Assembly: GCA_021325515.1 (NCBI GenBank)
Contig: JAJPHC010000054.1
Coordinates: forward strand, 1 to 64,000
Source of the DNA: Acidobacteriota bacterium
Lineage (GTDB): Bacteria; Acidobacteriota; Thermoanaerobaculia; Gp7-AA8
Length of the DNA: 64,000 bases
Reading direction: 5' to 3'
Shown here: positions 1 to 64,000 of the stretch, piece after piece
Position numbering within the stretch: the first letter of the stretch is position 1
How the letters are laid out: every line of letters begins with the position of its first letter
Position numbers and translations under genes: made by a program
The notes under the pieces: generated by a model
The model's database searches: none
What the model saw: the letters and a program-made list of their open reading frames with translations, nothing else
What the model was told of the DNA's origin: nothing

Positions 1-554
1 ATCACGATGCCTGAGATGCGCGCCTTGCGGGCCACCTCGGGATACGACGGCTCGACACGATTGATGACGACCGGCGCCTTGACGTCGCCGCCGACGCGCA
101 GCGGCGCACTCGGCGGAGGCGCGGTGTCCGTGATGACGCCGCCGGTCACACCGCCGACGACACCGCCGACGACGCCACCTTCGACACCACCCTCGACGCC
201 GCCTTCAACACCTGCACTGGCGGACGAAGCGGCGACAGGCTGCACCTTCTCGGGCACGGTCGTCGGGGCCATTTCCTGAATGTTCTTGGGAACCTCGACC
301 GGCTTGACGACCTGAGTCGGCGTCGCAGCTTTCGGCGGAGGCGGAGGAGGAGGCGGTGGAGGCGGAGGAGCAGCAGCAACGGAGTACTGCGCCACCTGCG
401 CCGGCGAGTTCGTCGGGAACGACACGTTCCAGACGGCTCCGAAGATCACGCCTGCGATGACGATCGCATGCAGGCCGATCGAAACCGGAAGCGTCATGAA
501 CTTCTGGATTCCGACCTTATGTTTTTTCGACTCGATGACGGTGGTTTCGAACAT
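1..554 (-). CDS. tonB: TonB family energy transducer (partial, C-terminus off the left edge)
   Basis: Reads leftward from an ATG at 554 and stays open to base 1, giving about 184 residues. A short cytoplasmic N-terminus is followed by one membrane anchor (about residues 22-42), a run of 12 prolines (about 63-74) and a Val/Pro-rich linker. A GGV-type repeat (about 114-137) comes next, then the start of a TonB C-terminal domain with NRVEPSYPEVARKARISG, the family hallmark. By family knowledge it would couple inner-membrane proton motive force (ExbB/ExbD) to outer-membrane receptors. It starts 10 bases after the lipoprotein gene at 565-1383 and probably shares its promoter. ExbB/ExbD may lie beyond the window; that is inference. 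Confidence 0.88.
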   Translation of the reverse strand, partial: MFETTVIESKKHKVGIQKFMTLPVSIGLHAIVIAGVIFGAVWNVSFPTNSPAQVAQYSVAAAPPPPPPPPPPPPKAATPTQVVKPVEVPKNIQEMAPTTVPEKVQPVAASSASAGVEGGVEGGVEGGVVGGVVGGVTGGVITDTAPPPSAPLRVGGDVKAPVVINRVEPSYPEVARKARISGIV

Positions 555-564
555 GGTGCGTCCG

Positions 565-1383
565 TTAGCTCTTCTTTCCGGCGGCGGCCTTCTTCGCCTT
601 GATGATCTCGACAGCCTTGTTGCGAATCACGTCGGCCTGAGCCACGTCAGCCTGCGCCTTGAGAGGATCGGTCTCGAGCAGTGCCTGCTGACGCCAGAGG
701 AGATTGAGATACGCCATCGACTCGAAGTAGTCGGGCTTCATATCGATGGAATGCTGGAGAGCGGCCTTCCCCTTCTCGATGATCGAGAGCTTCTCGTTCA
801 GATCGGCGGGAGGGTTCTTGGCCACCTTCTCATAGCAGACGACGCCGAAGATGTAGAAGGACTCCGGGTTCTTCGAGTCGAGCAGCGTGATCTTCTGATA
901 CCAGTTCAGCGACTCGTTGAAATCGCCCTGCTTCGCGTAGAGCGTCGCAACCGACTTCACCGCTTCGAGATCCGCCGGATGATCTTTCAGATAGTTGACG
1001 AAGTAGTCGATCGCCTGGGAAGTACGGTTCGCGTTGAGGTACATGTTGATCAACGCGTCGCGCGCAATCCGGTCCTCGGGCCGCTTCTTCAGATACTTGT
1101 TCAGTTCCTGAATCGCGGCGTCGGCGTGCGCTTCGTTCGCCGGAGTCTTGTCGTCAGGGACGAAGAGTCCGATCTGCGAGTAGCCGATCATGCGGTCGAG
1201 ATCCGCAAATTCCGCATCGATCTCCCGCGCCTTCTTGTAGTGGACCAGCGCTGTTCCGTAGTCTTCCTTCTCGTAGGCCTGGTTCGCTGTCTTGATCTCC
1301 ATCCGCGCGCGTATTTTTTCTACGCAGCCGACGGAAGTGAGGGGAAGCACGAGTGCCAGCAAAAGGCACAACTTCTTTCTCAT
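565..1383 (-). CDS. Outer-membrane-type lipoprotein with TPR repeats
   Basis: 272 residues. The N-terminus is a lipoprotein signal, MRKKLCLLLALVLPLTSVGC, with the lipobox Cys at residue 20. The rest is helical and fits tandem tetratricopeptide repeats (for example ANQAYEKEDYGTALVHYKKAREIDAE cut as residues 34-59, and a second set near residues 110-165), a fold used for protein-protein contacts. AGGGAG lies just upstream of the ATG. It is the first gene after a strong promoter and precedes tonB by 10 bases, so it may be a periplasmic partner of a TonB/Exb system. No enzymatic function is evident. Confidence 0.85.
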   Translation of the reverse strand: MRKKLCLLLALVLPLTSVGCVEKIRARMEIKTANQAYEKEDYGTALVHYKKAREIDAEFADLDRMIGYSQIGLFVPDDKTPANEAHADAAIQELNKYLKKRPEDRIARDALINMYLNANRTSQAIDYFVNYLKDHPADLEAVKSVATLYAKQGDFNESLNWYQKITLLDSKNPESFYIFGVVCYEKVAKNPPADLNEKLSIIEKGKAALQHSIDMKPDYFESMAYLNLLWRQQALLETDPLKAQADVAQADVIRNKAVEIIKAKKAAAGKKS

Positions 1384-1473
1384 GTAAGTTCGGACTCCCT
1401 AGGTAGTGATCGCAGAGCGTTGTTGCAGCGAGCTGACAGGCGATTGGCCGGCCCGAGCGAGCAATGGTGAGCG

Positions 1474-1502
1474 AATATACAGATCGGGTTTTCCACCGTC
1501 AA
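1474..1502 (-). promoter_or_regulatory. Sigma70-type promoter for the lipoprotein-tonB operon
   Basis: On the minus strand TTGACG (1502-1497) and TATATT (1479-1474) are separated by exactly 17 bases. This is the clearest housekeeping promoter in the window. Transcription would start near 1467, leaving a leader of about 84 bases before the lipoprotein ATG at 1383. Confidence 0.7.
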
Positions 1503-1602
1503 GCGAGTTAATTAGACATGAAACCAAAATGTTATGAGTGTCACAAACACCTTTGAAAAACGGTTCCCGGCACATTCGACACCGCACGTCGCCGAAAGAA
1601 AA

Positions 1603-1670
1603 CCGGAAGCCGGAAATCAGCAACCGGAAACGGAAAACACAAGCCCATCTTCTCCGTTTCCGTTTCTGCT
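1603..1670. repeat. Heptamer-repeat hairpin (CCGGAAA family)
   Basis: Five 7-base units (CCGGAAG, CCGGAAA, TCAGCAA, CCGGAAA, CGGAAAA; 1603-1637) are followed by a complementary arm. The best stem is CGGAAACGGA (1625-1634) with TCCGTTTCCG (1653-1662). It sits 9 bases past the 3' end of the dioxygenase-like gene and could act as a transcript end. There is no strong T-run on the minus strand. Confidence 0.5.
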
Positions 1671-1678
1671 CCTTCTGA

Positions 1679-2383
1679 CTAGTACGTCGGCTTGAACTCC
1701 GCCGTCAAGGCGCTGATCGCCTCCCACAATTCGGGGAACAACGGCTCGCGCGTACCGGCTTCCAACTGCGCAGCCGGAACGTTCTTCAGCGACATCACCT
1801 TCGATCCGATGATCCGGAACGCCAGCCTCATGTGCGTGAACCTCCACTTCATGAAAGCTTCGTCATAATCCATCATCGCCTGCAGCAACCGGAAGAGAGC
1901 ATAGTGCTCCTTCGGCGCGCGCTCGAGATCCATCACACCGACACCACGCCGAGCCAGCAGTTCCTGAAACGGCCCCCAGATGCGCTTGCCGGCGTCGAGC
2001 AGCTTGTTGAAGCCGGGCGACTCCTGGCCGCTTCCCCGCCCCAGCGACGTCGTGCGAATCACGTGATAGTCGACCGGCGCCATCGTCTCCAGAATGATGA
2101 TCTGCTCGCGCAGCAGATCGATGATCAGCCGGCACCGATGCAGGAGATCGGCGCCGAGCTCCGGCTGGTCTTCGCTGATCAGCCGGACGGCGCGATCGAT
2201 CTCGTAGTCGATGTGATGCAGCCAGAGCTCGGCCGACTGATGCATCACCTGGAACAGACGCTCCTCCGGATGCGAGAGCAACTCGACCGGCTTCGCGAGC
2301 TCGAGCAGTTCGGGAACGCGGACGTAGCGCTCGTAGTCGGAATTGCCGCGGCCTTCGAGAATGGGACCGGTGTGTACGGACAT
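1679..2383 (-). CDS. Tryptophan 2,3-dioxygenase superfamily protein (divergent)
   Basis: 234 residues, shorter than typical bacterial TDO (about 280). It keeps the family core: F44 and H48 in LFQVMHQSAELW, Y106 and R110 in MAPVDYHVIR, a GSGQESPG segment matching the SSGFQS loop, and the probable haem-ligand H184 in WRFTHM. The GTGG substrate-binding loop that follows the haem histidine in true TDOs is absent; the region reads SKVMSLKNV, with Ser198 where the substrate-binding Thr would fall. The fold and haem chemistry are well supported, but L-tryptophan as substrate is uncertain. Related superfamily members act on other indoles. The start is the ATG at 2383 with GAGGAG upstream. No other kynurenine-pathway gene is adjacent. 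Confidence 0.78.
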   Translation of the reverse strand: MSVHTGPILEGRGNSDYERYVRVPELLELAKPVELLSHPEERLFQVMHQSAELWLHHIDYEIDRAVRLISEDQPELGADLLHRCRLIIDLLREQIIILETMAPVDYHVIRTTSLGRGSGQESPGFNKLLDAGKRIWGPFQELLARRGVGVMDLERAPKEHYALFRLLQAMMDYDEAFMKWRFTHMRLAFRIIGSKVMSLKNVPAAQLEAGTREPLFPELWEAISALTAEFKPTY

Positions 2384-2391
2384 TTGCTCCT

Positions 2392-2448
2392 CAGTCAGCA
2401 GGAGACAAGGCTCTTCTTCCCTGCTGTCTGCTGCGTGTTGTCTGCAAT
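2392..2448. repeat. Heptamer-repeat hairpin (CTGCTGT family)
   Basis: Period-7 units CAGTCAG, CAGGAGA, CAAGGCT (2392-2412) face CTGCTGT, CTGCTGC, GTGTTGT, CTGCAAT (2421-2448), with CAGCAGG/CCTGCTG as the pairing core. Similar words recur at 8334-8402. It lies between ribBA and the dioxygenase-like gene. Confidence 0.4.
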
Positions 2449-2492
2449 AGCGGGCACCTTGTACCTCGCAACCGGAAAGCGCGCAAGCCCCT

Positions 2493-2511
2493 CAGCAGAA
2501 CTTATCTGCTG
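2493..2511. terminator. Small hairpin after ribBA
   Basis: CAGCAGA (2493-2499), a 5-base loop and TCTGCTG (2505-2511) form a perfect 7-bp stem 21 bases downstream of the ribBA stop codon on the minus strand. No T-run follows, so a role as terminator is a guess. Confidence 0.35.
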
Positions 2512-2532
2512 CCTGAGCACTGGTGTCTCGCG

Positions 2533-3735
2533 TCACACCAGCTCGAGAATGTGGCCGAGCTTCTTCTTCTTCGCTTCGAGATACTTTCTCGTGGTCTGCG
2601 AAGGTGCGATCTCCAGCGGAACTCTCTCGACGATCTCCAGGCCGAAGCCTTCGATCGCGACATACTTCGCCGGATTGTTCGTCATGAGGCGAATGCGGCG
2701 GACTCCGAGATCGCGGAGGATCTGCGAGCCGGTGCCGTAGTCGCGGATGTCGGGCGCGAACCCGAGCTTCGCGTTCGCCTCGATGGTATCGGCGCCCTGA
2801 TCCTGAAGCTCGTACGCCTTCAGCTTGTTGAACAGGCCGATGCCGCGGCCTTCCTGCAGGAGATAGAGAACGATGCCCTTCCCCTCTTTCGCGATCCGCT
2901 CGAAGGCGCGGTCGAGCTGGTCGCCGCAGTCGCAGCGATTCGAATGAAACACGTCGCCCGTCAGACACGACGAGTGGACGCGCACGAGGACTTCATCGGT
3001 CTCGGTGATGTCGCCCATCACCAGCGCGAGATGCTCCTCGCCGGTGATGTCGCTCTTGTAGGCGTACACGCGAAAATCACCGTACTCGGTTGGAAGGATC
3101 GGCGACGCGAGGCAGCGCACGTGCTTCTCGGTCTGCATCCTGTACTTGATGAGATCGGCGACGGTGATGATCTTGAGCCCGTGCTCGCGCGCGAACGTGC
3201 GAAGGTCCGGCATGCGGGCCATCGTCCCGTCCTCGTTCATGATCTCGCAGATCACGGCCGCAGGCATCATCCCGGCGATTGCAGCCAGATCGATCGATGC
3301 CTCCGTCTGCCCGGCGCGTTTCAGCACTCCGCCTTTCTTCGCTCGCAGCGGAAAGACGTGGCCGGGGCGCACCAGATCGTGCGGCTTCGACTTCGGATCG
3401 ATTGCAACGCGAACGGTCTCTGCGCGATCAAATGCTGAAATCCCGGTCGTCACCCTTCCGCGCGCCTCGATGGAAACCGTGAAGGCCGTCCCGTACGGTG
3501 AGGTGTTGTTCTCCACCATCAACGGCAGATCGAGCTCATTGCACCGCTCTTCGGTCAAGGCCAGGCAGATCAACCCACGGCCATAGCGGGCCATGAAGTT
3601 GATCGACTCCGCGGTCACTTTCTCCGCGGCGATGCAGAGATCACCCTCATTCTCGCGATCCTCGTCATCGACGATGATGACGAAGGATCCGTTGCGGTAC
3701 AGCTCGGCAGCTTCTTCGATCGTGGCCATTGGCAT
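2533..3735 (-). CDS. ribBA: Bifunctional 3,4-dihydroxy-2-butanone-4-phosphate synthase / GTP cyclohydrolase II
   Basis: About 400 residues with both riboflavin-entry enzymes fused. The N-terminal RibB half (about 1-200) carries the acidic [10 protein letters not shown] metal/substrate motif and the RxGHVFPL and GRAGQTEAS-like segments. The C-terminal RibA half (about 205-400) has the zinc cysteines in [16 protein letters not shown], the LQEGRGIGL loop and YGTGSQIL. The products are the ribulose-5-phosphate-derived C4 unit and the pyrimidine precursor of riboflavin. I chose the ATG at 3735; a TTG at 3777 would add 14 non-conserved residues. It lies 45 bases after the third GWxTD gene. No FMN riboswitch is visible. 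Confidence 0.95.
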
Positions 3736-3780
3736 ATTGGGTCTACGGCTTCCTGCGCGCGATTGTATCGCGAGCAAAGG

Positions 3781-4908
3781 TTATTCGACTTTGAAGTCCT
3801 GGCCGAGGTCCCACGACTGCTGCCCGTCGTCGACTTTGACCGAAAAGGTGTACGTGCCTTTTGCCATGTTCAGCTCGCCGAGCGGAATCGACGCGCGAAC
3901 GAGTCCGCAGCCTGGAACCGTCTTGATCGCTTCGACCGGAAACTCATCCGCCGGGGCAACCATCGACACCTTCGACGTTCCCGTTCCGTGAATGGCGATC
4001 GTCGTCTTCAGATTCTCCGCGGCGCCGCAGTACTCGAACACGTAGCCGAGATCCGCGGACGACGAGAACGTGTCGGCGCTGACGGCGGACGCGAATGGAT
4101 CGGTGGAGCCCTGCGGACTCGGGAATGCCATCGCGTCCTTCACCAGCATGAGCGCATGCGCGCCGGCGATGGCTTTCCGGTTCGACGGCACGACGGGACC
4201 GCCTTTGTCGAGCGGCACGAACGCGATTTGCGTCGGCGCCTGCTTCGACCAGGGCGGCGCTGCCTTCAGGTCTTTGCTGACGACAGCTTTTTCGATCGCG
4301 ACGGGCAGCGCGGCCATCATGTTCGTGCGCTGCGGATCGCGCTGCACCACGCCGCTCACGGGATCCTCGAGAAATACGATCTCGATGCGAGGCAGGCCGT
4401 ACTTCTGCGCGTCCGCTCCCTCGTAGATCCAGACATCCTTCGCGCCGAGGCGGATGCCGCGCGAGTGATCGCCCGTTGGGGTCGCGCCGCCTGTGGACGG
4501 AGACGACACGGAAGCCGAGGTGCGCTGATAGGCGAGATTCTTGTCCATGTTCGACGGCCACCCGAGGACGATCAATGCCCGGCCGCGGTCGCTCATCGAA
4601 CCGCGATGGTCGCGGTCCTTGAACTCTTCGTCCGCATACTTCACCCGCGCCTCGAATTCCGCACGAGCCTCGTTCTCGAACGTGCCGGGCGTGGGATCGC
4701 GGCGCGCCCAGAAGAGATCGATGAACGCCTGTGCATCCGCATCGTTGTCGATGCTCTTCCACTTCTTCTCTTCGTCGCGCGTCATGAGCCACGAAGCCGG
4801 CCCTTTCCCCCAGTCGGTGAACGTCTGCGACATGGCCGCGAAGGAAGCGACGGACTGCAGAACAGCGATCAGCAGCACTGCACAGCGGAACGGATGTGGG
4901 GCGCGCAT
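3781..4908 (-). CDS. GWxTD domain-containing secreted protein (paralogue 3, short form)
   Basis: 375 residues with an N-terminal signal peptide ([24 protein letters not shown]). A GWxTD-family domain follows: [29 protein letters not shown] and the motif region [15 protein letters not shown], which corresponds to the family's GWxTD-DRG segment. The family is widespread in Acidobacteriota and related phyla and has no established biochemical role. It lacks the longer C-terminal beta-rich half of its two neighbours. It begins 4 bases after the upstream paralogue, so the three form one operon running into ribBA. Confidence 0.85.
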
Positions 4909-4912
4909 GGGA

Positions 4913-6472
4913 TCAGTTCTCCGATCGGATCTTGAAGGGTTCGTTGAAGTCGTACGTCTTGCCGGTCACCGAGTCGACGAGCTTGATCGCGATCGAGTAG
5001 TCGCCGGGTTTGAATGAATCGAGCGGAATGGAAGTCCCGACGCCAAAGTGTCCCGGCACGCCGTTCAGCGGCTGCGCATCCGCGTCATACATCGGAAGCG
5101 CGCGCCGCACCTTCTCGCCGCCTGCCGTCGTTCCGGTCACCGTGGCCGATTCGCGGAGCTTCGGAAGCTTCGTCGTCGCATCGAGGCCCGGGTTCCGCGC
5201 CTCGACGAAGTACCAGAGCTCTTCCGACGGCCGGAAAACGCGATCCGCTTTCGGGACGATCTTCAATCCGCCGAATGCAAACGCGTCGGTCGCCTTCTGT
5301 GCCGAGGGGAGCGCGTAGACGTTGTTGGAGAGGATGAGGCGTGACATCGACTCCGAATCGCGGTCCAACGGAGCCAGATTCAGGTCGGCACTAACCATCG
5401 ACAGCACCTTGCCGTTTTCGGCGAGGCCGAAGGCGCTCCTGTACTTCCCGGCGGCAATCGCAAGCACTCGATCGACGAAGACATCGCCTTTCGAAGGCTG
5501 CAGCTTCGCCGGCTCCTCGAATGAAGCCACGATGTTCCCGTTCTCGTCGTCGACGCGGCCGAAGAACGTCAACTCCTGCGCGGACGCGAAGACAGCACCC
5601 TTCGGCGCATAGAGCTGAACCGGCACGAAGTAGTCGCCCTGCGCGGTGATGAACTCGCCGTAGGAGAAGTAGAGATCCTTGTACTTCGACTTGCCGCTGC
5701 GGAAGGCGTCGATCGCCTCCTGAAATGCGGCGGTCTTCATCGGCTGCGGCGCGGCGATGACGGCTGCGGCTGGAGCCGCTGCTGGTGCCGCTGCTGCCGC
5801 CGGCGCGGGCGTCCCGTACTTCGGCGCGACCGTCAGCTCCTTCTGCACGATGAACGAGTCGATCGCGCGATTGAACAGACCGACGACATCCGTCTTGCTC
5901 GTCCGCTCGAGCTTCCATTCGTTCGATCCGTACTGGTCGATGAACGCGATCTCCGCGGTCTGCGCAAGGAGCGCCACCTTCGTCTTCGCAGCCTCGTACA
6001 CCCACAATTGCTTCGGGCTGTAGGACTGGAGCGATTCCACATCCTTGTTCCCACCGGTGACGCGCGAGTCCTCCGGCCCGAGGATCGTGCTCTTCGGCTC
6101 TACGGAGGTGCGGCTGATGTGGGCAGGCGGGCCGAGGAGAATCAGCACGTGACCGCGGTCGGTCATCGAGCCGCGCGTTCTCCCCTGCGGAAAGGATTTG
6201 TCGGCGTAAGCGACACGAGCGTCGAACTCGTCCTTCATCTCGTTCGCCGGAGTGCCGGGCGAGGGATCGCGCCGCGCCCAGAAGAGATCGATGAAGGCCT
6301 GCGCCGCGGCGTCGTCGGCGATCTTCTTCCACTGCGCCTGCTCGTCCTTCGTCATGAGCCACTGCGCCGGCCCTTTGCCCCACTCGACGAACGAAGGGGC
6401 TAAAGACGCAGAAGCGGTCGCGGCAAGAGCCGCGACCGCCAGGAAAGTGCTGAAACGCGTCAGCGTTCGCAA
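4913..6472 (-). CDS. GWxTD domain-containing secreted protein (paralogue 2)
   Basis: 519 residues. A TTG start at 6472 lies 4 bases after the previous stop codon and gives a clean signal peptide (MRTLTRFSTFLAVAALAATASA). The GWxTD-family domain (about residues 25-200) includes EWGKGPAQWLMTKDE, FWARRDPSPGTPANE and RGSMTDRGHVLILLGPP. An Ala/Pro-rich linker (about 240-262) and a beta-rich C-terminal half follow. The closest relative in the window is the gene just upstream, so this is a tandem duplication. The function is unknown; a periplasmic or surface role is inferred from the signal peptide. Confidence 0.86.
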   Translation of the reverse strand: MRTLTRFSTFLAVAALAATASASLAPSFVEWGKGPAQWLMTKDEQAQWKKIADDAAAQAFIDLFWARRDPSPGTPANEMKDEFDARVAYADKSFPQGRTRGSMTDRGHVLILLGPPAHISRTSVEPKSTILGPEDSRVTGGNKDVESLQSYSPKQLWVYEAAKTKVALLAQTAEIAFIDQYGSNEWKLERTSKTDVVGLFNRAIDSFIVQKELTVAPKYGTPAPAAAAAPAAAPAAAVIAAPQPMKTAAFQEAIDAFRSGKSKYKDLYFSYGEFITAQGDYFVPVQLYAPKGAVFASAQELTFFGRVDDENGNIVASFEEPAKLQPSKGDVFVDRVLAIAAGKYRSAFGLAENGKVLSMVSADLNLAPLDRDSESMSRLILSNNVYALPSAQKATDAFAFGGLKIVPKADRVFRPSEELWYFVEARNPGLDATTKLPKLRESATVTGTTAGGEKVRRALPMYDADAQPLNGVPGHFGVGTSIPLDSFKPGDYSIAIKLVDSVTGKTYDFNEPFKIRSEN

Positions 6473-6476
6473 GGGG

Positions 6477-8033
6477 CTATTTCCCTTCGGGTACTACCTT
6501 GAAGTCATCCGTGAGTGTGTACTTCGCCTTCTTCACAGTGTCGGTGATGATGACCGTGAGCTTGTAGTCTCCCGGCGCGAAGGAAGCGAGAGGAATCGAG
6601 CTGCCGACGCCGAAGTGACCCGGCACGCCCTTGAGCTCCTGCGCGTCGACGGGACGCGGCGGCGCAGTCATCTGCACGGCCTTGCCCGCGGTCGTCTTGC
6701 CGGTCATGTCGAGCTTCACCTGGACACTCGGCACGTTCTGTTCGTTGAGTCCCGGATTGCGGAGCTCGAAGAAGTACCAGAGCTCATCGGACGGATGGAA
6801 AGTCTTGTCGCCCTTGGGGACGACCTTGATGCCGCCGAACGAGAACGGATCCGTCGGATGCTGCGCGGTGGCGAGAGGATAGACGTTGTTGGAGAGGATG
6901 AGTCCGGAAACCGCCGGCGCATCCTTGTCGAGCGTGCCGGCGAGATTCATCTCCGTCTGCACCATCGACACCGGCTTGCCGTTGAGGGCGAGGCCGAACA
7001 CGCCTTTGTGCTTGCCTGCCGGAAGCATGAGCGACTTGTCGAAGAAGAGATCGTCCTTGGTCACGCTCAGTTTCGCCGGCTCTTCGAACACGGCGATCGG
7101 CTTGCCGTCATCTTCGACGACGCCGAAGAAAGTCAGCTCCGATGCCGGGTCGACGCCTGCGGCCTTCGGCACATAGAGCTCGACCGGAACAAAGTACTCG
7201 CCCTGCGGCGTCACGTACTCACCCCAGGAAACGAAGAGGTTCTTGTACGGATTCGCCTTCGCAGCCTCGAACTCCGAGACGGCTGTCTGATACGCAGGCG
7301 TCTTGAACGTCGTTGCATATGCCGGCGGTGCAGGTGCTGCCGGCGCTGCGGGTGCCGCGGCCTGGGCAGGCGGCGGAGCAGGAGCTGCGTTGAACTTCGG
7401 CGCCGCGGTGAGGTCGGGCTGCACGAGCGCTGCCTTGATCGCCTTCTGCTGCGCGGCGTTCAAGTCGACCTTTCCGCGCTGGACGTGGAACTCGCCCGTA
7501 TTGAACTGATCGAGGAAGTCGATCTGTGCCTTCGGCGCGCCGAACCACTTCTGCGCGCTGTCGCCTTCGTACATCCAGACCTGCTTCGCGCTCTTCTCGC
7601 TCGCGCCGCCGCTGCCTTCTTCGCTGTTGACGCCGAAGCCGCGGTCATCGGTGGTCCCGTCGCGAGGTCCTGTCTTGGAGACCTGCACGTTCTTCGGCGG
7701 CCCGAAGAGGATGAGGATCTTTCCGCGATCGCTCACGGCGCCGCGGGTGCGGCCTGCGGTGAAATGCTCATCGGCGTACTTGACGGCGGCATCGAAGTTC
7801 TCTTTGAACTCGTTGCGCGGTGTTGCCGGCGAGGGATCACGCTTCGCCCAGAAGAGATCAACGAACGCAGCTGCGTCCGCGTCGTTCTTGACCGACTTCC
7901 ACTTCGCCTGCTCCTCGGATGTCATGAGGAACTGAGCCGGACCCTTTGCAAAGTCCGCATATTGCGGCGAAAGTTGCGCGAACGCGCTCACCGCAGCGAT
8001 CGACATCGCGACCGCGATCATTGTTTTCCGCAT
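6477..8033 (-). CDS. GWxTD domain-containing secreted protein (paralogue 1)
   Basis: 518 residues, first gene of the three-paralogue cluster. It has a signal peptide (MRKTMIAVAMSIAAVSAFA) and a GWxTD-family domain with FAKGPAQFLMTSEEQAKW, FWAKRDPSPATPRNE and RGAVSDRGKILILFGPP. A low-complexity Ala/Pro linker (about residues 225-250) precedes a C-terminal domain that aligns with paralogue 2 throughout, including LILSNNVYPL versus LILSNNVYAL and VPGHFGVGSSIPL versus VPGHFGVGTSIPL. GGGAG stands upstream of the ATG. Role unknown. Confidence 0.87.
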   Translation of the reverse strand: MRKTMIAVAMSIAAVSAFAQLSPQYADFAKGPAQFLMTSEEQAKWKSVKNDADAAAFVDLFWAKRDPSPATPRNEFKENFDAAVKYADEHFTAGRTRGAVSDRGKILILFGPPKNVQVSKTGPRDGTTDDRGFGVNSEEGSGGASEKSAKQVWMYEGDSAQKWFGAPKAQIDFLDQFNTGEFHVQRGKVDLNAAQQKAIKAALVQPDLTAAPKFNAAPAPPPAQAAAPAAPAAPAPPAYATTFKTPAYQTAVSEFEAAKANPYKNLFVSWGEYVTPQGEYFVPVELYVPKAAGVDPASELTFFGVVEDDGKPIAVFEEPAKLSVTKDDLFFDKSLMLPAGKHKGVFGLALNGKPVSMVQTEMNLAGTLDKDAPAVSGLILSNNVYPLATAQHPTDPFSFGGIKVVPKGDKTFHPSDELWYFFELRNPGLNEQNVPSVQVKLDMTGKTTAGKAVQMTAPPRPVDAQELKGVPGHFGVGSSIPLASFAPGDYKLTVIITDTVKKAKYTLTDDFKVVPEGK

Positions 8034-8100
8034 ACTGTGCTATCTCCCTGATTGCGTTGTCCCGAGTTCAAACAGGCTTTCCTGCCGCCTATTCCGGTGC

Positions 8101-8298
8101 CTACTGCTGTTCGAAGTTCTCCATCTCGTCGTAGAGCTTGTCCATCTCTGCGTCGATCTCATCCTGCTTCAGGATTCCCTTGCGGACCAGCAGTGCCGCC
8201 AGGCTGTGCAGCAGAATCCCGTTCTCGATGATCATCTGTTCGATCTGTTCGTCGTACTCGTCGTCTCCGCCGTCGTCGTTGCGATCGATCTCGTCCAT
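8101..8298 (-). CDS. Small acidic hypothetical protein (65 aa)
   Basis: Starts at the ATG at 8298, which has a strong AGGAGG ribosome-binding site 7 bases upstream. The N-terminus is very acidic (MDEIDRNDDGGDDEYDEQ). A helical stretch with IIENGILLHSLAALLVRKGILKQDEIDAE follows, resembling the short helical subunit-contact segment found in nitrile hydratase-like and other small accessory proteins. No confident family. It lies upstream of the GWxTD cluster on the same strand with a 67-base gap. Confidence 0.6.
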   Translation of the reverse strand: MDEIDRNDDGGDDEYDEQIEQMIIENGILLHSLAALLVRKGILKQDEIDAEMDKLYDEMENFEQQ

Positions 8299-8333
8299 GC
8301 GACTTCCTCCTGCCCGCGACGATGTACCACAAA

Positions 8334-8402
8334 TCAGGCAGCAGCGGACAGGCAGCAGGAGCATGGACTGCTCTCTGACGAACCTTGCTGTCTGCCGCCT
8401 GA
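8334..8402. repeat. Heptamer-repeat hairpin (CTGCTGT family, second copy)
   Basis: The left part has 7-base units TCAGGCA, GCAGCGG, ACAGGCA, GCAGGAG. The right part has TTGCTGT, CTGCCGC, CTGA. The two can pair imperfectly (TCAGGC with GCCTGA at the ends, GAGCA with TGCTC inside). It occupies most of the gap between the divergent 65-aa gene and the BMP importer. Confidence 0.4.
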
Positions 8403-8419
8403 ACTAGAATCCGCGAACC

Positions 8420-9421
8420 ATGAAACGAACAGCCGTGATCATCGTCACCGCTCTCCTTGCCGTCGCCTGCAACCAGAAGCAGGAAAGCACTTCGACCCCC
8501 ACCAGCGCTGCTCCCGCTCCAAAGAGCGTCATGCATGTCGGATTGCTCACGCCCGGCTCGATCAACGACGCGGGATGGAACGCGCTCGCATGGGAAGGCG
8601 TGCAGAGAATTCAGAAGGAGCTCGGCGCGGAAGTCTCACATCAGGAGACGAAGACACCTGCTGAGATTCTCGAAGGATTCAAGTCCTACGGCGCGAAGAA
8701 TTACGATCTCGCGTTCGGACACGGCTTCGAGTTCCAGGACGCGGCGAAGCAGGCCGGCGCGCAATATCCGAAGACGATCTTCATCACGACTTCAGGCAAT
8801 ACCGTCGCGCCGAACGTCGCTCCGATGGTGTTCGAGCTCGAGCAGGCCACTTACCTCCTCGGCATCATCGCAGCGCGCGAATCAAAGACCGGCAAGGCGG
8901 GACTCGTCGGCGGAATCAATCTCCCTTCGATCGCATCGACGTTCCTCGCCTTCAAAGCCGGCGCACAGTCGGTGAATCCGAAGTTCGAAGTGAAGGAGAT
9001 CTACACCGGAAACTTCGACGACCTCGGCGCCGCGAAGCTCGCGACGCAGTCGCTGATCAATGCAGGCTGCGACTTCATCTTCCATCAGGCGAACGAGGCC
9101 GGCCGCGGCGTCTTTCAGGCCTGCCAGGAGAAGCACGTGCGCTGCTTCGGCTCGAACAAGAATCAGAACGATCTCGCACCCGATGTGATCGTCGCGTCCG
9201 CCGTCCTCGACGTGCCGGGTGCGTTTGTCACAGTTGCGAAAAAAGTGCAGAGCCATCAGTTCAAGCCGGAGATCCAGTACCTCGGAATGAACGAGGGAAT
9301 CGTTTCGCTCGTCTGGAACGACAAGCTGAAGCCGGCGATGAAGCCGGAGACCATCGCCGAGGTCGAGAAGGTCGAGCAGGGCATCCGCAGCGGAACCGTC
9401 AAGGTGCCGCGCGGGTTCTGA
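8420..9421 (+). CDS. BMP family ABC transporter substrate-binding lipoprotein
   Basis: 333 residues. Lipoprotein signal MKRTAVIIVTALLAVAC with Cys17 as lipidation site. The mature part is a BMP/PnrA-type periplasmic-binding fold, with VGLLTPGSINDAGWNALAWEG at the N-terminus and the GHGFEFQDAA and TSGNTVAPNVAPMVFELEQATYL segments typical of the family. Characterised members bind purine nucleosides. It is followed by its ATPase and two permeases with overlapping codons (TGATG at 9419-9423). No Shine-Dalgarno is visible; a TAGAAT at 8405-8410 could be a -10 box close to the start. Confidence 0.92.
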   Translation: MKRTAVIIVTALLAVACNQKQESTSTPTSAAPAPKSVMHVGLLTPGSINDAGWNALAWEGVQRIQKELGAEVSHQETKTPAEILEGFKSYGAKNYDLAFGHGFEFQDAAKQAGAQYPKTIFITTSGNTVAPNVAPMVFELEQATYLLGIIAARESKTGKAGLVGGINLPSIASTFLAFKAGAQSVNPKFEVKEIYTGNFDDLGAAKLATQSLINAGCDFIFHQANEAGRGVFQACQEKHVRCFGSNKNQNDLAPDVIVASAVLDVPGAFVTVAKKVQSHQFKPEIQYLGMNEGIVSLVWNDKLKPAMKPETIAEVEKVEQGIRSGTVKVPRGF

Positions 9422-10683
9422 TGCTGCGGCTCCAGCACATCACGAAACGTTTCGGTGACAATCTCGCCGTCGACGACGTGACGCTGGAGTTGCGCCGCGG
9501 AGAGATCCTCGCGCTCGTCGGGGAAAACGGCGCGGGGAAGACCACTCTGATGCGCATCGCCGCCGGCGAGCTCGCGGCCGGCAGCGGCACCATCCATCGC
9601 GATGGCGAGATCGGAATCGTTCATCAGCACTTCCTGCTCGTTGCCGGCTTCACGATCGCGGAGAACCTCGCGCTGCAGCGCTCGTGGCGCTTCGCGTCAC
9701 GCCGTGCGCTCGAGCGCGAAGCGGAGACGCTGATCGCATCGACCGGCATTCGCCTCGATGATCCCTCGCGGCGCGTCGAGACGATTTCCGTCGGCGAGAA
9801 GTCGAAGCTCGAGCTGATCAAGGCGATCGCGAAGAAGCCGGAGGTGCTGATCCTCGATGAGCCGACCTCCGTGCTCACGCCGCAGGAATCCGCAGAGTTG
9901 TTCACCGTGATGCGAGCGCTCGCCGCGGGAGGGACCTCGGTTGTCTTCATCAGCCACAAACTGCCCGAGGTGCTGGAGATCGCACATCGGATCGTGGTGA
10001 TGCGCGGCGGTCGCATCGTGGCGGAGACCGAGGCGCACGGCATGACGGCTTCGGATCTCGCGAATGCGATGGTCGAGAGAACGTCGAGAGCCGCCGGCGT
10101 CGCGTCCACCGATTCCTCGACGAGAGGCGAGATCGTCGCCATCGTCGGAGTCGCCGGCAACGGACAGACGGAACTGGCCGAGCGTTTTCGGAAGGAGAAT
10201 CCCGGCGCAGCGCTGATCCCCGAAGACCGGACGCGCGACGGCATCGTCGCCGAAATGTCGATCGCGGAAAATCTCTCGCTGAAATCGCGCCGCTGGAACC
10301 GGCGTGAAGCCGCGGCATCAGCGAGCACGCTGATCGCGCGCTACTCGATCCGCGCAACCGGACCGGATCAGGATGCAGGCTCTCTCTCCGGCGGCAATCA
10401 GCAGAAGGTGATTCTCGCGCGGGAGCTCGAGCAGAAGCCGAAGAAGATCCTCGCCGCGGAGCCGACGCGCGGACTCGACATCGAAGCGACCGCCTTCGTT
10501 CATGCCCAACTACGCGCTGCAGCAGCCGGCGGAGCCTCGATTCTGCTCATCACGTCGGATCTCGACGAGGCGTTTGCGCTCGCGGATGTCATCCAGGTGA
10601 TCTACCGCGGAAAGTTGTCCGAACCGCTCACGCCGGCAGCGGCTCACGAACGCGTCGGCGCATTGATGGCAGGAATCGCATGA
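9421..10683 (+). CDS. BMP-type nucleoside ABC transporter, duplicated ATP-binding subunit
   Basis: 420 residues containing two ABC domains. The first (about 1-215) has an intact Walker A, GENGAGKT, signature ISVGEKSK and Walker B LILDEPTS. The second (about 230-415) has the degenerate Walker A, GVAGNGQTEL, normal for this family, signature LSGGNQQK and a Walker B-like ILAAEPTRG. It is shorter than the usual 500-residue version because the second domain is compact. Both permease genes follow with overlaps (ATGA at 10680-10683), so this is one transcription unit for purine nucleoside or related uptake. Confidence 0.93.
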   Translation: MLRLQHITKRFGDNLAVDDVTLELRRGEILALVGENGAGKTTLMRIAAGELAAGSGTIHRDGEIGIVHQHFLLVAGFTIAENLALQRSWRFASRRALEREAETLIASTGIRLDDPSRRVETISVGEKSKLELIKAIAKKPEVLILDEPTSVLTPQESAELFTVMRALAAGGTSVVFISHKLPEVLEIAHRIVVMRGGRIVAETEAHGMTASDLANAMVERTSRAAGVASTDSSTRGEIVAIVGVAGNGQTELAERFRKENPGAALIPEDRTRDGIVAEMSIAENLSLKSRRWNRREAAASASTLIARYSIRATGPDQDAGSLSGGNQQKVILARELEQKPKKILAAEPTRGLDIEATAFVHAQLRAAAAGGASILLITSDLDEAFALADVIQVIYRGKLSEPLTPAAAHERVGALMAGIA

Positions 10684-11630
10684 GACAGCTCGCCGCCGCT
10701 CTCCTGGCGGTCGTGCTGCTCTCGCTCTGCGCGCTCGCCGTGGGCCGCTCGCCGGTCGAGCTGCTGCGAATCCTGACGCTCGGATCGGTCGGCTCGCGAT
10801 TCGCGATCGAAGGCACACTCTTGAAGTCGATCCCTCTGCTGCTGACCGGCCTCAGTGTCGCGCTAGCGTTTCGTGCCGGCGTCTGGAACATCGGCGGAGA
10901 GGGGCAGTTCATCACCGGCGCGATCGCGGCACTCATCGCCTCGCACCTCGGCGTCGTGCCTGCGATTCTCGCATCGATGCTGGCCGGCGCGGTGTGGGCA
11001 TCCATCGCGACGCTCATGCGTCTGTGGCGCAATGCGCCGGAAGTGCTGACGACGATCCTTCTCAACTTCACCGCGATTCATCTTCTCGGCTGGTGTGTGA
11101 ACGGACCGCTGCAGGAACGGAGCGCGCAATATCCGCAATCGGATCTCGCGGGAGCGTCGCTGCCGGTGGCGGGTGAACTGCACGCCGGAATCGTGATCGC
11201 GCTCGCCGCAAGCGTCGCGTCATGGTTCCTTCTCTATCGCACCGCCGCAGGTCTGCGGCTGCGGGCAACAGGCCTGAATGCGCGCGCGGCGGCGTGGGCC
11301 GGGATCAACGTCAACGCGCAACTGGTGAGGGCGATGGCGATCAGCGGCGCCTTCGCCGGACTCGCCGGCGGCATCGAGCTCCTCGGCACGACGCACAGGC
11401 TGTTCGAGCGATTCGCAGCCGGCTATGGCTATTCAGGAATCGCGGTGGCGCTGCTCGCGCAACTCCATCCGCTCGCGACCGTCGCGTCGGCGATGTTCTT
11501 CGGCGCACTCGCGACAGGCGCCGGCGAACTGCAGCGCACGGCCGGCATCTCGTCGAGCATCGCGGTCTTCGGGCAGGCCGTCATCATTCTTCTTCTGATC
11601 CTCTTCGGGAGCTGGCGCAGCCGTGATTGA
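10680..11630 (+). CDS. BMP-type nucleoside ABC transporter permease 1
   Basis: 316 residues, highly hydrophobic, with about eight to nine membrane segments. The BPD_transp_2 signature of this importer class is present in FRAGVWNIGGEGQFITGA (about residues 62-79). The ATG overlaps the ATPase stop codon by 4 bases. It pairs with permease 2 to form the membrane channel. Confidence 0.92.
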   Translation: MRQLAAALLAVVLLSLCALAVGRSPVELLRILTLGSVGSRFAIEGTLLKSIPLLLTGLSVALAFRAGVWNIGGEGQFITGAIAALIASHLGVVPAILASMLAGAVWASIATLMRLWRNAPEVLTTILLNFTAIHLLGWCVNGPLQERSAQYPQSDLAGASLPVAGELHAGIVIALAASVASWFLLYRTAAGLRLRATGLNARAAAWAGINVNAQLVRAMAISGAFAGLAGGIELLGTTHRLFERFAAGYGYSGIAVALLAQLHPLATVASAMFFGALATGAGELQRTAGISSSIAVFGQAVIILLLILFGSWRSRD

Positions 11631-12465
11631 CGTCATCCTGCACGCGCTTCCGATCGCGATCATCGCATCGACTCCTCTGCTCCTCGCGGTCGAGGGAGAG
11701 CTCGTCGTACAGCGCGCCGGGATGATCAACCTCGGCATCGAAGGAATGATGCTCGTCGCGGCGATGACCGGCGTGATCGGACAGCAGCTCACGCGGAGCG
11801 CCGCGGCAGGCTTCGTGGCAGGCATCGCCGGGGCGATGGTCGTCGCGGCGCTGTTCGGCGTGTTCGCGATCCGCTATCGCGCCGATCAGATCGTCACGGG
11901 AACGGCCGTGAATCTGCTGGCGGCCGGCGCAACAGGATTCGTCTATCAGGCGCTGCGCGGCGGTGCGCTCTTCTTCGTGCCGCCGATGCCGGAGCAGGTG
12001 CAACGGCTGGTTGTGCTGCTGGCGTGGCTCGTTGTTCCCGCCGCGCTCGGCCTTCTGCTCTGGATGTCGCGCTTCGGCCTGCGGCTTCGCGCCGCGGGAG
12101 AGAATCCGGAAGTCCTCGCGCATGTCGCGCGCTATCGCTGGTGTGCGCTGGCGATCGAAGCGCTGCTCGCTGGAACGGGCGGAGCCTTTCTCTCGCTCGC
12201 GCTCTCCAGCGGCTTCGCGGAAAACATGACCGCCGGCCGCGGTTTCATCGCGCTCTCCATCGTGATCTTCGGCCGCTGGAACGTTCGCGGCGCGATCATC
12301 GGCACCGCGCTGTTCGGAATCGCGGCTGCGCTGCAGTACACGTTGCAGGCGATGAACATCGGCCTGCCGTATCACCTGCTGCTCGCGCTGCCGTATGTCG
12401 TGACGCTCCTGATCCTGTGCGGAATCGCGGGACGCGTGCGCGCACCGGAAGCGCTGGGACGATGA
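11623..12465 (+). CDS. BMP-type nucleoside ABC transporter permease 2
   Basis: 280 residues with about eight membrane segments. The family motif reads VQRAGMINLGIEGMMLV (about residues 29-45), and the internal RYRADQIVTGTAVNLLAAG segment is typical of the second permease. It uses a GTG start at 11623 inside the 3' end of permease 1 (8-base overlap). It ends the importer operon, 20 bases from the convergent biotin carboxylase gene. Confidence 0.92.
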   Translation: MIDVILHALPIAIIASTPLLLAVEGELVVQRAGMINLGIEGMMLVAAMTGVIGQQLTRSAAAGFVAGIAGAMVVAALFGVFAIRYRADQIVTGTAVNLLAAGATGFVYQALRGGALFFVPPMPEQVQRLVVLLAWLVVPAALGLLLWMSRFGLRLRAAGENPEVLAHVARYRWCALAIEALLAGTGGAFLSLALSSGFAENMTAGRGFIALSIVIFGRWNVRGAIIGTALFGIAAALQYTLQAMNIGLPYHLLLALPYVVTLLILCGIAGRVRAPEALGR

Positions 12466-12485
12466 GCCGCCTCAACTGCGCGCGG

Positions 12486-13952
12486 TCATCGTCCCCAGGC
12501 GCCGAGCTCGTCCCACACGCTCGGCAGGCGTGCCTCGCCCACCGCGCGCTCGCTCTCGCGTTTTGACGTCGCGAGGACTCCTGCAATCAGCGGAACGATC
12601 TCCGGCATCGGCGCATGCATCGAGTGTTCGTCGAGGAACTTCGTCGAGACGAGTCCTTCGCGGAATGCCGGATGCGTCACGACGCGCCGCAGCCAAGACA
12701 CATTCGTCTTCGTGCCGAGGATGACGTAATCGCGCAGCGCGCGATCGAGGCGATCGATGCAGTGCTCGCGGCTGGGGGCGAAACAGACCAGCTTCGCGAG
12801 CATCGGATCGAACTTCACGCCGATCTCGCTCCCCTGCATCACACCGCCATCGACGCGGACGCCCGGCCCCGAGGGCTCGCTGTAGAACGCGATCGTTCCC
12901 GTCTGCGGAAGGAAGCGGTCATCGGGATCCTCGGCGTAGACGCGGACTTCGATCGCATGACCGCGCTGCTGCAACTGATCCTGCGTCCATGGCATCGCAC
13001 CACGTTCTGCGAGCTGAATCTGCGCACGAACGAGGTCGATGCCCAGGACCTGCTCGGTGACCGGATGCTCGACCTGGAGGCGTGTGTTCATCTCCAGAAA
13101 GTAGAACTCCCCTTCGGGCGTGACGATGAATTCGACGGTGCCGGCGTTGCGATAGTCGACGCCCTGCGCCGCGGCGATGGCCGCTTTCGCCATCCGCTGC
13201 CGCAGCTCGTCGGAGTACCGCGGCGCCGGCGATTCCTCGACGACCTTCTGATGCCGGCGCTGGATCGAGCAGTCGCGCTCGAAGAGATGAAGCACCTCTC
13301 CGCGGCCATCGCCGAAGACCTGGAACTCGACATGCCGCGGTTCCTCGATGTAACGCTCGAGCAGGAGGCGCGCGTCACCGAAGGCCTTGAGCGCTTCGCG
13401 CTGCGCCGAATCGATTGCGGCCTGCAACTCACCCGCGGCGCGAACGATCTTCATCCCCTTGCCGCCGCCCCCCGCGCTCGCCTTCACGAGCAGCGGAAAG
13501 CCGATGCGCATCGCTTCCGCGCTCAGGATCTCGAACGACTGCTCTTCGCCGTCGTATCCGGGAACGACGGGAACTCCGAGGCGCTGCATCAGACGCCGCG
13601 ACTCGGCCTTGGAGCCCATCGCGGAGATCGACTGCGGGCGCGGTCCGATGAACGTGATGCCTGCGTCCTCGCAAGCGGCCGAGAGCTCGGCGCGCTCCGA
13701 CAGAAATCCATATCCGGGATGCAGTGCATCGGCACCCGCCGTGCGCGCGGCATCGATGACCCGGGCGACGTTGAGGTACGTGTCGCGTGCGTCACCGCTG
13801 CCCAGCGAAACCGCGTCGTCGAAGAAGCGGCGGACGAAACGAACATCGTCCGACTCGGAGAACGCCAGAACGGACTCGATGCCCATCTCGCGGCAGCATC
13901 GCGCGATGCGGATCGCGATCTCGCCGCGATTCGGAACGAGCAGCTTCCTCAC
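12486..13952 (-). CDS. Biotin carboxylase subunit, probably of methylcrotonyl-CoA carboxylase
   Basis: About 488 residues: N-terminal biotin-carboxylase domain (KLLVPNRGEIAIR, GYGFLSE), ATP-grasp core (KASAGGGGKGM, HVEFQVFGD, ERDCSIQRRHQKVVEE, FLEMNTRLQVEHPVTE) and a biotin-carboxylase C-terminal domain. It ends without the biotinyl-carrier domain and its MKM lysine that methylcrotonyl-CoA carboxylase alpha chains normally carry, so the carrier must be encoded elsewhere. I prefer the GTG at 13952, which makes a GTGA overlap with the upstream hydratase; a GTG at 13961 is the alternative. The neighbour argues for leucine catabolism; an AccC-like role in fatty acid synthesis remains possible. 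Confidence 0.85.
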   Translation of the reverse strand: MRKLLVPNRGEIAIRIARCCREMGIESVLAFSESDDVRFVRRFFDDAVSLGSGDARDTYLNVARVIDAARTAGADALHPGYGFLSERAELSAACEDAGITFIGPRPQSISAMGSKAESRRLMQRLGVPVVPGYDGEEQSFEILSAEAMRIGFPLLVKASAGGGGKGMKIVRAAGELQAAIDSAQREALKAFGDARLLLERYIEEPRHVEFQVFGDGRGEVLHLFERDCSIQRRHQKVVEESPAPRYSDELRQRMAKAAIAAAQGVDYRNAGTVEFIVTPEGEFYFLEMNTRLQVEHPVTEQVLGIDLVRAQIQLAERGAMPWTQDQLQQRGHAIEVRVYAEDPDDRFLPQTGTIAFYSEPSGPGVRVDGGVMQGSEIGVKFDPMLAKLVCFAPSREHCIDRLDRALRDYVILGTKTNVSWLRRVVTHPAFREGLVSTKFLDEHSMHAPMPEIVPLIAGVLATSKRESERAVGEARLPSVWDELGAWGR

Positions 13953-14731
13953 TTCGCCCACGGCGCCTTCTCTTTCCGCAGGAACGCCTGCATGCCCTGC
14001 TGTCCTTCATCGGATACGCGCCGCGTCGAGATCGCGTCGATCGTGTAGGGGATCGACTCCACCGCCTCGTTCGTCGCGACGAACGCGATCAGCTTCTTGC
14101 ACTCGCGGACCGCCTCCGGTCCCGAGCTGCGCAACTGCTTCAGCGTCTCTTCGACCGCGGCATCGAGCGACTCCGCGTCCTCAACCATTCGATGCACCAG
14201 ACCGATGCGCAAGGCGCGCTCCGCATCGAATCGCTCGCCGGTGAAGAAGAGCGCGCGGGCATGCGAAACGCCGATCTTCGCGATCACATACGGCGAGATG
14301 ACGGCCGGCAGAATCCCCAGCTTCACTTCGGAAAGACCGAACTTCGCATCGCGCGCCGCGATCGCGATATCGCAGACGGAGACGAGCCCGACTCCCCCAC
14401 CGATCGCTGCACCCTGAATCCGTCCGATCAGCGGGACGGGACAGTCGTTCATCAGCGCGTACATCTTCGCCAGCAGCGACGAGTCGTGAATGTTCTGCTC
14501 GCGCGTGTACGAGACCATCTTCGACATCCAGTTCAGATCGGCGCCCGCGCAGAAATTCGGCCCGGTTCCGCGCAGGACGATCGCACGTACGTCGCGCGCG
14601 CCGATGTTCTCGAAGAGATCGATCGCCTCGGCGATCAGCTCGTCATTGAATGCGTTGTGTACGTCTGGACGGTTGAGGGTGACGGTGAGAATTCCGTCAC
14701 CCTCTTCGACGAGAAGTGTCTTGTATGTCAT
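13949..14731 (-). CDS. liuC: Enoyl-CoA hydratase family, probable methylglutaconyl-CoA hydratase
   Basis: 260 residues, crotonase fold. FCAGADLNWMSKMVSYT (about residues 60-76) is the diagnostic GADLxWM segment of methylglutaconyl-CoA hydratases. The oxyanion-hole GGGVGLVSVCD and the catalytic SEVKLGILPAVISPYV are intact. It would hydrate 3-methylglutaconyl-CoA to HMG-CoA in leucine breakdown, directly after the carboxylase step of its overlapping neighbour. A generic enoyl-CoA hydratase is the alternative. Confidence 0.85.
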   Translation of the reverse strand: MTYKTLLVEEGDGILTVTLNRPDVHNAFNDELIAEAIDLFENIGARDVRAIVLRGTGPNFCAGADLNWMSKMVSYTREQNIHDSSLLAKMYALMNDCPVPLIGRIQGAAIGGGVGLVSVCDIAIAARDAKFGLSEVKLGILPAVISPYVIAKIGVSHARALFFTGERFDAERALRIGLVHRMVEDAESLDAAVEETLKQLRSSGPEAVRECKKLIAFVATNEAVESIPYTIDAISTRRVSDEGQQGMQAFLRKEKAPWAK

Positions 14732-14743
14732 GCGCGCGGCATT

Positions 14744-17203
14744 CTAATGCCGCGCTGTCCGGGTGCGGCTCGATGTCGCCGCCGGATAGGTCGCTGTCAG
14801 CGTGTACGAGCCGCCCGCGCCGAGAACTCCGTTCTGCGAGATCTGCAGAACGTAATCGCCGGCCGTCACGGCCTGCGTGATCGGCGTCGTCGCTCCCGCC
14901 GCGACGTTCGTCGTCGAGCTCACGCCCGGGCCGGTCAGCACGGCAGTCAGCGCGGTGTCCGTGGCCGCCAGACTCAGGCTCAACGTGCCCGCTTTCTCGA
15001 CATGGAACTTGAAGAAGTCGGTGTCGCCATTCGTGCAGAGGCGTCCCGTCACCTTCTGCCCGCTGCCAAGCGCGAACGCCTGCGCCGCCGTGTCGTTCGG
15101 CTCCGTCATGTCGTTGCACGCCGCGCCGAAGGATCCCTGCGTCGAGACGACGACGAACGGCTGCGGACCATCGGCATTGACCTGCTTGCCGTTGACCACG
15201 ACCCGATACGTTCCGGCCGCCGCCCCGGCGATCTCGACTTCTTCGACGTTGTCGACCGTGTTCACGCCACGCGTGGCGGCTGCACTCGGATTGTTCTTGT
15301 CGAGCACATACGGCAGCGTCTTCGTTCCCTTCGAGTCTTCGACATAGAGGTCGATGTCGTTGACCAGCGCCTTCTGCGCGAGGTCCGAGGCACCGGGAAG
15401 AAAGATGACTTCCGGGTCGGGCCATACGAGGACCACGCGGAGATCGCCGGCACTCGAGAGCGTCAGAGGCAGACTGACGTTGCCGCCCTGCGCCACCGAG
15501 TTACTGACGATTCTCTTGCCCGCTGCACCGTCGGCGAGGATCAGATCGACTGAGTTCTTCGCGTCGAGTGCACCGAATCCGTTCGTGTAATCAGGACCGG
15601 GATTTCCAATGTCCACGGCGCCGGCGATCATCACGGCCTTGAGCTCGGACTGTGACGGGTTCTGATTGTTGAACAGCTTGCGCCACTGCTGCGTAAGCAG
15701 CGCCGCCGTGCCGGTGACGACGGGCGCGGCCATCGATGTGCCGCTCAGCTTTCCGTACCCGCCGTTCGGCTCCGTGGAGAACGTGTTGAATCCCTTCGCG
15801 GTGATGTCCGGCTTCACGCGTCCGTCGCGTGTGGGACCGCGAGAGCTGAAGCCGACGACGTTGCGGCCGGAGTCGGTCGCGCCGACGGCGACGACGTTCT
15901 TCGCCCCCGCAGTCAAGCCGATCGAGCCGACGCTGCCGTGCACCGGATGTCTCGTGACCTCGCAATGAGCAGGACCGGCGGTGCACGTGGGAGCAGGACA
16001 ATCGTTGCCGCTGCCATCGACGGAATAGCAGAACGTCTCGTTCTTCAGCGTGTCGCCATTCTTGTCGACGTGATTGTGTGCGTACGGCGCGCTCGGCGGG
16101 CCGTTGTTCGTACCCTCATTGCCGGCGGACTGCACCATCAGCGTGATGCCGGTCCGCGCAATCTGATCGAGAGCGGCATCCGTCGTGTCGTAGCCGCCGA
16201 TGTAGTCGTCGTTTTCCGTCCAGACCCAGCCGGTCGGACCATCACAACGCGTATCGCACCATCCGAGGATGAAGCCCCAGGAATTGTTGTCGGCGACGGA
16301 GCCGAGGGTCTGAATATCCTGATCTTTCTTGTCGAGCCAGGTGCCGGCGTCATCGACGCCGAAGCCATGCAGCGTCGCGGCCGGCGCCATTCCCTTCGCC
16401 AGCGGATTGATGCCCGAGGCGATCATCGTGCCGGCGGTGTGAGTCGAGTGCGTGGCATCGCTCGACGACGCGCCTGCGGGGAAGTGCGTCGTGAGACGCC
16501 CGCCGAATTCGGGATGCGTCGCGTCGGCGGGCGACAGCTCGAAGTACGAGAGCACGACATCCTTGCCATCGAGGTTATAGGGCGCCGCCTGGATGAGATC
16601 GACGCGTGCGGTCTGAGCGGCGACCTGATTGTCATTCGCGATACGTGGCGCAGGCCCATGAACCGCGAGCACTCGCTCATCGGCCGCAAGCTGATGGATC
16701 GAAGCGGCGGGCACGCGTGCTCGCAGGCTGTGCGGAAGCGAGAAGCGCGTCGCGAACGGATCGATGAGCTCGCCGCCCGCGGCTGCGATCGCCGCGCGCG
16801 CATTGTCGAGCGAGACTTCGTCGTTGAAGACGATGTTCACTCGTGCGAACGTGCGGCCTGAGGTCGCCTCGCGTACCGCACTCGAGGCGAGCTTGAGCTC
16901 GGCGCGCAGCGGCTCGAGCGTCCCCGTCGCCGGTGTGAGCGCATGCAGATCCGCATCGTTCGAGACGCGCACCAGAAAGCGTCCGCTCGTCAACGGCCGG
17001 ACGATCGCGATCCCTTCCTCAGCCAGCGTGAGCCGCTGGTCGAGACTGAGCGGCGCCGCGGGCGTCAGGATGTAATGCCGCGCCTCGGCGAAGCGGCCTT
17101 CGTGCTGACGGACATACTGATTCGGCGTCAGCGGCGGCGCATCCTGCGCAGAGACAGCGACGGAAAGAAGCATCGTGGCCAGGGACAGAGATAGCGATCG
17201 CAT
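14744..17203 (-). CDS. Secreted S8 (subtilisin-like) peptidase with C-terminal PPC domain
   Basis: About 819 residues from the ATG at 17203, the start best spaced from AGGA. Signal peptide MRSLSLSLATMLLSVAVSA, a long N-terminal prodomain-like region, the S8 catalytic domain (about 190-570) and a bacterial pre-peptidase C-terminal domain (about 700-815, EPNDTAAQAF and GDTDFFKFHV). The catalytic His is in HSTHTAGT, the oxyanion Asn in SAGNEG and the Ser in SGTSMAAP. The expected Asp-x-Gly motif is replaced by SYFELSPADATHPEF, which has Glu near the Asp position. It could be active with an acidic substitute or have lost activity. A role in extracellular protein digestion is inferred. Confidence 0.88.
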   Translation of the reverse strand: MRSLSLSLATMLLSVAVSAQDAPPLTPNQYVRQHEGRFAEARHYILTPAAPLSLDQRLTLAEEGIAIVRPLTSGRFLVRVSNDADLHALTPATGTLEPLRAELKLASSAVREATSGRTFARVNIVFNDEVSLDNARAAIAAAGGELIDPFATRFSLPHSLRARVPAASIHQLAADERVLAVHGPAPRIANDNQVAAQTARVDLIQAAPYNLDGKDVVLSYFELSPADATHPEFGGRLTTHFPAGASSSDATHSTHTAGTMIASGINPLAKGMAPAATLHGFGVDDAGTWLDKKDQDIQTLGSVADNNSWGFILGWCDTRCDGPTGWVWTENDDYIGGYDTTDAALDQIARTGITLMVQSAGNEGTNNGPPSAPYAHNHVDKNGDTLKNETFCYSVDGSGNDCPAPTCTAGPAHCEVTRHPVHGSVGSIGLTAGAKNVVAVGATDSGRNVVGFSSRGPTRDGRVKPDITAKGFNTFSTEPNGGYGKLSGTSMAAPVVTGTAALLTQQWRKLFNNQNPSQSELKAVMIAGAVDIGNPGPDYTNGFGALDAKNSVDLILADGAAGKRIVSNSVAQGGNVSLPLTLSSAGDLRVVLVWPDPEVIFLPGASDLAQKALVNDIDLYVEDSKGTKTLPYVLDKNNPSAAATRGVNTVDNVEEVEIAGAAAGTYRVVVNGKQVNADGPQPFVVVSTQGSFGAACNDMTEPNDTAAQAFALGSGQKVTGRLCTNGDTDFFKFHVEKAGTLSLSLAATDTALTAVLTGPGVSSTTNVAAGATTPITQAVTAGDYVLQISQNGVLGAGGSYTLTATYPAATSSRTRTARH

Positions 17204-17216
17204 AGTCATTTTTCCT

Positions 17217-17293
17217 GAGTGACGAGTGATGAGTGACGAGTGATCAGTGATGAGTGCCTTGCAGAACTCAGCACTCGGCACTCAGCACTCACA
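17217..17293. repeat. Heptamer-repeat hairpin (GAGTGAC/GAGTGAT family)
   Basis: Six 7-base units (GAGTGAC, GAGTGAT, GAGTGAC, GAGTGAT, CAGTGAT, GAGTGCC; 17217-17258) are followed by four units of the complementary type (ACTCAGC, ACTCGGC, ACTCAGC, ACTCACA; 17266-17293), so the two halves can fold on each other. It lies between the S8 protease start and the tRNA. The same heptamer occurs in the opposite orientation at 61393-61476. Confidence 0.75.
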
Positions 17294-17341
17294 AACTCCC
17301 TCGTCACTCTTATTACGGCTCTCCTGAATACTGCGTCTTGA

Positions 17342-17427
17342 TGGTGCCCGAGGCCGGACTCGAACCGGCACGGCCTTGCGGCCAAAGGTTTTTGAGACCT
17401 CAGCGTCTACCGTTCCGCCACTCGGGC
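17342..17427 (-). tRNA. tRNA-Leu (anticodon CAA)
   Basis: 86 bases including an encoded CCA. A 7-bp acceptor stem (GCCCGAG/CTCGGGC), a D arm with GCG/CGC, an anticodon stem GAGGT/ACCTT around loop CTCAAAA (anticodon CAA, reads UUG), a long class II variable arm (GGCC/GGCC stem) and a T arm containing GGTTCGAGTCC are all present. Its first 21 bases are also the last 21 bases, stop codon included, of the LeuA-like gene upstream. Confidence 0.95.
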
Positions 17428-18675
17428 AACCTGTTGCGACTCCTCCCAACGGCGGGCGCACGCATGCAGCTCTTCGTCAGTGAGCACTCGATTCGTATTC
17501 TTCGCCAGCGCGAACATCTCTTTCGCCAGCGACTCTTCCTGTGGATAACCATGTGCGGCGAGCCAGTAAATCACATTCGACAGCCCGCACATCGGTCCCA
17601 CTTCAATGATCTGCTGCAGGCCGAACATCCCTGCCGGAACGCCGGAGTAAACGCGATCGGCCAGCCATTCACTCCCCTTCTTCTTCGCCTTGATGATGGC
17701 CGCCGCGTGAACGCCGGTTCCGGTGCGGAACGCATCGCGGCCGAAGACGGGATACTGATCAGGGAGCGGAATCCTCACGGCGCCGGAGACGAACTTCACG
17801 TAGTCGCCGAGCTGCGTCAGATCGTTGTCGATCCAACCCATCAGTTTCAGATTCACCATCAGGAGATCGATGGGCGTGTTCCCGACGCGCTCGCCAATAC
17901 CGGCCGCCGAGCCATGCACGCGGTCGGCACCTGCTTCGAGCGCGGCGATGGAGTTGATCACGCCGAGGCCGCGATCGCTGTGGCCGTGCCAGTCGACTTT
18001 CACTTCGGGATTCAGCCGGTCGCGCAGCGCGACGACGAAGCGGATCACATTGCGCGCGCCCCACGGAGTCGCATGCCCGACGGTATCGCAGACGCAGATG
18101 CGCTTTGCCCCCGCCTCGATCGCCGCGGTGTAGAGCTTCTCGATGTCCTCAGGCTTCGCGCGCGTCGTGTCTTCCGTGACATACATGACGGGGATGCCGT
18201 TCTCCGTCGCGAAGCGCACCGCCTGCGCCGACTGCTTGATGATCCAGTCGAGATCCCACTCCTCCGCGAACTGGCGGATCGGTGACGAGCCGATGAAGAG
18301 ATCCGCCTCGATCGCGATGCCGACTCGCTGCGAGATCTCGATGATCGGCTTCACATCGTTCTCGTGGGTCCTTCCCGCTGCGCTGGGATAGACCGAGAGC
18401 CGGTTGTCGACGATCTCACGCGCGAGCCGCTCTACCGTCTTCTGCACATGCACGCCGGCACCGGGCAGGCCGATGTCGGCATTGTCGATGCCGATGGCGT
18501 GCATGTAATGAAGGATGCGGATCTTCTCGTCGATGGACGGATCGGTGACGGACGGCGACTGCAGTCCGTCGCGCAGCGTCTCGTCGTCGAAATCGACTTT
18601 CCTCGACGAAGGCCGCGCCGGTTTCTCGCCCGACACGTTCCAGTCGTAAATGAGGCTTTCGAGGTTCTCGGTCAT
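17407..18675 (-). CDS. LeuA-like acyltransferase of the HMG-CoA lyase/isopropylmalate synthase family
   Basis: 422 residues. TIM-barrel start with DETLRDGLQSP (family DxTLRDG), metal-binding HxH in DWHGHSDRGLG, and the GIGERVGNTPIDLL strand seen in 2-isopropylmalate and homocitrate synthases. These enzymes condense acetyl-CoA with a 2-oxoacid. It has no long C-terminal LeuA regulatory domain, so feedback control by leucine is not evident. The last codons (VARVAER and TAG) lie inside the tRNA-Leu gene. On the 5' side the RAYT/REP cassette ends 12 bases before the REP-adjacent gap. Exact substrate uncertain: isopropylmalate, citramalate or homocitrate. Confidence 0.8.
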   Translation of the reverse strand: MTENLESLIYDWNVSGEKPARPSSRKVDFDDETLRDGLQSPSVTDPSIDEKIRILHYMHAIGIDNADIGLPGAGVHVQKTVERLAREIVDNRLSVYPSAAGRTHENDVKPIIEISQRVGIAIEADLFIGSSPIRQFAEEWDLDWIIKQSAQAVRFATENGIPVMYVTEDTTRAKPEDIEKLYTAAIEAGAKRICVCDTVGHATPWGARNVIRFVVALRDRLNPEVKVDWHGHSDRGLGVINSIAALEAGADRVHGSAAGIGERVGNTPIDLLMVNLKLMGWIDNDLTQLGDYVKFVSGAVRIPLPDQYPVFGRDAFRTGTGVHAAAIIKAKKKGSEWLADRVYSGVPAGMFGLQQIIEVGPMCGLSNVIYWLAAHGYPQEESLAKEMFALAKNTNRVLTDEELHACARRWEESQQVARVAER

Positions 18676-18686
18676 TGAAGTGCAGA

Positions 18687-18715
18687 GTGTAGGACAGGCG
18701 CCCTCGCCTGTCCTA
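18687..18715 (+). repeat. REP hairpin, copy A1 (GTGTAGGACA family)
   Basis: GTGTAGGACAGGCG, loop CCCT, CGCCTGTCCTA: an 11-bp perfect stem (18690-18700 with 18705-18715). The GTAG tetranucleotide sits at the 5' foot of the stem, as in classical REPs recognised by RAYT transposases. The stop codon of the RAYT gene (18713-18715) is part of the right arm. It is inverted relative to copies A2/A3 on the other side of the RAYT gene. Confidence 0.85.
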
Positions 18716-19174
18716 GGGTTTCAGCTCCCCCGGCCAGAGCCAGGGATAATCTTCGGCACGTGTAACCAACCCGCGCCTTACGGGATTCTCTCTCACGTAC
18801 TCGATCTTCTTACTCAGACTCTCGCTGGAACGCAGAATGTGGTCGAAGGATTCGCCCAACCACAGTGGCCCCCTGCGACCCGCCGCGCGGTTGACCAGGT
18901 GAGAGGACGTTCCCTTCAGCCGCTGCATGATGAGCGACAAGTTCCAATCATCGTACGGCGTGAGAATCAGGTGCATGTGGTCCGGCATCACAACCATCTG
19001 ATGAATCCAGCAGGTGACTTCGTGATCGCGAACACACGTATCGAGGATGATCGAGCGCGATTCGGGAGACAGGATTTCCCACCCGATCGTCGTGGCCGTG
19101 ACGAAATAGGTCTTCCCGCCGTTTTGAAGATGCGGCAGGTGGCGACGGGTCACGCAGGTGTCATGTCCGATCAT
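18713..19174 (-). CDS. REP-associated tyrosine transposase (RAYT, Y1 HUH family)
   Basis: 153 residues, normal for a compact RAYT. The N-terminus RRHLPHLQNGGKTYFVT matches the family opening. The HUH motif is MPDHMHLIL with H66 and H68. The probable catalytic Tyr126 lies in KIEYVRENPVRRGLV, followed by DYPWLWPG. All expected catalytic residues are present, so it appears intact. RAYTs cut single-stranded REP DNA and are thought to spread REP/REPIN sequences. The flanking and dispersed hairpins of matching sequence are the obvious substrates. The TAG stop comes from the REP itself. Confidence 0.93.
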   Translation of the reverse strand: MIGHDTCVTRRHLPHLQNGGKTYFVTATTIGWEILSPESRSIILDTCVRDHEVTCWIHQMVVMPDHMHLILTPYDDWNLSLIMQRLKGTSSHLVNRAAGRRGPLWLGESFDHILRSSESLSKKIEYVRENPVRRGLVTRAEDYPWLWPGELKP

Positions 19175-19195
19175 GGACCGAGGCTACCTCGGTCC
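19175..19195. promoter_or_regulatory. Perfect hairpin abutting the RAYT start codon
   Basis: GGACCGAGG, loop CTA, CCTCGGTCC: a 9-bp perfect stem ending one base before the RAYT ATG (19174). It would occupy the ribosome-binding region of the mRNA, so it may limit RAYT translation or be a transposase-binding site. Neither is shown. Confidence 0.6.
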
Positions 19196-19231
19196 GGTAT
19201 CGCGTGGATTTGTTCTACATTCTGTGGAGGG

Positions 19232-19259
19232 GGACAGGCGGGGGCGCCTGTCCTACACG
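19232..19259 (-). repeat. REP hairpin, copy A2 (GTGTAGGACA family)
   Basis: GGACAGGCG, loop GGGG, CGCCTGTCC, then TACACG. The GTAG foot is on the minus strand, so it faces opposite to A1. Identical over 28 bases to A3, from which it is separated by 9 bases. Confidence 0.85.
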
Positions 19260-19268
19260 GGCTGGAAC

Positions 19269-19296
19269 GGACAGGCGGGGGCGCCTGTCCTACACG
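19269..19296 (-). repeat. REP hairpin, copy A3 (GTGTAGGACA family)
   Basis: Exact 28-base duplicate of A2. Its tail forms the stop codon of the crotonase gene: the minus strand reads GTG TAG GAC at the end of that reading frame. Confidence 0.85.
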
Positions 19297-20066
19297 CCTT
19301 TGAACTGCGCCGCTCTCTTCTCCAGGAATGCCCCCATTCCCTCCTTCATGTCCTCCGTCGATGCGAGGAGGCCGAAGAGTGTGGCTTCGAGGAAGAAGCC
19401 TTCGTCGAGCGGCATCTCGCTGCCGCTCATCACGGCTTCGATCGCTGCGCGCACCGCGAGAGGACCGCGCGACGCGATCTTCTTCGCCATCTCCATCGCG
19501 ACATTCATCAGCTCCTCTGCCGCGACGACCTTGTTCACGAGCCCGATGCGCTCCGCTTCCGCCGCCGGAATGCGATCCCCAGTCAGAATCAGTTCCAGCG
19601 CTTTCCCCTTGCCGAGAAGACGCGCCATCCGCTGCGTACCGCCATAGCCCGGAATGATGCCGAGCGTGACTTCCGGCAGTCCGAGCTGCGCGCGATCCGA
19701 CGCGATGCGGATGTGACACGCGAGCGCGAGCTCGCATCCGCCGCCGAGCGCGAAGCCATTGATCGCAGCGATCACAGGCTTCGGAAACCGCTCGATGCTG
19801 GCGAAGACGGCCTGTCCCTTCTCCGACGTCGCCTTGCCGGTGATCGGCGTCATCTTCGCCAGTTCGCCGATGTCGGCACCGGCGACGAAGGCCTTCTCTC
19901 CGCCCCCGGTAAGAATGACCGCCTTCACCGACTCGTCGGCGCGAGCCTGTTCGAACGCTTCGTTGATCTCCTGCACCGTCTGCGCATTGAGCGCGTTCAG
20001 CACCTTCGGACGATCCACCGTGATGATGGCCACGCCATCGCGAGTCTCGATTCGTACGTTTTCCAT
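19290..20066 (-). CDS. Enoyl-CoA hydratase (crotonase)
   Basis: 258 residues from the ATG at 20066; a GTG at 20072 overlapping the upstream stop codon is the alternative. Crotonase fold with oxyanion-hole FVAGADIGEL and both catalytic glutamates, in GGGCELALACHI and LPEVTLGIIPGYGGTQR. It would hydrate crotonyl-CoA or similar enoyl-CoAs. It directly follows the 3-hydroxyacyl-CoA dehydrogenase gene, giving two successive beta-oxidation steps. Its final Val and stop codon lie inside REP copy A3. Confidence 0.92.
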   Translation of the reverse strand: MENVRIETRDGVAIITVDRPKVLNALNAQTVQEINEAFEQARADESVKAVILTGGGEKAFVAGADIGELAKMTPITGKATSEKGQAVFASIERFPKPVIAAINGFALGGGCELALACHIRIASDRAQLGLPEVTLGIIPGYGGTQRMARLLGKGKALELILTGDRIPAAEAERIGLVNKVVAAEELMNVAMEMAKKIASRGPLAVRAAIEAVMSGSEMPLDEGFFLEATLFGLLASTEDMKEGMGAFLEKRAAQFKGV

Positions 20067-20068
20067 GA

Positions 20069-20953
20069 TCACTTCGCCTTATCGAACGGAACCGGCTTCT
20101 CGCCGGAGTAGTCGTAGAAGCCTGCGCCCGTCTTGCGTCCATACCGGCCCGCGAGCACCATCTTGCGCAGCAGCGCGGGCGACGCGAAGCGCTTCTCGCG
20201 ATACTCCTCGAACATCACGTGCGTGATGTAGTAAGTCGTATCGAGGCCGACGAAGTCGAGCAGCGTGAAGGGTCCTATCGGATAGCCGCAGCCGAGCTGC
20301 ATCGCCTTGTCGATGTCTTCGATCGAGCCGACGCCTTCCTCATACGCCCGAATCGCGTCGAGGATGTACGGCACGAGCAGACGGTTGACGATGAAGCCGG
20401 AGTTGTCGCGGCACGACACCGCTTCCTTCCCGAGCGACTTCGCAAAGGCGAACGCTTCATCGAAGGCCGCGTCGCTGGTAAGGATCGTGCGAACGACTTC
20501 CACGAGCTTCATCATGGGAACAGGATTGAAGAAATGAAGACCGACGAACTGCCTGGGACGCGCCGTCGCCATCGACAGCTCGGTGATGGTCAGCGACGAC
20601 GTGTTCGACGCGAAGATCGCTTCCTTCTTCACGATCCTGTCGAGCGCCGCGTACGTCTCCTTCTTCAGCTCCGCATTCTCGATGATCGCCTCGATCACGA
20701 TGTCGCAATCGGCGAGATCTTCGAGATTCGTCGTCCCCTTGAGGCGGCCCATGCAGGCATCCATGTCGGCCTGCTGCATCTTTCCCTTCTCGACGAACTT
20801 GCCGAGGGATTTCTGGATGCCGGAGATTCCCTTGTCGAGAAACTTCTGTTCGACCTCGCGCACGACCGTCTCGTATCCGGCCTGCGCGGCGACCTGAGCG
20901 ATTCCCGAGCCCATGAGGCCGCAGCCGAGAATGCCCACTTTCCTGATTGCCAT
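20069..20953 (-). CDS. 3-hydroxybutyryl-CoA dehydrogenase
   Basis: 294 residues from the ATG at 20953, which has AGGAAG upstream. N-terminal NAD-binding Rossmann motif VGILGCGLMGSGIAQ. Further on are FASNTSSLTITELS, FVGLHFFNPVPMMKLVEVV with the catalytic His region, and GFIVNRLLVPYILDAIRAYEEGV. It oxidises 3-hydroxyacyl-CoA to 3-oxoacyl-CoA. First gene of a two-gene operon with crotonase. Together with glutaryl-CoA dehydrogenase at 50823 it would complete glutaryl-CoA to acetoacetyl-CoA. Confidence 0.95.
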   Translation of the reverse strand: MAIRKVGILGCGLMGSGIAQVAAQAGYETVVREVEQKFLDKGISGIQKSLGKFVEKGKMQQADMDACMGRLKGTTNLEDLADCDIVIEAIIENAELKKETYAALDRIVKKEAIFASNTSSLTITELSMATARPRQFVGLHFFNPVPMMKLVEVVRTILTSDAAFDEAFAFAKSLGKEAVSCRDNSGFIVNRLLVPYILDAIRAYEEGVGSIEDIDKAMQLGCGYPIGPFTLLDFVGLDTTYYITHVMFEEYREKRFASPALLRKMVLAGRYGRKTGAGFYDYSGEKPVPFDKAK

Positions 20954-20994
20954 TGGCGTGACTTCCTTTCTGAAAAATCCGGCGGATTCTATAT

Positions 20995-21023
20995 GAGGGA
21001 TGAAGGGATGAGGGATGATGGAT
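20995..21023. repeat. Short heptamer repeat (GAGGGAT)
   Basis: GAGGGAT, GAAGGGAT, GAGGGAT, GATGGAT in series between the divergent dehydrogenase and MFS genes. The MFS start codons at 21015 and 21018 lie inside the repeat. Confidence 0.5.
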
Positions 21024-22202
21024 GACACAGTGAGCGCGTCCCGCCGATTGCGGCCTCAGGTCATCCTCCTGGGGCTCGTTTCCCTCTTGAACGACTCGGC
21101 GAGCGAGATGATCTATCCGCTGCTGCCGGTGTTCCTCACGACGACTCTGGGAGCGAGCGCCTTCGATGTGGGAATGATCGAAGGCCTCGCCGAAGCGCTC
21201 GCCTCGATCCTCAAGTATTACGCCGGCGCCTGGTCCGACAGGTTGCGAAAGCGCAAGACGATGATCAGCAGCGGCTACGCACTGGCCGCCGGATCGCGGG
21301 CGCTGATCGCAGCCGCCGTCGCCTGGCCCTGGGTGCTCGCCGCGCGTCTGATCGATCGCACCGGGAAAGGCATTCGCTCCGCGCCGCGCGATGCGCTCAT
21401 CTCCGACGTGACGCCGGTCGAGCAACGCGGCCGCGCGTATGGCTTTCATCGCGCTCTCGATCACACCGGCGCGATCGTCGGGCCCTTGATGGCCGTCGCG
21501 CTGCTGCAGGGATTTCATCTGCCGCTGCGCACCGTCTTCTACATCGCGGTCATTCCCGGCGCCATCGCCGTCATCCTTCTGATGACGCTCCTCACGGAGC
21601 CTGATCGAGAGCCGGTCGTGCGCAGCGCGACAGAAGCGAGGGCGCCGCTACCGCGCCCGTTCTGGGGCGCGCTCGCCTCGATTGCGCTCTTCTCGCTTGC
21701 GAATTCCAGCGACGCGTATCTGCTGCTGCAGGCGCGAGCCGCCGGCATCGCGACCTCGATGCTCCCGCTTCTGTGGGCCGCGCATCATGTGATCAAGTCG
21801 CTCTTCTCCACGCGCGCCGGCGCGCTGTCCGATCGGATGAACCGGCGCACACTGCTCGTGATCGGCTGGAGCTGTTACGCGGCCATCTACTTCGCGTTTC
21901 CCTTCGCGCACTCGATGAGGTCCTTCTTCGTGCTGTTCGTCGTCTACGCGATTCCATTCACACTGACGGAGGGGGCGGAGCGCGCGTGGATCAGCACGCT
22001 CGTGCCGGCCGATGCGCGCGGAAGAAGCTTCGGCCTCTACTACCTCGCGACCGGCATCTTCGTCCTCCTCGGCACGCTCCTCTTCGGCATGCTCTACGAC
22101 CACGTCTCGCGCAGCGCCGCGTTCTTCACCGGCGCAGCGATCGCGGTCGTCGCGGCGCTGTCGCTGTTGCTGCGCAGTGGGGACGTCTCGCCCGCACGTT
22201 GA
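21015..22202 (+). CDS. MFS transporter
   Basis: 395 residues with about twelve membrane segments. The first loop motif appears as GAWSDRLRKRKT (family GxxSDRxGRR) and the region DRTGKGIRSAPRDALISD is typical of a subgroup of uncharacterised bacterial MFS permeases. The substrate cannot be deduced. Divergent from the dehydrogenase operon, convergent with pncA (3-base gap). Confidence 0.88.
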   Translation: MMDDTVSASRRLRPQVILLGLVSLLNDSASEMIYPLLPVFLTTTLGASAFDVGMIEGLAEALASILKYYAGAWSDRLRKRKTMISSGYALAAGSRALIAAAVAWPWVLAARLIDRTGKGIRSAPRDALISDVTPVEQRGRAYGFHRALDHTGAIVGPLMAVALLQGFHLPLRTVFYIAVIPGAIAVILLMTLLTEPDREPVVRSATEARAPLPRPFWGALASIALFSLANSSDAYLLLQARAAGIATSMLPLLWAAHHVIKSLFSTRAGALSDRMNRRTLLVIGWSCYAAIYFAFPFAHSMRSFFVLFVVYAIPFTLTEGAERAWISTLVPADARGRSFGLYYLATGIFVLLGTLLFGMLYDHVSRSAAFFTGAAIAVVAALSLLLRSGDVSPAR

Positions 22203-22205
22203 GCA

Positions 22206-22832
22206 TCAGGTGCGGACGAGGGCGTCCGCACTCCTCTGGATCAAGACACCTTCTGCGCGCATCTCCTCGATCGCCCGCTCCGTGTCGCCCGGATGCAATT
22301 CCACGCCGCGACAGCCCTCGATGATCACATGCGTCGTGAAGCCGAGCTTCACCGCGTCGAGCGCCGAGAACTTCACGCAGTAATCGGTGGCGAGGCCGAG
22401 GATGTAGACGTGCGTCACTCCCTGCTCGCGCAGGTATTCGCCGAGTCCCGTGGAGCGGCGATGGCCGTTGTCGTAAAAGCCGCTGTAGCTGTCGATGTCG
22501 GGATCGACGCCTTTGCGAAAGACGCCGGCGACGCGCGAGAGATCGAGGCCCGAATGGAACTCGGCCCCGCGCGAGTGCTGCACGCAGTGGTCCGGCCATA
22601 GGACCTGCGGCATCCCGGCGAGCTCGATGACCTCGCCCGGTTTGCGGCCGGGATGGTTCGACGCGAAGCTGCCGTGATCCTGCGGATGCCAGTCCTGAGT
22701 CGCGACGATGAGCTCGAACGATTTCTGCACGCGATTCGCGACCGGCACGACCTCATCGCCGTGCGCCACGGCGAGCGAGCCGCCGGGGATGAAATCGTTC
22801 TGAATGTCGACGAGAATCAGCGCTTCGGTCAT
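22206..22832 (-). CDS. pncA: Nicotinamidase
   Basis: 208 residues. Catalytic triad visible as D9 (LVDIQNDF), K107 (FRKGVD) and C152 (LATDYCVKF); metal ligands D47 and H49 in TQDWHP, plus the WPDHCVQ segment. It hydrolyses nicotinamide to nicotinate, feeding PncB encoded in the same operon. The start overlaps the nrtR stop by 4 bases (ATGA). The last eight codons (SADALVRT) are encoded by a GTGCGGACG-family hairpin, an unusual origin for a C-terminus. Confidence 0.95.
22209..22232. repeat. GTGCGGACG-family hairpin, copy D1
   Basis: GTGCGGACG, loop AGGG (read with the shared base), CGTCCGCAC: a 9-bp stem inside the 3' end of pncA and 7 bases from the convergent MFS stop codon. Shares its stem with copies at 29859 and 52062. 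Confidence 0.75.
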
Positions 22833-23506
22833 ATCTCGAAATTGAATCCGGCCCGCACCAGCTGCTCATACTTCTTCCGGTTGAACGAATAGAGCCGCGC
22901 GGCGCGATGCGCCACATCCTGCTCGATCTCGTCGAGCTCGAGCAGAAATCCCATGCTCAGAATCTTCTTGCGAAAATTGCGCTTGTCCAGCGGCCGCTCG
23001 AGGATCGTCTCATACAGATGCTGCAACTGCGAGAGTGTGAACTTCGGCGGCAGCAGTTCGAAGCCGATCGGCTGATAGCGCACCTTCCCCTGCAGCCTCG
23101 CCAGTGCCACGTCGATGATCCGCGCATGATCGAACGCAAGCTTCGGCAGATCGTCGACGGAGAACCACGCCGCCTGCGCGGCATCGCTCGCGGCACGGAT
23201 GCGGTGATCGCTCAATTTCACGAGCGCGTAATACGCCACGGTGACGACGCGCTCGCGCGGATCGCGATCGAGCTCGCCGAACGTGTAGAGCTGCTCGAGG
23301 TAGAGCTTCGTGATGCCCGTCTCTTCCTCGAGCTCGCGCCGCGCCGCATCTTCGACGGTTTCATCGGGGAGGACGAAGCCGCCCGGCAGCGCCCACTTGC
23401 CCTTGAAGGGAGGAATCTCGCGCTCGATCAGCAGCACTTTGAGATCGCCGTCATCGAAGCCGAAGACGACGCAATCGACCGTCAGTGCGATGTGCGGCGT
23501 CGTCAT
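22829..23506 (-). CDS. nrtR: NrtR-type Nudix transcriptional regulator of NAD metabolism
   Basis: 225 residues. The N-terminal Nudix domain carries a complete Nudix box (residues 42-65: GG..L..E....AA.REL.EETGI), so ADP-ribose hydrolysis may be retained as well as ligand sensing. The C-terminal part (about 150-225, ending [16 protein letters not shown]) is the winged-helix DNA-binding region of NrtR. It lies inside the NAD salvage operon, overlapping nadE and pncA by 4 bases each. It is expected to repress the operon from the palindrome at 27807-27827 and to release with ADP-ribose or related ligands; this is family knowledge. Confidence 0.92.
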
Positions 23507-25445
23507 AGCTCTTCCAGCTCCTTCTCGAATCCTCCGGAGAGAATCGGAAAGCGGCACCAGGTCTTCGGATCGAGATTCTCGTCGTCGAGATGGAACGACG
23601 GCGCATAGCGCTCGCGCTTCCACTGATTGCGCGACCAGAGCCGGAAGAAGCGGCGCACCCACGCTTCCAACTGCTCGTCCGTGTACTGCGGAAATGCGCC
23701 GCGCACGAGCGTGAGGACATCGGCGGGCGCTCGCTTGTCGCGGATCGCCGCACGCTCGATCGCATCGAGCAGCGGGTACGGCATGAGATCCTCTTCGTCG
23801 GTCTGATGCCGGTCCGCGGGACGAAGCTCCGCGGTCGGCGCGAGGCGATTCACCGCGGCCAGCGCAGGCACGCGCGGCTCCATCGCGCGCAGCCACTCGC
23901 GGATGAACGCCTTGTCGATGCCGGCGAGGGGCGAGAGTCCGCCGCTCGTATCTCCGTCCATCGTCGCGTATCCGACAGCAGCCTCGGAACGATTGCTCGT
24001 CGCCAGCAGCAGCGCGTTGTTGATGTTGGCCAGCATCCAGGCCGACGGCGCTCGAACCCGCGCCTGCAGGTTCTGCAGCGTGACGTCGTCGTCGGTCCAG
24101 GTGAGCGTGCGGCCGATGGCCTGCTCGATGCGCTGCCGGTAATCGCCGACGATTTCCTCGACGTCGATTTCGTAATGCGTTGCGCCGGCAGCATCGGCGA
24201 CCGCTCTCGCCGCGTCACGCGTCGTGCTCGAGCTGTTCGCGGTCGATTGATAGATCGTCGTGAGGAGCTTGCTGATGATTTCTCTCGGAGTCGAGCAGGC
24301 CTGAATCTTCGTGATGTACGCGAGACGCTGTTTGAAGCCATCCAGCCCTAACTCACTAATGCCACGCTGCACCATCGAGGCGATGAGCACGGCGACGGTT
24401 GCGGAGTCGGCGCCGCCGCTCAGGCTGACGACGAAGCCGTGTGATTTGCTCTTTCTGAGGTAATCGAAGAGCGCGAGAGTTTCGGCGAGCTCGAACTCTT
24501 CCTGCTTCGTCTCGCTCTCGTAGTCGCCGGACGGGACGTCCGGTGACTGCGGTCGGGACGCCCGCGCTCCGAGAGTCACGGGGACGCGCTCGCCGGCTTC
24601 GTGGACCAGCGTCGGCGTGAAGCTCGCGGTGGAGGCCTGCATGTGCCGCGTCGCGTCCACGTCGACCACCGCCGTCGTCAGATCCACTTCGGCGAACGAG
24701 AAGCGTTTCCCCGATGCGACCAGCGCGCCGCAAGTCGCGATCAGCGCGCCGCCGTCGTAGATCGCGCGCCCCGCCTCGTTCCCCACGAGATTCGCGTAGA
24801 CATACGTCACGCCGAACGCACGCGAGCCTTCGATGACGAATCGCCGGCGCGTCTCGAGCTTGCCGAATGCGAAGTGGCTCGCGCTCGGATTGAGAATGAC
24901 ATCGATCCCCTTCTGCGCCAGGCGCGATCCGGGGCGGCTCGCGACCCATGCATCCTCGCAGATCTCGAAGCCTATGCCGATGCCGCCGGCGTCGATGTGC
25001 AGATCGCCGATCGGATACTCGCGTCCGTCGGGCGCGACGTACAGCGAGCGCACGCCCGCCGGCCATGGCTTGAACCAGCGCGGCTCGTAGTGAATCCCAT
25101 CCCCGGCGAGATGCTGCTTGGGGACGAACGCGACGATCTCGCCGTCGCACAGGACCGCGGCGCAATTGAAAAGCGCATTCCCATGCATCACCGGCAGGCC
25201 GACCGAGACGAGCATGCCGCGCGTCTCACTAACCAGCGACTGCAGCACCTTCCACGACTCGCTCAACGTGCCGCTGCCGAGGAAGGCGTCTTCGCAGCCG
25301 TAGCCGGAGATCGCAAGCTCGGGAAGGCAGAGGATCGACACGTCCTCGCGCTGCGCGCGCCCGATCGCCTCCAGGAGATGCTCTCGATTCGATTTCCAGG
25401 CGAGCGGCGTCTGATTCACGCTCCCCGCCGCGACGCGGATGAGTC

Positions 25446-25449
<4 letters not shown>
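23503..25449 (-). CDS. nadE: Glutamine-dependent NAD+ synthetase
   Basis: 648 residues in two domains. The N-terminal nitrilase-type glutaminase (about 1-280) shows the Glu-Lys-Cys triad in [22 protein letters not shown] and GFEICEDAW. The C-terminal ATP-pyrophosphatase synthetase (about 300-640) has the P-loop [12 protein letters not shown] and [21 protein letters not shown]. It amidates nicotinate adenine dinucleotide to NAD using glutamine. ATGA overlaps join it to prs upstream and nrtR downstream. Confidence 0.96.
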
Positions 25450-26362
<913 letters not shown>

Positions 26363-26366
<4 letters not shown>

Positions 26367-27808
26367 GACTGGTGTCCGCGCGCCTCGAGCACGAGCCGCG
26401 TCTTCCGGTCGAAGAGCTGATGCTCCAGACCGACGGGATAGCGATGCGGATTGATGAAGCGCTTGATACCGGCGTGGAACATCGCCATCTGTTCCACGGC
26501 GCGCGCGCGGATTTCGGGCAGCGCGGGCGATTCGTACACGCGATTGCCGCCGCGGTAGACCGGCACGAGCAGATCGGTTGCCGTCACATCGCTTCCGAAT
26601 TGCTTGCGGCGCGTCAGATCGAGCGGATCGACGATCTCGTTCGTCACGTCATCACCCTGATCCCAGATCATGTCGCCGATCGCTTCCCCATTCTTCACGA
26701 AACGCCGGACGTTCAGCACGCCGGGAGTCGATACCTTGATCGCCTGCTCGGACAACTTGACCTTCGGTTTCCACTCCGCGCCGGGACTGCGGACCGCCGA
26801 GAGTTTGTAGACGCCTCCCAGCGCCGGCTGATCGTATGCGGTGATCAGACGAGTTCCGACGCCCCACAGATTGATCGCCGCGCCCTGATCCTTCAGGCTG
26901 GTGATGACCTGCTCATCGAGCTCGTTGCTCGCCGCGATCAGCGCGTTGGGAAATCCGGCCTCGTCGAGCATCCTGCGCGCTTCGATCGACAGGTAAGCGA
27001 GATCGCCGGAGTCGAGCCGGATGCCGGCGAGATCATGTCCCCGCTCGCGCAGCTTCCGCCCGACCTCGATCGCATGCGCGACGCCTTCCAGCGTGTTGTA
27101 CGTATCGACCAGCAGTGTCGCGTTGTTCGGCATCACCTCGGCGTATTTCTCGAAGGCCTCGAGCTCGGTCGGAAACGACATCACCCAACTGTGCGCATGC
27201 GTCCCCTTCACCGGAATGCCGAAGCGCGCGCCGGCGAGCACGTTCGAGGTCGAGCCGACGCCGCCGATGAATGCCGCGCGCGTGGCGGAGAGAGCGCCGT
27301 CGATTCCCTGCGCCCGCCGCAATCCGAAATCGACGACAGGATCGCCTTTCGCGGCGAGCACCAGCCGCGCCGCCTTCGTCGCGATCAGCGTCTGGAAGTT
27401 GGTGAAGTTGAGAAGAGCGCTCTCGATGATCTGCGCCTGTGCGATCGGCCCGCAAACGCGCAACAGCGGCTCGTGCGGAAACACGACGGTGCCTTCGGGA
27501 ATCGCGTCGACGTCGCACGTGAAGCGGAGCCCGCGCAAATGCTCGATGAAGGCGGCAGGAAACAGCGCCTGGCCATCCGAGCCTCGCAAACCGGCGAGGT
27601 AGTGAAGATCCTCCGCCGAGAAACGGAGCGCATCGAGATACTCGATGACCGACTGCAGGCCCGCGGCGACCGCGAACCCGCCATGAAACGGATTCTCACG
27701 AAAGAAGAGATGAAATGCCGCCTCCTCCTCTTCCTTCCCGCTCTTCCAGTAGCCGTAGGCCATGGTGAGCTGATAGAGGTCGGTGAAGAGCGCGAGAGTG
27801 TGGCTCAT
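26363..27808 (-). CDS. pncB: Nicotinate phosphoribosyltransferase
   Basis: 481 residues. The N-terminus [20 protein letters not shown] is diagnostic; [45 protein letters not shown] (as segments) and the [17 protein letters not shown] phosphate-binding region follow. It converts nicotinate and PRPP to nicotinate mononucleotide. First gene of the pncB-prs-nadE-nrtR-pncA operon. Its start codon lies within the operator-like palindrome and no Shine-Dalgarno is present, so the transcript may be leaderless. Confidence 0.95.
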
Positions 27809-27827
27809 AGTGTAAAGATTACACTAT
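27807..27827. promoter_or_regulatory. Probable NrtR operator overlapping the pncB start codon
   Basis: ATAGTGTAA, spacer AGA, TTACACTAT: a perfect 9+9 palindrome covering the first two bases of the pncB ATG. On the minus strand it contains TAATCT, a possible -10 box 7 bases before the ATG. As the only strong palindrome in front of an operon encoding NrtR it is the best candidate for the regulator's site. Confidence 0.75.
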
Positions 27828-27836
27828 TTGAGGGGG

Positions 27837-27942
27837 GGGATGGGACGAATGGGACCTATCGGACCTATAGGACCTATGGGTGGACTCGCTCGATTCCGCC
27901 TATAGGTCCTATAGGTCCTATAGGTCCCATCCGTCCCATCCC
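27837..27942. repeat. Large hairpin of 9-base repeats (TATAGGTCC)
   Basis: Two 42-base arms (27837-27878 and 27901-27942) match as inverted repeats at 39 of 42 positions around a 22-base loop. Each arm contains successive 9-base units (GGACCTATA or TATAGGTCC) and ends in GGGATGGGACG. It fills the gap between the S9 peptidase stop codon (2 bases away) and the pncB operator (10 bases away). Confidence 0.9.
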
Positions 27943-27943
27943 A

Positions 27944-29848
27944 TCACTTCACCAGGAACTCCTGCCAGAACTCCGTCATCGCCAGAAACTGGAAATCGAC
28001 ATTCTGCTTTTTCGCGAAGCCGTGGCCTTCGTCCTTTGCCATCAGCCACCACACCGGGCCGCCGTTGGCGCGGATCGTCTTCACCATCTGTTCGCCTTCC
28101 GTCCAGGGGACGCGCGGGTCGTTGTAGCCGGCGACGATGAACATCGGCCTGGTGATTTTCGAGGCGCTCTTCTGCGGCGAGACGTTCTCCAGGAACTCGT
28201 GCATCTTCGGATCGCGCTCGTCGCCGTACTCGACGCGGCGCAGATCGCGGCGGTAGCCCGACGTGTTCTGCAGGAACGTGAGGAAGTTCGAGATGCCGAC
28301 GACGTCGATCCCGGCGCGCATCCGGTCGTTGTAGTGCGTCATGGTCGCGAGCGACATGTAGCCGCCATAGCTTCCGCCGTAGACGCCGGCGCGCGACGCA
28401 TCGAGCGCGGAATCCTTCGCGATCCAGTCGAGAATCGCGCCGATGTCGCGCACGGAGTCCTCGCGCTTGAAGCCGTTGTCGAGCGCGAGGAATGTCTTGC
28501 CGTAGCCTGACGAGCCGCGCACGTTCGGATAGAGGATCGCGATCCCGAGCTCATTGATCCAGAAGTTGGTGCGGCCGAGATAGCCGGCCCGCGACTGCGA
28601 CTCCGGTCCTCCGTGAATGGCGAGAATCACCGGCCGCTTGCCGGGAAACTTCGCAGGATCGGGGCGGTAGAGAAACGCGGAGATCTGCGTTCCGTCGAAG
28701 CTCTTCAGCGTGATGAGCTCCGGCTCCGCAAAGTGCGATGCATCGACTCCCGTCTCGCTCTCCGTCCAGCGCTTCAACTCGCCCGACTTCACGTCGAACG
28801 AATAGCAATCGGAGATCGAGCGCGCCGATGTGAAGCCGAAGCCGAGAAGCCGGTTGTTGCGATGCCATTCGAGATGCGAGAGGACGCCGGCGGGAAGCTT
28901 CGGCGTTACGATCGCCGCGCCGCTTTTCGCATCGATCACGTGAAGCAGCGAGCGGCCATTCTCGTTCTTCGCATACGACAGCATCGTTCCGTCGAATGAG
29001 AGCGCATAGTCCTCGACATCCCACGGCCCCGAGGTGATCGCGCGGCGCGGTCCGCCGTCGAGCGGCTGATTCACGAGTTGCGAGAACTCCCCTTCATCGT
29101 CGGTGACGTAGTAGACGCTCCTGCCATCGCGCGCGAAGGTCGCATCGCCGTTCGCCGCTTTCTTCAGCGAGATCAGCTTCTTCGATCCGCTCGCGAGATC
29201 GAGCAGCCACACTTCCCCTTCGTTCGCCGAGATCTCATGTTCGAGCAGGAGCTTCTTGTCGTCCGGGGAGAAATCGCGCGGACTCCAGCCGCCGCCTTCG
29301 AACTGCATCGCGAGGTGCGCGGTCTCTGGTTTCGCGGGGTCCATGATCCAGAGATCGATGTCGTTGCCGTTGCGGCGATTCGATCCATACGCGAGGAGCT
29401 TGCCGTCGTTCGACAGGACGTGCGGTACGTTGCGCGATTTGCCGTCGGTCAGCAGCGCGATCTCGCCCGTCGTGCGATCGAGGCGATAGATCTGAAAGTT
29501 CTCTCTGCCGCCGGCGTCGCTGCTGAAGATGATTCTGTTCGGATCGTTGGGGAGAAACGCTCCTCCGCTGATCCGCTCCTTCAGAAACGTGAGCTGCGTC
29601 CGCGCCCCGCCGGGAAACTTCACGAGGTGCAGTTGCGGGGTCTCGCCGAATCGGGTCCCGATCAGCATCTGTTCGAGCTGCGGATGCCACGAGTCGAACG
29701 AAGCCGGCCGCCCCTCGAGATACGGCGCGACTTTCCGCGTCAGTTCCTCGGGAACATTCGGGACGCCTTCGCTGACGAGATTCGCCGGAGTCTCGGCAAA
29801 GAGTGTGGCGGAGAGAACGAGAGAGAGGGCTAAGAGTCGTCTATTCAT
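27944..29848 (-). CDS. Secreted S9 (prolyl oligopeptidase family) peptidase
   Basis: 634 residues with signal peptide MNRRLLALSLVLSATLFA. The N-terminal two thirds form a WD/TolB-like beta-propeller (NGND-, YVTDDEG- and SFDGTMLSYAKN-type blades). The C-terminal alpha/beta hydrolase has the nucleophile in GGSYGGYMS, the Asp in GYNDPRVPW and the His in DEGHGF. The DPP/acylaminoacyl-peptidase type cleaves short peptides in the periplasm or outside. The stop codon lies next to the large hairpin. Confidence 0.94.
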   Translation of the reverse strand: MNRRLLALSLVLSATLFAETPANLVSEGVPNVPEELTRKVAPYLEGRPASFDSWHPQLEQMLIGTRFGETPQLHLVKFPGGARTQLTFLKERISGGAFLPNDPNRIIFSSDAGGRENFQIYRLDRTTGEIALLTDGKSRNVPHVLSNDGKLLAYGSNRRNGNDIDLWIMDPAKPETAHLAMQFEGGGWSPRDFSPDDKKLLLEHEISANEGEVWLLDLASGSKKLISLKKAANGDATFARDGRSVYYVTDDEGEFSQLVNQPLDGGPRRAITSGPWDVEDYALSFDGTMLSYAKNENGRSLLHVIDAKSGAAIVTPKLPAGVLSHLEWHRNNRLLGFGFTSARSISDCYSFDVKSGELKRWTESETGVDASHFAEPELITLKSFDGTQISAFLYRPDPAKFPGKRPVILAIHGGPESQSRAGYLGRTNFWINELGIAILYPNVRGSSGYGKTFLALDNGFKREDSVRDIGAILDWIAKDSALDASRAGVYGGSYGGYMSLATMTHYNDRMRAGIDVVGISNFLTFLQNTSGYRRDLRRVEYGDERDPKMHEFLENVSPQKSASKITRPMFIVAGYNDPRVPWTEGEQMVKTIRANGGPVWWLMAKDEGHGFAKKQNVDFQFLAMTEFWQEFLVK

Positions 29849-29858
29849 GCGTTCTGGA

Positions 29859-29879
29859 GTGCGGACGTCCCGTCCGCAC
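29859..29879. repeat. GTGCGGACG-family hairpin, copy D2
   Basis: GTGCGGACG, loop TCC, CGTCCGCAC: a 9-bp perfect stem 10 bases upstream of the S9 peptidase start. A half copy (GTGCGGACG, 29898-29906) follows 19 bases on and ends 3 bases from the yebC stop codon. Confidence 0.8.
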
Positions 29880-29909
29880 CCCGTGCATGATACGAAAGTG
29901 CGGACGGCC

Positions 29910-30647
29910 TTACATCAGTTCTTCTGGTACGTCGAAGTTGCTCCAGACGTTCTGCACGTCGTCGTGATCGTCGAGCATCTCCATGAGGCGCATCATCGCC
30001 TTCGACTTCGATTCGTCCAGCTTCACGTAGTTGGACGGGATCTGGCCGAGCTTGGCCTCGACCGTGGCGATGTTGTTCTTCTCCAGCGCCTGGCGGACGT
30101 TCTCGAAATTCTCCGGCGAGGTGTAGACCTCGAACGTTTCCGGATCATCGGTCTGCAGATCATCCGCGCCTGCTTCCAGCGCGATCTCCATCAGCTTGTC
30201 TTCGCTGACGGTGCTCTTCTCGACCACGAACACACCCTTGCGCTCGAACTGAAAGCGGACCGAGCCCGGCGTGCCGAGGTTGCCGCCGTTCTTTTCGAAG
30301 ATGTGGCGGATCTCGGGGGTGGTGCGGTTGCCGTTGTCGGTCATCGCCTCGACGATGAGCGCAACGCCGCCCGGGCCGTAACCCTCGTACGTCACTTCTT
30401 CGTAGGTTGCGCCTTCGAGCTCGCCGGTGCCGCGCTTGATCGCGCGCTCGATGTTGTCCTTCGGCATGTTGTTGGCCTTCGCTTCCGCGACGGCCGCGCG
30501 AAGACGCGGGTTGCCATTGACGTCGCCACCGCCGAGCCGGGCGGCAACCGTCATTTCCTTGAGAATGCGCGTAAAGATCTTGCCGCGCTTGGCATCGGCC
30601 GCACCCTTCTTATGCTTGATGGTGCTCCATTTATTGTGGCCTGACAT
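29910..30647 (-). CDS. yebC: YebC/PmpR family protein
   Basis: 245 residues from the ATG at 30647, preceded by AGGAG. Starts [20 protein letters not shown], the invariant YebC N-terminus, with [15 protein letters not shown] and [14 protein letters not shown] following. Family members have been described as DNA-binding transcription factors and, more recently, as ribosome-associated factors that relieve stalling. Full length. Likely read before the S9 gene in the same direction. Confidence 0.96.
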
Positions 30648-30717
30648 TGGGGATGCTCCTTTGAAGTGCGGCGTGGCGTACGCCGTTTCGGGGGCGGGGA
30701 TTATAACATGGGCACGC

Positions 30718-30800
30718 GGGCGCGCGGATACGCGGGCTCGCGGTGGGTTTTCCTTCACATCTCCACCGCGGGCCCGCGAATCCGCGAGCCCGCGCGCCCC
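30718..30800. repeat. Octamer-repeat hairpin (GCGGGCTC family), copy B1
   Basis: The left arm (30718-30746) and right arm (30763-30799) pair around CGCGG...GCGGTGG. The right arm holds one extra GCTCGCGG octamer. Six A residues (30801-30806) separate it from the S46 peptidase stop codon. The same sequence family recurs at 41297-41385. Confidence 0.8.
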
Positions 30801-30806
30801 AAAAAA

Positions 30807-32921
30807 TCACATCCTTGGTGTCAATCCCATCTCGCGAATCAGATTCTGTCCCCCATCCACTTCCAGCACCCACAGCATGTAGACGCTGTCGACATGGATC
30901 GAGCGCGTCATCGCGGGGTTGAAGAGGAAGTCGGCATCGATCGATTCGTAGTTGCCATCGAAGAGGAGGCCGCAGAGCTCTCCCTTTGCGTTCAGCGTCG
31001 GCGAGCCGGAGTTGCCGCCGGTCGTGTCGCACGTCGAGAGGAAGTCGATGGGAACCGCGTGGAGTTCGGGGTCAGTGTACGGAGCCGTCTTCTTCGGATC
31101 GCGCGCCGCGGCGAGCAGGTTCTTCGGCGAGTCGAACGGCTCTTTGCCTGTCTCTTTTTCGAGCAGGCCGTTCAGAGTCGTCTGCGACGTCAGCCAGGTC
31201 GCATCCTTCGGCTTGTAGCCCTCGAGTTTTCCGAAGGTGATGCGCAGCGTGCCGTTCGCATCGGGATACAGATTGCCGCCCGACACTTTGCGCAGCGACT
31301 CGAAATAGGCGGGTCGGATGCGAGCCATGGCTCCGGAAGCCGCATTCTCGCGCGCATCCATTTCCTCGACCGCCGGCAGCAGCACGGAGGCGAACTGCAG
31401 CATCGAGTCGTTCCGCGCGGTGAGCTGTTTCTCCGTCTCGCCGAGCATCTTGAGACGCTCGTCCTTCTCGCCGATCTTCGTATTCGCGTACAGCCAGTCG
31501 AGGAACTTGTCGATGCCGCCATTGGAGGCGACGAACTTCACGACCGGATCCGATTCCCCGCCGGCCTTCTGCAGTTCGCCGAGGAAGTACTGCAGACCTG
31601 CGCGATCGCTGCCGGGCTCCATCACACGCTGCCAGCGCTCGGCGTTCTCCTTGATCCGCGAGAAATCGCGATCGTGATAGCCGGCGTCGCGATCGAGATC
31701 CTTCTTCGGCCTTTCTTCCGCGAGACGGACGACCGACATCGCGGAGCTGAGCATCGGCGAGCTGCGATACATGAACCCCGTCGCGCCCTGCGTGCCGGCG
31801 ATCCAGGTGATGATGGTGTCGCGCGCCTGCGTCTTGCGGACGGTTTCATTCGTCTGCGCGATCTGCTCCAGAATCGCGGCGGCGCTCGGGTCAGCCGCGA
31901 CCATCGCTTTCTCCCGCGCGACGCGCGCTTCCCAGATGTGATCCTTCACGAATCCTTCGTTCGTGCTCTGAAAGTTCTTGAGTGAGTTGTTGAGGCTCTT
32001 CACGCGCGACGCGTTCCTGATCTGAATGTCGCGCTTTCCCTTCCCCTGCGCGTCGAGAATGTTGATCAGCTCCGTGAAGTAGCGAATCGAGGTCGGATAG
32101 ATGAAGTCCTGATAGTTCTTCACTTCATCGGCAGTCTTGTAGCGGAAGGTGCGTCCCGGATATCCCGCGACGAGCACGAAGTCTCCGTCGTTCATCCCTT
32201 CCGCAGAGACCTTGAGCCAGTGCGCCGGGTGATACGGCTGTCCGTTCACATAGGCACGAAGGAACGAGAAGTCGCCCGCGTGGCGAGGCCATTCGAAGTT
32301 GTCGATGTCGCCGCCGAAATCGCCGACGCCGTTCGCCGGCGCGTAGACGAGACGGACGTCGTTCAGATCGAGCTGCGTGATGCGAAGATACTGCGAGCCT
32401 TCGAAGAACGACGCCACCCGGCAGCGGACGCCGCCCGGCTTCTCGCATTCCATCACGAGCTCGTTCTGTTTCCGCTCGATCGCTTTCTGGCGCGCGGCAT
32501 CCGTCATCTTCGCCAGCTTCGCGTCGCCCGTGATGCGCGCCGTCACGTCTTCGATCTTCGTCGTGACGTAGACGTGCTGTCCCGGTCCCGAGGGCAGCTC
32601 CTCCTCGCGCGTCTTTGCGAGGAAGCCGTTGGTGATCAGATCGCGCTGCGGCGTCGAGTTGTACTGGATCGCACCGAACGCGCAGTGATGATTCGTCGCG
32701 ATGAGGCCGTCGGGGGAGACGAACGATGCCGTGCATCCGCCGAGCGACACGACGGCGCCCATCGGATCGCCCGTCAGATCGGCCAGGCGATTGGGGTCGA
32801 ACTGCGCCCCCATCTTCCGGACGCCGTCCGCAATCTGCGGAATCTGCTGGGGCATCCACATTCCCTCGCCCGCGATCGCGGATGAGGCAACAAATAGAGT
32901 GATCAACACGTATCTCTTCAT
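30807..32921 (-). CDS. S46 dipeptidyl-peptidase (DPP7-like)
   Basis: About 704 residues from the ATG at 32921; another ATG at 32933 exists. Signal peptide MKRYVLITLFVASSAIA. Chymotrypsin-like S46 catalytic residues: His in IATNHHC, Asp in GDIDNFEWPRH and Ser in TTGGNSGSP. FDGNYES, with Gly rather than Arg before Asn, matches the DPP7 type with hydrophobic P1 preference rather than DPP11; this assignment is from memory of the family. It releases dipeptides in the periplasm. The proteolytic neighbours fit peptide nutrition. Confidence 0.93.
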   Translation of the reverse strand: MKRYVLITLFVASSAIAGEGMWMPQQIPQIADGVRKMGAQFDPNRLADLTGDPMGAVVSLGGCTASFVSPDGLIATNHHCAFGAIQYNSTPQRDLITNGFLAKTREEELPSGPGQHVYVTTKIEDVTARITGDAKLAKMTDAARQKAIERKQNELVMECEKPGGVRCRVASFFEGSQYLRITQLDLNDVRLVYAPANGVGDFGGDIDNFEWPRHAGDFSFLRAYVNGQPYHPAHWLKVSAEGMNDGDFVLVAGYPGRTFRYKTADEVKNYQDFIYPTSIRYFTELINILDAQGKGKRDIQIRNASRVKSLNNSLKNFQSTNEGFVKDHIWEARVAREKAMVAADPSAAAILEQIAQTNETVRKTQARDTIITWIAGTQGATGFMYRSSPMLSSAMSVVRLAEERPKKDLDRDAGYHDRDFSRIKENAERWQRVMEPGSDRAGLQYFLGELQKAGGESDPVVKFVASNGGIDKFLDWLYANTKIGEKDERLKMLGETEKQLTARNDSMLQFASVLLPAVEEMDARENAASGAMARIRPAYFESLRKVSGGNLYPDANGTLRITFGKLEGYKPKDATWLTSQTTLNGLLEKETGKEPFDSPKNLLAAARDPKKTAPYTDPELHAVPIDFLSTCDTTGGNSGSPTLNAKGELCGLLFDGNYESIDADFLFNPAMTRSIHVDSVYMLWVLEVDGGQNLIREMGLTPRM

Positions 32922-32984
32922 AGCGGGGCGCATGCTAGCAGACCGGGGCAGGTGTAGACTCGCGCAATACCGGAGGGCAAAAAC

Positions 32985-34133
32985 GTGGGCTTCTTCGACA
33001 ACCTGAAGAGTGAAGCGAAATCGCAGTTCATCGAGATCATCGAATGGCTCGATCAGACCGACGACACGATGGTCTGGCGCTTTCCCGTCTACAACCAGGA
33101 AATCAAGATGGGCGCGCAGCTCGTCGTCCGCGAAAATCAGGCGGCGCTGTTCATCAATGAAGGAAAGGCCGCCGATCTCTTCGGTCCCGGCCGGTACGAG
33201 CTGCAGACGCAGAACATCCCGATCCTCACGACGCTCCGCGGCTGGAAATACGGCTTCCAGTCGCCGTTCAAAGCCGAGGTGTACTTCTTCAACACGCGGC
33301 TGTTCACGGATTTGCCGTGGGGCACACCGAATCCGGTGATGATGCGCGATGCCGATTTCGGCATGATCCGCATCCGCGGCTTCGGCAAGTACGCGATCAA
33401 GATCAGCGATCCGAAGGAGTTCTTCGCGACGATCGTCGGAACGCGCGGCCTCACCGCAACGAACGACATCCTTGGGCAGCTCCGCTCGACGATCGTGTCG
33501 CGGCTGACGGATGCGATCGCGGAGTCGAAGATCGCCGCGCTCGATCTCGCATCGAAGTACGACGAGCTCGCATCGGTCGCACTGGAGAAGATGGGGCCGG
33601 ACTTCAAATCGTTCGGACTCGATCTCTCGCGATTCTTCATCGAGAACATCTCGCTGCCGGAAGAAGTCGAGGCGGCGATCGATCAGCGAACGAAGCTCGG
33701 AGTTCTCGGCGACCGGATGGGACAGTACACACAGATGCAGGCCGCGGAATCGATCAAGGTTGCCGCCGCGAATCCCGGCGGATTCGGCGGTGTCGGTGCA
33801 GGCCTCGGCGCAGGAATGGCGATCGGCAACGCGATGACCGGAGCGTTCAATCAGGGCAACGCTGCCGCGGCTCCCCCGCCGCCGCCTCCCGGAGGTATGC
33901 CGGCTCCGCCGTCGTCCAACACGCCGCGCTGGTCGCTCGCGATCGACGGCAAGACGTATGGGCCCTACACCGATGATGCGCTGCGCACGATGGTCCAGAA
34001 CGGACAGGTTGCGCCGTCCACGCAGGCGTGGAGACCGGGAGCAGCAGGCTGGGCCGCGGTCTCCGACTTCCCGGAGCTTGGCCTCGGCAACAGCATGATG
34101 CCGCCGCCTCCCCCGCCGCCGCCCAAGGCGTAG
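32985..34133 (+). CDS. SPFH-domain protein with C-terminal GYF_2 domain
   Basis: 382 residues, GTG start at 32985 with GGAGG upstream. MGFFDNLKSEAKSQFIEIIEW opens the SPFH (virion-core-like) domain (about 1-245), which includes VVRENQAALFINEGKAAD and RGFGKYAIKISDP. A Gly/Ala and poly-Pro linker (about 255-305) leads to a GYF_2 domain (about 310-365: WSLAIDGKTYGPYTDDALR, WRPGAAGW) and a second poly-Pro tail. SPFH proteins scaffold membrane microdomains; GYF_2 binds partners. No partner gene is adjacent. Confidence 0.88.
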   Translation: MGFFDNLKSEAKSQFIEIIEWLDQTDDTMVWRFPVYNQEIKMGAQLVVRENQAALFINEGKAADLFGPGRYELQTQNIPILTTLRGWKYGFQSPFKAEVYFFNTRLFTDLPWGTPNPVMMRDADFGMIRIRGFGKYAIKISDPKEFFATIVGTRGLTATNDILGQLRSTIVSRLTDAIAESKIAALDLASKYDELASVALEKMGPDFKSFGLDLSRFFIENISLPEEVEAAIDQRTKLGVLGDRMGQYTQMQAAESIKVAAANPGGFGGVGAGLGAGMAIGNAMTGAFNQGNAAAAPPPPPPGGMPAPPSSNTPRWSLAIDGKTYGPYTDDALRTMVQNGQVAPSTQAWRPGAAGWAAVSDFPELGLGNSMMPPPPPPPPKA

Positions 34134-34158
34134 CGCAAGCTCAGCTCGTCGTTCGACA

Positions 34159-34191
34159 GGTGTAGGACAACCTGAGAGGTTGTCCTACACC
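34159..34191. repeat. TGTAGGACA-family hairpin, copy A4 (bidirectional terminator candidate)
   Basis: GGTGTAGGACAACCT, loop GAG, AGGTTGTCCTACACC: a 15-bp perfect stem filling the gap between two convergent genes and ending one base from the histidine kinase stop codon. It shares the GTGTAGGACA ends of the RAYT-flanking REPs but has a different inner stem. Nearly identical to A5 at 46023. Confidence 0.88.
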
Positions 34192-37100
34192 TCACGCCAC
34201 GCCTTCGGCACTCATCGTCTCGGCGGGAACATCAGCCACGCGATAGGGCAGCGTGAACGTGAACGTGCTTCCCGCACCGAGCGCGCTCTCGAGCTTGATC
34301 TGTCCGTGATGAAGCTGCACGAAGCTCTTCACCAGCGCGAGCCCGAGACCGGTGCCTGCGGCGATGTGACGCGCACGCTCGACCTGCTGGAACTCGTCGA
34401 AGATCACTTCCTGATTCTCCGGCGCGATGCCCATGCCGCGATCGATCACGGCGACCTGCAGCGATTCGACGCCCAACGGAGATTCCGGCGCGGAGAGCCG
34501 GCGCGCGATCATCTTCACATCGCTCCCCTCCGGCGAGAACTTCACAGCATTCGACATGAGGTTGTAGACGATCTGCTTGAACTTCACGGCGTCCGCTTCG
34601 ATCGCACCGATGTCGGGCGCGATGTCGATAGTGAGCCTGATGCGCCGCGGCAACGCGATGCCGCGCATGATCCGCTCCACGCTCTGCAGCGACTCCATCA
34701 CCGGCACCTGCTGCACGTCGAGCTGCATCTTCCCCGCCTCGATCTTCGCCAGATCGAGGATGTCGTTGATGAGATTCAGCAGATGCTCGCCCGATGAGTT
34801 GATGTTGCGCAGGAAGAGCTTCTGGCGCTCCGTGAGGCTCTCTGCGTTCGTCTGCAGAACCTCCGAGAAACCGATGATCGCATTGAGCGGCGTCCGGAGC
34901 TCGTGCGACATCTTCGCGAGGAACACGCTCTTGGCGCGGTTCGCAGACTCGGCGGCAGCGAGCGCCTGCTCCGCGGTCTTCTCATGCCGCTCGGCCTCGG
35001 CGCGCGCGTCTTCCGCGGCGGCGAGAGCACGCTCCGTGTTCTCTTTCTCGGCGAGAATCGCACGCGTACGCTCGGCGACGATCGCCACCAGCTCTTCTTC
35101 ACGGCGCCGCACGGTGGTGATTCGCCACAGATGCATCGCCGCGAGCAGCGTGACGGCGAGCAGAATCATGAGCGGCGGGAACCAGCGGTGCTGCCACAGC
35201 CGCGGCTCCATCACGACATCGATCTGCGCACTCTCCGGCCGCGGCGCTCCTCTCTCCTCCGCCGTCACTCGGAACGTGTACTCGCCCGGCGGCAGGTGTG
35301 TGTAGTACGCGACGCGGCGCGAGCCCGCGGCAACCGTCGCGTCATCGAAGCCGTCCAGCCTGTAGCTGTACTCGACCTGCTCGGGAGACACATACGTCAA
35401 CGCGGCGTAATGAATCTCGAGCTGTTTCGCACCGGGCGGCACGGTGATCGTGCGCGGGGTGCGCGTCTGCACGCCATCGATCGTGACGGAGTCGATCACG
35501 ACACGAAGAGGCGGAGCGGGAACCGGAAGCGGAATGCGCGAATCGATCGTCGCGACGCCGTCCACGGTCGCGAACCACAGCCGCCCGTCCTGCGATTTGA
35601 TCGCCAGCGGCTGCGCACTGCCGTTGCACTGCGGGCTGCGCAGACCATCGCCGCTGCCGAAGACGAGCGGATGCAGCGATCGTTTGCGTCCATCGGCGAA
35701 CGCCTCGAGATCGGACCGCGGGAGCATCAGGATTCCGCGGTCGGTGCCGAGCCACAGACGGCCCATCCCGTCATCGAGAATCTGGATGACCTTGTCGTAC
35801 GGAATCGCGGAAAAATACGACGTGAAAGCCCCGTTGCGATACCGCAGCAGTCCGCTTCCATCCGTGCCGATCCACAGCGTGCCATCAGGATCGGCAACCA
35901 GCGCGAAGATGTGCGTCTCATGGATTCCGTCAGCCGGACCGTAGAGGCGGAACCTTCCATCCCGGTAGCTGACGAGCCCCTGCCCATCGCTCCCGATCCA
36001 GATCGTCCCGTCATTGGCCTGCACCATCGGCTGCACATACGCCTCGACCCACGTCGCATTGACGCGCGGATGGTTGAACGTCTTCCCATCGAACGTCGCA
36101 ATGCCGTGATCGGTGCCGATCCAGAGCAACCCATCGCGCGCTACGAGTAACGTACGCGCCGCGTTGCTTCCGAGCTGTTCGCGGCTGGAGTAATGCGTGA
36201 AGGTCCTGCCGTCGTAGCGATCGAGTCCCGTCGGTGTGCCGATCCAGAGAATGCCGGGCGGTCCTTCCGCGAGGCTGAAGATGTAATCGTTCATCAGTCC
36301 GTCCGCGGACGTCAGCGTCGACACGCGGCCATGCTCGATGCGCGTCAACCCATGCGCCGTCCCCAGCCAGACGACGCCGGCATGATCCTCGAGAACGCTT
36401 CGCACGTACGCGTCGCCCACACCCTCCGGAACACCGATGGTGGCGAAGACGCCGGGAGTGAACTGTTCGACACCTCCGTTCGTGCCGACCCACAACGACC
36501 CTTCGCGATCGACCGCGATCGAGCGAACGGAGTTGTTCAACAGTCCATCAAGGCGCGCGTAGTGATCCACACGGCTGCCATGCAGCCGATAGAGACCATT
36601 GCTGTAGGTGCCGACCCACGTCACATCGTTCTGCTGAAGGAGCGCCGTGACTTCATCGACGGGAATCGCGGCGACGGGTGCGATCACGCGATGGCCAGCC
36701 TCTCCGCGAATCGAAACCAGACCTGCGCCCGTCCCCGCGTAGATGGTTCCGTTGCCGGCATCGATGACCCGATACACCGCGGAGCTGCCAACCATGTTTG
36801 CATCGAACAGTTCGACTCGGTCGCCCTTCACCGCGGCAAGTCCCGCGCCGTTCGTTCCGATCCACAGCGTCCCGTCACTCTGCCGAAACAGCGTGAGAAT
36901 CGAGCGCGACGGAAGTGAAAACGCCGCGGGAACAATGCGGCCATGATCGAACCGGCAGACGCCGGCCAGGGTCCCGATCCAGAGCGATCCATCCGGTTCC
37001 GGCTCGATCGCCATCACGACGTCGTTCGGCAACCCGTTGGCGGACGTATAAGCCGTCGCCTTGTCGTCTTTCACCTGGACGAGACCACTGCCGTTCATCC

Positions 37101-37413
37101 CTGCCCAGATCGAGCCGTCCTCCGCTCCGTAAATGGACATCACGCTGTTGCGCCGCATCTCGGGGAGCTCGGCGCGCGTGAATCTCGTGAAGCCGCTTCC
37201 ATCGAAGCGCGCCAGACCGCCATACGTCGCGATCCAGATGTAGCCATCCTTCGAATGCACGATGCCGCGCACCACGCTGTTGGGAAGACCGTCGCTGATG
37301 CGCCAGGCGCGATGTGAGTACTGCGTGATCGCGCGCGAAGGATCGAGCGTCACTGCCGAAGAGGCAAATGATCCCAGCAGGAGGAGGACCGCGACCCACG
37401 GGCGACGGCGCAT
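34192..37413 (-). CDS. Two-component sensor histidine kinase with extracytoplasmic propeller
   Basis: 1073 residues. Signal-like N-terminus, then about fourteen Reg_prop-type blades (repeated DGxxWIGT and GLxRYxxG motifs) forming two beta-propellers (about 30-660), and a Y_Y_Y domain (about 675-745, YSYRLDGFD, LPPGEYTFRV). One membrane segment (about 758-778, PLMILLAVTLLAAMHLW) and a coiled-coil linker lead to HisKA with phospho-acceptor H837 in KMSHELRTP. The C-terminal HATPase has NLMSNAVKFSPEG, DRGMGI and GTGLGLALV. No receiver or DNA-binding domain is fused, so a separate response regulator is expected but not seen nearby. The ligand is unknown; polysaccharide-derived signals are common for this architecture. 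Confidence 0.93.
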   Translation of the reverse strand: MRRRPWVAVLLLLGSFASSAVTLDPSRAITQYSHRAWRISDGLPNSVVRGIVHSKDGYIWIATYGGLARFDGSGFTRFTRAELPEMRRNSVMSIYGAEDGSIWAGMNGSGLVQVKDDKATAYTSANGLPNDVVMAIEPEPDGSLWIGTLAGVCRFDHGRIVPAAFSLPSRSILTLFRQSDGTLWIGTNGAGLAAVKGDRVELFDANMVGSSAVYRVIDAGNGTIYAGTGAGLVSIRGEAGHRVIAPVAAIPVDEVTALLQQNDVTWVGTYSNGLYRLHGSRVDHYARLDGLLNNSVRSIAVDREGSLWVGTNGGVEQFTPGVFATIGVPEGVGDAYVRSVLEDHAGVVWLGTAHGLTRIEHGRVSTLTSADGLMNDYIFSLAEGPPGILWIGTPTGLDRYDGRTFTHYSSREQLGSNAARTLLVARDGLLWIGTDHGIATFDGKTFNHPRVNATWVEAYVQPMVQANDGTIWIGSDGQGLVSYRDGRFRLYGPADGIHETHIFALVADPDGTLWIGTDGSGLLRYRNGAFTSYFSAIPYDKVIQILDDGMGRLWLGTDRGILMLPRSDLEAFADGRKRSLHPLVFGSGDGLRSPQCNGSAQPLAIKSQDGRLWFATVDGVATIDSRIPLPVPAPPLRVVIDSVTIDGVQTRTPRTITVPPGAKQLEIHYAALTYVSPEQVEYSYRLDGFDDATVAAGSRRVAYYTHLPPGEYTFRVTAEERGAPRPESAQIDVVMEPRLWQHRWFPPLMILLAVTLLAAMHLWRITTVRRREEELVAIVAERTRAILAEKENTERALAAAEDARAEAERHEKTAEQALAAAESANRAKSVFLAKMSHELRTPLNAIIGFSEVLQTNAESLTERQKLFLRNINSSGEHLLNLINDILDLAKIEAGKMQLDVQQVPVMESLQSVERIMRGIALPRRIRLTIDIAPDIGAIEADAVKFKQIVYNLMSNAVKFSPEGSDVKMIARRLSAPESPLGVESLQVAVIDRGMGIAPENQEVIFDEFQQVERARHIAAGTGLGLALVKSFVQLHHGQIKLESALGAGSTFTFTLPYRVADVPAETMSAEGVA

Positions 37414-37441
37414 CGGCTTTCTCTCGGCTCGAGAAATGAGT

Positions 37442-38998
37442 TTACATCGCGAGCACTTCGTCCGCCGCCCGAACTCCGTGCCACAGCGACTCTTCGAAGA
37501 GCGCGATGCCGCTCAGGTCGCAATTCGCGAAATAGATATTGCGGAATGGCTTCACTGCCTCGCGCCGCGCTGCACTCGTGATGAAGCCTGGATGCGGGCG
37601 GATCATCGCATGGCCCCAGCGCATGACGTCGAGCCGCTCGGTCAGCGCGCGGATCTCGCCATGTGCGCGCGAGAGATCGCTGAGGACGACCTCCGCCCAC
37701 TGCTCGCGATTCGCGGAGAGCAGCCGCTCGCGCGCGACACGCGGATCGCGATCGCAGAACGCGTAGTAGTACGTGAAGACCGTCGGCCCATAGTCGATGT
37801 CGCTCTGATGCGTCGCGACGACGTAGCCGAGCGCGGGACTCTCGTACAGCACGTTGTCCCAGGCCAGCGGAAAGCCACTCGTCCGCGGCCGGTCCTTCAA
37901 CGTGAGATTCGCCACGAGCCATGATCCGTACGTGAAATCGCTCACATCGCGATCGAAGCCGCGAATCACATGCGGCGCGATGAACTGCTGCGCCGCGAAG
38001 ATCACCTGCTTCGCATGAATGCCGCGCAGATGGCGGCCGTCGCGCGACATCGCGACGACATCGACGCCGCTCTCGTTCGGGATCAGAGACGTGACGAGCC
38101 AGCCGGTCTCGATCTTCGCGCTGCGCGCCAGGTGTGCCACGAGCCTTCCATTGCCTTCCGGGAAGGTGATCATCGGCTCGCTGCGCTTCCCCGGCGTCTC
38201 GATGCGCGATGCGAAGTAGAAGATGCCGGCCCACGCGCTCGTATCTCCGAGCAGCGCGCCGTAATCGTCGCGGCAGGCGTATTCGACATACCAGCGGAGC
38301 CGCGGCGAATGCCACCCTTTCGCATCGAGCCACTCCCCCATCGACATCCGGTCGAGCGCCAGCACCTCGGCATCATCCGACGCGAGCGCCGTTGGAATCG
38401 TGAAGGCCCGCCGTCCTTTTCCATCGCGCCACGCCGACCAGCGCGCCATCTCCTGCTCGAACGCGTGGAATTGCCGGAGGTCTTCGTTCGTCGCACCGGC
38501 CGCGAGATAGAGACCTTCGTACCAGCGGCCGCGATAGAAGAGCCGCTCCTGCGGATCGCGCACGAGATACTCCTCCCCCACTTCGCCGCTGCTGTCGATG
38601 ATCGACATTTCGCGAAGTAGTTCGATGAGGAGCTGATCGTCGGCCAGCGGCGCGACGACGTAGTGCGCACCCCAGGGATACTTGCTGACCTGCGTCGCGC
38701 CGGAGCGCGCCGTGCCGCCTGCAACCTCTTCGAGCTCGAGCACGAGCGCATCGCGATCGCGCTTCGCGAAGCGCCACGCCGCGGCGAGACCGGCAACACC
38801 GGCGCCGACGATCACGCGATCGATCGAGATCCAGTCGCGCGGCAGCTCGCGGATCGGAGATCGCAACCGGTGCCCGACCTGATCGGAAGCGCCGGCGAGT
38901 TCGCCGGGCGGCAGTTCGATGCGCGGGTCACGCCGGCAGGCGATCGCCGCGAACGGCATTCCGAGAAACGCAGCGAGAAGCTCGCGGCGGGAGAGCAT
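37442..38998 (-). CDS. FAD-dependent amine oxidase-like oxidoreductase, exported
   Basis: About 518 residues from the ATG at 38998. The N-terminus MLSRRELLAAFLGMPFAAIAC looks like a twin-arginine signal ending in a lipobox Cys. The FAD-binding Rossmann motif IVGAGVAGLAAAWRFAKRD follows, with ELEEVAGGTARSG as the second half of the dinucleotide fold. The C-terminal NIYFANCDLSGIALFEESLWHGVRAADEV is the FAD-clamp typical of flavin amine oxidases and phytoene-desaturase-like enzymes. The substrate cannot be assigned. Divergent from the gene at 39049. Confidence 0.82.
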   Translation of the reverse strand: MLSRRELLAAFLGMPFAAIACRRDPRIELPPGELAGASDQVGHRLRSPIRELPRDWISIDRVIVGAGVAGLAAAWRFAKRDRDALVLELEEVAGGTARSGATQVSKYPWGAHYVVAPLADDQLLIELLREMSIIDSSGEVGEEYLVRDPQERLFYRGRWYEGLYLAAGATNEDLRQFHAFEQEMARWSAWRDGKGRRAFTIPTALASDDAEVLALDRMSMGEWLDAKGWHSPRLRWYVEYACRDDYGALLGDTSAWAGIFYFASRIETPGKRSEPMITFPEGNGRLVAHLARSAKIETGWLVTSLIPNESGVDVVAMSRDGRHLRGIHAKQVIFAAQQFIAPHVIRGFDRDVSDFTYGSWLVANLTLKDRPRTSGFPLAWDNVLYESPALGYVVATHQSDIDYGPTVFTYYYAFCDRDPRVARERLLSANREQWAEVVLSDLSRAHGEIRALTERLDVMRWGHAMIRPHPGFITSAARREAVKPFRNIYFANCDLSGIALFEESLWHGVRAADEVLAM

Positions 38999-39048
38999 CG
39001 CGCGAGATGATCGCACGCCGGAGCGCGGGCGCGCGCTATCCTTCACTC

Positions 39049-39813
39049 ATGCGCGACTACGTCGCCGCTCACACCGTACAGATCGCCCTCGCCATCCTCG
39101 CGGCCGGACTGCTCTTCGCCATCCTCGGCATCATCTCCGCGCTTCGCGCTTCGGCGAAGCGAACGAAGAACCTGCGCGAGTGGGCCTTTCGCAACGGATT
39201 CGAATACATCGCAGGCCCGCTGCCCGCGAGCCAGCTTGCGCCGATTCCATTCTTTCAGTTGTCCGAAACGACGTCGGGCGCGGATGCCGTCAACATCGTG
39301 CGCGGCTCGCGCGGCGTGTACATCACGCTCTTCGATCTCGAACACACGAGCCGCCAGCGCGACAGCACCAACCGACTCGTCACATCATCCGAGACGACCA
39401 CCTGCGCGCTGTTCCAGTTTCCGCGCAAGCTGCCTCGCTTCGAGTTCACGGCGATCGGCGCTGCGGAGCCGGGGTCGATCCAGGGAAAGCTGATCGGCGC
39501 CGTCGTGAACATGGCGATGGTGGCCGGCACACACAAGGGGACATTGGTTCCGATCGAAGACCGCCCGGGCTTTCTCCTCCTGGCCTTCGATGAACCGGAG
39601 CGCGTACGGGAGATCTTTTCCTCGCCGCACTTCTTCGACGACAAGCGCGGCTTCACCGTGCGCGCGCATGACTCGTGGCTGCTCGTCTCCTGCGATCCGA
39701 CGCTTTACGGACAAGGATGGGAGCAATCAAAGCTCGTGGCCGTGAAGAACTACGACGACTACATCGCGGTGGCGGAACGCATCTACGACCACTTCCGCCA
39801 CTCGTCCTCGTAG
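39049..39813 (+). CDS. Hypothetical protein with one N-terminal membrane helix
   Basis: 254 residues from the ATG at 39049. A membrane segment (about 8-31, VQIALAILAAGLLFAILGIISAL) is followed by a cytoplasmic alpha/beta domain with AFRNGFEYIAGPLP and CALFQFPRKLPRFEF. No family recognised with confidence. TATCCT lies 6 bases before the ATG and no Shine-Dalgarno is seen, so a leaderless transcript is possible. Its 3' end overlaps the convergent aminopropyltransferase gene by 31 bases. Confidence 0.7.
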   Translation: MRDYVAAHTVQIALAILAAGLLFAILGIISALRASAKRTKNLREWAFRNGFEYIAGPLPASQLAPIPFFQLSETTSGADAVNIVRGSRGVYITLFDLEHTSRQRDSTNRLVTSSETTTCALFQFPRKLPRFEFTAIGAAEPGSIQGKLIGAVVNMAMVAGTHKGTLVPIEDRPGFLLLAFDEPERVREIFSSPHFFDDKRGFTVRAHDSWLLVSCDPTLYGQGWEQSKLVAVKNYDDYIAVAERIYDHFRHSSS

Positions 39814-41288
39814 TAGCGGACGAGCACCTGATTGTCGAGGCGATTGATCTCGACCGGCAACGGCGCGGCATCGAGCGGCATCACGAACATCGACGCGAGC
39901 GTGCCTTCGTCGAGGAACCGGAGCCCGGTGATCACGACACGCTTCGGAGGCTCGAACGGCTGCAGACGCGCGAGCGCAAATCCCCACACGCCGAAGGAGG
40001 GCACGGTCGTCTGATAAGGACGCACGTGAAAGCCGGCGGCCTCGATCGTCCGGATGATGCACCAGTACGAGCGGCGAGCGAAGATCGGCGACGTGCACTG
40101 GATGCTCACCGCAGCATTCGGAGTGAGATGCGCACGCAGCAGACGGTAGAAGCGCGTCGTGAAGAGCTTGCCGAGCGCGAAGTTGTTCGGATCGGGGAAG
40201 TCGACGATCGCCGCGTCGTACCGCGTCGGATTGCGATCGAGCCAGATCATCGCGTCCTCGTTCACGACATGCACGCGCGGATCGGAGAACGAATGCTGAT
40301 TGAGCTCGGCCAGCGCGGGAAACGCCTTCGACAGCGACGTCATCTTCCGGTCGAGATCGACGAGCGTCACGTCCTTCACGCTCGGATACTTCAGCACTTC
40401 GCGCATCGCGAGGCCGTCGCCGCCGCCGAGGATGAGGACGTGCGCAGGAGCGCTGACGGAGGCGAGAGCCGGATGCACGAGCGCCTCGTGATAGCGGTAC
40501 TCATCGGCCGACGCGAACTGCAGATTCCCATTCAGAAAGAGATGGAAGCCGGACTTGCCGCGCGTGACCACGATGCGCTGATACGGAGAGCTGGTCGCGT
40601 AGACGATCTCGTCGGCGAAGAGCTCATCTTCGGCGAGCGACGTCAGAGTCTTCGCCTGCAGGAAGGCGATGACGAGCAGCACCATCACGATGATCGCGCG
40701 GATGCGCAGCGCCATCAGCCTGCGATGGATCAGCGGCGCGAGCAGCCACGTTCCATAGAGCCCCACGCAGCCGTTGAGGAAGCCAAAGAGGATCGAGGTT
40801 CGCACCAGGCCGATGCGCGGCACGAGAAACAGCGGGAACAGCACAGCCGCGAAGAGCGAGCCGAGGTAGTCGAAACTCAGCACGCGCGAGACGAGCTCTT
40901 TGAAATCGAGATGCTCTTTCAGGATGCGCATCAGGATCGGCAGCTCGAGTCCGACCAGCACACCGATCACGAAGACGACGAGAAAGAGAAAGAGCTGAAA
41001 CCACTGCAGCCGCGCGAACCCGAAGAAGAGCAGCGGCGCCGACAGCCCGCCGATCAGCGCCACCGCGATCTCGACTTCGACGAATCGCGCAGCGAGATCG
41101 CGATCGAGAAACCGCGACAGCCACGCACCGACGCCAAGCGCCGACAGGTAGAGGCCGATGATCAGCGAGAACTGCGTGACCGAATCGCCGATCACATAGC
41201 TGGCAACCGTCCCGGCAAGCAGCTCGTAAACGAGTCCGCACGCCGCGATGACGAGTACGTTGAGAAAGAGGATTGGCGTGCGGTTCAT
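39783..41288 (-). CDS. Membrane-bound spermidine synthase-like aminopropyltransferase
   Basis: 501 residues from the ATG at 41288. The N-terminal half has about seven membrane segments (starting NRTPILFLNVLVIAACGLVYELLAG as residues 2-26). The C-terminal half is a spermidine synthase fold with the SAM-binding GGGDGLAMREVLKY, VTLVDLD and YDAAIVDFPDP (canonical YDVIIVDxxDP). By family it would transfer aminopropyl groups from decarboxylated SAM to a polyamine or other amine at the membrane. The speD gene in the same operon supplies that donor. An octamer-repeat hairpin separates it from the DUF350 gene. Confidence 0.88.
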   Translation of the reverse strand: MNRTPILFLNVLVIAACGLVYELLAGTVASYVIGDSVTQFSLIIGLYLSALGVGAWLSRFLDRDLAARFVEVEIAVALIGGLSAPLLFFGFARLQWFQLFLFLVVFVIGVLVGLELPILMRILKEHLDFKELVSRVLSFDYLGSLFAAVLFPLFLVPRIGLVRTSILFGFLNGCVGLYGTWLLAPLIHRRLMALRIRAIIVMVLLVIAFLQAKTLTSLAEDELFADEIVYATSSPYQRIVVTRGKSGFHLFLNGNLQFASADEYRYHEALVHPALASVSAPAHVLILGGGDGLAMREVLKYPSVKDVTLVDLDRKMTSLSKAFPALAELNQHSFSDPRVHVVNEDAMIWLDRNPTRYDAAIVDFPDPNNFALGKLFTTRFYRLLRAHLTPNAAVSIQCTSPIFARRSYWCIIRTIEAAGFHVRPYQTTVPSFGVWGFALARLQPFEPPKRVVITGLRFLDEGTLASMFVMPLDAAPLPVEINRLDNQVLVRYYEDEWRKWS

Positions 41289-41296
41289 TGAATTTG

Positions 41297-41385
41297 GGTC
41301 ACGCGGATACGCGGGCTCGCGGGCTCGCGGTGGAAGACGGCATAACGCCCACCGCACGCCCGCGAGCCCGCGCACCCGCGCGACC
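41297..41385. repeat. Octamer-repeat hairpin (GCGGGCTC family), copy B2
   Basis: Arms 41297-41333 and 41349-41385 (37 bases each, about 5 mismatches) around a 15-base loop. Built on successive GCGGGCTC octamers and ending in GCGGTGG, as in B1 at 30718. It lies inside an apparent operon, between the DUF350 stop codon and the aminopropyltransferase start. Confidence 0.85.
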
Positions 41386-41390
41386 AGGCC

Positions 41391-41606
41391 TCACCCATGA
41401 ATCGTCGACGCGATGATGATCGCCAGCCCCAGCATCACCGCGCCGATGAGGATCGCCAGCGAGGTGTTCTGGTCTTCCTCGATCTCCTTGCGGATCGAGA
41501 ACGGCGTCACCTGCACGATGATCCAGAATGCGATCCCGAAGGTGACGAGGCCGAAGACCGTGTAGGCAACAGTGACCAGGAACGTGTGCAGGGCTGCTTG
41601 CATCAT
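41391..41606 (-). CDS. DUF350 membrane protein
   Basis: 71 residues from the ATG at 41606 with GGAGGG upstream. Two membrane segments (about 4-27 and 48-69) flank the hydrophilic SIRKEIEEDQNTSLAILIGA stretch; this TP...EI...N.A.AI..G pattern is the DUF350 signature (YjfL-like). Function unknown. DUF350 genes are repeatedly found with DUF4178 and aminopropyltransferase genes. The start overlaps the 58-residue upstream gene by 4 bases (ATGA). Confidence 0.85.
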   Translation of the reverse strand: MMQAALHTFLVTVAYTVFGLVTFGIAFWIIVQVTPFSIRKEIEEDQNTSLAILIGAVMLGLAIIIASTIHG

Positions 41607-41779
41607 TTCCCTCCGTGAAAACCGCTGTACCAGAATGACCGGTAGCCGCTGTGGCCCGCCGATCTCAAGCCTTGTGGCTGGAATGTGCGATGGGAACGTC
41701 CCAGCTCGAGCCCGCGCCAGTCCACGTACGCATAGCCGAGGAGAAGGACCGCTCCGAAAAGCGTGTAGAGACTCTTCAT
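41603..41779 (-). CDS. Small membrane protein (58 aa) in the polyamine operon
   Basis: ATG at 41779, TGA at 41605-41603. The N-terminus MKSLYTLFGAVLLLGYAYVD is a membrane segment. The tail is rich in Gly, Ser, His and aromatic residues (HSGYRSFWYSGFHGGK). Its stop codon overlaps the DUF350 start (ATGA), and it begins 15 bases after the DUF4178 stop, so it is tightly embedded in the operon. The codon fit and overlaps support a real gene. No family recognised. Confidence 0.72.
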   Translation of the reverse strand: MKSLYTLFGAVLLLGYAYVDWRGLELGRSHRTFQPQGLRSAGHSGYRSFWYSGFHGGK

Positions 41780-41794
41780 GCTGCACCACCCGCG

Positions 41795-43759
41795 TTACTC
41801 GTCGTCATCGCCGCTCTCCTTCTCCGTCCCGACGGCACTGTACTGCGACTCGTTCCACCGGCTCCCCTCGAATGACGCGCGCTTCATCCCGGCCCACAGC
41901 GCGGGAATCGTCAGCAGCACGAAGACGAGGAAGAAGTGCGACCAGCGGAACACGCCCTCGCGCACGACGATGTGCACCGGCGCGGGCGTGCTCTTCTCGT
42001 CCCACTGCCCTTCGAGCCGCATCTGATACGTCCCGGCCGGCATCGCCGAGAGGAAGACGCGCTGCGACCTGCTCCCCTCGCTCCAGTGCTCGCCATCGTC
42101 ATAGCCTTCGTAGTATTCGATCGGCAGATCGAACGGCTCGAGCAATCCGCTCTTCTCGTCGCCGATGTCGCCGGCGACGTAGATCCAGTTGTTGTGCACG
42201 TCGGCGTAGCCTTCGACCTCGAGATTGCGATTGCCGCTCAGTGTGAAGGGCTTCGTAAAAATCACGCGGGATGATTCCGGCTTTCCCTGAAGCGCGGTAT
42301 CCGTCTGCGTCTGCGTGGCGTCGCCCCATTCCGTGCTCGTTGCGGGTGGGGCGGAAAAGTCGATGCTCTCGTTCAGCACTTCGCGCCGCGAGCGCGTCAC
42401 GGCGAGAAACATCGCCACGACGATGAGCGCCATCATGAAGAACGCCCACTGCTTCGCCGGATTGCCGCCGGTGTAGGGCTGCATCATGCCGACGGTCGTC
42501 GGCCGCTGTAGTCCTTTCAGTCCGAAGACTTTTTCGACTTCATCGACCTGCATGTAGCGGCCGTGCGAGTAGTTGATCTCGCTGTCGCCACTGATCTCCT
42601 TCGACAGTCCGAAAGGCGGTGAGGTGTAGTCGACGGCGCGCACCTTCTCTCCGCGCTCGACGCGCCAGTAGAACTCGCCCAGCACGAACTCGACGCGCGC
42701 GTCCGCGTTGCCGAAGATGCGATACGTGCGCCCCTCGTGCGACATCGTGCGCGGCGCGCCGCGCGGATCGCTGTCGACCACGTCGCCCGCGTTGACCGGC
42801 GTGACGAAGCTCCAGTGATGATCGCTTTCGACGAGCCACCGGTAGCCGACTTTCGGATTGAAGAGCAGATACTCGGTCCAGTAGTACCGCTGGTCCGTCT
42901 TCACGCTGCGCTGCATGAAGCCGGCGACCATGTATTCGACGTTGTCGATGATCCCCTTCGACGCGAGCGGCACCTTCGGCTGCGGACCCTTCTGCCGCAG
43001 CGCTTCGAGATAGCGAAGATTTCCTTCCTCGATGTCGTGAACGCCGCCGCAGTTGGGACAGATGATGCGCTGCGCCTGATCGGGTGCGACCAGGTTCAGC
43101 GGGCCGCCGCAATTCGAGCAGGTGAGACGCTCGCCTTTGATGCGCTTGCCGGGCGCCGCCATCTCGCCCGCGAGGCCGAGCTCTTTCAGATTCGTCTCGC
43201 GTCCGGCAAAGAACAGCGGCTCGTCTTCGCTGTAGTCGATCGTCGCGAACTTGCCGTGCGGCCCGGAGAGATCCGCATAGTCGTACGTGCTTCCCGGCTC
43301 GACGCGCCACGGAATCTCGCCCTCTCCCGAGATCAACGTCGCCGTTCCCACCTCGGAGACCACGAGATCGCCGATGCGTCCGCCGATCTGAATGACATCG
43401 AACGGCGGAAGGCCTGTGGTCTTCGTCGTGAAGGTCACGTAGAACTTGCCCGCGGCCTCCGCGAGCCAGCCCCAGCGCCCATCGTCGAATGCGGCGTACC
43501 ACTCGTCCCACACACCGCCGGCCTGATGGCGCATCTGCGTGCGGCCGGTGATGCGGAAGCCGACATTCTGATAGCGGCCCGCGAGATCGCGGCGCAGCGG
43601 CGAGCCCGTGTCGATGATCGCGGCGACTTTGCCGAGGTCTTCGACATTGCGGTCGCTGCGGGCGACGACGGTGCGGCAGTAGTCGCAGATCGTGACGATC
43701 GATCCGCCGATCTTGAACTCGACCGGCGCGCCGCAGGACGGACAGTTGACTATGGCCAC
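41795..43759 (-). CDS. DUF4178 protein with two zinc ribbons and two membrane segments
   Basis: 654 residues. Zinc ribbon 1 uses C6, C9, C25 and C28; zinc ribbon 2 uses C214, C217, C234 and C237. Two DUF4178 beta-rich domains follow the ribbons (about 60-200 and 265-410), both containing the WxE...F/W...W strands (WDEWYAAFDDGRWGWLAEA; YYWTEYLLFNPKVGYRWLVE). Membrane segments are near 446-462 and 610-630. Biochemical role unknown. It overlaps speD by 10 bases and is followed by the 58-aa, DUF350 and aminopropyltransferase genes, an association seen in other bacteria. Confidence 0.9.
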   Translation of the reverse strand: MAIVNCPSCGAPVEFKIGGSIVTICDYCRTVVARSDRNVEDLGKVAAIIDTGSPLRRDLAGRYQNVGFRITGRTQMRHQAGGVWDEWYAAFDDGRWGWLAEAAGKFYVTFTTKTTGLPPFDVIQIGGRIGDLVVSEVGTATLISGEGEIPWRVEPGSTYDYADLSGPHGKFATIDYSEDEPLFFAGRETNLKELGLAGEMAAPGKRIKGERLTCSNCGGPLNLVAPDQAQRIICPNCGGVHDIEEGNLRYLEALRQKGPQPKVPLASKGIIDNVEYMVAGFMQRSVKTDQRYYWTEYLLFNPKVGYRWLVESDHHWSFVTPVNAGDVVDSDPRGAPRTMSHEGRTYRIFGNADARVEFVLGEFYWRVERGEKVRAVDYTSPPFGLSKEISGDSEINYSHGRYMQVDEVEKVFGLKGLQRPTTVGMMQPYTGGNPAKQWAFFMMALIVVAMFLAVTRSRREVLNESIDFSAPPATSTEWGDATQTQTDTALQGKPESSRVIFTKPFTLSGNRNLEVEGYADVHNNWIYVAGDIGDEKSGLLEPFDLPIEYYEGYDDGEHWSEGSRSQRVFLSAMPAGTYQMRLEGQWDEKSTPAPVHIVVREGVFRWSHFFLVFVLLTIPALWAGMKRASFEGSRWNESQYSAVGTEKESGDDDE

Positions 43760-44121
43760 GCTGCCAGCTCTCGCAATGCCGCCGCACGTGTGATCGTGCG
43801 GACATCGACCTGCGTCGCGCCGAGCAGCGAGGCGAGACGCTCATTCCACGGCCACTCGGGCCGCGGCCGGCAACAGTACAGATTCAGCGTGATGACGCCG
43901 TGCTCGGGATAGGTGTGACACGCAAGATGCGACTCGGAGAGGATCACGAATCCGGTGATGCCGCCCGGCGAGGGAAAGACGTGGAACCGAGGCTCTTCGA
44001 CCGGATGAAGATCGAGATCGCGAATCAGTTCGGCAAAGAGCCGGCGCAACGTGGAGGCATCCGCCAGAAGCCGCGGATCACAGCCCGCTGCATCGACCAG
44101 CCACTCCGCGCCGATGTCCAT
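43750..44121 (-). CDS. speD: S-adenosylmethionine decarboxylase proenzyme
   Basis: 123 residues, the short bacterial type. The self-cleavage site is ESH (E63-S64), in GFVILSESHLACHTYPEHG, where S64 would become the pyruvoyl cofactor. H69 and C83/C84 (LYCC) match the catalytic His and Cys of the family. The product, decarboxylated SAM, is the aminopropyl donor for the membrane aminopropyltransferase at the end of the operon. It starts 17 bases after the aldo/keto reductase. Confidence 0.92.
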   Translation of the reverse strand: MDIGAEWLVDAAGCDPRLLADASTLRRLFAELIRDLDLHPVEEPRFHVFPSPGGITGFVILSESHLACHTYPEHGVITLNLYCCRPRPEWPWNERLASLLGATQVDVRTITRAAALRELAAWP

Positions 44122-44138
44122 CGCGGGAAATTGTAATC

Positions 44139-44960
44139 TCAGAGTTGCGCGAACTCCTCATCGCTCAACTCGATCGTTGCAGCCTTCATGTTCTCTTCGA
44201 GGTGCTTCACGCGCGAGGTTCCCGGAATCGGCAGCATCACCGGCGAGCGCTTCAGCAGCCACGCGAGCGCGATCTGCGACGGCGTCGCGTCATGCTTCTT
44301 CGCGATTCTCGACAGCGCGCCCCCTTCCTTCGCCAGCTTCCCCGTCTGCAGCGGATACCAGGGGATGAAGCCGATCTTCTCCCGCTCGCAATACTCGAGC
44401 ACCGGCTCCCACTCGCGGTCAGCGAGGTTGTAGCGGTTCTGCACGGTGGCGACGGGAAAATAGTTGCGGGCCCGCTCGATCTGCTCGACGGTCACTTCCG
44501 ACAATCCGATGTGCCGGACCTTCCCTTCGCGCTGAAACTCGCGCACCGCCTCGAACTGCTCTTTCTCCGGCACCTTGTCATCGATGCGGTGCAGTTGCCA
44601 GAGATCGATGCGATCAACCTTGAGCCGCTTCAGACTTCCATGGAGCTCTTCGCGCAAACGCTCGGGGCGGCCGTTCGTCTCCCATCGTCCTGGTCCCGAG
44701 CGATCGAATCCACCTTTCGTCGCAATCACCAGCTCATCCGGATACGGGTGCAACGCTTCGGCGATCAGCTCTTCGCTGACGTGAGGTCCGTAGGATTCCG
44801 CGGTGTCGATGAGATTGACGCCGAGCTCGATCGCGCGCCGCAACACGGCAATCGCTTCGTCGTGATCACGCGGCGGACCCCACACGCCGTCGCCCGTGAT
44901 GCGCATTGCGCCGAAGCCGAGCCGGCTGACCGGAAGATCGCCGCCGATGGAGAACGTCAT
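44139..44960 (-). CDS. Aldo/keto reductase
   Basis: 273 residues. (beta/alpha)8 barrel with the catalytic Asp and Tyr in [16 protein letters not shown], Lys in VIATKGGFD and His in [13 protein letters not shown]-binding segment [16 protein letters not shown] at the C-terminus. It reduces an unknown aldehyde or ketone. The ATG immediately follows the upstream stop codon (TAAATG), so it is co-transcribed with the LeuB-like gene. Confidence 0.92.
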
Positions 44961-46010
44961 TTACAACCTCCGCAGCACCGCCTCCCCTGCGGCCTTCGTG
45001 CCGAGTGCTCCACCGAGGTCGTGCGTGGTTTCGCCGGCATCGATCGCAGCGATCACCGCGTTCTCGATCCGCGTCGCCTCGGCGTCGTGGCCGAGATACT
45101 CGAGCATCATCGCGGCGGTGAGAATCGCGCCGATCGGATTCGCGACGTCCTTGCCGGTGTACTTCGGCGCGCTGCCGTGAATCGGCTCGAAGAGCGAGAC
45201 CTTGCCGGGGTTGATGTTGCCCGACGCCGCCATGCCGAGGCCGCCCTGCAGCGCGGCGCCGAGGTCGGTGACGATGTCGCCGAACATGTTGTTCGTGACG
45301 ATGACGCTGAACATCTCCGGCGCGCGCACCATCTGCATCGTCAGCGCGTCGACGAACATGTGGAAGTGCTCGATGCCGGGATACTCCTTCGCGACTTCTT
45401 CGAAGGTCCGCAGCCAGAGGTCGCCGCCGAAGCGCATGACGTTGTTCTTGTCCGACATGCAGACCGATTTGCGTCCGGTCTTCTTCGCGTACTCGAACGC
45501 ATAGCGGATGATGCGCTCGACGCCCTTGCGCGTGGAGACATCCTCCTGCACCGCGATCTCGTCCGGCGTCCCCTTCTTGAAGTTCCCGCCCATGCCGACG
45601 TAGGCGCCTTCGGTGTTCTCGCGGAAGATGACAAAGTCAACGTGTTGACGATGTTTGTCTCTCAGCGGGCAGAGCCGGTCGTTCAGCAGCCGTACCGGCC
45701 GGTAGTTGACGTACAGATCGAGCTGGAAACGCATGCCGAGGAGGATGTCGGCGGCGTGCTTCATGTCCGGGACGCGCGGATCGCCGAACGCGCCGAGGTA
45801 GACCGCGGCGTAGTTGTTGCGGATGTCGTCCATCGCGCCGGGCGGCATCGAGATGCCCGTCTTCAGATACTCGTCGGCGTTCCAGCCGAAATGGACGAAC
45901 TCGAGGCCGAGCTTCGACTCGTCGTTGATGCGCTCGAGGATACGCATCCCCTCGCGAATGACTTCCGGACCGATTCCGTCGCCCGGCACCACGGCAATTT
46001 TCTTCGACAT
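44961..46010 (-). CDS. Isopropylmalate/isocitrate dehydrogenase family enzyme (LeuB-like)
   Basis: 349 residues. Beta-decarboxylating dehydrogenase fold: IAVVPGDGIGPEV, substrate-binding LYVNYRPVRLL, FRENTEGAYVGMGG, and VTNNMFGDIVTDLGAALQGGLGMAASGNINP with the metal-binding Asp. FEPIHGSAPKYTGKDVANP follows near the C-terminus. Best read as 3-isopropylmalate dehydrogenase, but related tartrate or homoisocitrate enzymes share these motifs. It heads a run of same-strand genes that includes the polyamine operon. A LeuA-like gene lies at 17407, far away. Confidence 0.85.
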   Translation of the reverse strand: MSKKIAVVPGDGIGPEVIREGMRILERINDESKLGLEFVHFGWNADEYLKTGISMPPGAMDDIRNNYAAVYLGAFGDPRVPDMKHAADILLGMRFQLDLYVNYRPVRLLNDRLCPLRDKHRQHVDFVIFRENTEGAYVGMGGNFKKGTPDEIAVQEDVSTRKGVERIIRYAFEYAKKTGRKSVCMSDKNNVMRFGGDLWLRTFEEVAKEYPGIEHFHMFVDALTMQMVRAPEMFSVIVTNNMFGDIVTDLGAALQGGLGMAASGNINPGKVSLFEPIHGSAPKYTGKDVANPIGAILTAAMMLEYLGHDAEATRIENAVIAAIDAGETTHDLGGALGTKAAGEAVLRRL

Positions 46011-46022
46011 GCGGGGGCGGAT

Positions 46023-46051
46023 TGTAGGACAACCTGAGAGCTTGTCCTACA
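46023..46051. repeat. TGTAGGACA-family hairpin, copy A5
   Basis: TGTAGGACAA, loop of 9, TTGTCCTACA. It differs from A4 (34159) by one base in the inner stem. The stop codon of the YdjC-like gene (46047-46049) is the CTA of its right arm, so that gene ends GTG TAG GAC within the repeat. Confidence 0.88.
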
Positions 46052-46787
46052 CCGGCCTGGCGAGCTCGATCCCTCTCGCGGCGATCGCCTCCCGCACTCG
46101 CGGATCGCAGAGCGCGGCCGTCTCCTGATCCCACTCGTATCGCCAGTGCGGATACCTCGTCACCGCGATCCCGGGATGCGTCACGAGCTCGGTGAGTCCG
46201 TCGACGTAGTCGAGCAATTCGAGAATCTGTGCGGCGTCGAGATGCCCCGCGTTCGCGACGCCGATCGTCCGGTCATTCGTCCCCTTCGCCTTCCGGCCGA
46301 GGCGCGACAAGCCGTTGATCGCAAGTCTGCGCGGAAGCGGGACGTGTCCGCCGAAGTCGCGCACGCGCCGCACGTAAGGAATGTGGTACTCGACGGCCAG
46401 CCGCTCCACGAGCTCGAACAACTTCGGCAGCATGTGCAGATGCTGATGGCCGTTGAGATGGACGACGCGCAGGCCGGTCGCAAGCACCTTCTCGATCTGC
46501 GCGCGCAGTTCCCGTTCGACATCGCCTCTCGATGCGAGCAGAAAACGAACGTAGTTGCGCGGCATCGGCTCGCCGGTCGTCAGCGCGCGCTCCTCCACGA
46601 GCGCGAGATGCACGCCGGCCGCGAGCGAGGGGACGTCGCGCAGACGCTCCACCGCATCGTCGAACGCGGCGCCGTTCGCCACGATGCTGCACGCGGTCAC
46701 GATGCCGTTGCGATGAGCCTCGATCGCGCCGGCGGTCATGCCGGGATCGAGGCCGGCGTCATCAGCCGTGACGATGAGCCGTTTCAA
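46047..46787 (-). CDS. YdjC/ChbG-type carbohydrate deacetylase
   Basis: 246 residues. VTADDAGLDPGMTAGAIEAHRNGIVT carries the metal-binding Asp-Asp near the N-terminus (DD motif). VHLALVEE and LNGHQHLHMLPKL supply the metal histidines. Family members deacetylate N-acetylated sugars or glycolipids, including a hopanoid-pathway version. Adjacent glycosyltransferases suggest a cell-envelope glycolipid as substrate. It overlaps the GT2 gene by 26 bases. Confidence 0.88.
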   Translation of the reverse strand: MKRLIVTADDAGLDPGMTAGAIEAHRNGIVTACSIVANGAAFDDAVERLRDVPSLAAGVHLALVEERALTTGEPMPRNYVRFLLASRGDVERELRAQIEKVLATGLRVVHLNGHQHLHMLPKLFELVERLAVEYHIPYVRRVRDFGGHVPLPRRLAINGLSRLGRKAKGTNDRTIGVANAGHLDAAQILELLDYVDGLTELVTHPGIAVTRYPHWRYEWDQETAALCDPRVREAIAARGIELARPV

Positions 46788-47529
46788 GTGCGTTCTCCGG
46801 TTCGTTCTTCGCCGGGCGGGAAGAAGGTCTGCGCATTTCCGGATACAGCGTCCAAAGCTCGCGGACGATCTTGAAGATCACCGAGGGTGACGACAGATTC
46901 GACGTGCCGCGAATGCGGGGAAAGTAGTCGAGCCCCATCTGCTGGATCGCGAAGCCAAGGTTCTTTGCCTTCACGATCAGCTCGGCGTCGATGAGCGAGC
47001 CTTCCGACTTCAGCTCGACCTTCTGCAGCACTTCGCGCTTCATGAGCTTGAAGGAGAAGTTGATGTCGCGATGCGGCCAGCCGAACAGCACGCCGATCAG
47101 CGCGTTGTAGCAGTAGGAGTAGATCGTGCGGCGCAGTCCCTCGATGGTGCGATCGAGCCGGTAGCCGGCGATGAAATCGGCGCCCGTCACATGCATCGCA
47201 CGGATCGCGCGGCCGATCTCATCGGGATCGAACGGGAGATCGGCATCCATGTAGAGAACGAGATCCATACGCGCCGCCGCAAAACCTGTCTTCAGCGATC
47301 CGCCGAGCTTGCGGTTCTTTTCGTGGCGGATCATCCGGATCCGCGGATTCGCATGCGCTGCGCGCTCGACGATCGCGGGCGACTCGTCCGTGGAGGCGTC
47401 GTCGACGATCACGATCTCGTAGTCCGAGGCGTACTTCTCCAGCGCCTCGACGGCGACATCAATCGCGTGGCTGATATTCAGCTCTTCGTTGAACATCGGG
47501 ATGACGAGAGAGACCGTGGGAACGTGCAT
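46762..47529 (-). CDS. Family 2 glycosyltransferase (dolichol-phosphate-mannose synthase-like)
   Basis: 255 residues. GT-A fold: VSLVIPMFNEELNI, the nucleotide-binding IVIVDDASTDES, DxD-type YMDADLPFDP and ADFIAGYRLDR. No C-terminal membrane segments, so it is the soluble form. It would transfer a sugar to a polyprenyl phosphate, giving the donor for the membrane glycosyltransferase encoded just upstream (10-base gap). Confidence 0.9.
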   Translation of the reverse strand: MHVPTVSLVIPMFNEELNISHAIDVAVEALEKYASDYEIVIVDDASTDESPAIVERAAHANPRIRMIRHEKNRKLGGSLKTGFAAARMDLVLYMDADLPFDPDEIGRAIRAMHVTGADFIAGYRLDRTIEGLRRTIYSYCYNALIGVLFGWPHRDINFSFKLMKREVLQKVELKSEGSLIDAELIVKAKNLGFAIQQMGLDYFPRIRGTSNLSSPSVIFKIVRELWTLYPEMRRPSSRPAKNEPENALETAHRHG

Positions 47530-47539
47530 TTTCGATACG

Positions 47540-49333
47540 TCAGTTTAGTTGAAGCCCGGTGAGCTGCGTGGAGAGCGTGCGCGCATCGCCGTTGTGAATG
47601 ATCGCATCGGGAGAGAACGACTGCGCGGCGAGAATCCGCAGGTCGGCATCGCCGGGCGGCAGCGCGAGATCCGCGACGACCGTCGCTCCTCGCCGCGCGG
47701 TCACCTTCCCCGCTTCGGCCCCGTTGACGAACAGCGTGAGGTCGTTGGTTTCGTACGGAGAGTCGGGCGACAACCTGAACGACAACTGCACATGCGAGCC
47801 GTGTGAATGCGGCAGCCGGATCTCCGCTTCTTTCGCGAGCCAGCGCCAGCTCTCCCCTTCGTTCGTCCGCTCCAGCGCATAGACACCGCGGAGCGGCAGA
47901 TAGCGGCGCGGCGGAGGAATGGGCTCGAGCGATACGACACGATAGAAGTTGCGGGTGAGCTTCCCGTACGCGTCGTTCGCCGGCCAGGAGAACGTCTTCG
48001 CCTCCGGATCGCGCGAGCCGCCATTCGAGAAGAGCACGACAGGAACGCCGGGGCGGTCATACAACTCGCGAAGGCCCGCCTCGATCTGCATCGGATGAAA
48101 TTGCGCGAACAGATATTCGGCGTGCGGGCGCACCGACCACTCGAACAGCACGATGGTGTTCGGCGGCAGCGTTCGAGCGGCATACGCGGCGGCCGCGGCC
48201 GGCGGCGACGCGCCCGTCGTCCGCGCGTTGATGATCGGCGACGCGTACCAGAGCGAGAGTCCGGCGATGAATGCCACGCCGGCCCATGGGATCACCCGGA
48301 GTTGCGCGCTCCTCGCGATCGCGGCAAGCCCGCAAACAGCGATGAGCGCGACGAGCGGCAGGATCGGAATGCTGTAGCGCACACCGTCGGCGGGATCCAT
48401 CGACTTCAGTTCGAACGCGAGTTGCACAGCGGTGAAGAGTGCGAGCGGCAGCATGCGCCGATTTCGTCTCCGCACCACTTCGATCAGACCGAATGCCATG
48501 AAGAACAGCAGCGGCAGCGTGACGTACTTCGAGCCCCAGGGATGAATCACGAATCGGGTGAAGATCCCCGCGGCGGAATAGAGACCGCGCGATGCAGCAG
48601 CGTCGTGGACCGCAACGTAGTCAGCCTGCTTCCGCTCCCAGGCCATCAGCGGGCCGAATCCTCCCGCAGCATCGACGAGCGGAAGAAACCAGAGAAAGGA
48701 GACGAATGAAAACGAGACGACCGAGGCGACGCGTTGCCGCTGCCGGCGCATCTCGGCCAGAGCGACGAGCAGCACCGGCGCGAGCGGAATCAGCAATTGC
48801 GGCCGGATGCCGATCGCGCACGACGCCGCGATGCCGGTGAGAATCGCGGCACGCTCATGCGTCTCCTCCCGCAGATGGACGATCGCCAGCAGCGTGAGTG
48901 CGGCGAACGCGAACGCAGGGCTGTCCGACATCGGCAGCACGGAGTGCACCAGCATCGCCGCGGCAAAGTAGACGAGCATGGCGCCGGCGACCGCGGCATC
49001 GGCGTCGCCGATGAGATGCCGGAAGAGCCGCGCCAGCGCGATGAACCCGACGACACACGACACGATGCTGATCCAGACCAGCGACGTGAACACATCGTGC
49101 GCGAAGAGGTTCACGAACTTTGCGAGAAGGATGTAGAGCGGATATCCGGGCGGATGAGGATGGAACTTCAGCGGCTCGAAGCTCTGCACGCCCTGCGCGA
49201 ACAGAATCTCGTCGTGCTCCCAGAAGGTGCGCGGCGCGATCGCGATCCGCGAGGCGAAGATCACGATGGCGCCGAGGATCTCGCGCCACCACTCATACAA
49301 TCCGGATGTGAGCCGTTTCATTGGGTCCGTCAT
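47540..49333 (-). CDS. Multispanning membrane glycosyltransferase (GT39/PMT-like, GT-C fold)
   Basis: 597 residues with about ten to eleven membrane segments in the first 370, and an acidic pair in the first periplasmic loop (TFWEHDEILFAQGVQSFEPL), where GT-C enzymes keep catalytic Asp/Glu. The following HPHPPGYPLYILLAKF is typical of GT39-like proteins. A soluble C-terminal beta-rich domain (about 480-597) follows. It probably transfers a lipid-linked sugar supplied by the neighbouring GT2 enzyme. The acceptor is unknown. The start may alternatively be the ATG at 49321. Confidence 0.82.
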   Translation of the reverse strand: MTDPMKRLTSGLYEWWREILGAIVIFASRIAIAPRTFWEHDEILFAQGVQSFEPLKFHPHPPGYPLYILLAKFVNLFAHDVFTSLVWISIVSCVVGFIALARLFRHLIGDADAAVAGAMLVYFAAAMLVHSVLPMSDSPAFAFAALTLLAIVHLREETHERAAILTGIAASCAIGIRPQLLIPLAPVLLVALAEMRRQRQRVASVVSFSFVSFLWFLPLVDAAGGFGPLMAWERKQADYVAVHDAAASRGLYSAAGIFTRFVIHPWGSKYVTLPLLFFMAFGLIEVVRRRNRRMLPLALFTAVQLAFELKSMDPADGVRYSIPILPLVALIAVCGLAAIARSAQLRVIPWAGVAFIAGLSLWYASPIINARTTGASPPAAAAAYAARTLPPNTIVLFEWSVRPHAEYLFAQFHPMQIEAGLRELYDRPGVPVVLFSNGGSRDPEAKTFSWPANDAYGKLTRNFYRVVSLEPIPPPRRYLPLRGVYALERTNEGESWRWLAKEAEIRLPHSHGSHVQLSFRLSPDSPYETNDLTLFVNGAEAGKVTARRGATVVADLALPPGDADLRILAAQSFSPDAIIHNGDARTLSTQLTGLQLN

Positions 49334-49937
49334 CCTACTTTACCGAACGTTCCGCCGAGCATCATTCGGCGCCCGGCTGCACATCCTCATTCGATTTCTG
49401 ACGGCACCTCTGCTGCGCGTCGCCGACCGGCTTCCCCGAGACGCGCGGCTGCTCGACATCGGTTCCGGTCACGGTCTGTTCGGCGCGCTGGCGCGAGAGC
49501 GCGGCGCGCGGGTGGTCTGCGTCGAGCCCGACATGCGCAAGGTGTTCGCCGCCGCGGCACACCCGATGACGGTGATCGGCTTCGACCATGCGATCCGCGG
49601 CACGTTCGATGCGATCTCGATCATCGACGTGCTTTACAAGATTCCGATCGAAGAGTGGGACCCGCTTCTCGATCGTGCAGTCGAACGGCTCGCGCCGGGG
49701 GGAACGCTTCTCATCAAGGAGATGGATCCGACCGAGACGCTGAAGAACCGCTGGAACTCCCTGCAGGAGCGCCTCGTCTCGATGATCGGCCTCACCCTCG
49801 GCGAAGCATTCAGCTACGAGGCGCCGTCAGACTTCATCGCCAGGCTGGAGCGGCATGGGCTCACCGAGGTCGGTGCGGAGCGGATCGACCGATGCTATCC
49901 GCATCCGCACCTCCTCTATGTTGCAATCAAACGTTAG
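49308..49937 (+). CDS. Class I SAM-dependent methyltransferase
   Basis: About 209 residues from a GTG at 49308, which overlaps the divergent glycosyltransferase start. SAM-binding motif LLDIGSGHGLFGALARERGARVVCVEPD (as motif I and acidic strand 2, about residues 48-75), then AISIIDVLYKIP and LAPGGTLLIKEMDP. The substrate is unknown; the location suggests envelope glycolipid or sugar methylation. The 3' end overlaps the convergent gene by 4 bases. Confidence 0.83.
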   Translation: MSRFIGSVILLYRTFRRASFGARLHILIRFLTAPLLRVADRLPRDARLLDIGSGHGLFGALARERGARVVCVEPDMRKVFAAAAHPMTVIGFDHAIRGTFDAISIIDVLYKIPIEEWDPLLDRAVERLAPGGTLLIKEMDPTETLKNRWNSLQERLVSMIGLTLGEAFSYEAPSDFIARLERHGLTEVGAERIDRCYPHPHLLYVAIKR

Positions 49938-50644
49938 TTCGCCCAGGAGATCGGCTGGCCTTTCGGGACGCGGACCTTGTACTGCGCGCCGTCGACCTTG
50001 AACGTGACGAGGACCGTCGGGTTCTGCTCGCCTTTCAGTTCCTCGGCGTCGACGATCTCGATGTTCGAGAATGCCTTGCCGTAGAAATCGCCCTCGCGGC
50101 GCCACTTGTCGAACTTGTCGCTCGCCCAGCTCATCGTCGCGTTGTCGAGCACGCGCTGATTCATCGCCCAGTAGCCGATCGCGAATTGCATTTCGACATC
50201 TTTTCCGCTCTTCATTTCATTGAGCATGAGCTGCACGCGGTTCCGCGCGACTTTCGTCGTGCTCGACGCGGTCACGGCGTAGAGGAACAATCCGCCGATC
50301 GCGAGGACCGCCACGATCCAGATGATCATCATCGGCTTCACGCCGGACGACTTCATCATCGGCAACGGCGTCTCGCGCGTGCGTGCCAGCGCCATGCGGC
50401 CGAGCTCGCGGTTGCGCTCCGCGGCCATCGCCGTCTGATCTTCGCTCACCAGATAGCTGTCGCCGCTGCGCGTGATGATGTGCGGTCTTCCACCGATGCT
50501 GATCCGGCATTCCTGCTCGTCCTTCTCCATCGGTTTGGCCACGATGCGGCCATTCACACGAACGGAGTCTTTCCCGTTCGGCATCTCGTCAATCTGAAGG
50601 TTGTATTCCTTCCCATCGATATACAGGTCCCAAGCAAAAGCCAC
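49934..50644 (-). CDS. Hypothetical protein with a central membrane helix
   Basis: 236 residues from a GTG at 50644 with GGAGA upstream. The N-terminal beta-rich cytoplasmic part (WDLYIDGKEYNLQIDEMPNGKDSVRVNG cut as residues 5-32) ends in a membrane segment (about 107-127, MMIIWIVAVLAIGGLFLYAV). A C-terminal domain follows with FKVDGAQYKVRVPKGQPISW. No family recognised. Confidence 0.75.
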   Translation of the reverse strand: MAFAWDLYIDGKEYNLQIDEMPNGKDSVRVNGRIVAKPMEKDEQECRISIGGRPHIITRSGDSYLVSEDQTAMAAERNRELGRMALARTRETPLPMMKSSGVKPMMIIWIVAVLAIGGLFLYAVTASSTTKVARNRVQLMLNEMKSGKDVEMQFAIGYWAMNQRVLDNATMSWASDKFDKWRREGDFYGKAFSNIEIVDAEELKGEQNPTVLVTFKVDGAQYKVRVPKGQPISWAN

Positions 50645-50699
50645 AGGCAGTTCTCCAGTTCACAAATTGTCAGGGGTGGACGGGGGGAAGTATACAGGA

Positions 50700-50772
50700 G
50701 GTCTCCTGGGGCACTGGGGCGCTGGGGTACTGGGTGAGTTAGAGGCCCCAGCGACCCAGCGCCCGAGAGACC
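50700..50772. repeat. Octamer-repeat hairpin (CTGGGGCA family)
   Basis: CTGGGGCA, CTGGGGCG, CTGGGGTA, CTGGGTGA run in an 8-base period (50706-50737). They pair imperfectly with GGCCCCAGCGACCCAGCGCCC, the whole closed by GGTCTC (50700-50705) and GAGACC (50767-50772). It lies in the divergent gap upstream of glutaryl-CoA dehydrogenase. Confidence 0.75.
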
Positions 50773-50822
50773 CTCTCTGATATCATCACCGCCCACCAAA
50801 GCTGCAGCAGAAGGAGTTACTC

Positions 50823-52052
50823 GTGTCTTTTCCCGGCGTCGACTACATGGACATCGATTCGCTTTACAGCGAAGACGAGTTGATGGTCCGTCAGACCGTC
50901 CGCGACTTCGTCGATGAGGAAGTGCTTCCCATCATCGAGCATGCGAATCGCGAAGAGAAATTTCCGAATCACCTCATCCCGAAAATGGCGGAGATGGGAC
51001 TCTTCGGCGCAACGATCAAGGAGTACGACCTCCCCGGTCTGAACAACGTCGCGTACGGCCTGATCATGCAGGAGCTCGAGCGCGGCGATTCCGGTCTCCG
51101 CTCCTTCGCCTCCGTGCAGTCGGGTCTCGTCATGTATCCGATCTACACGTACGGCTCGAAGGAACAGCGCGACTACTGGATTCCGAAGCTCGCTGCCGGC
51201 GAGAAGATCGGCTGCTTCGGCCTCACCGAGCCCGACTTCGGCTCGAACCCCGGCGGCATGCGCACCTATGCGCGTCGCGACGGCAATTCCTGGGTCCTCA
51301 ATGGCGCGAAGGCGTGGATCACGAACGGATCGGTCGCCGATGTCGCGGTCGTCTGGGCGAAGTGCGAAGGCACGATCCGCGGCTTCATCGTCGAGAAAGG
51401 CACGCCGGGCTTCACCACCGCCTACCACATGGGCAAGTTCTCGCTGCGCGCGTCGGTCACTTCGCAGCTCTTCTTCGAAGATTGCCGCATCCCGGCGGAG
51501 AACGTGCTCCCGGAGACGAACGGCCTCAAGTATCCGCTCGGTTGCCTGACGCAGGCCCGCTACGGAATCGCATGGGGCGGCCTCGGCGCGGCGATGGCCG
51601 TCTACAACACCGCGCTCGAGTATTCGAAATCACGCATCCAGTTCGGCGGCATGCCGATCGCCTCGCACCAGCTCGTGCAGAACAAGCTGGCTTGGATGGT
51701 CACCGAGATCACGAAGGGGCAGCTCCTCGCCACGCAGATGGGACGCCTCAAGGATCAGGGCAAACTGAAACCGCATCACGTCTCGATGGGCAAGATGAAC
51801 AACGTCAACATCGCCCTCGAGTGCGCGCGCATGGCCCGCGACATCCTCGGCGCCAACGGCGTGTCGGATGAATATCCGGTCATTCGCCACATGATGAATC
51901 TCGAATCGGTGAAGACGTACGAGGGAACGCACGACATCCACAATCTGATCATCGGTCATGCGGTGACGGGGATCCCCGCCTACAACCCGCCGATGAGCGC
52001 CCAGGCCGAGCAGGAAGCCACGGAGCGCGCCGCAGAGCTCGCGAAGAAATAG
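50823..52052 (+). CDS. Glutaryl-CoA dehydrogenase-type acyl-CoA dehydrogenase
   Basis: 409 residues, GTG start with AAGGAG upstream. Strong resemblance to GCDH: RSFASVQSGLVMYPI, IGCFGLTEPDFGSNPGGM, FSLRASVTSQLFFED, ARYGIAWGGLGAAMAVYNTA and the catalytic Glu in TYEGTHDIHNLIIG. FAD-dependent oxidative decarboxylation of glutaryl-CoA to crotonyl-CoA is the expected reaction, ending lysine and tryptophan breakdown. The crotonase and dehydrogenase genes at 19-21 kb would take the product onward. Confidence 0.93.
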   Translation: MSFPGVDYMDIDSLYSEDELMVRQTVRDFVDEEVLPIIEHANREEKFPNHLIPKMAEMGLFGATIKEYDLPGLNNVAYGLIMQELERGDSGLRSFASVQSGLVMYPIYTYGSKEQRDYWIPKLAAGEKIGCFGLTEPDFGSNPGGMRTYARRDGNSWVLNGAKAWITNGSVADVAVVWAKCEGTIRGFIVEKGTPGFTTAYHMGKFSLRASVTSQLFFEDCRIPAENVLPETNGLKYPLGCLTQARYGIAWGGLGAAMAVYNTALEYSKSRIQFGGMPIASHQLVQNKLAWMVTEITKGQLLATQMGRLKDQGKLKPHHVSMGKMNNVNIALECARMARDILGANGVSDEYPVIRHMMNLESVKTYEGTHDIHNLIIGHAVTGIPAYNPPMSAQAEQEATERAAELAKK

Positions 52053-52061
52053 CGCATCCCG

Positions 52062-52088
52062 GGAGTGCGGACGCCTCGTCCGCACTCC
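52062..52088. repeat. GTGCGGACG-family hairpin, copy D3 (bidirectional terminator candidate)
   Basis: GGAGTGCGGACG, loop CCT, CGTCCGCACTCC: a 12-bp perfect stem filling the gap between two convergent genes. It directly abuts the sigma factor stop codon at 52089. Confidence 0.85.
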
Positions 52089-52613
52089 TCACCTGCAACT
52101 GCAGTCGAGGCACCCGTGATCCGCGCACGTGCCGCACGACTGTTCGACGCGCCGCCGCAACGCCTCACGGGCACGGAAGAGACGCACACGCGCGGTGTTC
52201 GCGCTGATGTTCGACTCCTCGGCATACTTCGCCGGCTTCACCCCTTCCAGATCGACGCGTGTAATCGCATCCGCGTATTCCGGCTTCAGCGTGCTCACGA
52301 GATTGCGGAGGCACGCGCAGACGGTCTCCATCAACTCATCATCGCGGCGCGGCTCGCTCGCAAATTGCTCGATCGCGCGCGATTCCGCGCCGCGGCGGCG
52401 ATAGTGGTCGACGATCGCGTTGTGCAGCGCGCGATAGAACCATGCGACCGCGGATTCGGCTTCGCGCAGCGACGCCGAATCGAGTCCCCGCATGAACGCA
52501 TCCTGCAGGATGTCCTCCGCGGCCTCCCGCGAGCCGACACGCTTCTCGATGAATGAGAGAAAACGCCGGTGGTTGGCCACCAGCGTTTCCACGACGTCGT
52601 AGGTGGTGCTCAT
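52089..52613 (-). CDS. ECF-type RNA polymerase sigma factor with Cys-rich C-terminus
   Basis: 174 residues from the ATG at 52613. Region 2 is AAEDILQDAFMRGL...AWFYRALHNAIVDHYRRR (about 30-73). Region 4 is VDLEGVKPAKYAEESNISANTARVRLFRAREALRRR (about 120-155), the last part being its helix-turn-helix. The tail carries C160, C163, H166, C168, C171 and C173, a likely metal- or redox-sensing site. There is no adjacent anti-sigma gene; instead the start overlaps the stop of a 22-residue Cys-rich peptide gene. Control by metal or oxidants is inferred. Confidence 0.9.
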   Translation of the reverse strand: MSTTYDVVETLVANHRRFLSFIEKRVGSREAAEDILQDAFMRGLDSASLREAESAVAWFYRALHNAIVDHYRRRGAESRAIEQFASEPRRDDELMETVCACLRNLVSTLKPEYADAITRVDLEGVKPAKYAEESNISANTARVRLFRAREALRRRVEQSCGTCADHGCLDCSCR

Positions 52614-52681
52614 CAGCAGTTGCAACCGGGACCGCAGTCGCACTGCTTCCCGCATCCGCAAGTTGTGCAATTCGTGTTCAT
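52613..52681 (-). CDS. Metallothionein-like 22-residue Cys-rich peptide
   Basis: ATG at 52681, TGA at 52615-52613. Seven cysteines at positions 5, 8, 10, 14, 16, 20 and 22 (C-x2-C-x-C-x3-C-x-C-x3-C-x-C), with Gly, Asn, Asp and Lys between them and no hydrophobic residues, resembling a single metallothionein cluster. A near-perfect Shine-Dalgarno AAAGGAGG (52696-52689) lies 7 bases upstream. The stop overlaps the sigma factor ATG (TGATG), implying translational coupling. Metal binding is inferred from composition only. Confidence 0.75.
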   Translation of the reverse strand: MNTNCTTCGCGKQCDCGPGCNC

Positions 52682-52727
52682 GTGTGTGCCTCCTTTCGCA
52701 CTCCATGACGCACGAGCCGGCATTTCA

Positions 52728-53531
52728 TTACACCGCCATGTTCTCGATCGTCTCGACATCGTCCGCGGAAAGCTCGAAGCCGAGGTCGAGATCCTCGCGC
52801 ATGTGCTGCGGATCGGTGGTGCCCGTCAGCGGCAGCATTCCCACCTGGATGGCGAATCGAAACACGATCTGCGCCGGCGTCCGCCGCAATCTGGCGGCGA
52901 TCGCGCGAAAGCGAGGGCTCTGCAGTTCGGCTGCGTTCGCGGTGAGCAGCGAGAAGCCCTGGTACACGATTCCGTTGTGACGGCAGAAGGCGCGGATCGC
53001 CGCGTCCCATCGCGTCCGCGCAAAGCAGCGGTTCTGCACGAACGCCGGCTTCTTCCTGGCGAACGCGCACAGCATCTCCAACTGATCGAGCGCGACGTTG
53101 CTCACGCCGAGGTAACGGACCGGGAGTTGTTCCATCGCACGCCAGACGGCGCGGTCCACGTCGCCGAGGCCGCGGCCCACCGACGGGCCATGCAGGACAT
53201 ACGAGTCGATCGAATCCAGTTGCAGATGCTGCAGCGAGCTTTCGAACGACTGGCGCACCTGCGGCGCAGGATCGGCGTTTGCGTCGTACGGCAGGCGATG
53301 ATCCTGTCCGCGCATGTACGTGAATTTCGTCTGCACGAAGAGATCCTCGCGGCGGACGAGTCCATCGCGGATCGCGCCGGCGATCGCCGCTCCGGCGCCT
53401 GCTTCGAAGTAGTGCCGCCGCTGGTTAGCCGTATCGATGCCGCGAAACCCGCTTTCGATCGCGAGCCGCGTCAAACGCTCCGTCTGTTCTTCCTTCCATG
53501 CCGTGCCGTACAGAAAATGAGGGTGGCTCAT
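52728..53531 (-). CDS. Aldo/keto reductase
   Basis: About 267 residues from the ATG at 53531 (MSHPHFLYGTAWK). AKR barrel with the catalytic Asp in GFRGIDTANQRRHYFE and a Tyr in the same helix, Lys in FVQTKFTYM and His in YVLHGPSVG. NADP-binding LTGTTDPQHMREDL near the end. Substrate unknown. It lies 46 bases upstream of the Cys-rich peptide gene on the same strand and could be read into it. Confidence 0.88.
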   Translation of the reverse strand: MSHPHFLYGTAWKEEQTERLTRLAIESGFRGIDTANQRRHYFEAGAGAAIAGAIRDGLVRREDLFVQTKFTYMRGQDHRLPYDANADPAPQVRQSFESSLQHLQLDSIDSYVLHGPSVGRGLGDVDRAVWRAMEQLPVRYLGVSNVALDQLEMLCAFARKKPAFVQNRCFARTRWDAAIRAFCRHNGIVYQGFSLLTANAAELQSPRFRAIAARLRRTPAQIVFRFAIQVGMLPLTGTTDPQHMREDLDLGFELSADDVETIENMAV

Positions 53532-53574
53532 CCTGAAGCCATTATCGCGGGTGCGCGCGGGTACCATTACAGGA

Positions 53575-54357
53575 ATGGATCTCGATCGTTACCTGGAACG
53601 GCTCGGGCTGACGCCTCCGCTTCCGCCGGCGATCGGCACGCTCTGCCGGATTCACGTCGCGCATCTCGCGGCATTCACGTTCAACAACCTCGAGATCCAG
53701 CGCGGCGGAATCATTCGTACCGATCCCGATTCCGTCGCCGCCAAATTCTTAGGCCCCTACGGCGGCGGCTATTGCTTCGAACAGAACACGCTGCTCGGTG
53801 AAGCGCTCCGCCGGCTCGGATTCGAGGTCACCACGCACCTCGGCCGCGTCGGCGCGGATCGCGCGCTGAATCACATGCTCCTGCGCGTCGTGATCGACGG
53901 GCAACCATGGCTCGCCGACGTGGGCTTCGGCGGCGAAGGTCTCCTCGAACCGATCCCGCTCGTCGACGGCGCACGCTCCGACCAGAATGGAGCCGGCTAT
54001 TCACTTCGCCGTGAGAACGCGCACTGGATTCTGACGATGCACTACGGCGACGTGACCGAAGAGCTCTATCGCTTCAGCGATCTCGCGTTCACGGCCGAGG
54101 ACGTCGCGATGGCGAACTACTACATCGCGACACATCCGAGCTCGATCTTCGCACGCACGCTGACGATCCAGCGCGTAACGCCGGAGGAGCGGTTGATCCT
54201 CCGCCCCACCGTCATCACGCGCTACCGGCAAGGCGTGCGCACCGACACACCGATCGAGCCGTCCGACCTTCGGCGCCACGCACGTGAGCTGTTCGGAATC
54301 GACCTCGGCGACGAGCCGCTGCTCTTCGAAACGCTCGCGACGAATTCTCCGAGTTAG
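53575..54357 (+). CDS. Arylamine N-acetyltransferase
   Basis: 260 residues from the ATG at 53575. Catalytic triad visible: C67 in YGGGYCFEQN (usual RGGxCxExN), H100 in LNHMLLRV and D115 in LADVGFGG. The N-terminal MDLDRYLERLGL and FNNLEI segments are typical. It transfers acetyl from acetyl-CoA to aromatic amines or hydrazines, or uses other acyl-CoAs. Divergent from the aldo/keto reductase; overlaps the convergent S10 gene by 4 bases. Confidence 0.93.
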   Translation: MDLDRYLERLGLTPPLPPAIGTLCRIHVAHLAAFTFNNLEIQRGGIIRTDPDSVAAKFLGPYGGGYCFEQNTLLGEALRRLGFEVTTHLGRVGADRALNHMLLRVVIDGQPWLADVGFGGEGLLEPIPLVDGARSDQNGAGYSLRRENAHWILTMHYGDVTEELYRFSDLAFTAEDVAMANYYIATHPSSIFARTLTIQRVTPEERLILRPTVITRYRQGVRTDTPIEPSDLRRHARELFGIDLGDEPLLFETLATNSPS

Positions 54358-55865
54358 CGCCCTTTTTCGATGAACTTCACGACGTCATTCGAAAGCGACT
54401 CGGCTGACGGCCGGTGCAGATACATCATGTGCCCGCCCGGGTAGTCGTGGAGCTCGATCCGCTCCGCGTCGATGCCGCTGTGCTCCAGCATGTATTTCAG
54501 CGCGAAGTACGACGTCACGAGGTCGTTGTAGCCGCCGCAGGCGAACACGCGCAGCGATTCATTGTCCTTCGTCGCCTGCGCGAGCGAGCCGGTGACATCG
54601 ACGAAGCCGGCAAACGCGTGGCGCCCGGCCGCAGGCCGCTTCCACTTCTGATTCGCGCTGCGGTTCGAGCCGACGTAGCGCTTGTCGAAATCGACGCCGA
54701 GCTCGTTGCGCAGATAGCTCTGGAATGACGTGATGTAGATCGGACCCGTCTTCGCCTCGAAGGGATCGTTGTTCGATTCGGAGGCCACGTTGTCGATCTC
54801 GTTCTGCTCGTAACGGCCGTCGAGCATGCCGATCGTCTTCCCCTGATCGCGCAGCAGCTCCTTCGCGAAGCGGAACGCGTTCACGCGCAGATTGCTGCGG
54901 AGGATGTAGTCCTTCGACAGACCGGTGTAGCGATGGAGCTTCTCCGCGACGCGGTCCTTCTCCCCTTTCTCGATCCGATCGCCGCGGAACAGCGCAACGA
55001 GATACTCGCTGCCCGCGAACTGCTCGACCTCGCGCAGCAGCGTGTCGAGATCCTTCCAGTTGTCCGGCAATTTCTTGTGGTAATACGCGGTCGCGGCGAG
55101 CGCCGGCAGCGTGGTCGCGAAGCTCTGATCATTTCCTTCGACGATGAAGGGCAGCGTCGCGAGATTGAGCGCCGGCGAGATGAGCACCACGCCGTTCAGC
55201 CCCACGCCGAGATCGGCGAGGCGCGGCAGGAGCAGCGACGTGCGAATCCCGCCGTAGCTCTCGCCGAGGATGTACTTCGGCGAGTTCCAGCGATTGTGCT
55301 GCGTGATGAAGGTGCGGAGGAACTCCGCGACGGAGTCGGCATCCTCATCGTAGCCCCAGAAATCCTCATCCTTCTTGTCGCCGGCCGCGCGGCTGTAACC
55401 GGTGCCGACGGGATCGACGAACACGAGATCGGTTGCGCGGAAGATCGTCGAAGGGTTGTCGCGCAGCTTGTACGGCGGCGCGCCCGGATCCTGCGCGTCG
55501 CTCGGAATGTCGATCACCTTCGGACCGACGAGGCCGAAGTGAAGGAAGACGGACGCCGATCCCGGACCGCCGTTGAAGACGAAGGTGATCGGCCGCGTTT
55601 CGAAATTCGTGACGCCGTCTTTCGCGTAGGAGATGGTGAAGAACTTCGCAGTGTTCTTCCCTTCCGCATCCTTGAGATAGATCTCCTCGGCCGTGGAGGT
55701 GTACGCGAGATCCCCCGTACCGAGATGCACCTTGTGCTGCCGGACGAACTTCACCGGCTCGGCATCTTTCTCACTCTTCTTCGCCTCGGCCTTCGTTTCT
55801 TCGCCGAGAAGGGGCAGCGCAAGAAAGAGCATCGACAGAGCAGTCGCGAGGAAACGCTTGATCAT
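54354..55865 (-). CDS. S10 serine carboxypeptidase family protein, exported
   Basis: 503 residues with signal peptide MIKRFLATALSMLFLALPLLG. Oxyanion motif FNGGPGSAS, nucleophile Ser in LGESYGGIRTS, Asp in CGGYNDLVTSY and His in YPGGHMMY. VFVDPVGTGYSRA is family-typical. It would remove C-terminal residues from peptides outside the cytoplasm, complementing the S8, S9, S46 and M13 peptidases in the window. Confidence 0.93.
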   Translation of the reverse strand: MIKRFLATALSMLFLALPLLGEETKAEAKKSEKDAEPVKFVRQHKVHLGTGDLAYTSTAEEIYLKDAEGKNTAKFFTISYAKDGVTNFETRPITFVFNGGPGSASVFLHFGLVGPKVIDIPSDAQDPGAPPYKLRDNPSTIFRATDLVFVDPVGTGYSRAAGDKKDEDFWGYDEDADSVAEFLRTFITQHNRWNSPKYILGESYGGIRTSLLLPRLADLGVGLNGVVLISPALNLATLPFIVEGNDQSFATTLPALAATAYYHKKLPDNWKDLDTLLREVEQFAGSEYLVALFRGDRIEKGEKDRVAEKLHRYTGLSKDYILRSNLRVNAFRFAKELLRDQGKTIGMLDGRYEQNEIDNVASESNNDPFEAKTGPIYITSFQSYLRNELGVDFDKRYVGSNRSANQKWKRPAAGRHAFAGFVDVTGSLAQATKDNESLRVFACGGYNDLVTSYFALKYMLEHSGIDAERIELHDYPGGHMMYLHRPSAESLSNDVVKFIEKGR

Positions 55866-55991
55866 CGCGGGAGTATACGGATGCGATCAGGCCCAAACGC
55901 CGAAACCTCGTCAACATACGGTAGACATTTGTGCAGTGCGGTTCCGAGCCCGCGAGACGCGGCATCTCGTGCGGCATGCCAGAATGCGCCA

Positions 55992-57896
55992 ATGCCACGC
56001 GTGCTCCTCGCGTTTCTCATGTTCGCGCTGCCGCTCCTCGCACAGGAGCCGCGGCCGGTTCCGGTCGCGCCGCGCATCTTCACCGATCCGGAGGGAACGG
56101 CCCTCTCGCTCGCGTGGCGTTACGAGGCAGGAGACGGCGAAGGACGCGAGCAGCCCGCATTCGACGACAGCCGCTGGCGTTGCGTGAAACCTGCGCTCGA
56201 CCCAAAGGAATCGCCCCGCTGGGAAGGCGCCGGCTGGTTCCGCCGCCATCTCATGATCGATCCAGCGCTGCGCGACCGCCTCGTTGCGCTGCGCCTGCAA
56301 TGCCCCGGCATCGCGCAGGTCTTTCTCGATGGCCAGCTCGTGATCTCCACGAAGCCTGCGCTTCCCGAGGTTCCTGCAAACCGCAGCGAGTCGTGTCTGA
56401 TCCGGCTCGTCCCCGGCCATCACGTGCTCGCGGTGCACTACGTCTATCCATTGACTGCACCACGGCCCAAAGGCCCGATCGGCTTCGAGATCCTTCTTGC
56501 CGATCCGCAGTTGAAACCTGAGCCTCCGCCGACGAACCTGCAGATCGGCATTCGATCGGCGCTCGTCGCGATTCCGCTCTTCCTCGTCTTCCTGCACCTC
56601 ACGCTCTATTTCTTCGACCGCCACGCGCGGGAGCACCTCTTCTACGCGATCGAGATGCTGGCCTTCGCATTTCTGGTCCTGCACGATTCGCGTGGGATGC
56701 TCTTCCCGGAGAGCGGGACGATCGCGGATCGATCCGTCGGCGGCGCGGCAATCGTCGTCATTCTCTTTTCGCTACTGACCTACTACGCGGTCCGCACCGA
56801 GCGAATGCCGAGGATGTGGCGCGTCATGGTGGCCGTGGCGGTGGTGCTCTTCGCGGCCAGCTACATCGTCTCGAGCTCGGCCGCGCAGTATCTATGGATG
56901 GCGTTCTTCGTCGCTACCAACATCGAGATCGTTCGCGTCGAGCGCACGGTCAAGACAGTGACGCGCCGCGGCAACGCATTCGTGCGCGCTGCATTCGCCG
57001 TCGTCTTTCTCGCCATTACGCTGCAGATCCTGATCAATTTCCGGCTGATTCAACCGATCGGCGGAATTCACGACATCTACATCGTCGCGATCATCGCGCT
57101 CGCGGCGGGCATGTCGCTTTACCTGGCGCGCACGATGGGAGATCGCCGGATCGCCTCCCTCGAGAATGAGCGCAAGACCTCGGAGCTCACACGCGCGAGA
57201 AACCTGCAGCTCTCGATGCTGCCGCGCGAACTGCCGCGCGTCCCGCGGCTCGACATCGCCGCCGCGACCATCCCTGCCGCGGAGGTCGGCGGCGATTACT
57301 ACGACGTCCGCCTGCGCAATGATGGTGCTCTGCTCTTCGCATTCGGAGACGCCACCGGCCACGGCCTCGCCGCCGGCATCGTCGTCACCGCCGCGAAGGC
57401 GCTCTTCACATCGCTGCCGCCCGAGGGTTCGCTCAGCGACTACCTAGCGATCTGCGACCGCACGATGCGTGCGATGCAACTGCCCGATCTGCGGATGTGC
57501 CTTTCGCTCGCGTCGATCTCGCCGGCCGAGATTCGCGTCGCATCCGCGGCGATGCCGCCCGTGCTCATCCATCGCGCGTCATCCGGCAGCGTCGAAGAGC
57601 TGGGAGCCGGCGGCCTTCCGCTCGGCAGCCGCCTCCTGCCTCCCTATCCCGAACAACGCGCACCACTCGCAGAAGGCGACACGGTTCTCTTCGCCACCGA
57701 TGGGTTCGCGGAGCAGACGGCGGCGAGCGGCCAGCAGTTCGGTTACGCGAACGTCGCCAGGGCCTTTGCGAGCGCGGCGACCGAACCGGGCGCCGCTGCG
57801 ATCGTCGAGCGGCTCACCGCGGCGGCGGCCCAGTTTCGCGGAGCCTGCGCGCAGGAAGATGACCTGACGTTCGTCGTCGTCCGCGTTACGAGCTGA
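55992..57896 (+). CDS. SpoIIE-type PP2C phosphatase with extracytoplasmic and 7-TM sensor region
   Basis: 634 residues from the ATG at 55992. Signal peptide MPRVLLAFLMFALPLLA; a beta-sandwich, galactose-binding-like domain (about 30-175, DDSRWRCVKPA, WFRRHLMID) precedes about seven membrane segments (about 188-385), as in 7TMR-DISM receptors. A short linker then leads to the SpoIIE phosphatase domain (about 425-630: EVGGDYYDV, FGDATGHGLAAGIV, LFATDGFAEQTA, EDDLTFVVVRV) with its metal-binding Asp residues. It probably dephosphorylates an anti-sigma antagonist in response to an external ligand; no such partner is adjacent. Confidence 0.9.
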   Translation: MPRVLLAFLMFALPLLAQEPRPVPVAPRIFTDPEGTALSLAWRYEAGDGEGREQPAFDDSRWRCVKPALDPKESPRWEGAGWFRRHLMIDPALRDRLVALRLQCPGIAQVFLDGQLVISTKPALPEVPANRSESCLIRLVPGHHVLAVHYVYPLTAPRPKGPIGFEILLADPQLKPEPPPTNLQIGIRSALVAIPLFLVFLHLTLYFFDRHAREHLFYAIEMLAFAFLVLHDSRGMLFPESGTIADRSVGGAAIVVILFSLLTYYAVRTERMPRMWRVMVAVAVVLFAASYIVSSSAAQYLWMAFFVATNIEIVRVERTVKTVTRRGNAFVRAAFAVVFLAITLQILINFRLIQPIGGIHDIYIVAIIALAAGMSLYLARTMGDRRIASLENERKTSELTRARNLQLSMLPRELPRVPRLDIAAATIPAAEVGGDYYDVRLRNDGALLFAFGDATGHGLAAGIVVTAAKALFTSLPPEGSLSDYLAICDRTMRAMQLPDLRMCLSLASISPAEIRVASAAMPPVLIHRASSGSVEELGAGGLPLGSRLLPPYPEQRAPLAEGDTVLFATDGFAEQTAASGQQFGYANVARAFASAATEPGAAAIVERLTAAAAQFRGACAQEDDLTFVVVRVTS

Positions 57897-57902
57897 CCTG
57901 CG

Positions 57903-58463
57903 TCATCGCGCCGCGGCGATCCGGTCTGCGAGCTGCCCGAGCGCCTGCGCGGTTCCCATCGCCACGTTCGAACTGTCGAGCGAAGGAATCGCGACGGCGA
58001 TCGTCTCGTGATGCGCCACATGATCCAGCGTCCAGCGCGCATCGAGCGTCACCTTCGAATCCGGCCCGGCGGAAAGATCTTCGAAGATGACATCGACCGG
58101 CCGCACGGCAGCGGGTTTCGTCTCGCCCGGAAGAACGATCATTCCCTCCGGCAGCCGCGCCGCAAGATCGAACGCCAGCGTATGCAGCACCAGCTCTTTG
58201 AACCCTGATGACCAGAGCTGGTTCGAGCGGACGTCGAGCTGTTGATTCGCACTGCGCACCACGATCTCGCGACGGTCGAATCCCGGCGGCAGCTCGATCG
58301 ACTCGATCCCGATCGGCGTGCCGCGAGCAGCAACCTTCGCCCCCGCGATGCGATCCAGCGTGTAGATCTCGTTCTTCGTTCGCGAGAAGAAGGAGCAGGA
58401 ACAGAGCAGAAACAACAGCATCGCACCGCAAGCCCGAGCGACCGCGCAACCGCGTAACCTCAT
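57903..58463 (-). CDS. pqiC: PqiC-type outer-membrane lipoprotein
   Basis: 186 residues from the ATG at 58463, which overlaps the pqiB stop (ATGA). Lipoprotein signal MRLRGCAVARACGAMLLFLLC ends at a Cys near residue 21 or 23. The mature part matches the ABC-type transport auxiliary (PqiC/YmbA) family, with IESIELPPGFDRREIVVR, LDVRSNQLWSSGFKE and a C-terminal helix LGQLADRIAA. It anchors the PqiB needle to the outer membrane in the known system. Confidence 0.85.
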   Translation of the reverse strand: MRLRGCAVARACGAMLLFLLCSCSFFSRTKNEIYTLDRIAGAKVAARGTPIGIESIELPPGFDRREIVVRSANQQLDVRSNQLWSSGFKELVLHTLAFDLAARLPEGMIVLPGETKPAAVRPVDVIFEDLSAGPDSKVTLDARWTLDHVAHHETIAVAIPSLDSSNVAMGTAQALGQLADRIAAAR

Positions 58464-60115
58464 CGTTTCCCTCTCCCCTTCAGCAGTGCATCGGGATTCT
58501 CGTCGAGATAGTCGGCAAGCGCGCGAACCGATGTCGCCGCGCGCGTCAGCTCTTCGATGAGCGTGCCGAGGTCGTAGTTCTGGCGCGGAGCCGTAGCCAT
58601 GAGTTGTTGCGCGCGCGCCGAAGCCTGCTCCGCGGAGGCCGCCGTATTGCGGAGACTCGAAACGATCGGCCCGATGTTCTCGCGCGTCGTCGCCGCAACC
58701 TTCTGCACGTCGGCTAACGACGCGTTCAAGCGATGCAGACTCTCCTCCAGCGCCGGATCCTTCACCAGCTTGTCGATGCGCGCGGTGGTGCTCCGCAGAT
58801 TGCCGGCGATCTCCTCGATCGGCAGGTTGTCGATCCGCGCCGCGATCCGATTCAGCGAGCCGAGCGCACCTTCGATGCCGTTGCCGGCGGATGCGGCGGG
58901 AATCACCGGCGGCTCCGTGTTCACGACGAGCCGTCCGCTGCCCGGCGTGCCGGTCATCTCCAGCGAGATCCCGCTTGCACCCGGCAGCACGAGGCTCGTC
59001 GACAACGTCGCGCGCAAGCCCTTCTGAACGAGCTTCGACAGGACGTCGTTCATCTCCGCGCGCAACTCTTCGCGCGTTGCGGGAATCGGCAGCTCCAGCT
59101 TGCGCGGATCGATCTCGAACGTGACCGGCGTCTCGAGGCTCGCAGTCGCCGGCACGTAGCGCAGCCGTACATCGCGCACATGTCCGACCTCGATCCCACG
59201 GAGGAACACCGGCGTTCCCGCAGCGAGGCCGCGCACAGGCCCGGTGAAATACGTCGCGTACGTGAGTTGCGCGCCTTCCGTCCACGCCATCGCCGCAGCC
59301 TCGGACTCATACAAATCGAAGTGCGTATTCGAGGGCACCTCGGCGCCGGCGAACAACTCGGGCGTGTAGAAACCGATCGGCGCATTCAACAGCGAGCCGA
59401 GCGACATCCCCGACATCGACACACCGCCGCCTCCGAGGGAAACATTCAATCCGCCGCCACGCCAGAAGCGCGTGCTTTGCCGCACCTGATTCGCGAAGCG
59501 ATCCACGATGAAGAGGTGAATCATCGTGATGCCGCGCTTCTGATCGTATTCCGCACCGAGGACGCTGCCCACGCGCAGTCCCTGGTACTGAACCGGCGAT
59601 CCAACCGCGAGAGCGCCGAGTCCCCGCGCCTCGAGGATGATCACCTTCCCCTTCTCCGGCGGCGCAAGCACCGGTGCGTATTCCTGCCCGACGAACTCGC
59701 TCGTCTGGTCGCCGCTGCCGGGCGCCATGGCCACATACGTTCCCGACAGAAGTCCGCCGAGGCCGCCGCCTTCGAGTCCCGGCTCGACGATCCAGAACTG
59801 CGTGCCCTTGCGGAGCGCGTGATTCATCGCAGCGTCCATCGAGATGCGGACGACGACCTGCCCGAGGTCTTCGTCGATCGTGATCTTCTGCACGGTGCCG
59901 ACTTTCGCCCCCCGATAGCGCACCGGACTGTAGCGATCGAGCCCGCGCGCATTCGCGAAGCGCACCGTGATGTCGCCGCCGCCGAAGAAGCCGTAGCGGA
60001 TGACGAGGAATCCCGCGATGAAAATCGCCAGCGCCGGCACGAGCCACACCAGCGGCGTCCACTTCGCGGTGTGCACGTGCGCGCGCGGCGGCTCTTCCTC
60101 GCGATAGTTGCTCAC
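58460..60115 (-). CDS. pqiB: PqiB-type MCE protein with three MCE domains
   Basis: About 551 residues from the GTG at 60115, which gives a GTGA overlap with pqiA (a GTG at 60139 is also possible). One N-terminal membrane segment (WTPLVWLVPALAIFIAGFLV), then three MCE domains (about 40-130, 155-260 and 275-390; ITVRFANARGLDRYSPVRYRG, VIILEARGLGALAVGSPVQY and FTGPVRGLAAGTPVFLRG mark their starts). A long coiled-coil tail (about 430-545) forms the periplasm-spanning needle. Thought to move lipids between inner and outer membrane. Confidence 0.93.
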   Translation of the reverse strand: MSNYREEEPPRAHVHTAKWTPLVWLVPALAIFIAGFLVIRYGFFGGGDITVRFANARGLDRYSPVRYRGAKVGTVQKITIDEDLGQVVVRISMDAAMNHALRKGTQFWIVEPGLEGGGLGGLLSGTYVAMAPGSGDQTSEFVGQEYAPVLAPPEKGKVIILEARGLGALAVGSPVQYQGLRVGSVLGAEYDQKRGITMIHLFIVDRFANQVRQSTRFWRGGGLNVSLGGGGVSMSGMSLGSLLNAPIGFYTPELFAGAEVPSNTHFDLYESEAAAMAWTEGAQLTYATYFTGPVRGLAAGTPVFLRGIEVGHVRDVRLRYVPATASLETPVTFEIDPRKLELPIPATREELRAEMNDVLSKLVQKGLRATLSTSLVLPGASGISLEMTGTPGSGRLVVNTEPPVIPAASAGNGIEGALGSLNRIAARIDNLPIEEIAGNLRSTTARIDKLVKDPALEESLHRLNASLADVQKVAATTRENIGPIVSSLRNTAASAEQASARAQQLMATAPRQNYDLGTLIEELTRAATSVRALADYLDENPDALLKGRGKR

Positions 60116-61320
60116 CGCACTTCTCCCGCCGTCCGCCACATGAACTTCGGCTCGAAGAGGCGAACGGCAAGCATCATCAGCGCGATCACGGCAAAGAGCG
60201 GCGTCGCGCCGGGACCGGCGACGATGTCATCGATGCCGCGGTAATTGATGATCGGCGCCGCAATCGCAGCGACGAAGGGAAGGATCATCGGCCAGCGCAC
60301 GAGGCGGCGCAGCAGGCGATAGGTGCGCGTGCGCCGCACGAGTCCCTCGCGGTGCGGAAAGCGGACTCGCAGAAGGAGCCACGTCATGCCGGTCAGCACG
60401 GACAGCGGAATGGCGACGCCGGCGACGAGCACGATCACGCCGATCTGCCAGTAGCCGCGGTCCGCCAGCAACTGCACGGTGCCGAGGACCGTGTGCTCGA
60501 GCACGCCGGCAAGGTTCTCGTTGACCATGATGGCCGCGGCGTACGCCGGAATGCATAGCGGCACCGCCGCTGCCACCGCGGCCATCGCCGGCGCCCATCG
60601 TTTCCTGATCGAGCGGTCTAACGTTCCGCCGCACCTCGGGCATGCGTCGCCCGCGGCGCGCTCGGTGACGACGAGCTCGCACACGTCGCATGAGGTGAAG
60701 TGCTGCATCGGAGGAACCGCGCGATCCGGAAGGATCTCGCTCCACACTGTGCGGCGATCGAGTGCGCGATCGCCGAGGACGACGAGACAGGCCACCGCGA
60801 TGTAGAACCACGCACCGATCCCCAGCTCGACTTCGGCCGAGATCCCGGCGCGGTAGTAGGCGACGAGGCCCGCGATGACGACGACGTCGGTCAGACTCCA
60901 AATGCGCAGCTCTTCGCTGTAGCGGAAGAGCCGGCCGAGATGCGGAATCGGCGTGCCGAATCGCAACGAGCCGAGCACGAGAGTCTGGAGCGTCGCGCGC
61001 AGAAACGGAAAAAGGAGCGCGAAGAAGAGAAAGCCGAAGGCGAAAGGAAACCAGACCTCGCCGTAAATCACCGCGACGCTGGAAACGAGCCGGCTCTGCT
61101 GGAAGACGAGATTCCTGATCGTGGATTGCATCAGCGGCAGGAACACCGCCGGCCAGATGAGGATCATCACGGCGATCGCACAGACGAGGCTGACTTCGAT
61201 GCTCACCGCCGTGCGCCGCGCGATCAGCCGGTCACAGCGGTGGCATTCCGCAGTAGCGTGGTCCGGCAACTCCGGCAGAGCCTGCATGCTGCCGCAGTCG
61301 GCGCAAACGATCATCGACAT
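60112..61320 (-). CDS. pqiA: PqiA-type integral membrane protein
   Basis: About 402 residues from the ATG at 61320. Two cytoplasmic zinc-ribbon-like Cys clusters, each before a membrane block (CADCGSMQ...CHRC near the N-terminus; CDVCELVV...CPRCGG near residue 235), and two sets of about four membrane segments, the duplicated PqiA topology. It heads the pqiABC operon. The gap upstream carries the 11-unit heptamer repeat. Confidence 0.93.
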   Translation of the reverse strand: MSMIVCADCGSMQALPELPDHATAECHRCDRLIARRTAVSIEVSLVCAIAVMILIWPAVFLPLMQSTIRNLVFQQSRLVSSVAVIYGEVWFPFAFGFLFFALLFPFLRATLQTLVLGSLRFGTPIPHLGRLFRYSEELRIWSLTDVVVIAGLVAYYRAGISAEVELGIGAWFYIAVACLVVLGDRALDRRTVWSEILPDRAVPPMQHFTSCDVCELVVTERAAGDACPRCGGTLDRSIRKRWAPAMAAVAAAVPLCIPAYAAAIMVNENLAGVLEHTVLGTVQLLADRGYWQIGVIVLVAGVAIPLSVLTGMTWLLLRVRFPHREGLVRRTRTYRLLRRLVRWPMILPFVAAIAAPIINYRGIDDIVAGPGATPLFAVIALMMLAVRLFEPKFMWRTAGEVR

Positions 61321-61392
61321 CAGGCGGAGCGGAGTGCAAGACGAATGCTGAGCCGGAGCGATCAGCGGAAAAAGTGCACGAGATAAACTGCT

Positions 61393-61476
61393 CACTCATC
61401 ACTCGTCACTCATCACTCGTCACTCATCACTCGTCACTCATCACTCGTCACTCATCACTCATCACTCGTCCCTCGC
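61393..61476. repeat. Heptanucleotide tandem repeat CACTC(A/G)T, 11 units
   Basis: Eleven consecutive 7-base units, mostly alternating CACTCAT and CACTCGT (61393-61469), plus one degenerate unit. It lies between the divergent pqiA and lysyltransferase genes and ends 3 bases before the latter's ATG. It is the reverse complement of the heptamer at 17217-17258. Confidence 0.92.
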
Positions 61477-61478
61477 CC

Positions 61479-62804
61479 ATGCCTCTGCTCGATCTTCTGA
61501 AGCGCCACGGCTGGAACGCAACCTCGTTTCAATCGGTCGAATCCGACTTCGAACATTGGTTCGATGACGACGCTGCGGTCGCCTACATCGACACGGGAGG
61601 TGCCTGGGTCGTCGCCGGGTCGCCCATCGCCGCGATCGGCCGCGTCCGCGAGGTTGCGGCGCGATTCATCGCGGCAGCGCATGCGCGGAAGAAGCGCGTC
61701 GCGTTCTTCGCCGTGGAACCGAGATTTCTCGACGCGACGGGACTTCCTGCGATTCAGATCGGCGAACAGCCGTGGTGGGATCCGCGAAAGTGGGAAGAGC
61801 TCCATCGCGGACATCGCAGCTTCCGCGAGCAGTTGCGGCGCGCCCGCCGGAAAGGCGCGACCGTGGAGCGCATCACGCCGGCCGCGGCATGCGGAGACAT
61901 GCGGCCCGAGCTCGAGCGGCTCATTCAGCGCTGGCTCGCATCGAGGATGATGCCTCCGATGTCATTCCTCGTCGCGCTCGAGCCCTTCGTCGAAGCGGGC
62001 GAGCGCCGCTATTACGTCGCGAGAGCCGGCGAATCGGCGATCGGCTTTCTCGTCGCGGTTCCCGTGTACGACCGCGGCGGCTGGTTCTTCGAGGACATCA
62101 TCCGCTCCCCTGCCGCGCCGAACGGAACCGCGGAGTTGCTGATCGATGCGGCCATGCGCGATGCCGCCAGCGACGGATGCCCGTTCGTCACCCTCGGCCT
62201 TGCACCACTCGCGGGAGAGAAGCGCTGGCTGCAGGTGACGCGCTGGCTGATGCGCGGCTTCTACAACTTCGAAGGGCTTCGGTCGTTCAAAGCGAAGCTC
62301 CGGCCCCACGGCTGGACTCCGATCCATCTCGCATGGCCCGCCGGACGGACCGCAGCCGGCTCGCTCTTCGACGCGCTCGATGCCTTTGCCGGCGGACACA
62401 TCTTCCGCTTCACGCTGCGCGCCGTGCTACGCGCCCCGGCGCCGATGCTCGCCACGCTCGGAATGCTCCTGATCCCCTGGACGATCGTCATGAGCCTCGC
62501 CGAGACGAGACGCTGGTTCCCCTCGCGATTCGTGCAGCTCTCGTGGTGCCTGTTCGACATCGCGATGTCGTCGGCGCTGCTCTCATTGAGCGCGCGATGG
62601 CGGCGGCCCCTCGCGATCGCGGCCTGCGCAGCAGCGGCCGCCGACGGCATCCTCACCACGGCCCAGGCCGTCACGTACAACGCGCGGAAGTTGCGCGGCG
62701 TGCGCGACGCGCTGATCATCGCCGCCGCGATTGCAGCCCCGCTCGCCGCCGCAGCGATTCTGTTTGGCGGATTGAAACATCGTTCGGCCTCGATTCAGGA
62801 ATGA
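61479..62804 (+). CDS. Phosphatidylglycerol lysyltransferase-domain (DUF2156) membrane protein
   Basis: 441 residues from the ATG at 61479. The N-terminal GNAT-like DUF2156 domain (about 1-300) has WWDPRKWEELHRGHRSFREQLRRARRKG and FVTLGLAPLAGEKRWL, matching the catalytic half of MprF-type enzymes. The C-terminal region (about 320-435) has several membrane segments, reversing the usual MprF order (membrane part first). It may aminoacylate phospholipids or another acceptor. Divergent from pqiABC, a lipid transport system. Confidence 0.8.
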   Translation: MPLLDLLKRHGWNATSFQSVESDFEHWFDDDAAVAYIDTGGAWVVAGSPIAAIGRVREVAARFIAAAHARKKRVAFFAVEPRFLDATGLPAIQIGEQPWWDPRKWEELHRGHRSFREQLRRARRKGATVERITPAAACGDMRPELERLIQRWLASRMMPPMSFLVALEPFVEAGERRYYVARAGESAIGFLVAVPVYDRGGWFFEDIIRSPAAPNGTAELLIDAAMRDAASDGCPFVTLGLAPLAGEKRWLQVTRWLMRGFYNFEGLRSFKAKLRPHGWTPIHLAWPAGRTAAGSLFDALDAFAGGHIFRFTLRAVLRAPAPMLATLGMLLIPWTIVMSLAETRRWFPSRFVQLSWCLFDIAMSSALLSLSARWRRPLAIAACAAAAADGILTTAQAVTYNARKLRGVRDALIIAAAIAAPLAAAAILFGGLKHRSASIQE

Positions 62805-62849
62805 TGCGCAGCGGTATCGCGCGTAATGCAGAAAGTCCTATTCAAAACC

Positions 62850-64000
62850 ATGAGCAAACGACTCTCTCTCATCCCTCTCCTCACCCTATCGCTTGCAGTA
62901 ACCGTCTCAGCAGCCGAAACCGCTCCGGCGTCCAGTGCACACTACGGCCCCTGGGGCGTCGACCTTGCGGCGATGGACCGCTCCGTGAAGCCCGGCGATG
63001 ACTTCAATCGCTACGTCAACGGCAAGTGGATCGACAACACCCCGATCCCTCCGGACAAGTCCAGCCTCGGCTCGTTCATCGTGCTGCGCGATCTCTCCGA
63101 CCAGCGAGTCCGCACGATTCTCGATGCATGGGCCGCCGACACGACGTTGAAGCCCGGCAGCGATGAAGCGAAGGTCGCGGCGATCTATCGCACCTTCCTC
63201 GATGAGGCCACGGCCGAGAAGCTCGACATGAAGCCCGTCGAGCCGATGCTCGACGCGGTGAAGCAGGCGAAGACGCGCGAGGACATCGCACGCATCATGG
63301 CCGGCACGCATACGAGCTTCGGCTCGACGTTCATTGCCGCGCATGTCATGGATGATCTGAAGCATCCCGACGTCTATGCGCTCTATCTGTCGCAGTCAGG
63401 CCTCGGGCTTCCCGATCGCGAGTTCTATCTGCGCGACAACTTCAAGCCGCAGCGCGAGCGCTACCAGAAGTACGTCGCCGGCATGCTGCGCATGATCGGC
63501 TGGAACGAGCCGGAAACGAGCGCGGCGGAGATCGTCGCGCTGGAGACGAAGCTCGCGGAGACGCACTGGACGCGCGCAGAGAATCGCGATCGCGACAAGA
63601 CCTACAACCTGATGACCGTCGCGGAGCTGGAGAAGAGCGCGCCCGGCTTCCCGTGGCGCCTCTATCTCGACGCGGCCGGTTTGTCGAAATCGGCGACCGC
63701 GATCGTCCGCCAGAACACGATGCTGCCACGCATGGCGCAGCTCTTTGCTGCAACTCCTGTGGCGACGCTGCAGGCATACGAGGCATTCCACATCATCGAC
63801 GAAGCGGCACCACGGCTCTCGAAGCGGTTCGTCACCGCGAACTGGGAGTTCCGCTCGAAGTTTCTCAACGGCGTGCCGGAGCAGCGGCCGCGCTGGAAGC
63901 GCGCCGTCGCCGCGGCCGACAACGCGATGGGCGAAGCGATCGGCCGCACGTATGTCGCGAAGTACTTCCCGCCGGAGTCGAAGGCAAAGGCGGAGCAACT
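62850..64000 (+). CDS. M13 family metallopeptidase (neprilysin-like), 3'-truncated by the window edge
   Basis: 383 residues visible from the ATG at 62850; an in-frame ATG at 62826 also exists. Signal peptide MSKRLSLIPLLTLSLAVTVSA. The M13 N-terminal domain follows: VKPGDDFNRYVNGKWIDNTPIP, DREFYL and ETKLAETHWTRAENRDRDKTYN. The zinc HExxH and ExxxD motifs lie beyond base 64000. An exported endopeptidase for peptide degradation is expected. Confidence 0.93.
   Translation, partial: MSKRLSLIPLLTLSLAVTVSAAETAPASSAHYGPWGVDLAAMDRSVKPGDDFNRYVNGKWIDNTPIPPDKSSLGSFIVLRDLSDQRVRTILDAWAADTTLKPGSDEAKVAAIYRTFLDEATAEKLDMKPVEPMLDAVKQAKTREDIARIMAGTHTSFGSTFIAAHVMDDLKHPDVYALYLSQSGLGLPDREFYLRDNFKPQRERYQKYVAGMLRMIGWNEPETSAAEIVALETKLAETHWTRAENRDRDKTYNLMTVAELEKSAPGFPWRLYLDAAGLSKSATAIVRQNTMLPRMAQLFAATPVATLQAYEAFHIIDEAAPRLSKRFVTANWEFRSKFLNGVPEQRPRWKRAVAAADNAMGEAIGRTYVAKYFPPESKAKAEQ

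Follow-up and report, generated by a model that had tools for sequence, protein, structure and literature searches.

In Myxococcus xanthus, CorE and CorE2 (the ECF238 group, formerly ECF44) are the closest described counterparts of the sigma factor analyzed here; like it, they consist of sigma2 and sigma4, carry a CxC motif in the linker and have no anti-sigma factor. According to PMC8999054, the linker CxC is essential in CorE-like sigmas, and the metals that CorE2, a member of the same group as CorE, responds to are Cd and Zn. The tail of CorE contains cysteines at positions 181, 184, 189, 192, 194 and 206, of which C189 is essential for activation by copper; just 11 of the 21 proteins compared there have this residue, several of them with a common copper-gene synteny (PMC3107203). 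As in the loci described below, genes for copper ATPases, HMA proteins and multicopper oxidases accompany relatives of CorE, and autoregulation is putative.

The bacterial metallothioneins SmtA/BmtA (PF02069) and MymT are about 55 aa in length, and the copper metallothionein of Neurospora crassa consists of about 25 aa, including 7 Cys. MymT is a mycobacterial copper-protective metallothionein that belongs to the RicR copper regulon (PMC10141476). Short cysteine-containing ORFs are also known as leaders of regulated genes, as in the mycobacterial polycysteine attenuators and in CruR (DUF2946), a copper-responsive upstream ORF that is far longer than the peptides considered here and contains a single CXXC together with a RAPP arrest motif (PMC9426467).

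We analyzed a stretch of 64,000 nucleotides of an Acidobacteriota bacterium (contig JAJPHC010000054.1, positions 1 to 64,000), hereafter the window, in which a gene for a metallothionein-like peptide directly precedes a CorE-like sigma gene (Table 1). In contrast to this operon, none headed by a metallothionein-like gene was reported for CorE in PMC3107203 or PMC8999054. In the openly licensed literature we found no description of a CorE-like operon that contains a metallothionein-like gene, and an earlier report is possible. Both halves of the locus, the sigma factor and the metallothionein, are of known kinds; as far as checked, the novelty lies in their pairing and in the peptide group.

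Table 1. Features of the peptide-sigma locus in the window
Feature	Position	Strand	Basis
CorE-like ECF sigma factor, 174 aa, linker C99-A-C101, tail C160/C163/C168/C171/C173	52089..52613	-	Pfam; invariant Cys in relatives
Metallothionein-like peptide gene, 22 aa, 7 Cys	52613..52681	-	Sequence; conserved in L035/L072
Peptide TGA with one-base overlap with sigma ATG (52613-52611), TGATG	52613..52615	-	Sequence; overlap not conserved in relatives
Shine-Dalgarno AAAGGAGG of peptide gene	52689..52696	-	Sequence; strong Shine-Dalgarno also 5' of nearly all other peptides
ECF-type promoter TGTAAT-N16-CGTC (TGTAATGAAATGCCGGCTCGTGCGTC)	52707..52732	-	Same element at same 16-nt spacing in 21/21 peptide loci

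The sigma factor and its cysteine motifs

The window sigma matched the Pfam profiles PF04542 (42.3 bits, cut-off 24) and PF08281 (35.4 bits, cut-off 25.7), and its domains are Sigma70_r2 and r4_2 only, corresponding to sigma2 and sigma4. The protein ends in the tail C160-x2-C163-x4-C168-x2-C171-x-C173, with an additional histidine at position 166. Relatives of this sigma share 40-69% identity with it. When it was compared with 24 sigma relatives from Acidobacteriota, Myxococcota, Gemmatimonadota, Planctomycetota, Chloroflexota and Spirochaetota, the linker cysteines C99 and C101, the five tail cysteines and H166 were found to be invariant. The spacing C-x2-C-x4-C-x2-C-x-C is identical to that of C181/C184/C189/C192/C194 in CorE: C160, C163, C171 and C173 match CorE 181, 184, 192 and 194, the four cysteines that do not vary in the published set, and C168 lies at the position of C189. 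The window tail differs from that of CorE in being shorter and in having no counterpart of the sixth cysteine, C206. Based on the linker CxC, the tail cysteine spacing and the domain make-up, the window sigma is, by its sequence features, a member of the CorE-like (former ECF44) sigmas, with putative activation by metal.

The closest named NCBIfam family is SigZ, to which the scores were far under the cut-off (96-98 bits versus 169-212). In the AlphaFold model the helices are arranged as is usual for an ECF sigma factor; the cysteine tail has a pLDDT below 50, so that the model gives no view of the metal site. Separately, CorE-like sigma genes were found on 21 plasmids (hits H1-H21) from Candidatus Manganitrophus, the Roseobacter group and other Alphaproteobacteria, 8 of which are predicted to be conjugative.

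The peptide gene and its occurrence in relatives

The peptide, MNTNCTTCGCGKQCDCGPGCNC*, has the cysteine pattern C-x2-C-x-C-x3-C-x-C-x3-C-x-C, and with seven cysteines among 22 residues and three CxC motifs it has the make-up of the metallothionein class of short, high-cysteine CxC/CxxC proteins, with putative thiolate binding of several soft-metal ions. It is present as a single copy in the source genome. The upstream neighbor on the same strand encodes an aldo/keto reductase and the downstream, convergent neighbor an acyl-CoA dehydrogenase; copper genes are absent among these flanking genes. The peptide gene, its Shine-Dalgarno sequence with a 7-base spacer (cacacac), the seven-cysteine pattern, the TGATG junction and the sigma tail C-x2-C-x2-H-x-C-x2-C-x-C (ending CGTCADHGCLDCSCR) had all been noted in a preliminary description made from the sequence alone, and each is present as described. 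Its statement that no anti-sigma gene is adjacent was borne out by both flanking genes, and its expectation that the peptide gene lies below annotation limits agrees with a gene that is unannotated and without a database family. The description had left out the linker CAC (C99, C101) and the promoter.

Profile searches of Pfam and NCBIfam returned no family for the window peptide at E values up to 10 and none for the peptides of five relatives at E values up to 1; neither PF02069 (prokaryotic metallothionein) nor any NCBIfam metallothionein was matched. The window peptide resembles SmtA/BmtA and MymT in being small and cysteine-rich, and in its putative buffering of soft metals, but differs from them in the lack of a Pfam/NCBIfam match and in its placement in the operon of an ECF sigma factor, presumably under the control of that sigma factor. 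The peptide of Neurospora crassa is more similar in size, cysteine number and CxC/Gly-rich composition, although it comes from another kingdom and has another cysteine spacing. Since a PDB sequence search gave nothing beyond an insignificant match, this likeness would represent convergence at most. At 22 aa the window peptide is half the size of SmtA/BmtA/MymT or less, and the smallest peptides of the group would rank among the shortest known metallothioneins.

A REP-like palindrome (AGTGCGGACGCCTCGTCCGCACT) lies at 52064-52086, between the two convergent genes, with a diverged copy at 29858-29880. The source genome contains 157 copies (≤2 mismatches), which often form clusters with a spacing of about 100 nt; the palindrome is missing from two genomes of the same family.

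The cysteines and reading frame, on whose conservation before orthologous sigma genes the preliminary description had staked its proposal, are both kept in the nearest sigma relative, a genome of another genus of the same family (G001, 69% sigma identity, loci L035/L072). At the equivalent site this genome encodes MNDLDRCTSCGCGNECECGPGCGC, in which 7/7 cysteines are in register with identical spacing, behind a Shine-Dalgarno sequence AAAGGAG and the same aldo/keto reductase gene. Comparison of the two peptide genes gave a dN of 0.24 and a dS of 1.88, including two TGC/TGT switches at conserved cysteines, and dN was also lower than dS in five other usable peptide pairs.

We examined about 50 further sigma loci, mostly with flanks of ±6 kb. 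In this 52-locus set a cysteine-rich ORF lies just 5' of the sigma gene in 21 cases, and 20 further non-duplicate loci of the large family f22, toward which the sample is biased, added 11 more. Across Acidobacteriota, 32 of the 72 sigma relatives have a cysteine-rich ORF of 21-51 aa just upstream, for example MKCENCPCGNNCECVLCVCKSRN (L100), MRLKCDNCPCGSSCTCPICNCASRR (L107) and MTNEIRTLCNCSPCTCSPCSCGCCGGTR (L077). These peptides contain 6-11 cysteines in CxC arrays, the residues between the cysteines vary widely, and a strong Shine-Dalgarno sequence precedes nearly all of them, while the sigma gene often has none. A strict DNA pattern of the window peptide, run over 396 genomes of the phylum, found only the window locus and a tandem-repeat artefact in one genome (G284); because the cysteines are conserved and the intervening residues are not, the sigma factor had to serve as the search anchor. 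One of the 21 ORFs (L106) has its Shine-Dalgarno-led start out of frame with the cysteine-rich frame, by frameshift, sequence error or decay, and is left out of the 20 of the following scan.

A stringent scan detected 20 such ORFs in 18 kb of sigma upstream sequence, and the same search of 1.18 Mb of flanks yielded none. A scan match at L143, with neither a Shine-Dalgarno sequence nor the promoter, was dismissed as a false positive. That the ORF arose by chance as a non-functional frame in a GC-rich intergenic stretch might be suggested by its size below annotation limits and its lack of a database family, but it is extremely improbable given the seven retained cysteines with synonymous switches, the 20-to-0 enrichment, the ribosome-binding site and the promoter. 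The recurrence of such ORFs upstream of orthologous sigma genes and their absence from the flanks put the window ORF beyond chance.

When mapped on the sigma tree, the peptide trait required about 7 changes against a shuffled mean of 27 and is strongly clustered. The first clade with peptides comprises the window, its nearest relative and three genomes of other families, and the second lies within f22. Beside the second clade are three Terriglobia/Bryobacterales loci (L024-L026) in which a metallothionein-like ORF of 41-53 aa lies on the strand opposite to the sigma gene. Peptides of different clades have no demonstrable homology beyond the cysteines. The remaining 40 of the 72 Acidobacteriota loci, and the sampled loci of other phyla, are peptide-less and have the same linker and tail motifs. 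It looks like a widespread metal-buffering gene has been missed by genome annotation.

Two further ORFs were observed. In L097, an ORF with repeated CxxxCxxC (CADSCRKCAESC...) lies 5' of a CorE-like sigma gene at 7472-7606 on the minus strand; by eye it resembles a four-helix copper storage protein (Csp), and a 45-aa piece of it gave no Pfam match. About 3.3 kb 3' of a myxococcotal CorE-like sigma gene (L013, 6312-6470, plus strand) is a 52-aa ORF with 12 cysteines and a strong Shine-Dalgarno sequence, a possible metallothionein outside Acidobacteriota.

Promoter element and predicted regulon

In the window, the promoter and the stop codon of the upstream aldo/keto reductase gene overlap. The element [T/C]GTAAK-N16-CGT is found 5' of all 21 upstream peptides, 49-105 nt before the ATG and with invariant spacing, against 0.025 loci expected from shuffled upstream sequences. 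The same element is directed at the divergent metallothionein-like ORFs of L024-L026. In peptide-less loci it precedes copper-type P1B ATPases, HMA (CopZ-like) proteins, multicopper oxidases or cupredoxin-like proteins encoded beside the sigma gene, and all six P1B ATPases tested from such loci exceeded the TIGR01511 cut-off of 397 bits, with scores of 569-616. Because copper genes beside peptide-less sigmas carry the same element, it is very probably the promoter recognized by the sigma factor itself, and the regulon is very probably a copper regulon. The suggestion of the preliminary description that a metallothionein-like, metal-linked peptide is paired with a cysteine-tailed sigma factor gains from this shared promoter, which ties the pair to copper.

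In the source genome, strict matches to the promoter numbered 7, fewer than in the reversed control (31), and among these only the site at the peptide precedes a recognizable Shine-Dalgarno-led gene at promoter distance. The element is absent, in the part that was scanned, from the single clear heavy-metal P1B ATPase locus encoded there (C61). In this lineage, the sigma factor may act mainly on the peptide gene. The consensus would make CorE-like regulons predictable in several phyla.

The peptide-sigma junction and the proposed function

We consider it likely, from comparative sequence data, that the locus is a copper operon under the control of its own sigma factor, and that the miniature metallothionein encoded first in it serves to buffer metal and to reset the sigma. 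Metal, most likely copper, would bind the sigma factor via the linker CxC and the Cys/His tail and activate it, and the active sigma would transcribe from TGTAAK-N16-CGTC promoters, including that of its own operon. Peptide and sigma would then be made, the peptide probably in excess, and the peptide could chelate the metal through its cysteine thiolates, so that free metal falls and the sigma is switched off. The outcome would be protection combined with negative feedback. Points that speak against this reading are the window's flanking genes, which are not copper genes, the heavy-metal ATPase without the element, the Cd and Zn response of CorE2, and peptides that match no known metallothionein family and share little more than cysteines between clades. 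Such a group of unannotated peptides of 21-51 aa, encoded ahead of about 30 CorE-like sigma genes and connected with a copper regulon through the promoter, offers a testable answer to the question of how a sigma factor without an anti-sigma resets after metal stress. The divergent metallothionein-like ORFs with the same promoter indicate that the product matters in trans.

A more specific role, in which the peptide, besides buffering metal, is a dedicated, anti-sigma-like regulator that competes for or exchanges metal with the cysteine tail, its ratio to the sigma set by co-translation (TGATG here, a hairpin elsewhere), is conceivable and somewhat unlikely. We regard as unlikely that the peptide, instead of being a general buffer, serves the sigma factor as a metallochaperone or a direct partner, giving metal to the tail or taking it away. 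Its strict pairing with the sigma gene, the single genomic copy, the tiny size and the absence of an anti-sigma gene would fit such a partner, and in the CorE study an as yet unidentified Cu(II) metallochaperone was postulated to act upstream of that sigma factor (PMC3107203). However, the many peptide-less relatives with the same linker and tail motifs imply that the sigma needs no peptide, and the free variation between the peptide cysteines is unlike a fixed protein-protein interface.

The preliminary description had proposed translational coupling of peptide and sigma. As a general rule this did not hold: the nearest relative has a 45-nt gap in place of the TGATG overlap, and the other loci, too, lack the overlap, with gaps of 38-70 nt in most cases that usually contain a GC hairpin. 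The hairpins have z scores of about -3 to -7 in most gapped loci and are without U-runs. The window junction has neither a gap nor a significant hairpin, and no Shine-Dalgarno sequence lies directly 5' of its sigma ATG. With an optimal ribosome-binding site on the peptide and none on the sigma gene, the peptide is probably made in excess over the sigma by differing local means.

The hairpins in the gapped loci, together with the position of the ORF just 5' of a sigma gene often lacking its own Shine-Dalgarno sequence, could also suit a cis-acting leader, whose translation would sense cysteine supply or metal at the nascent chain and set sigma expression via the hairpin or coupling; precedents are the mycobacterial polycysteine attenuators (cited in PMC9094748) and the copper-responsive CruR (PMC9426467). 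We consider this reading rather improbable. The divergent gene of L024-L026, with the same promoter, could have no cis effect on the sigma mRNA; the hairpins, when paired against the peptide frame as an attenuator would require, gave no consistent alternative pairing; and the window itself has no hairpin of note. Selection (dN < dS) holds the CxC spacing and the peptide sequence, not runs of cysteine codons. In contrast to the attenuators and CruR, the peptides have 6-11 cysteines in CxC arrays, those listed contain no RAPP-like arrest motif, and divergent arrangements exist, so that they do not share the always 5' position with a terminator, anti-terminator or arrest motif; a cis role may apply at some loci. 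The metal-buffering product remains the reading that we prefer. In one case (L112/L163) the peptide-sigma intergenic stretch is 214 nt long, enlarged by a long inverted repeat (GTCATTCTGAG...CTCAGAATGAC) that was apparently inserted.
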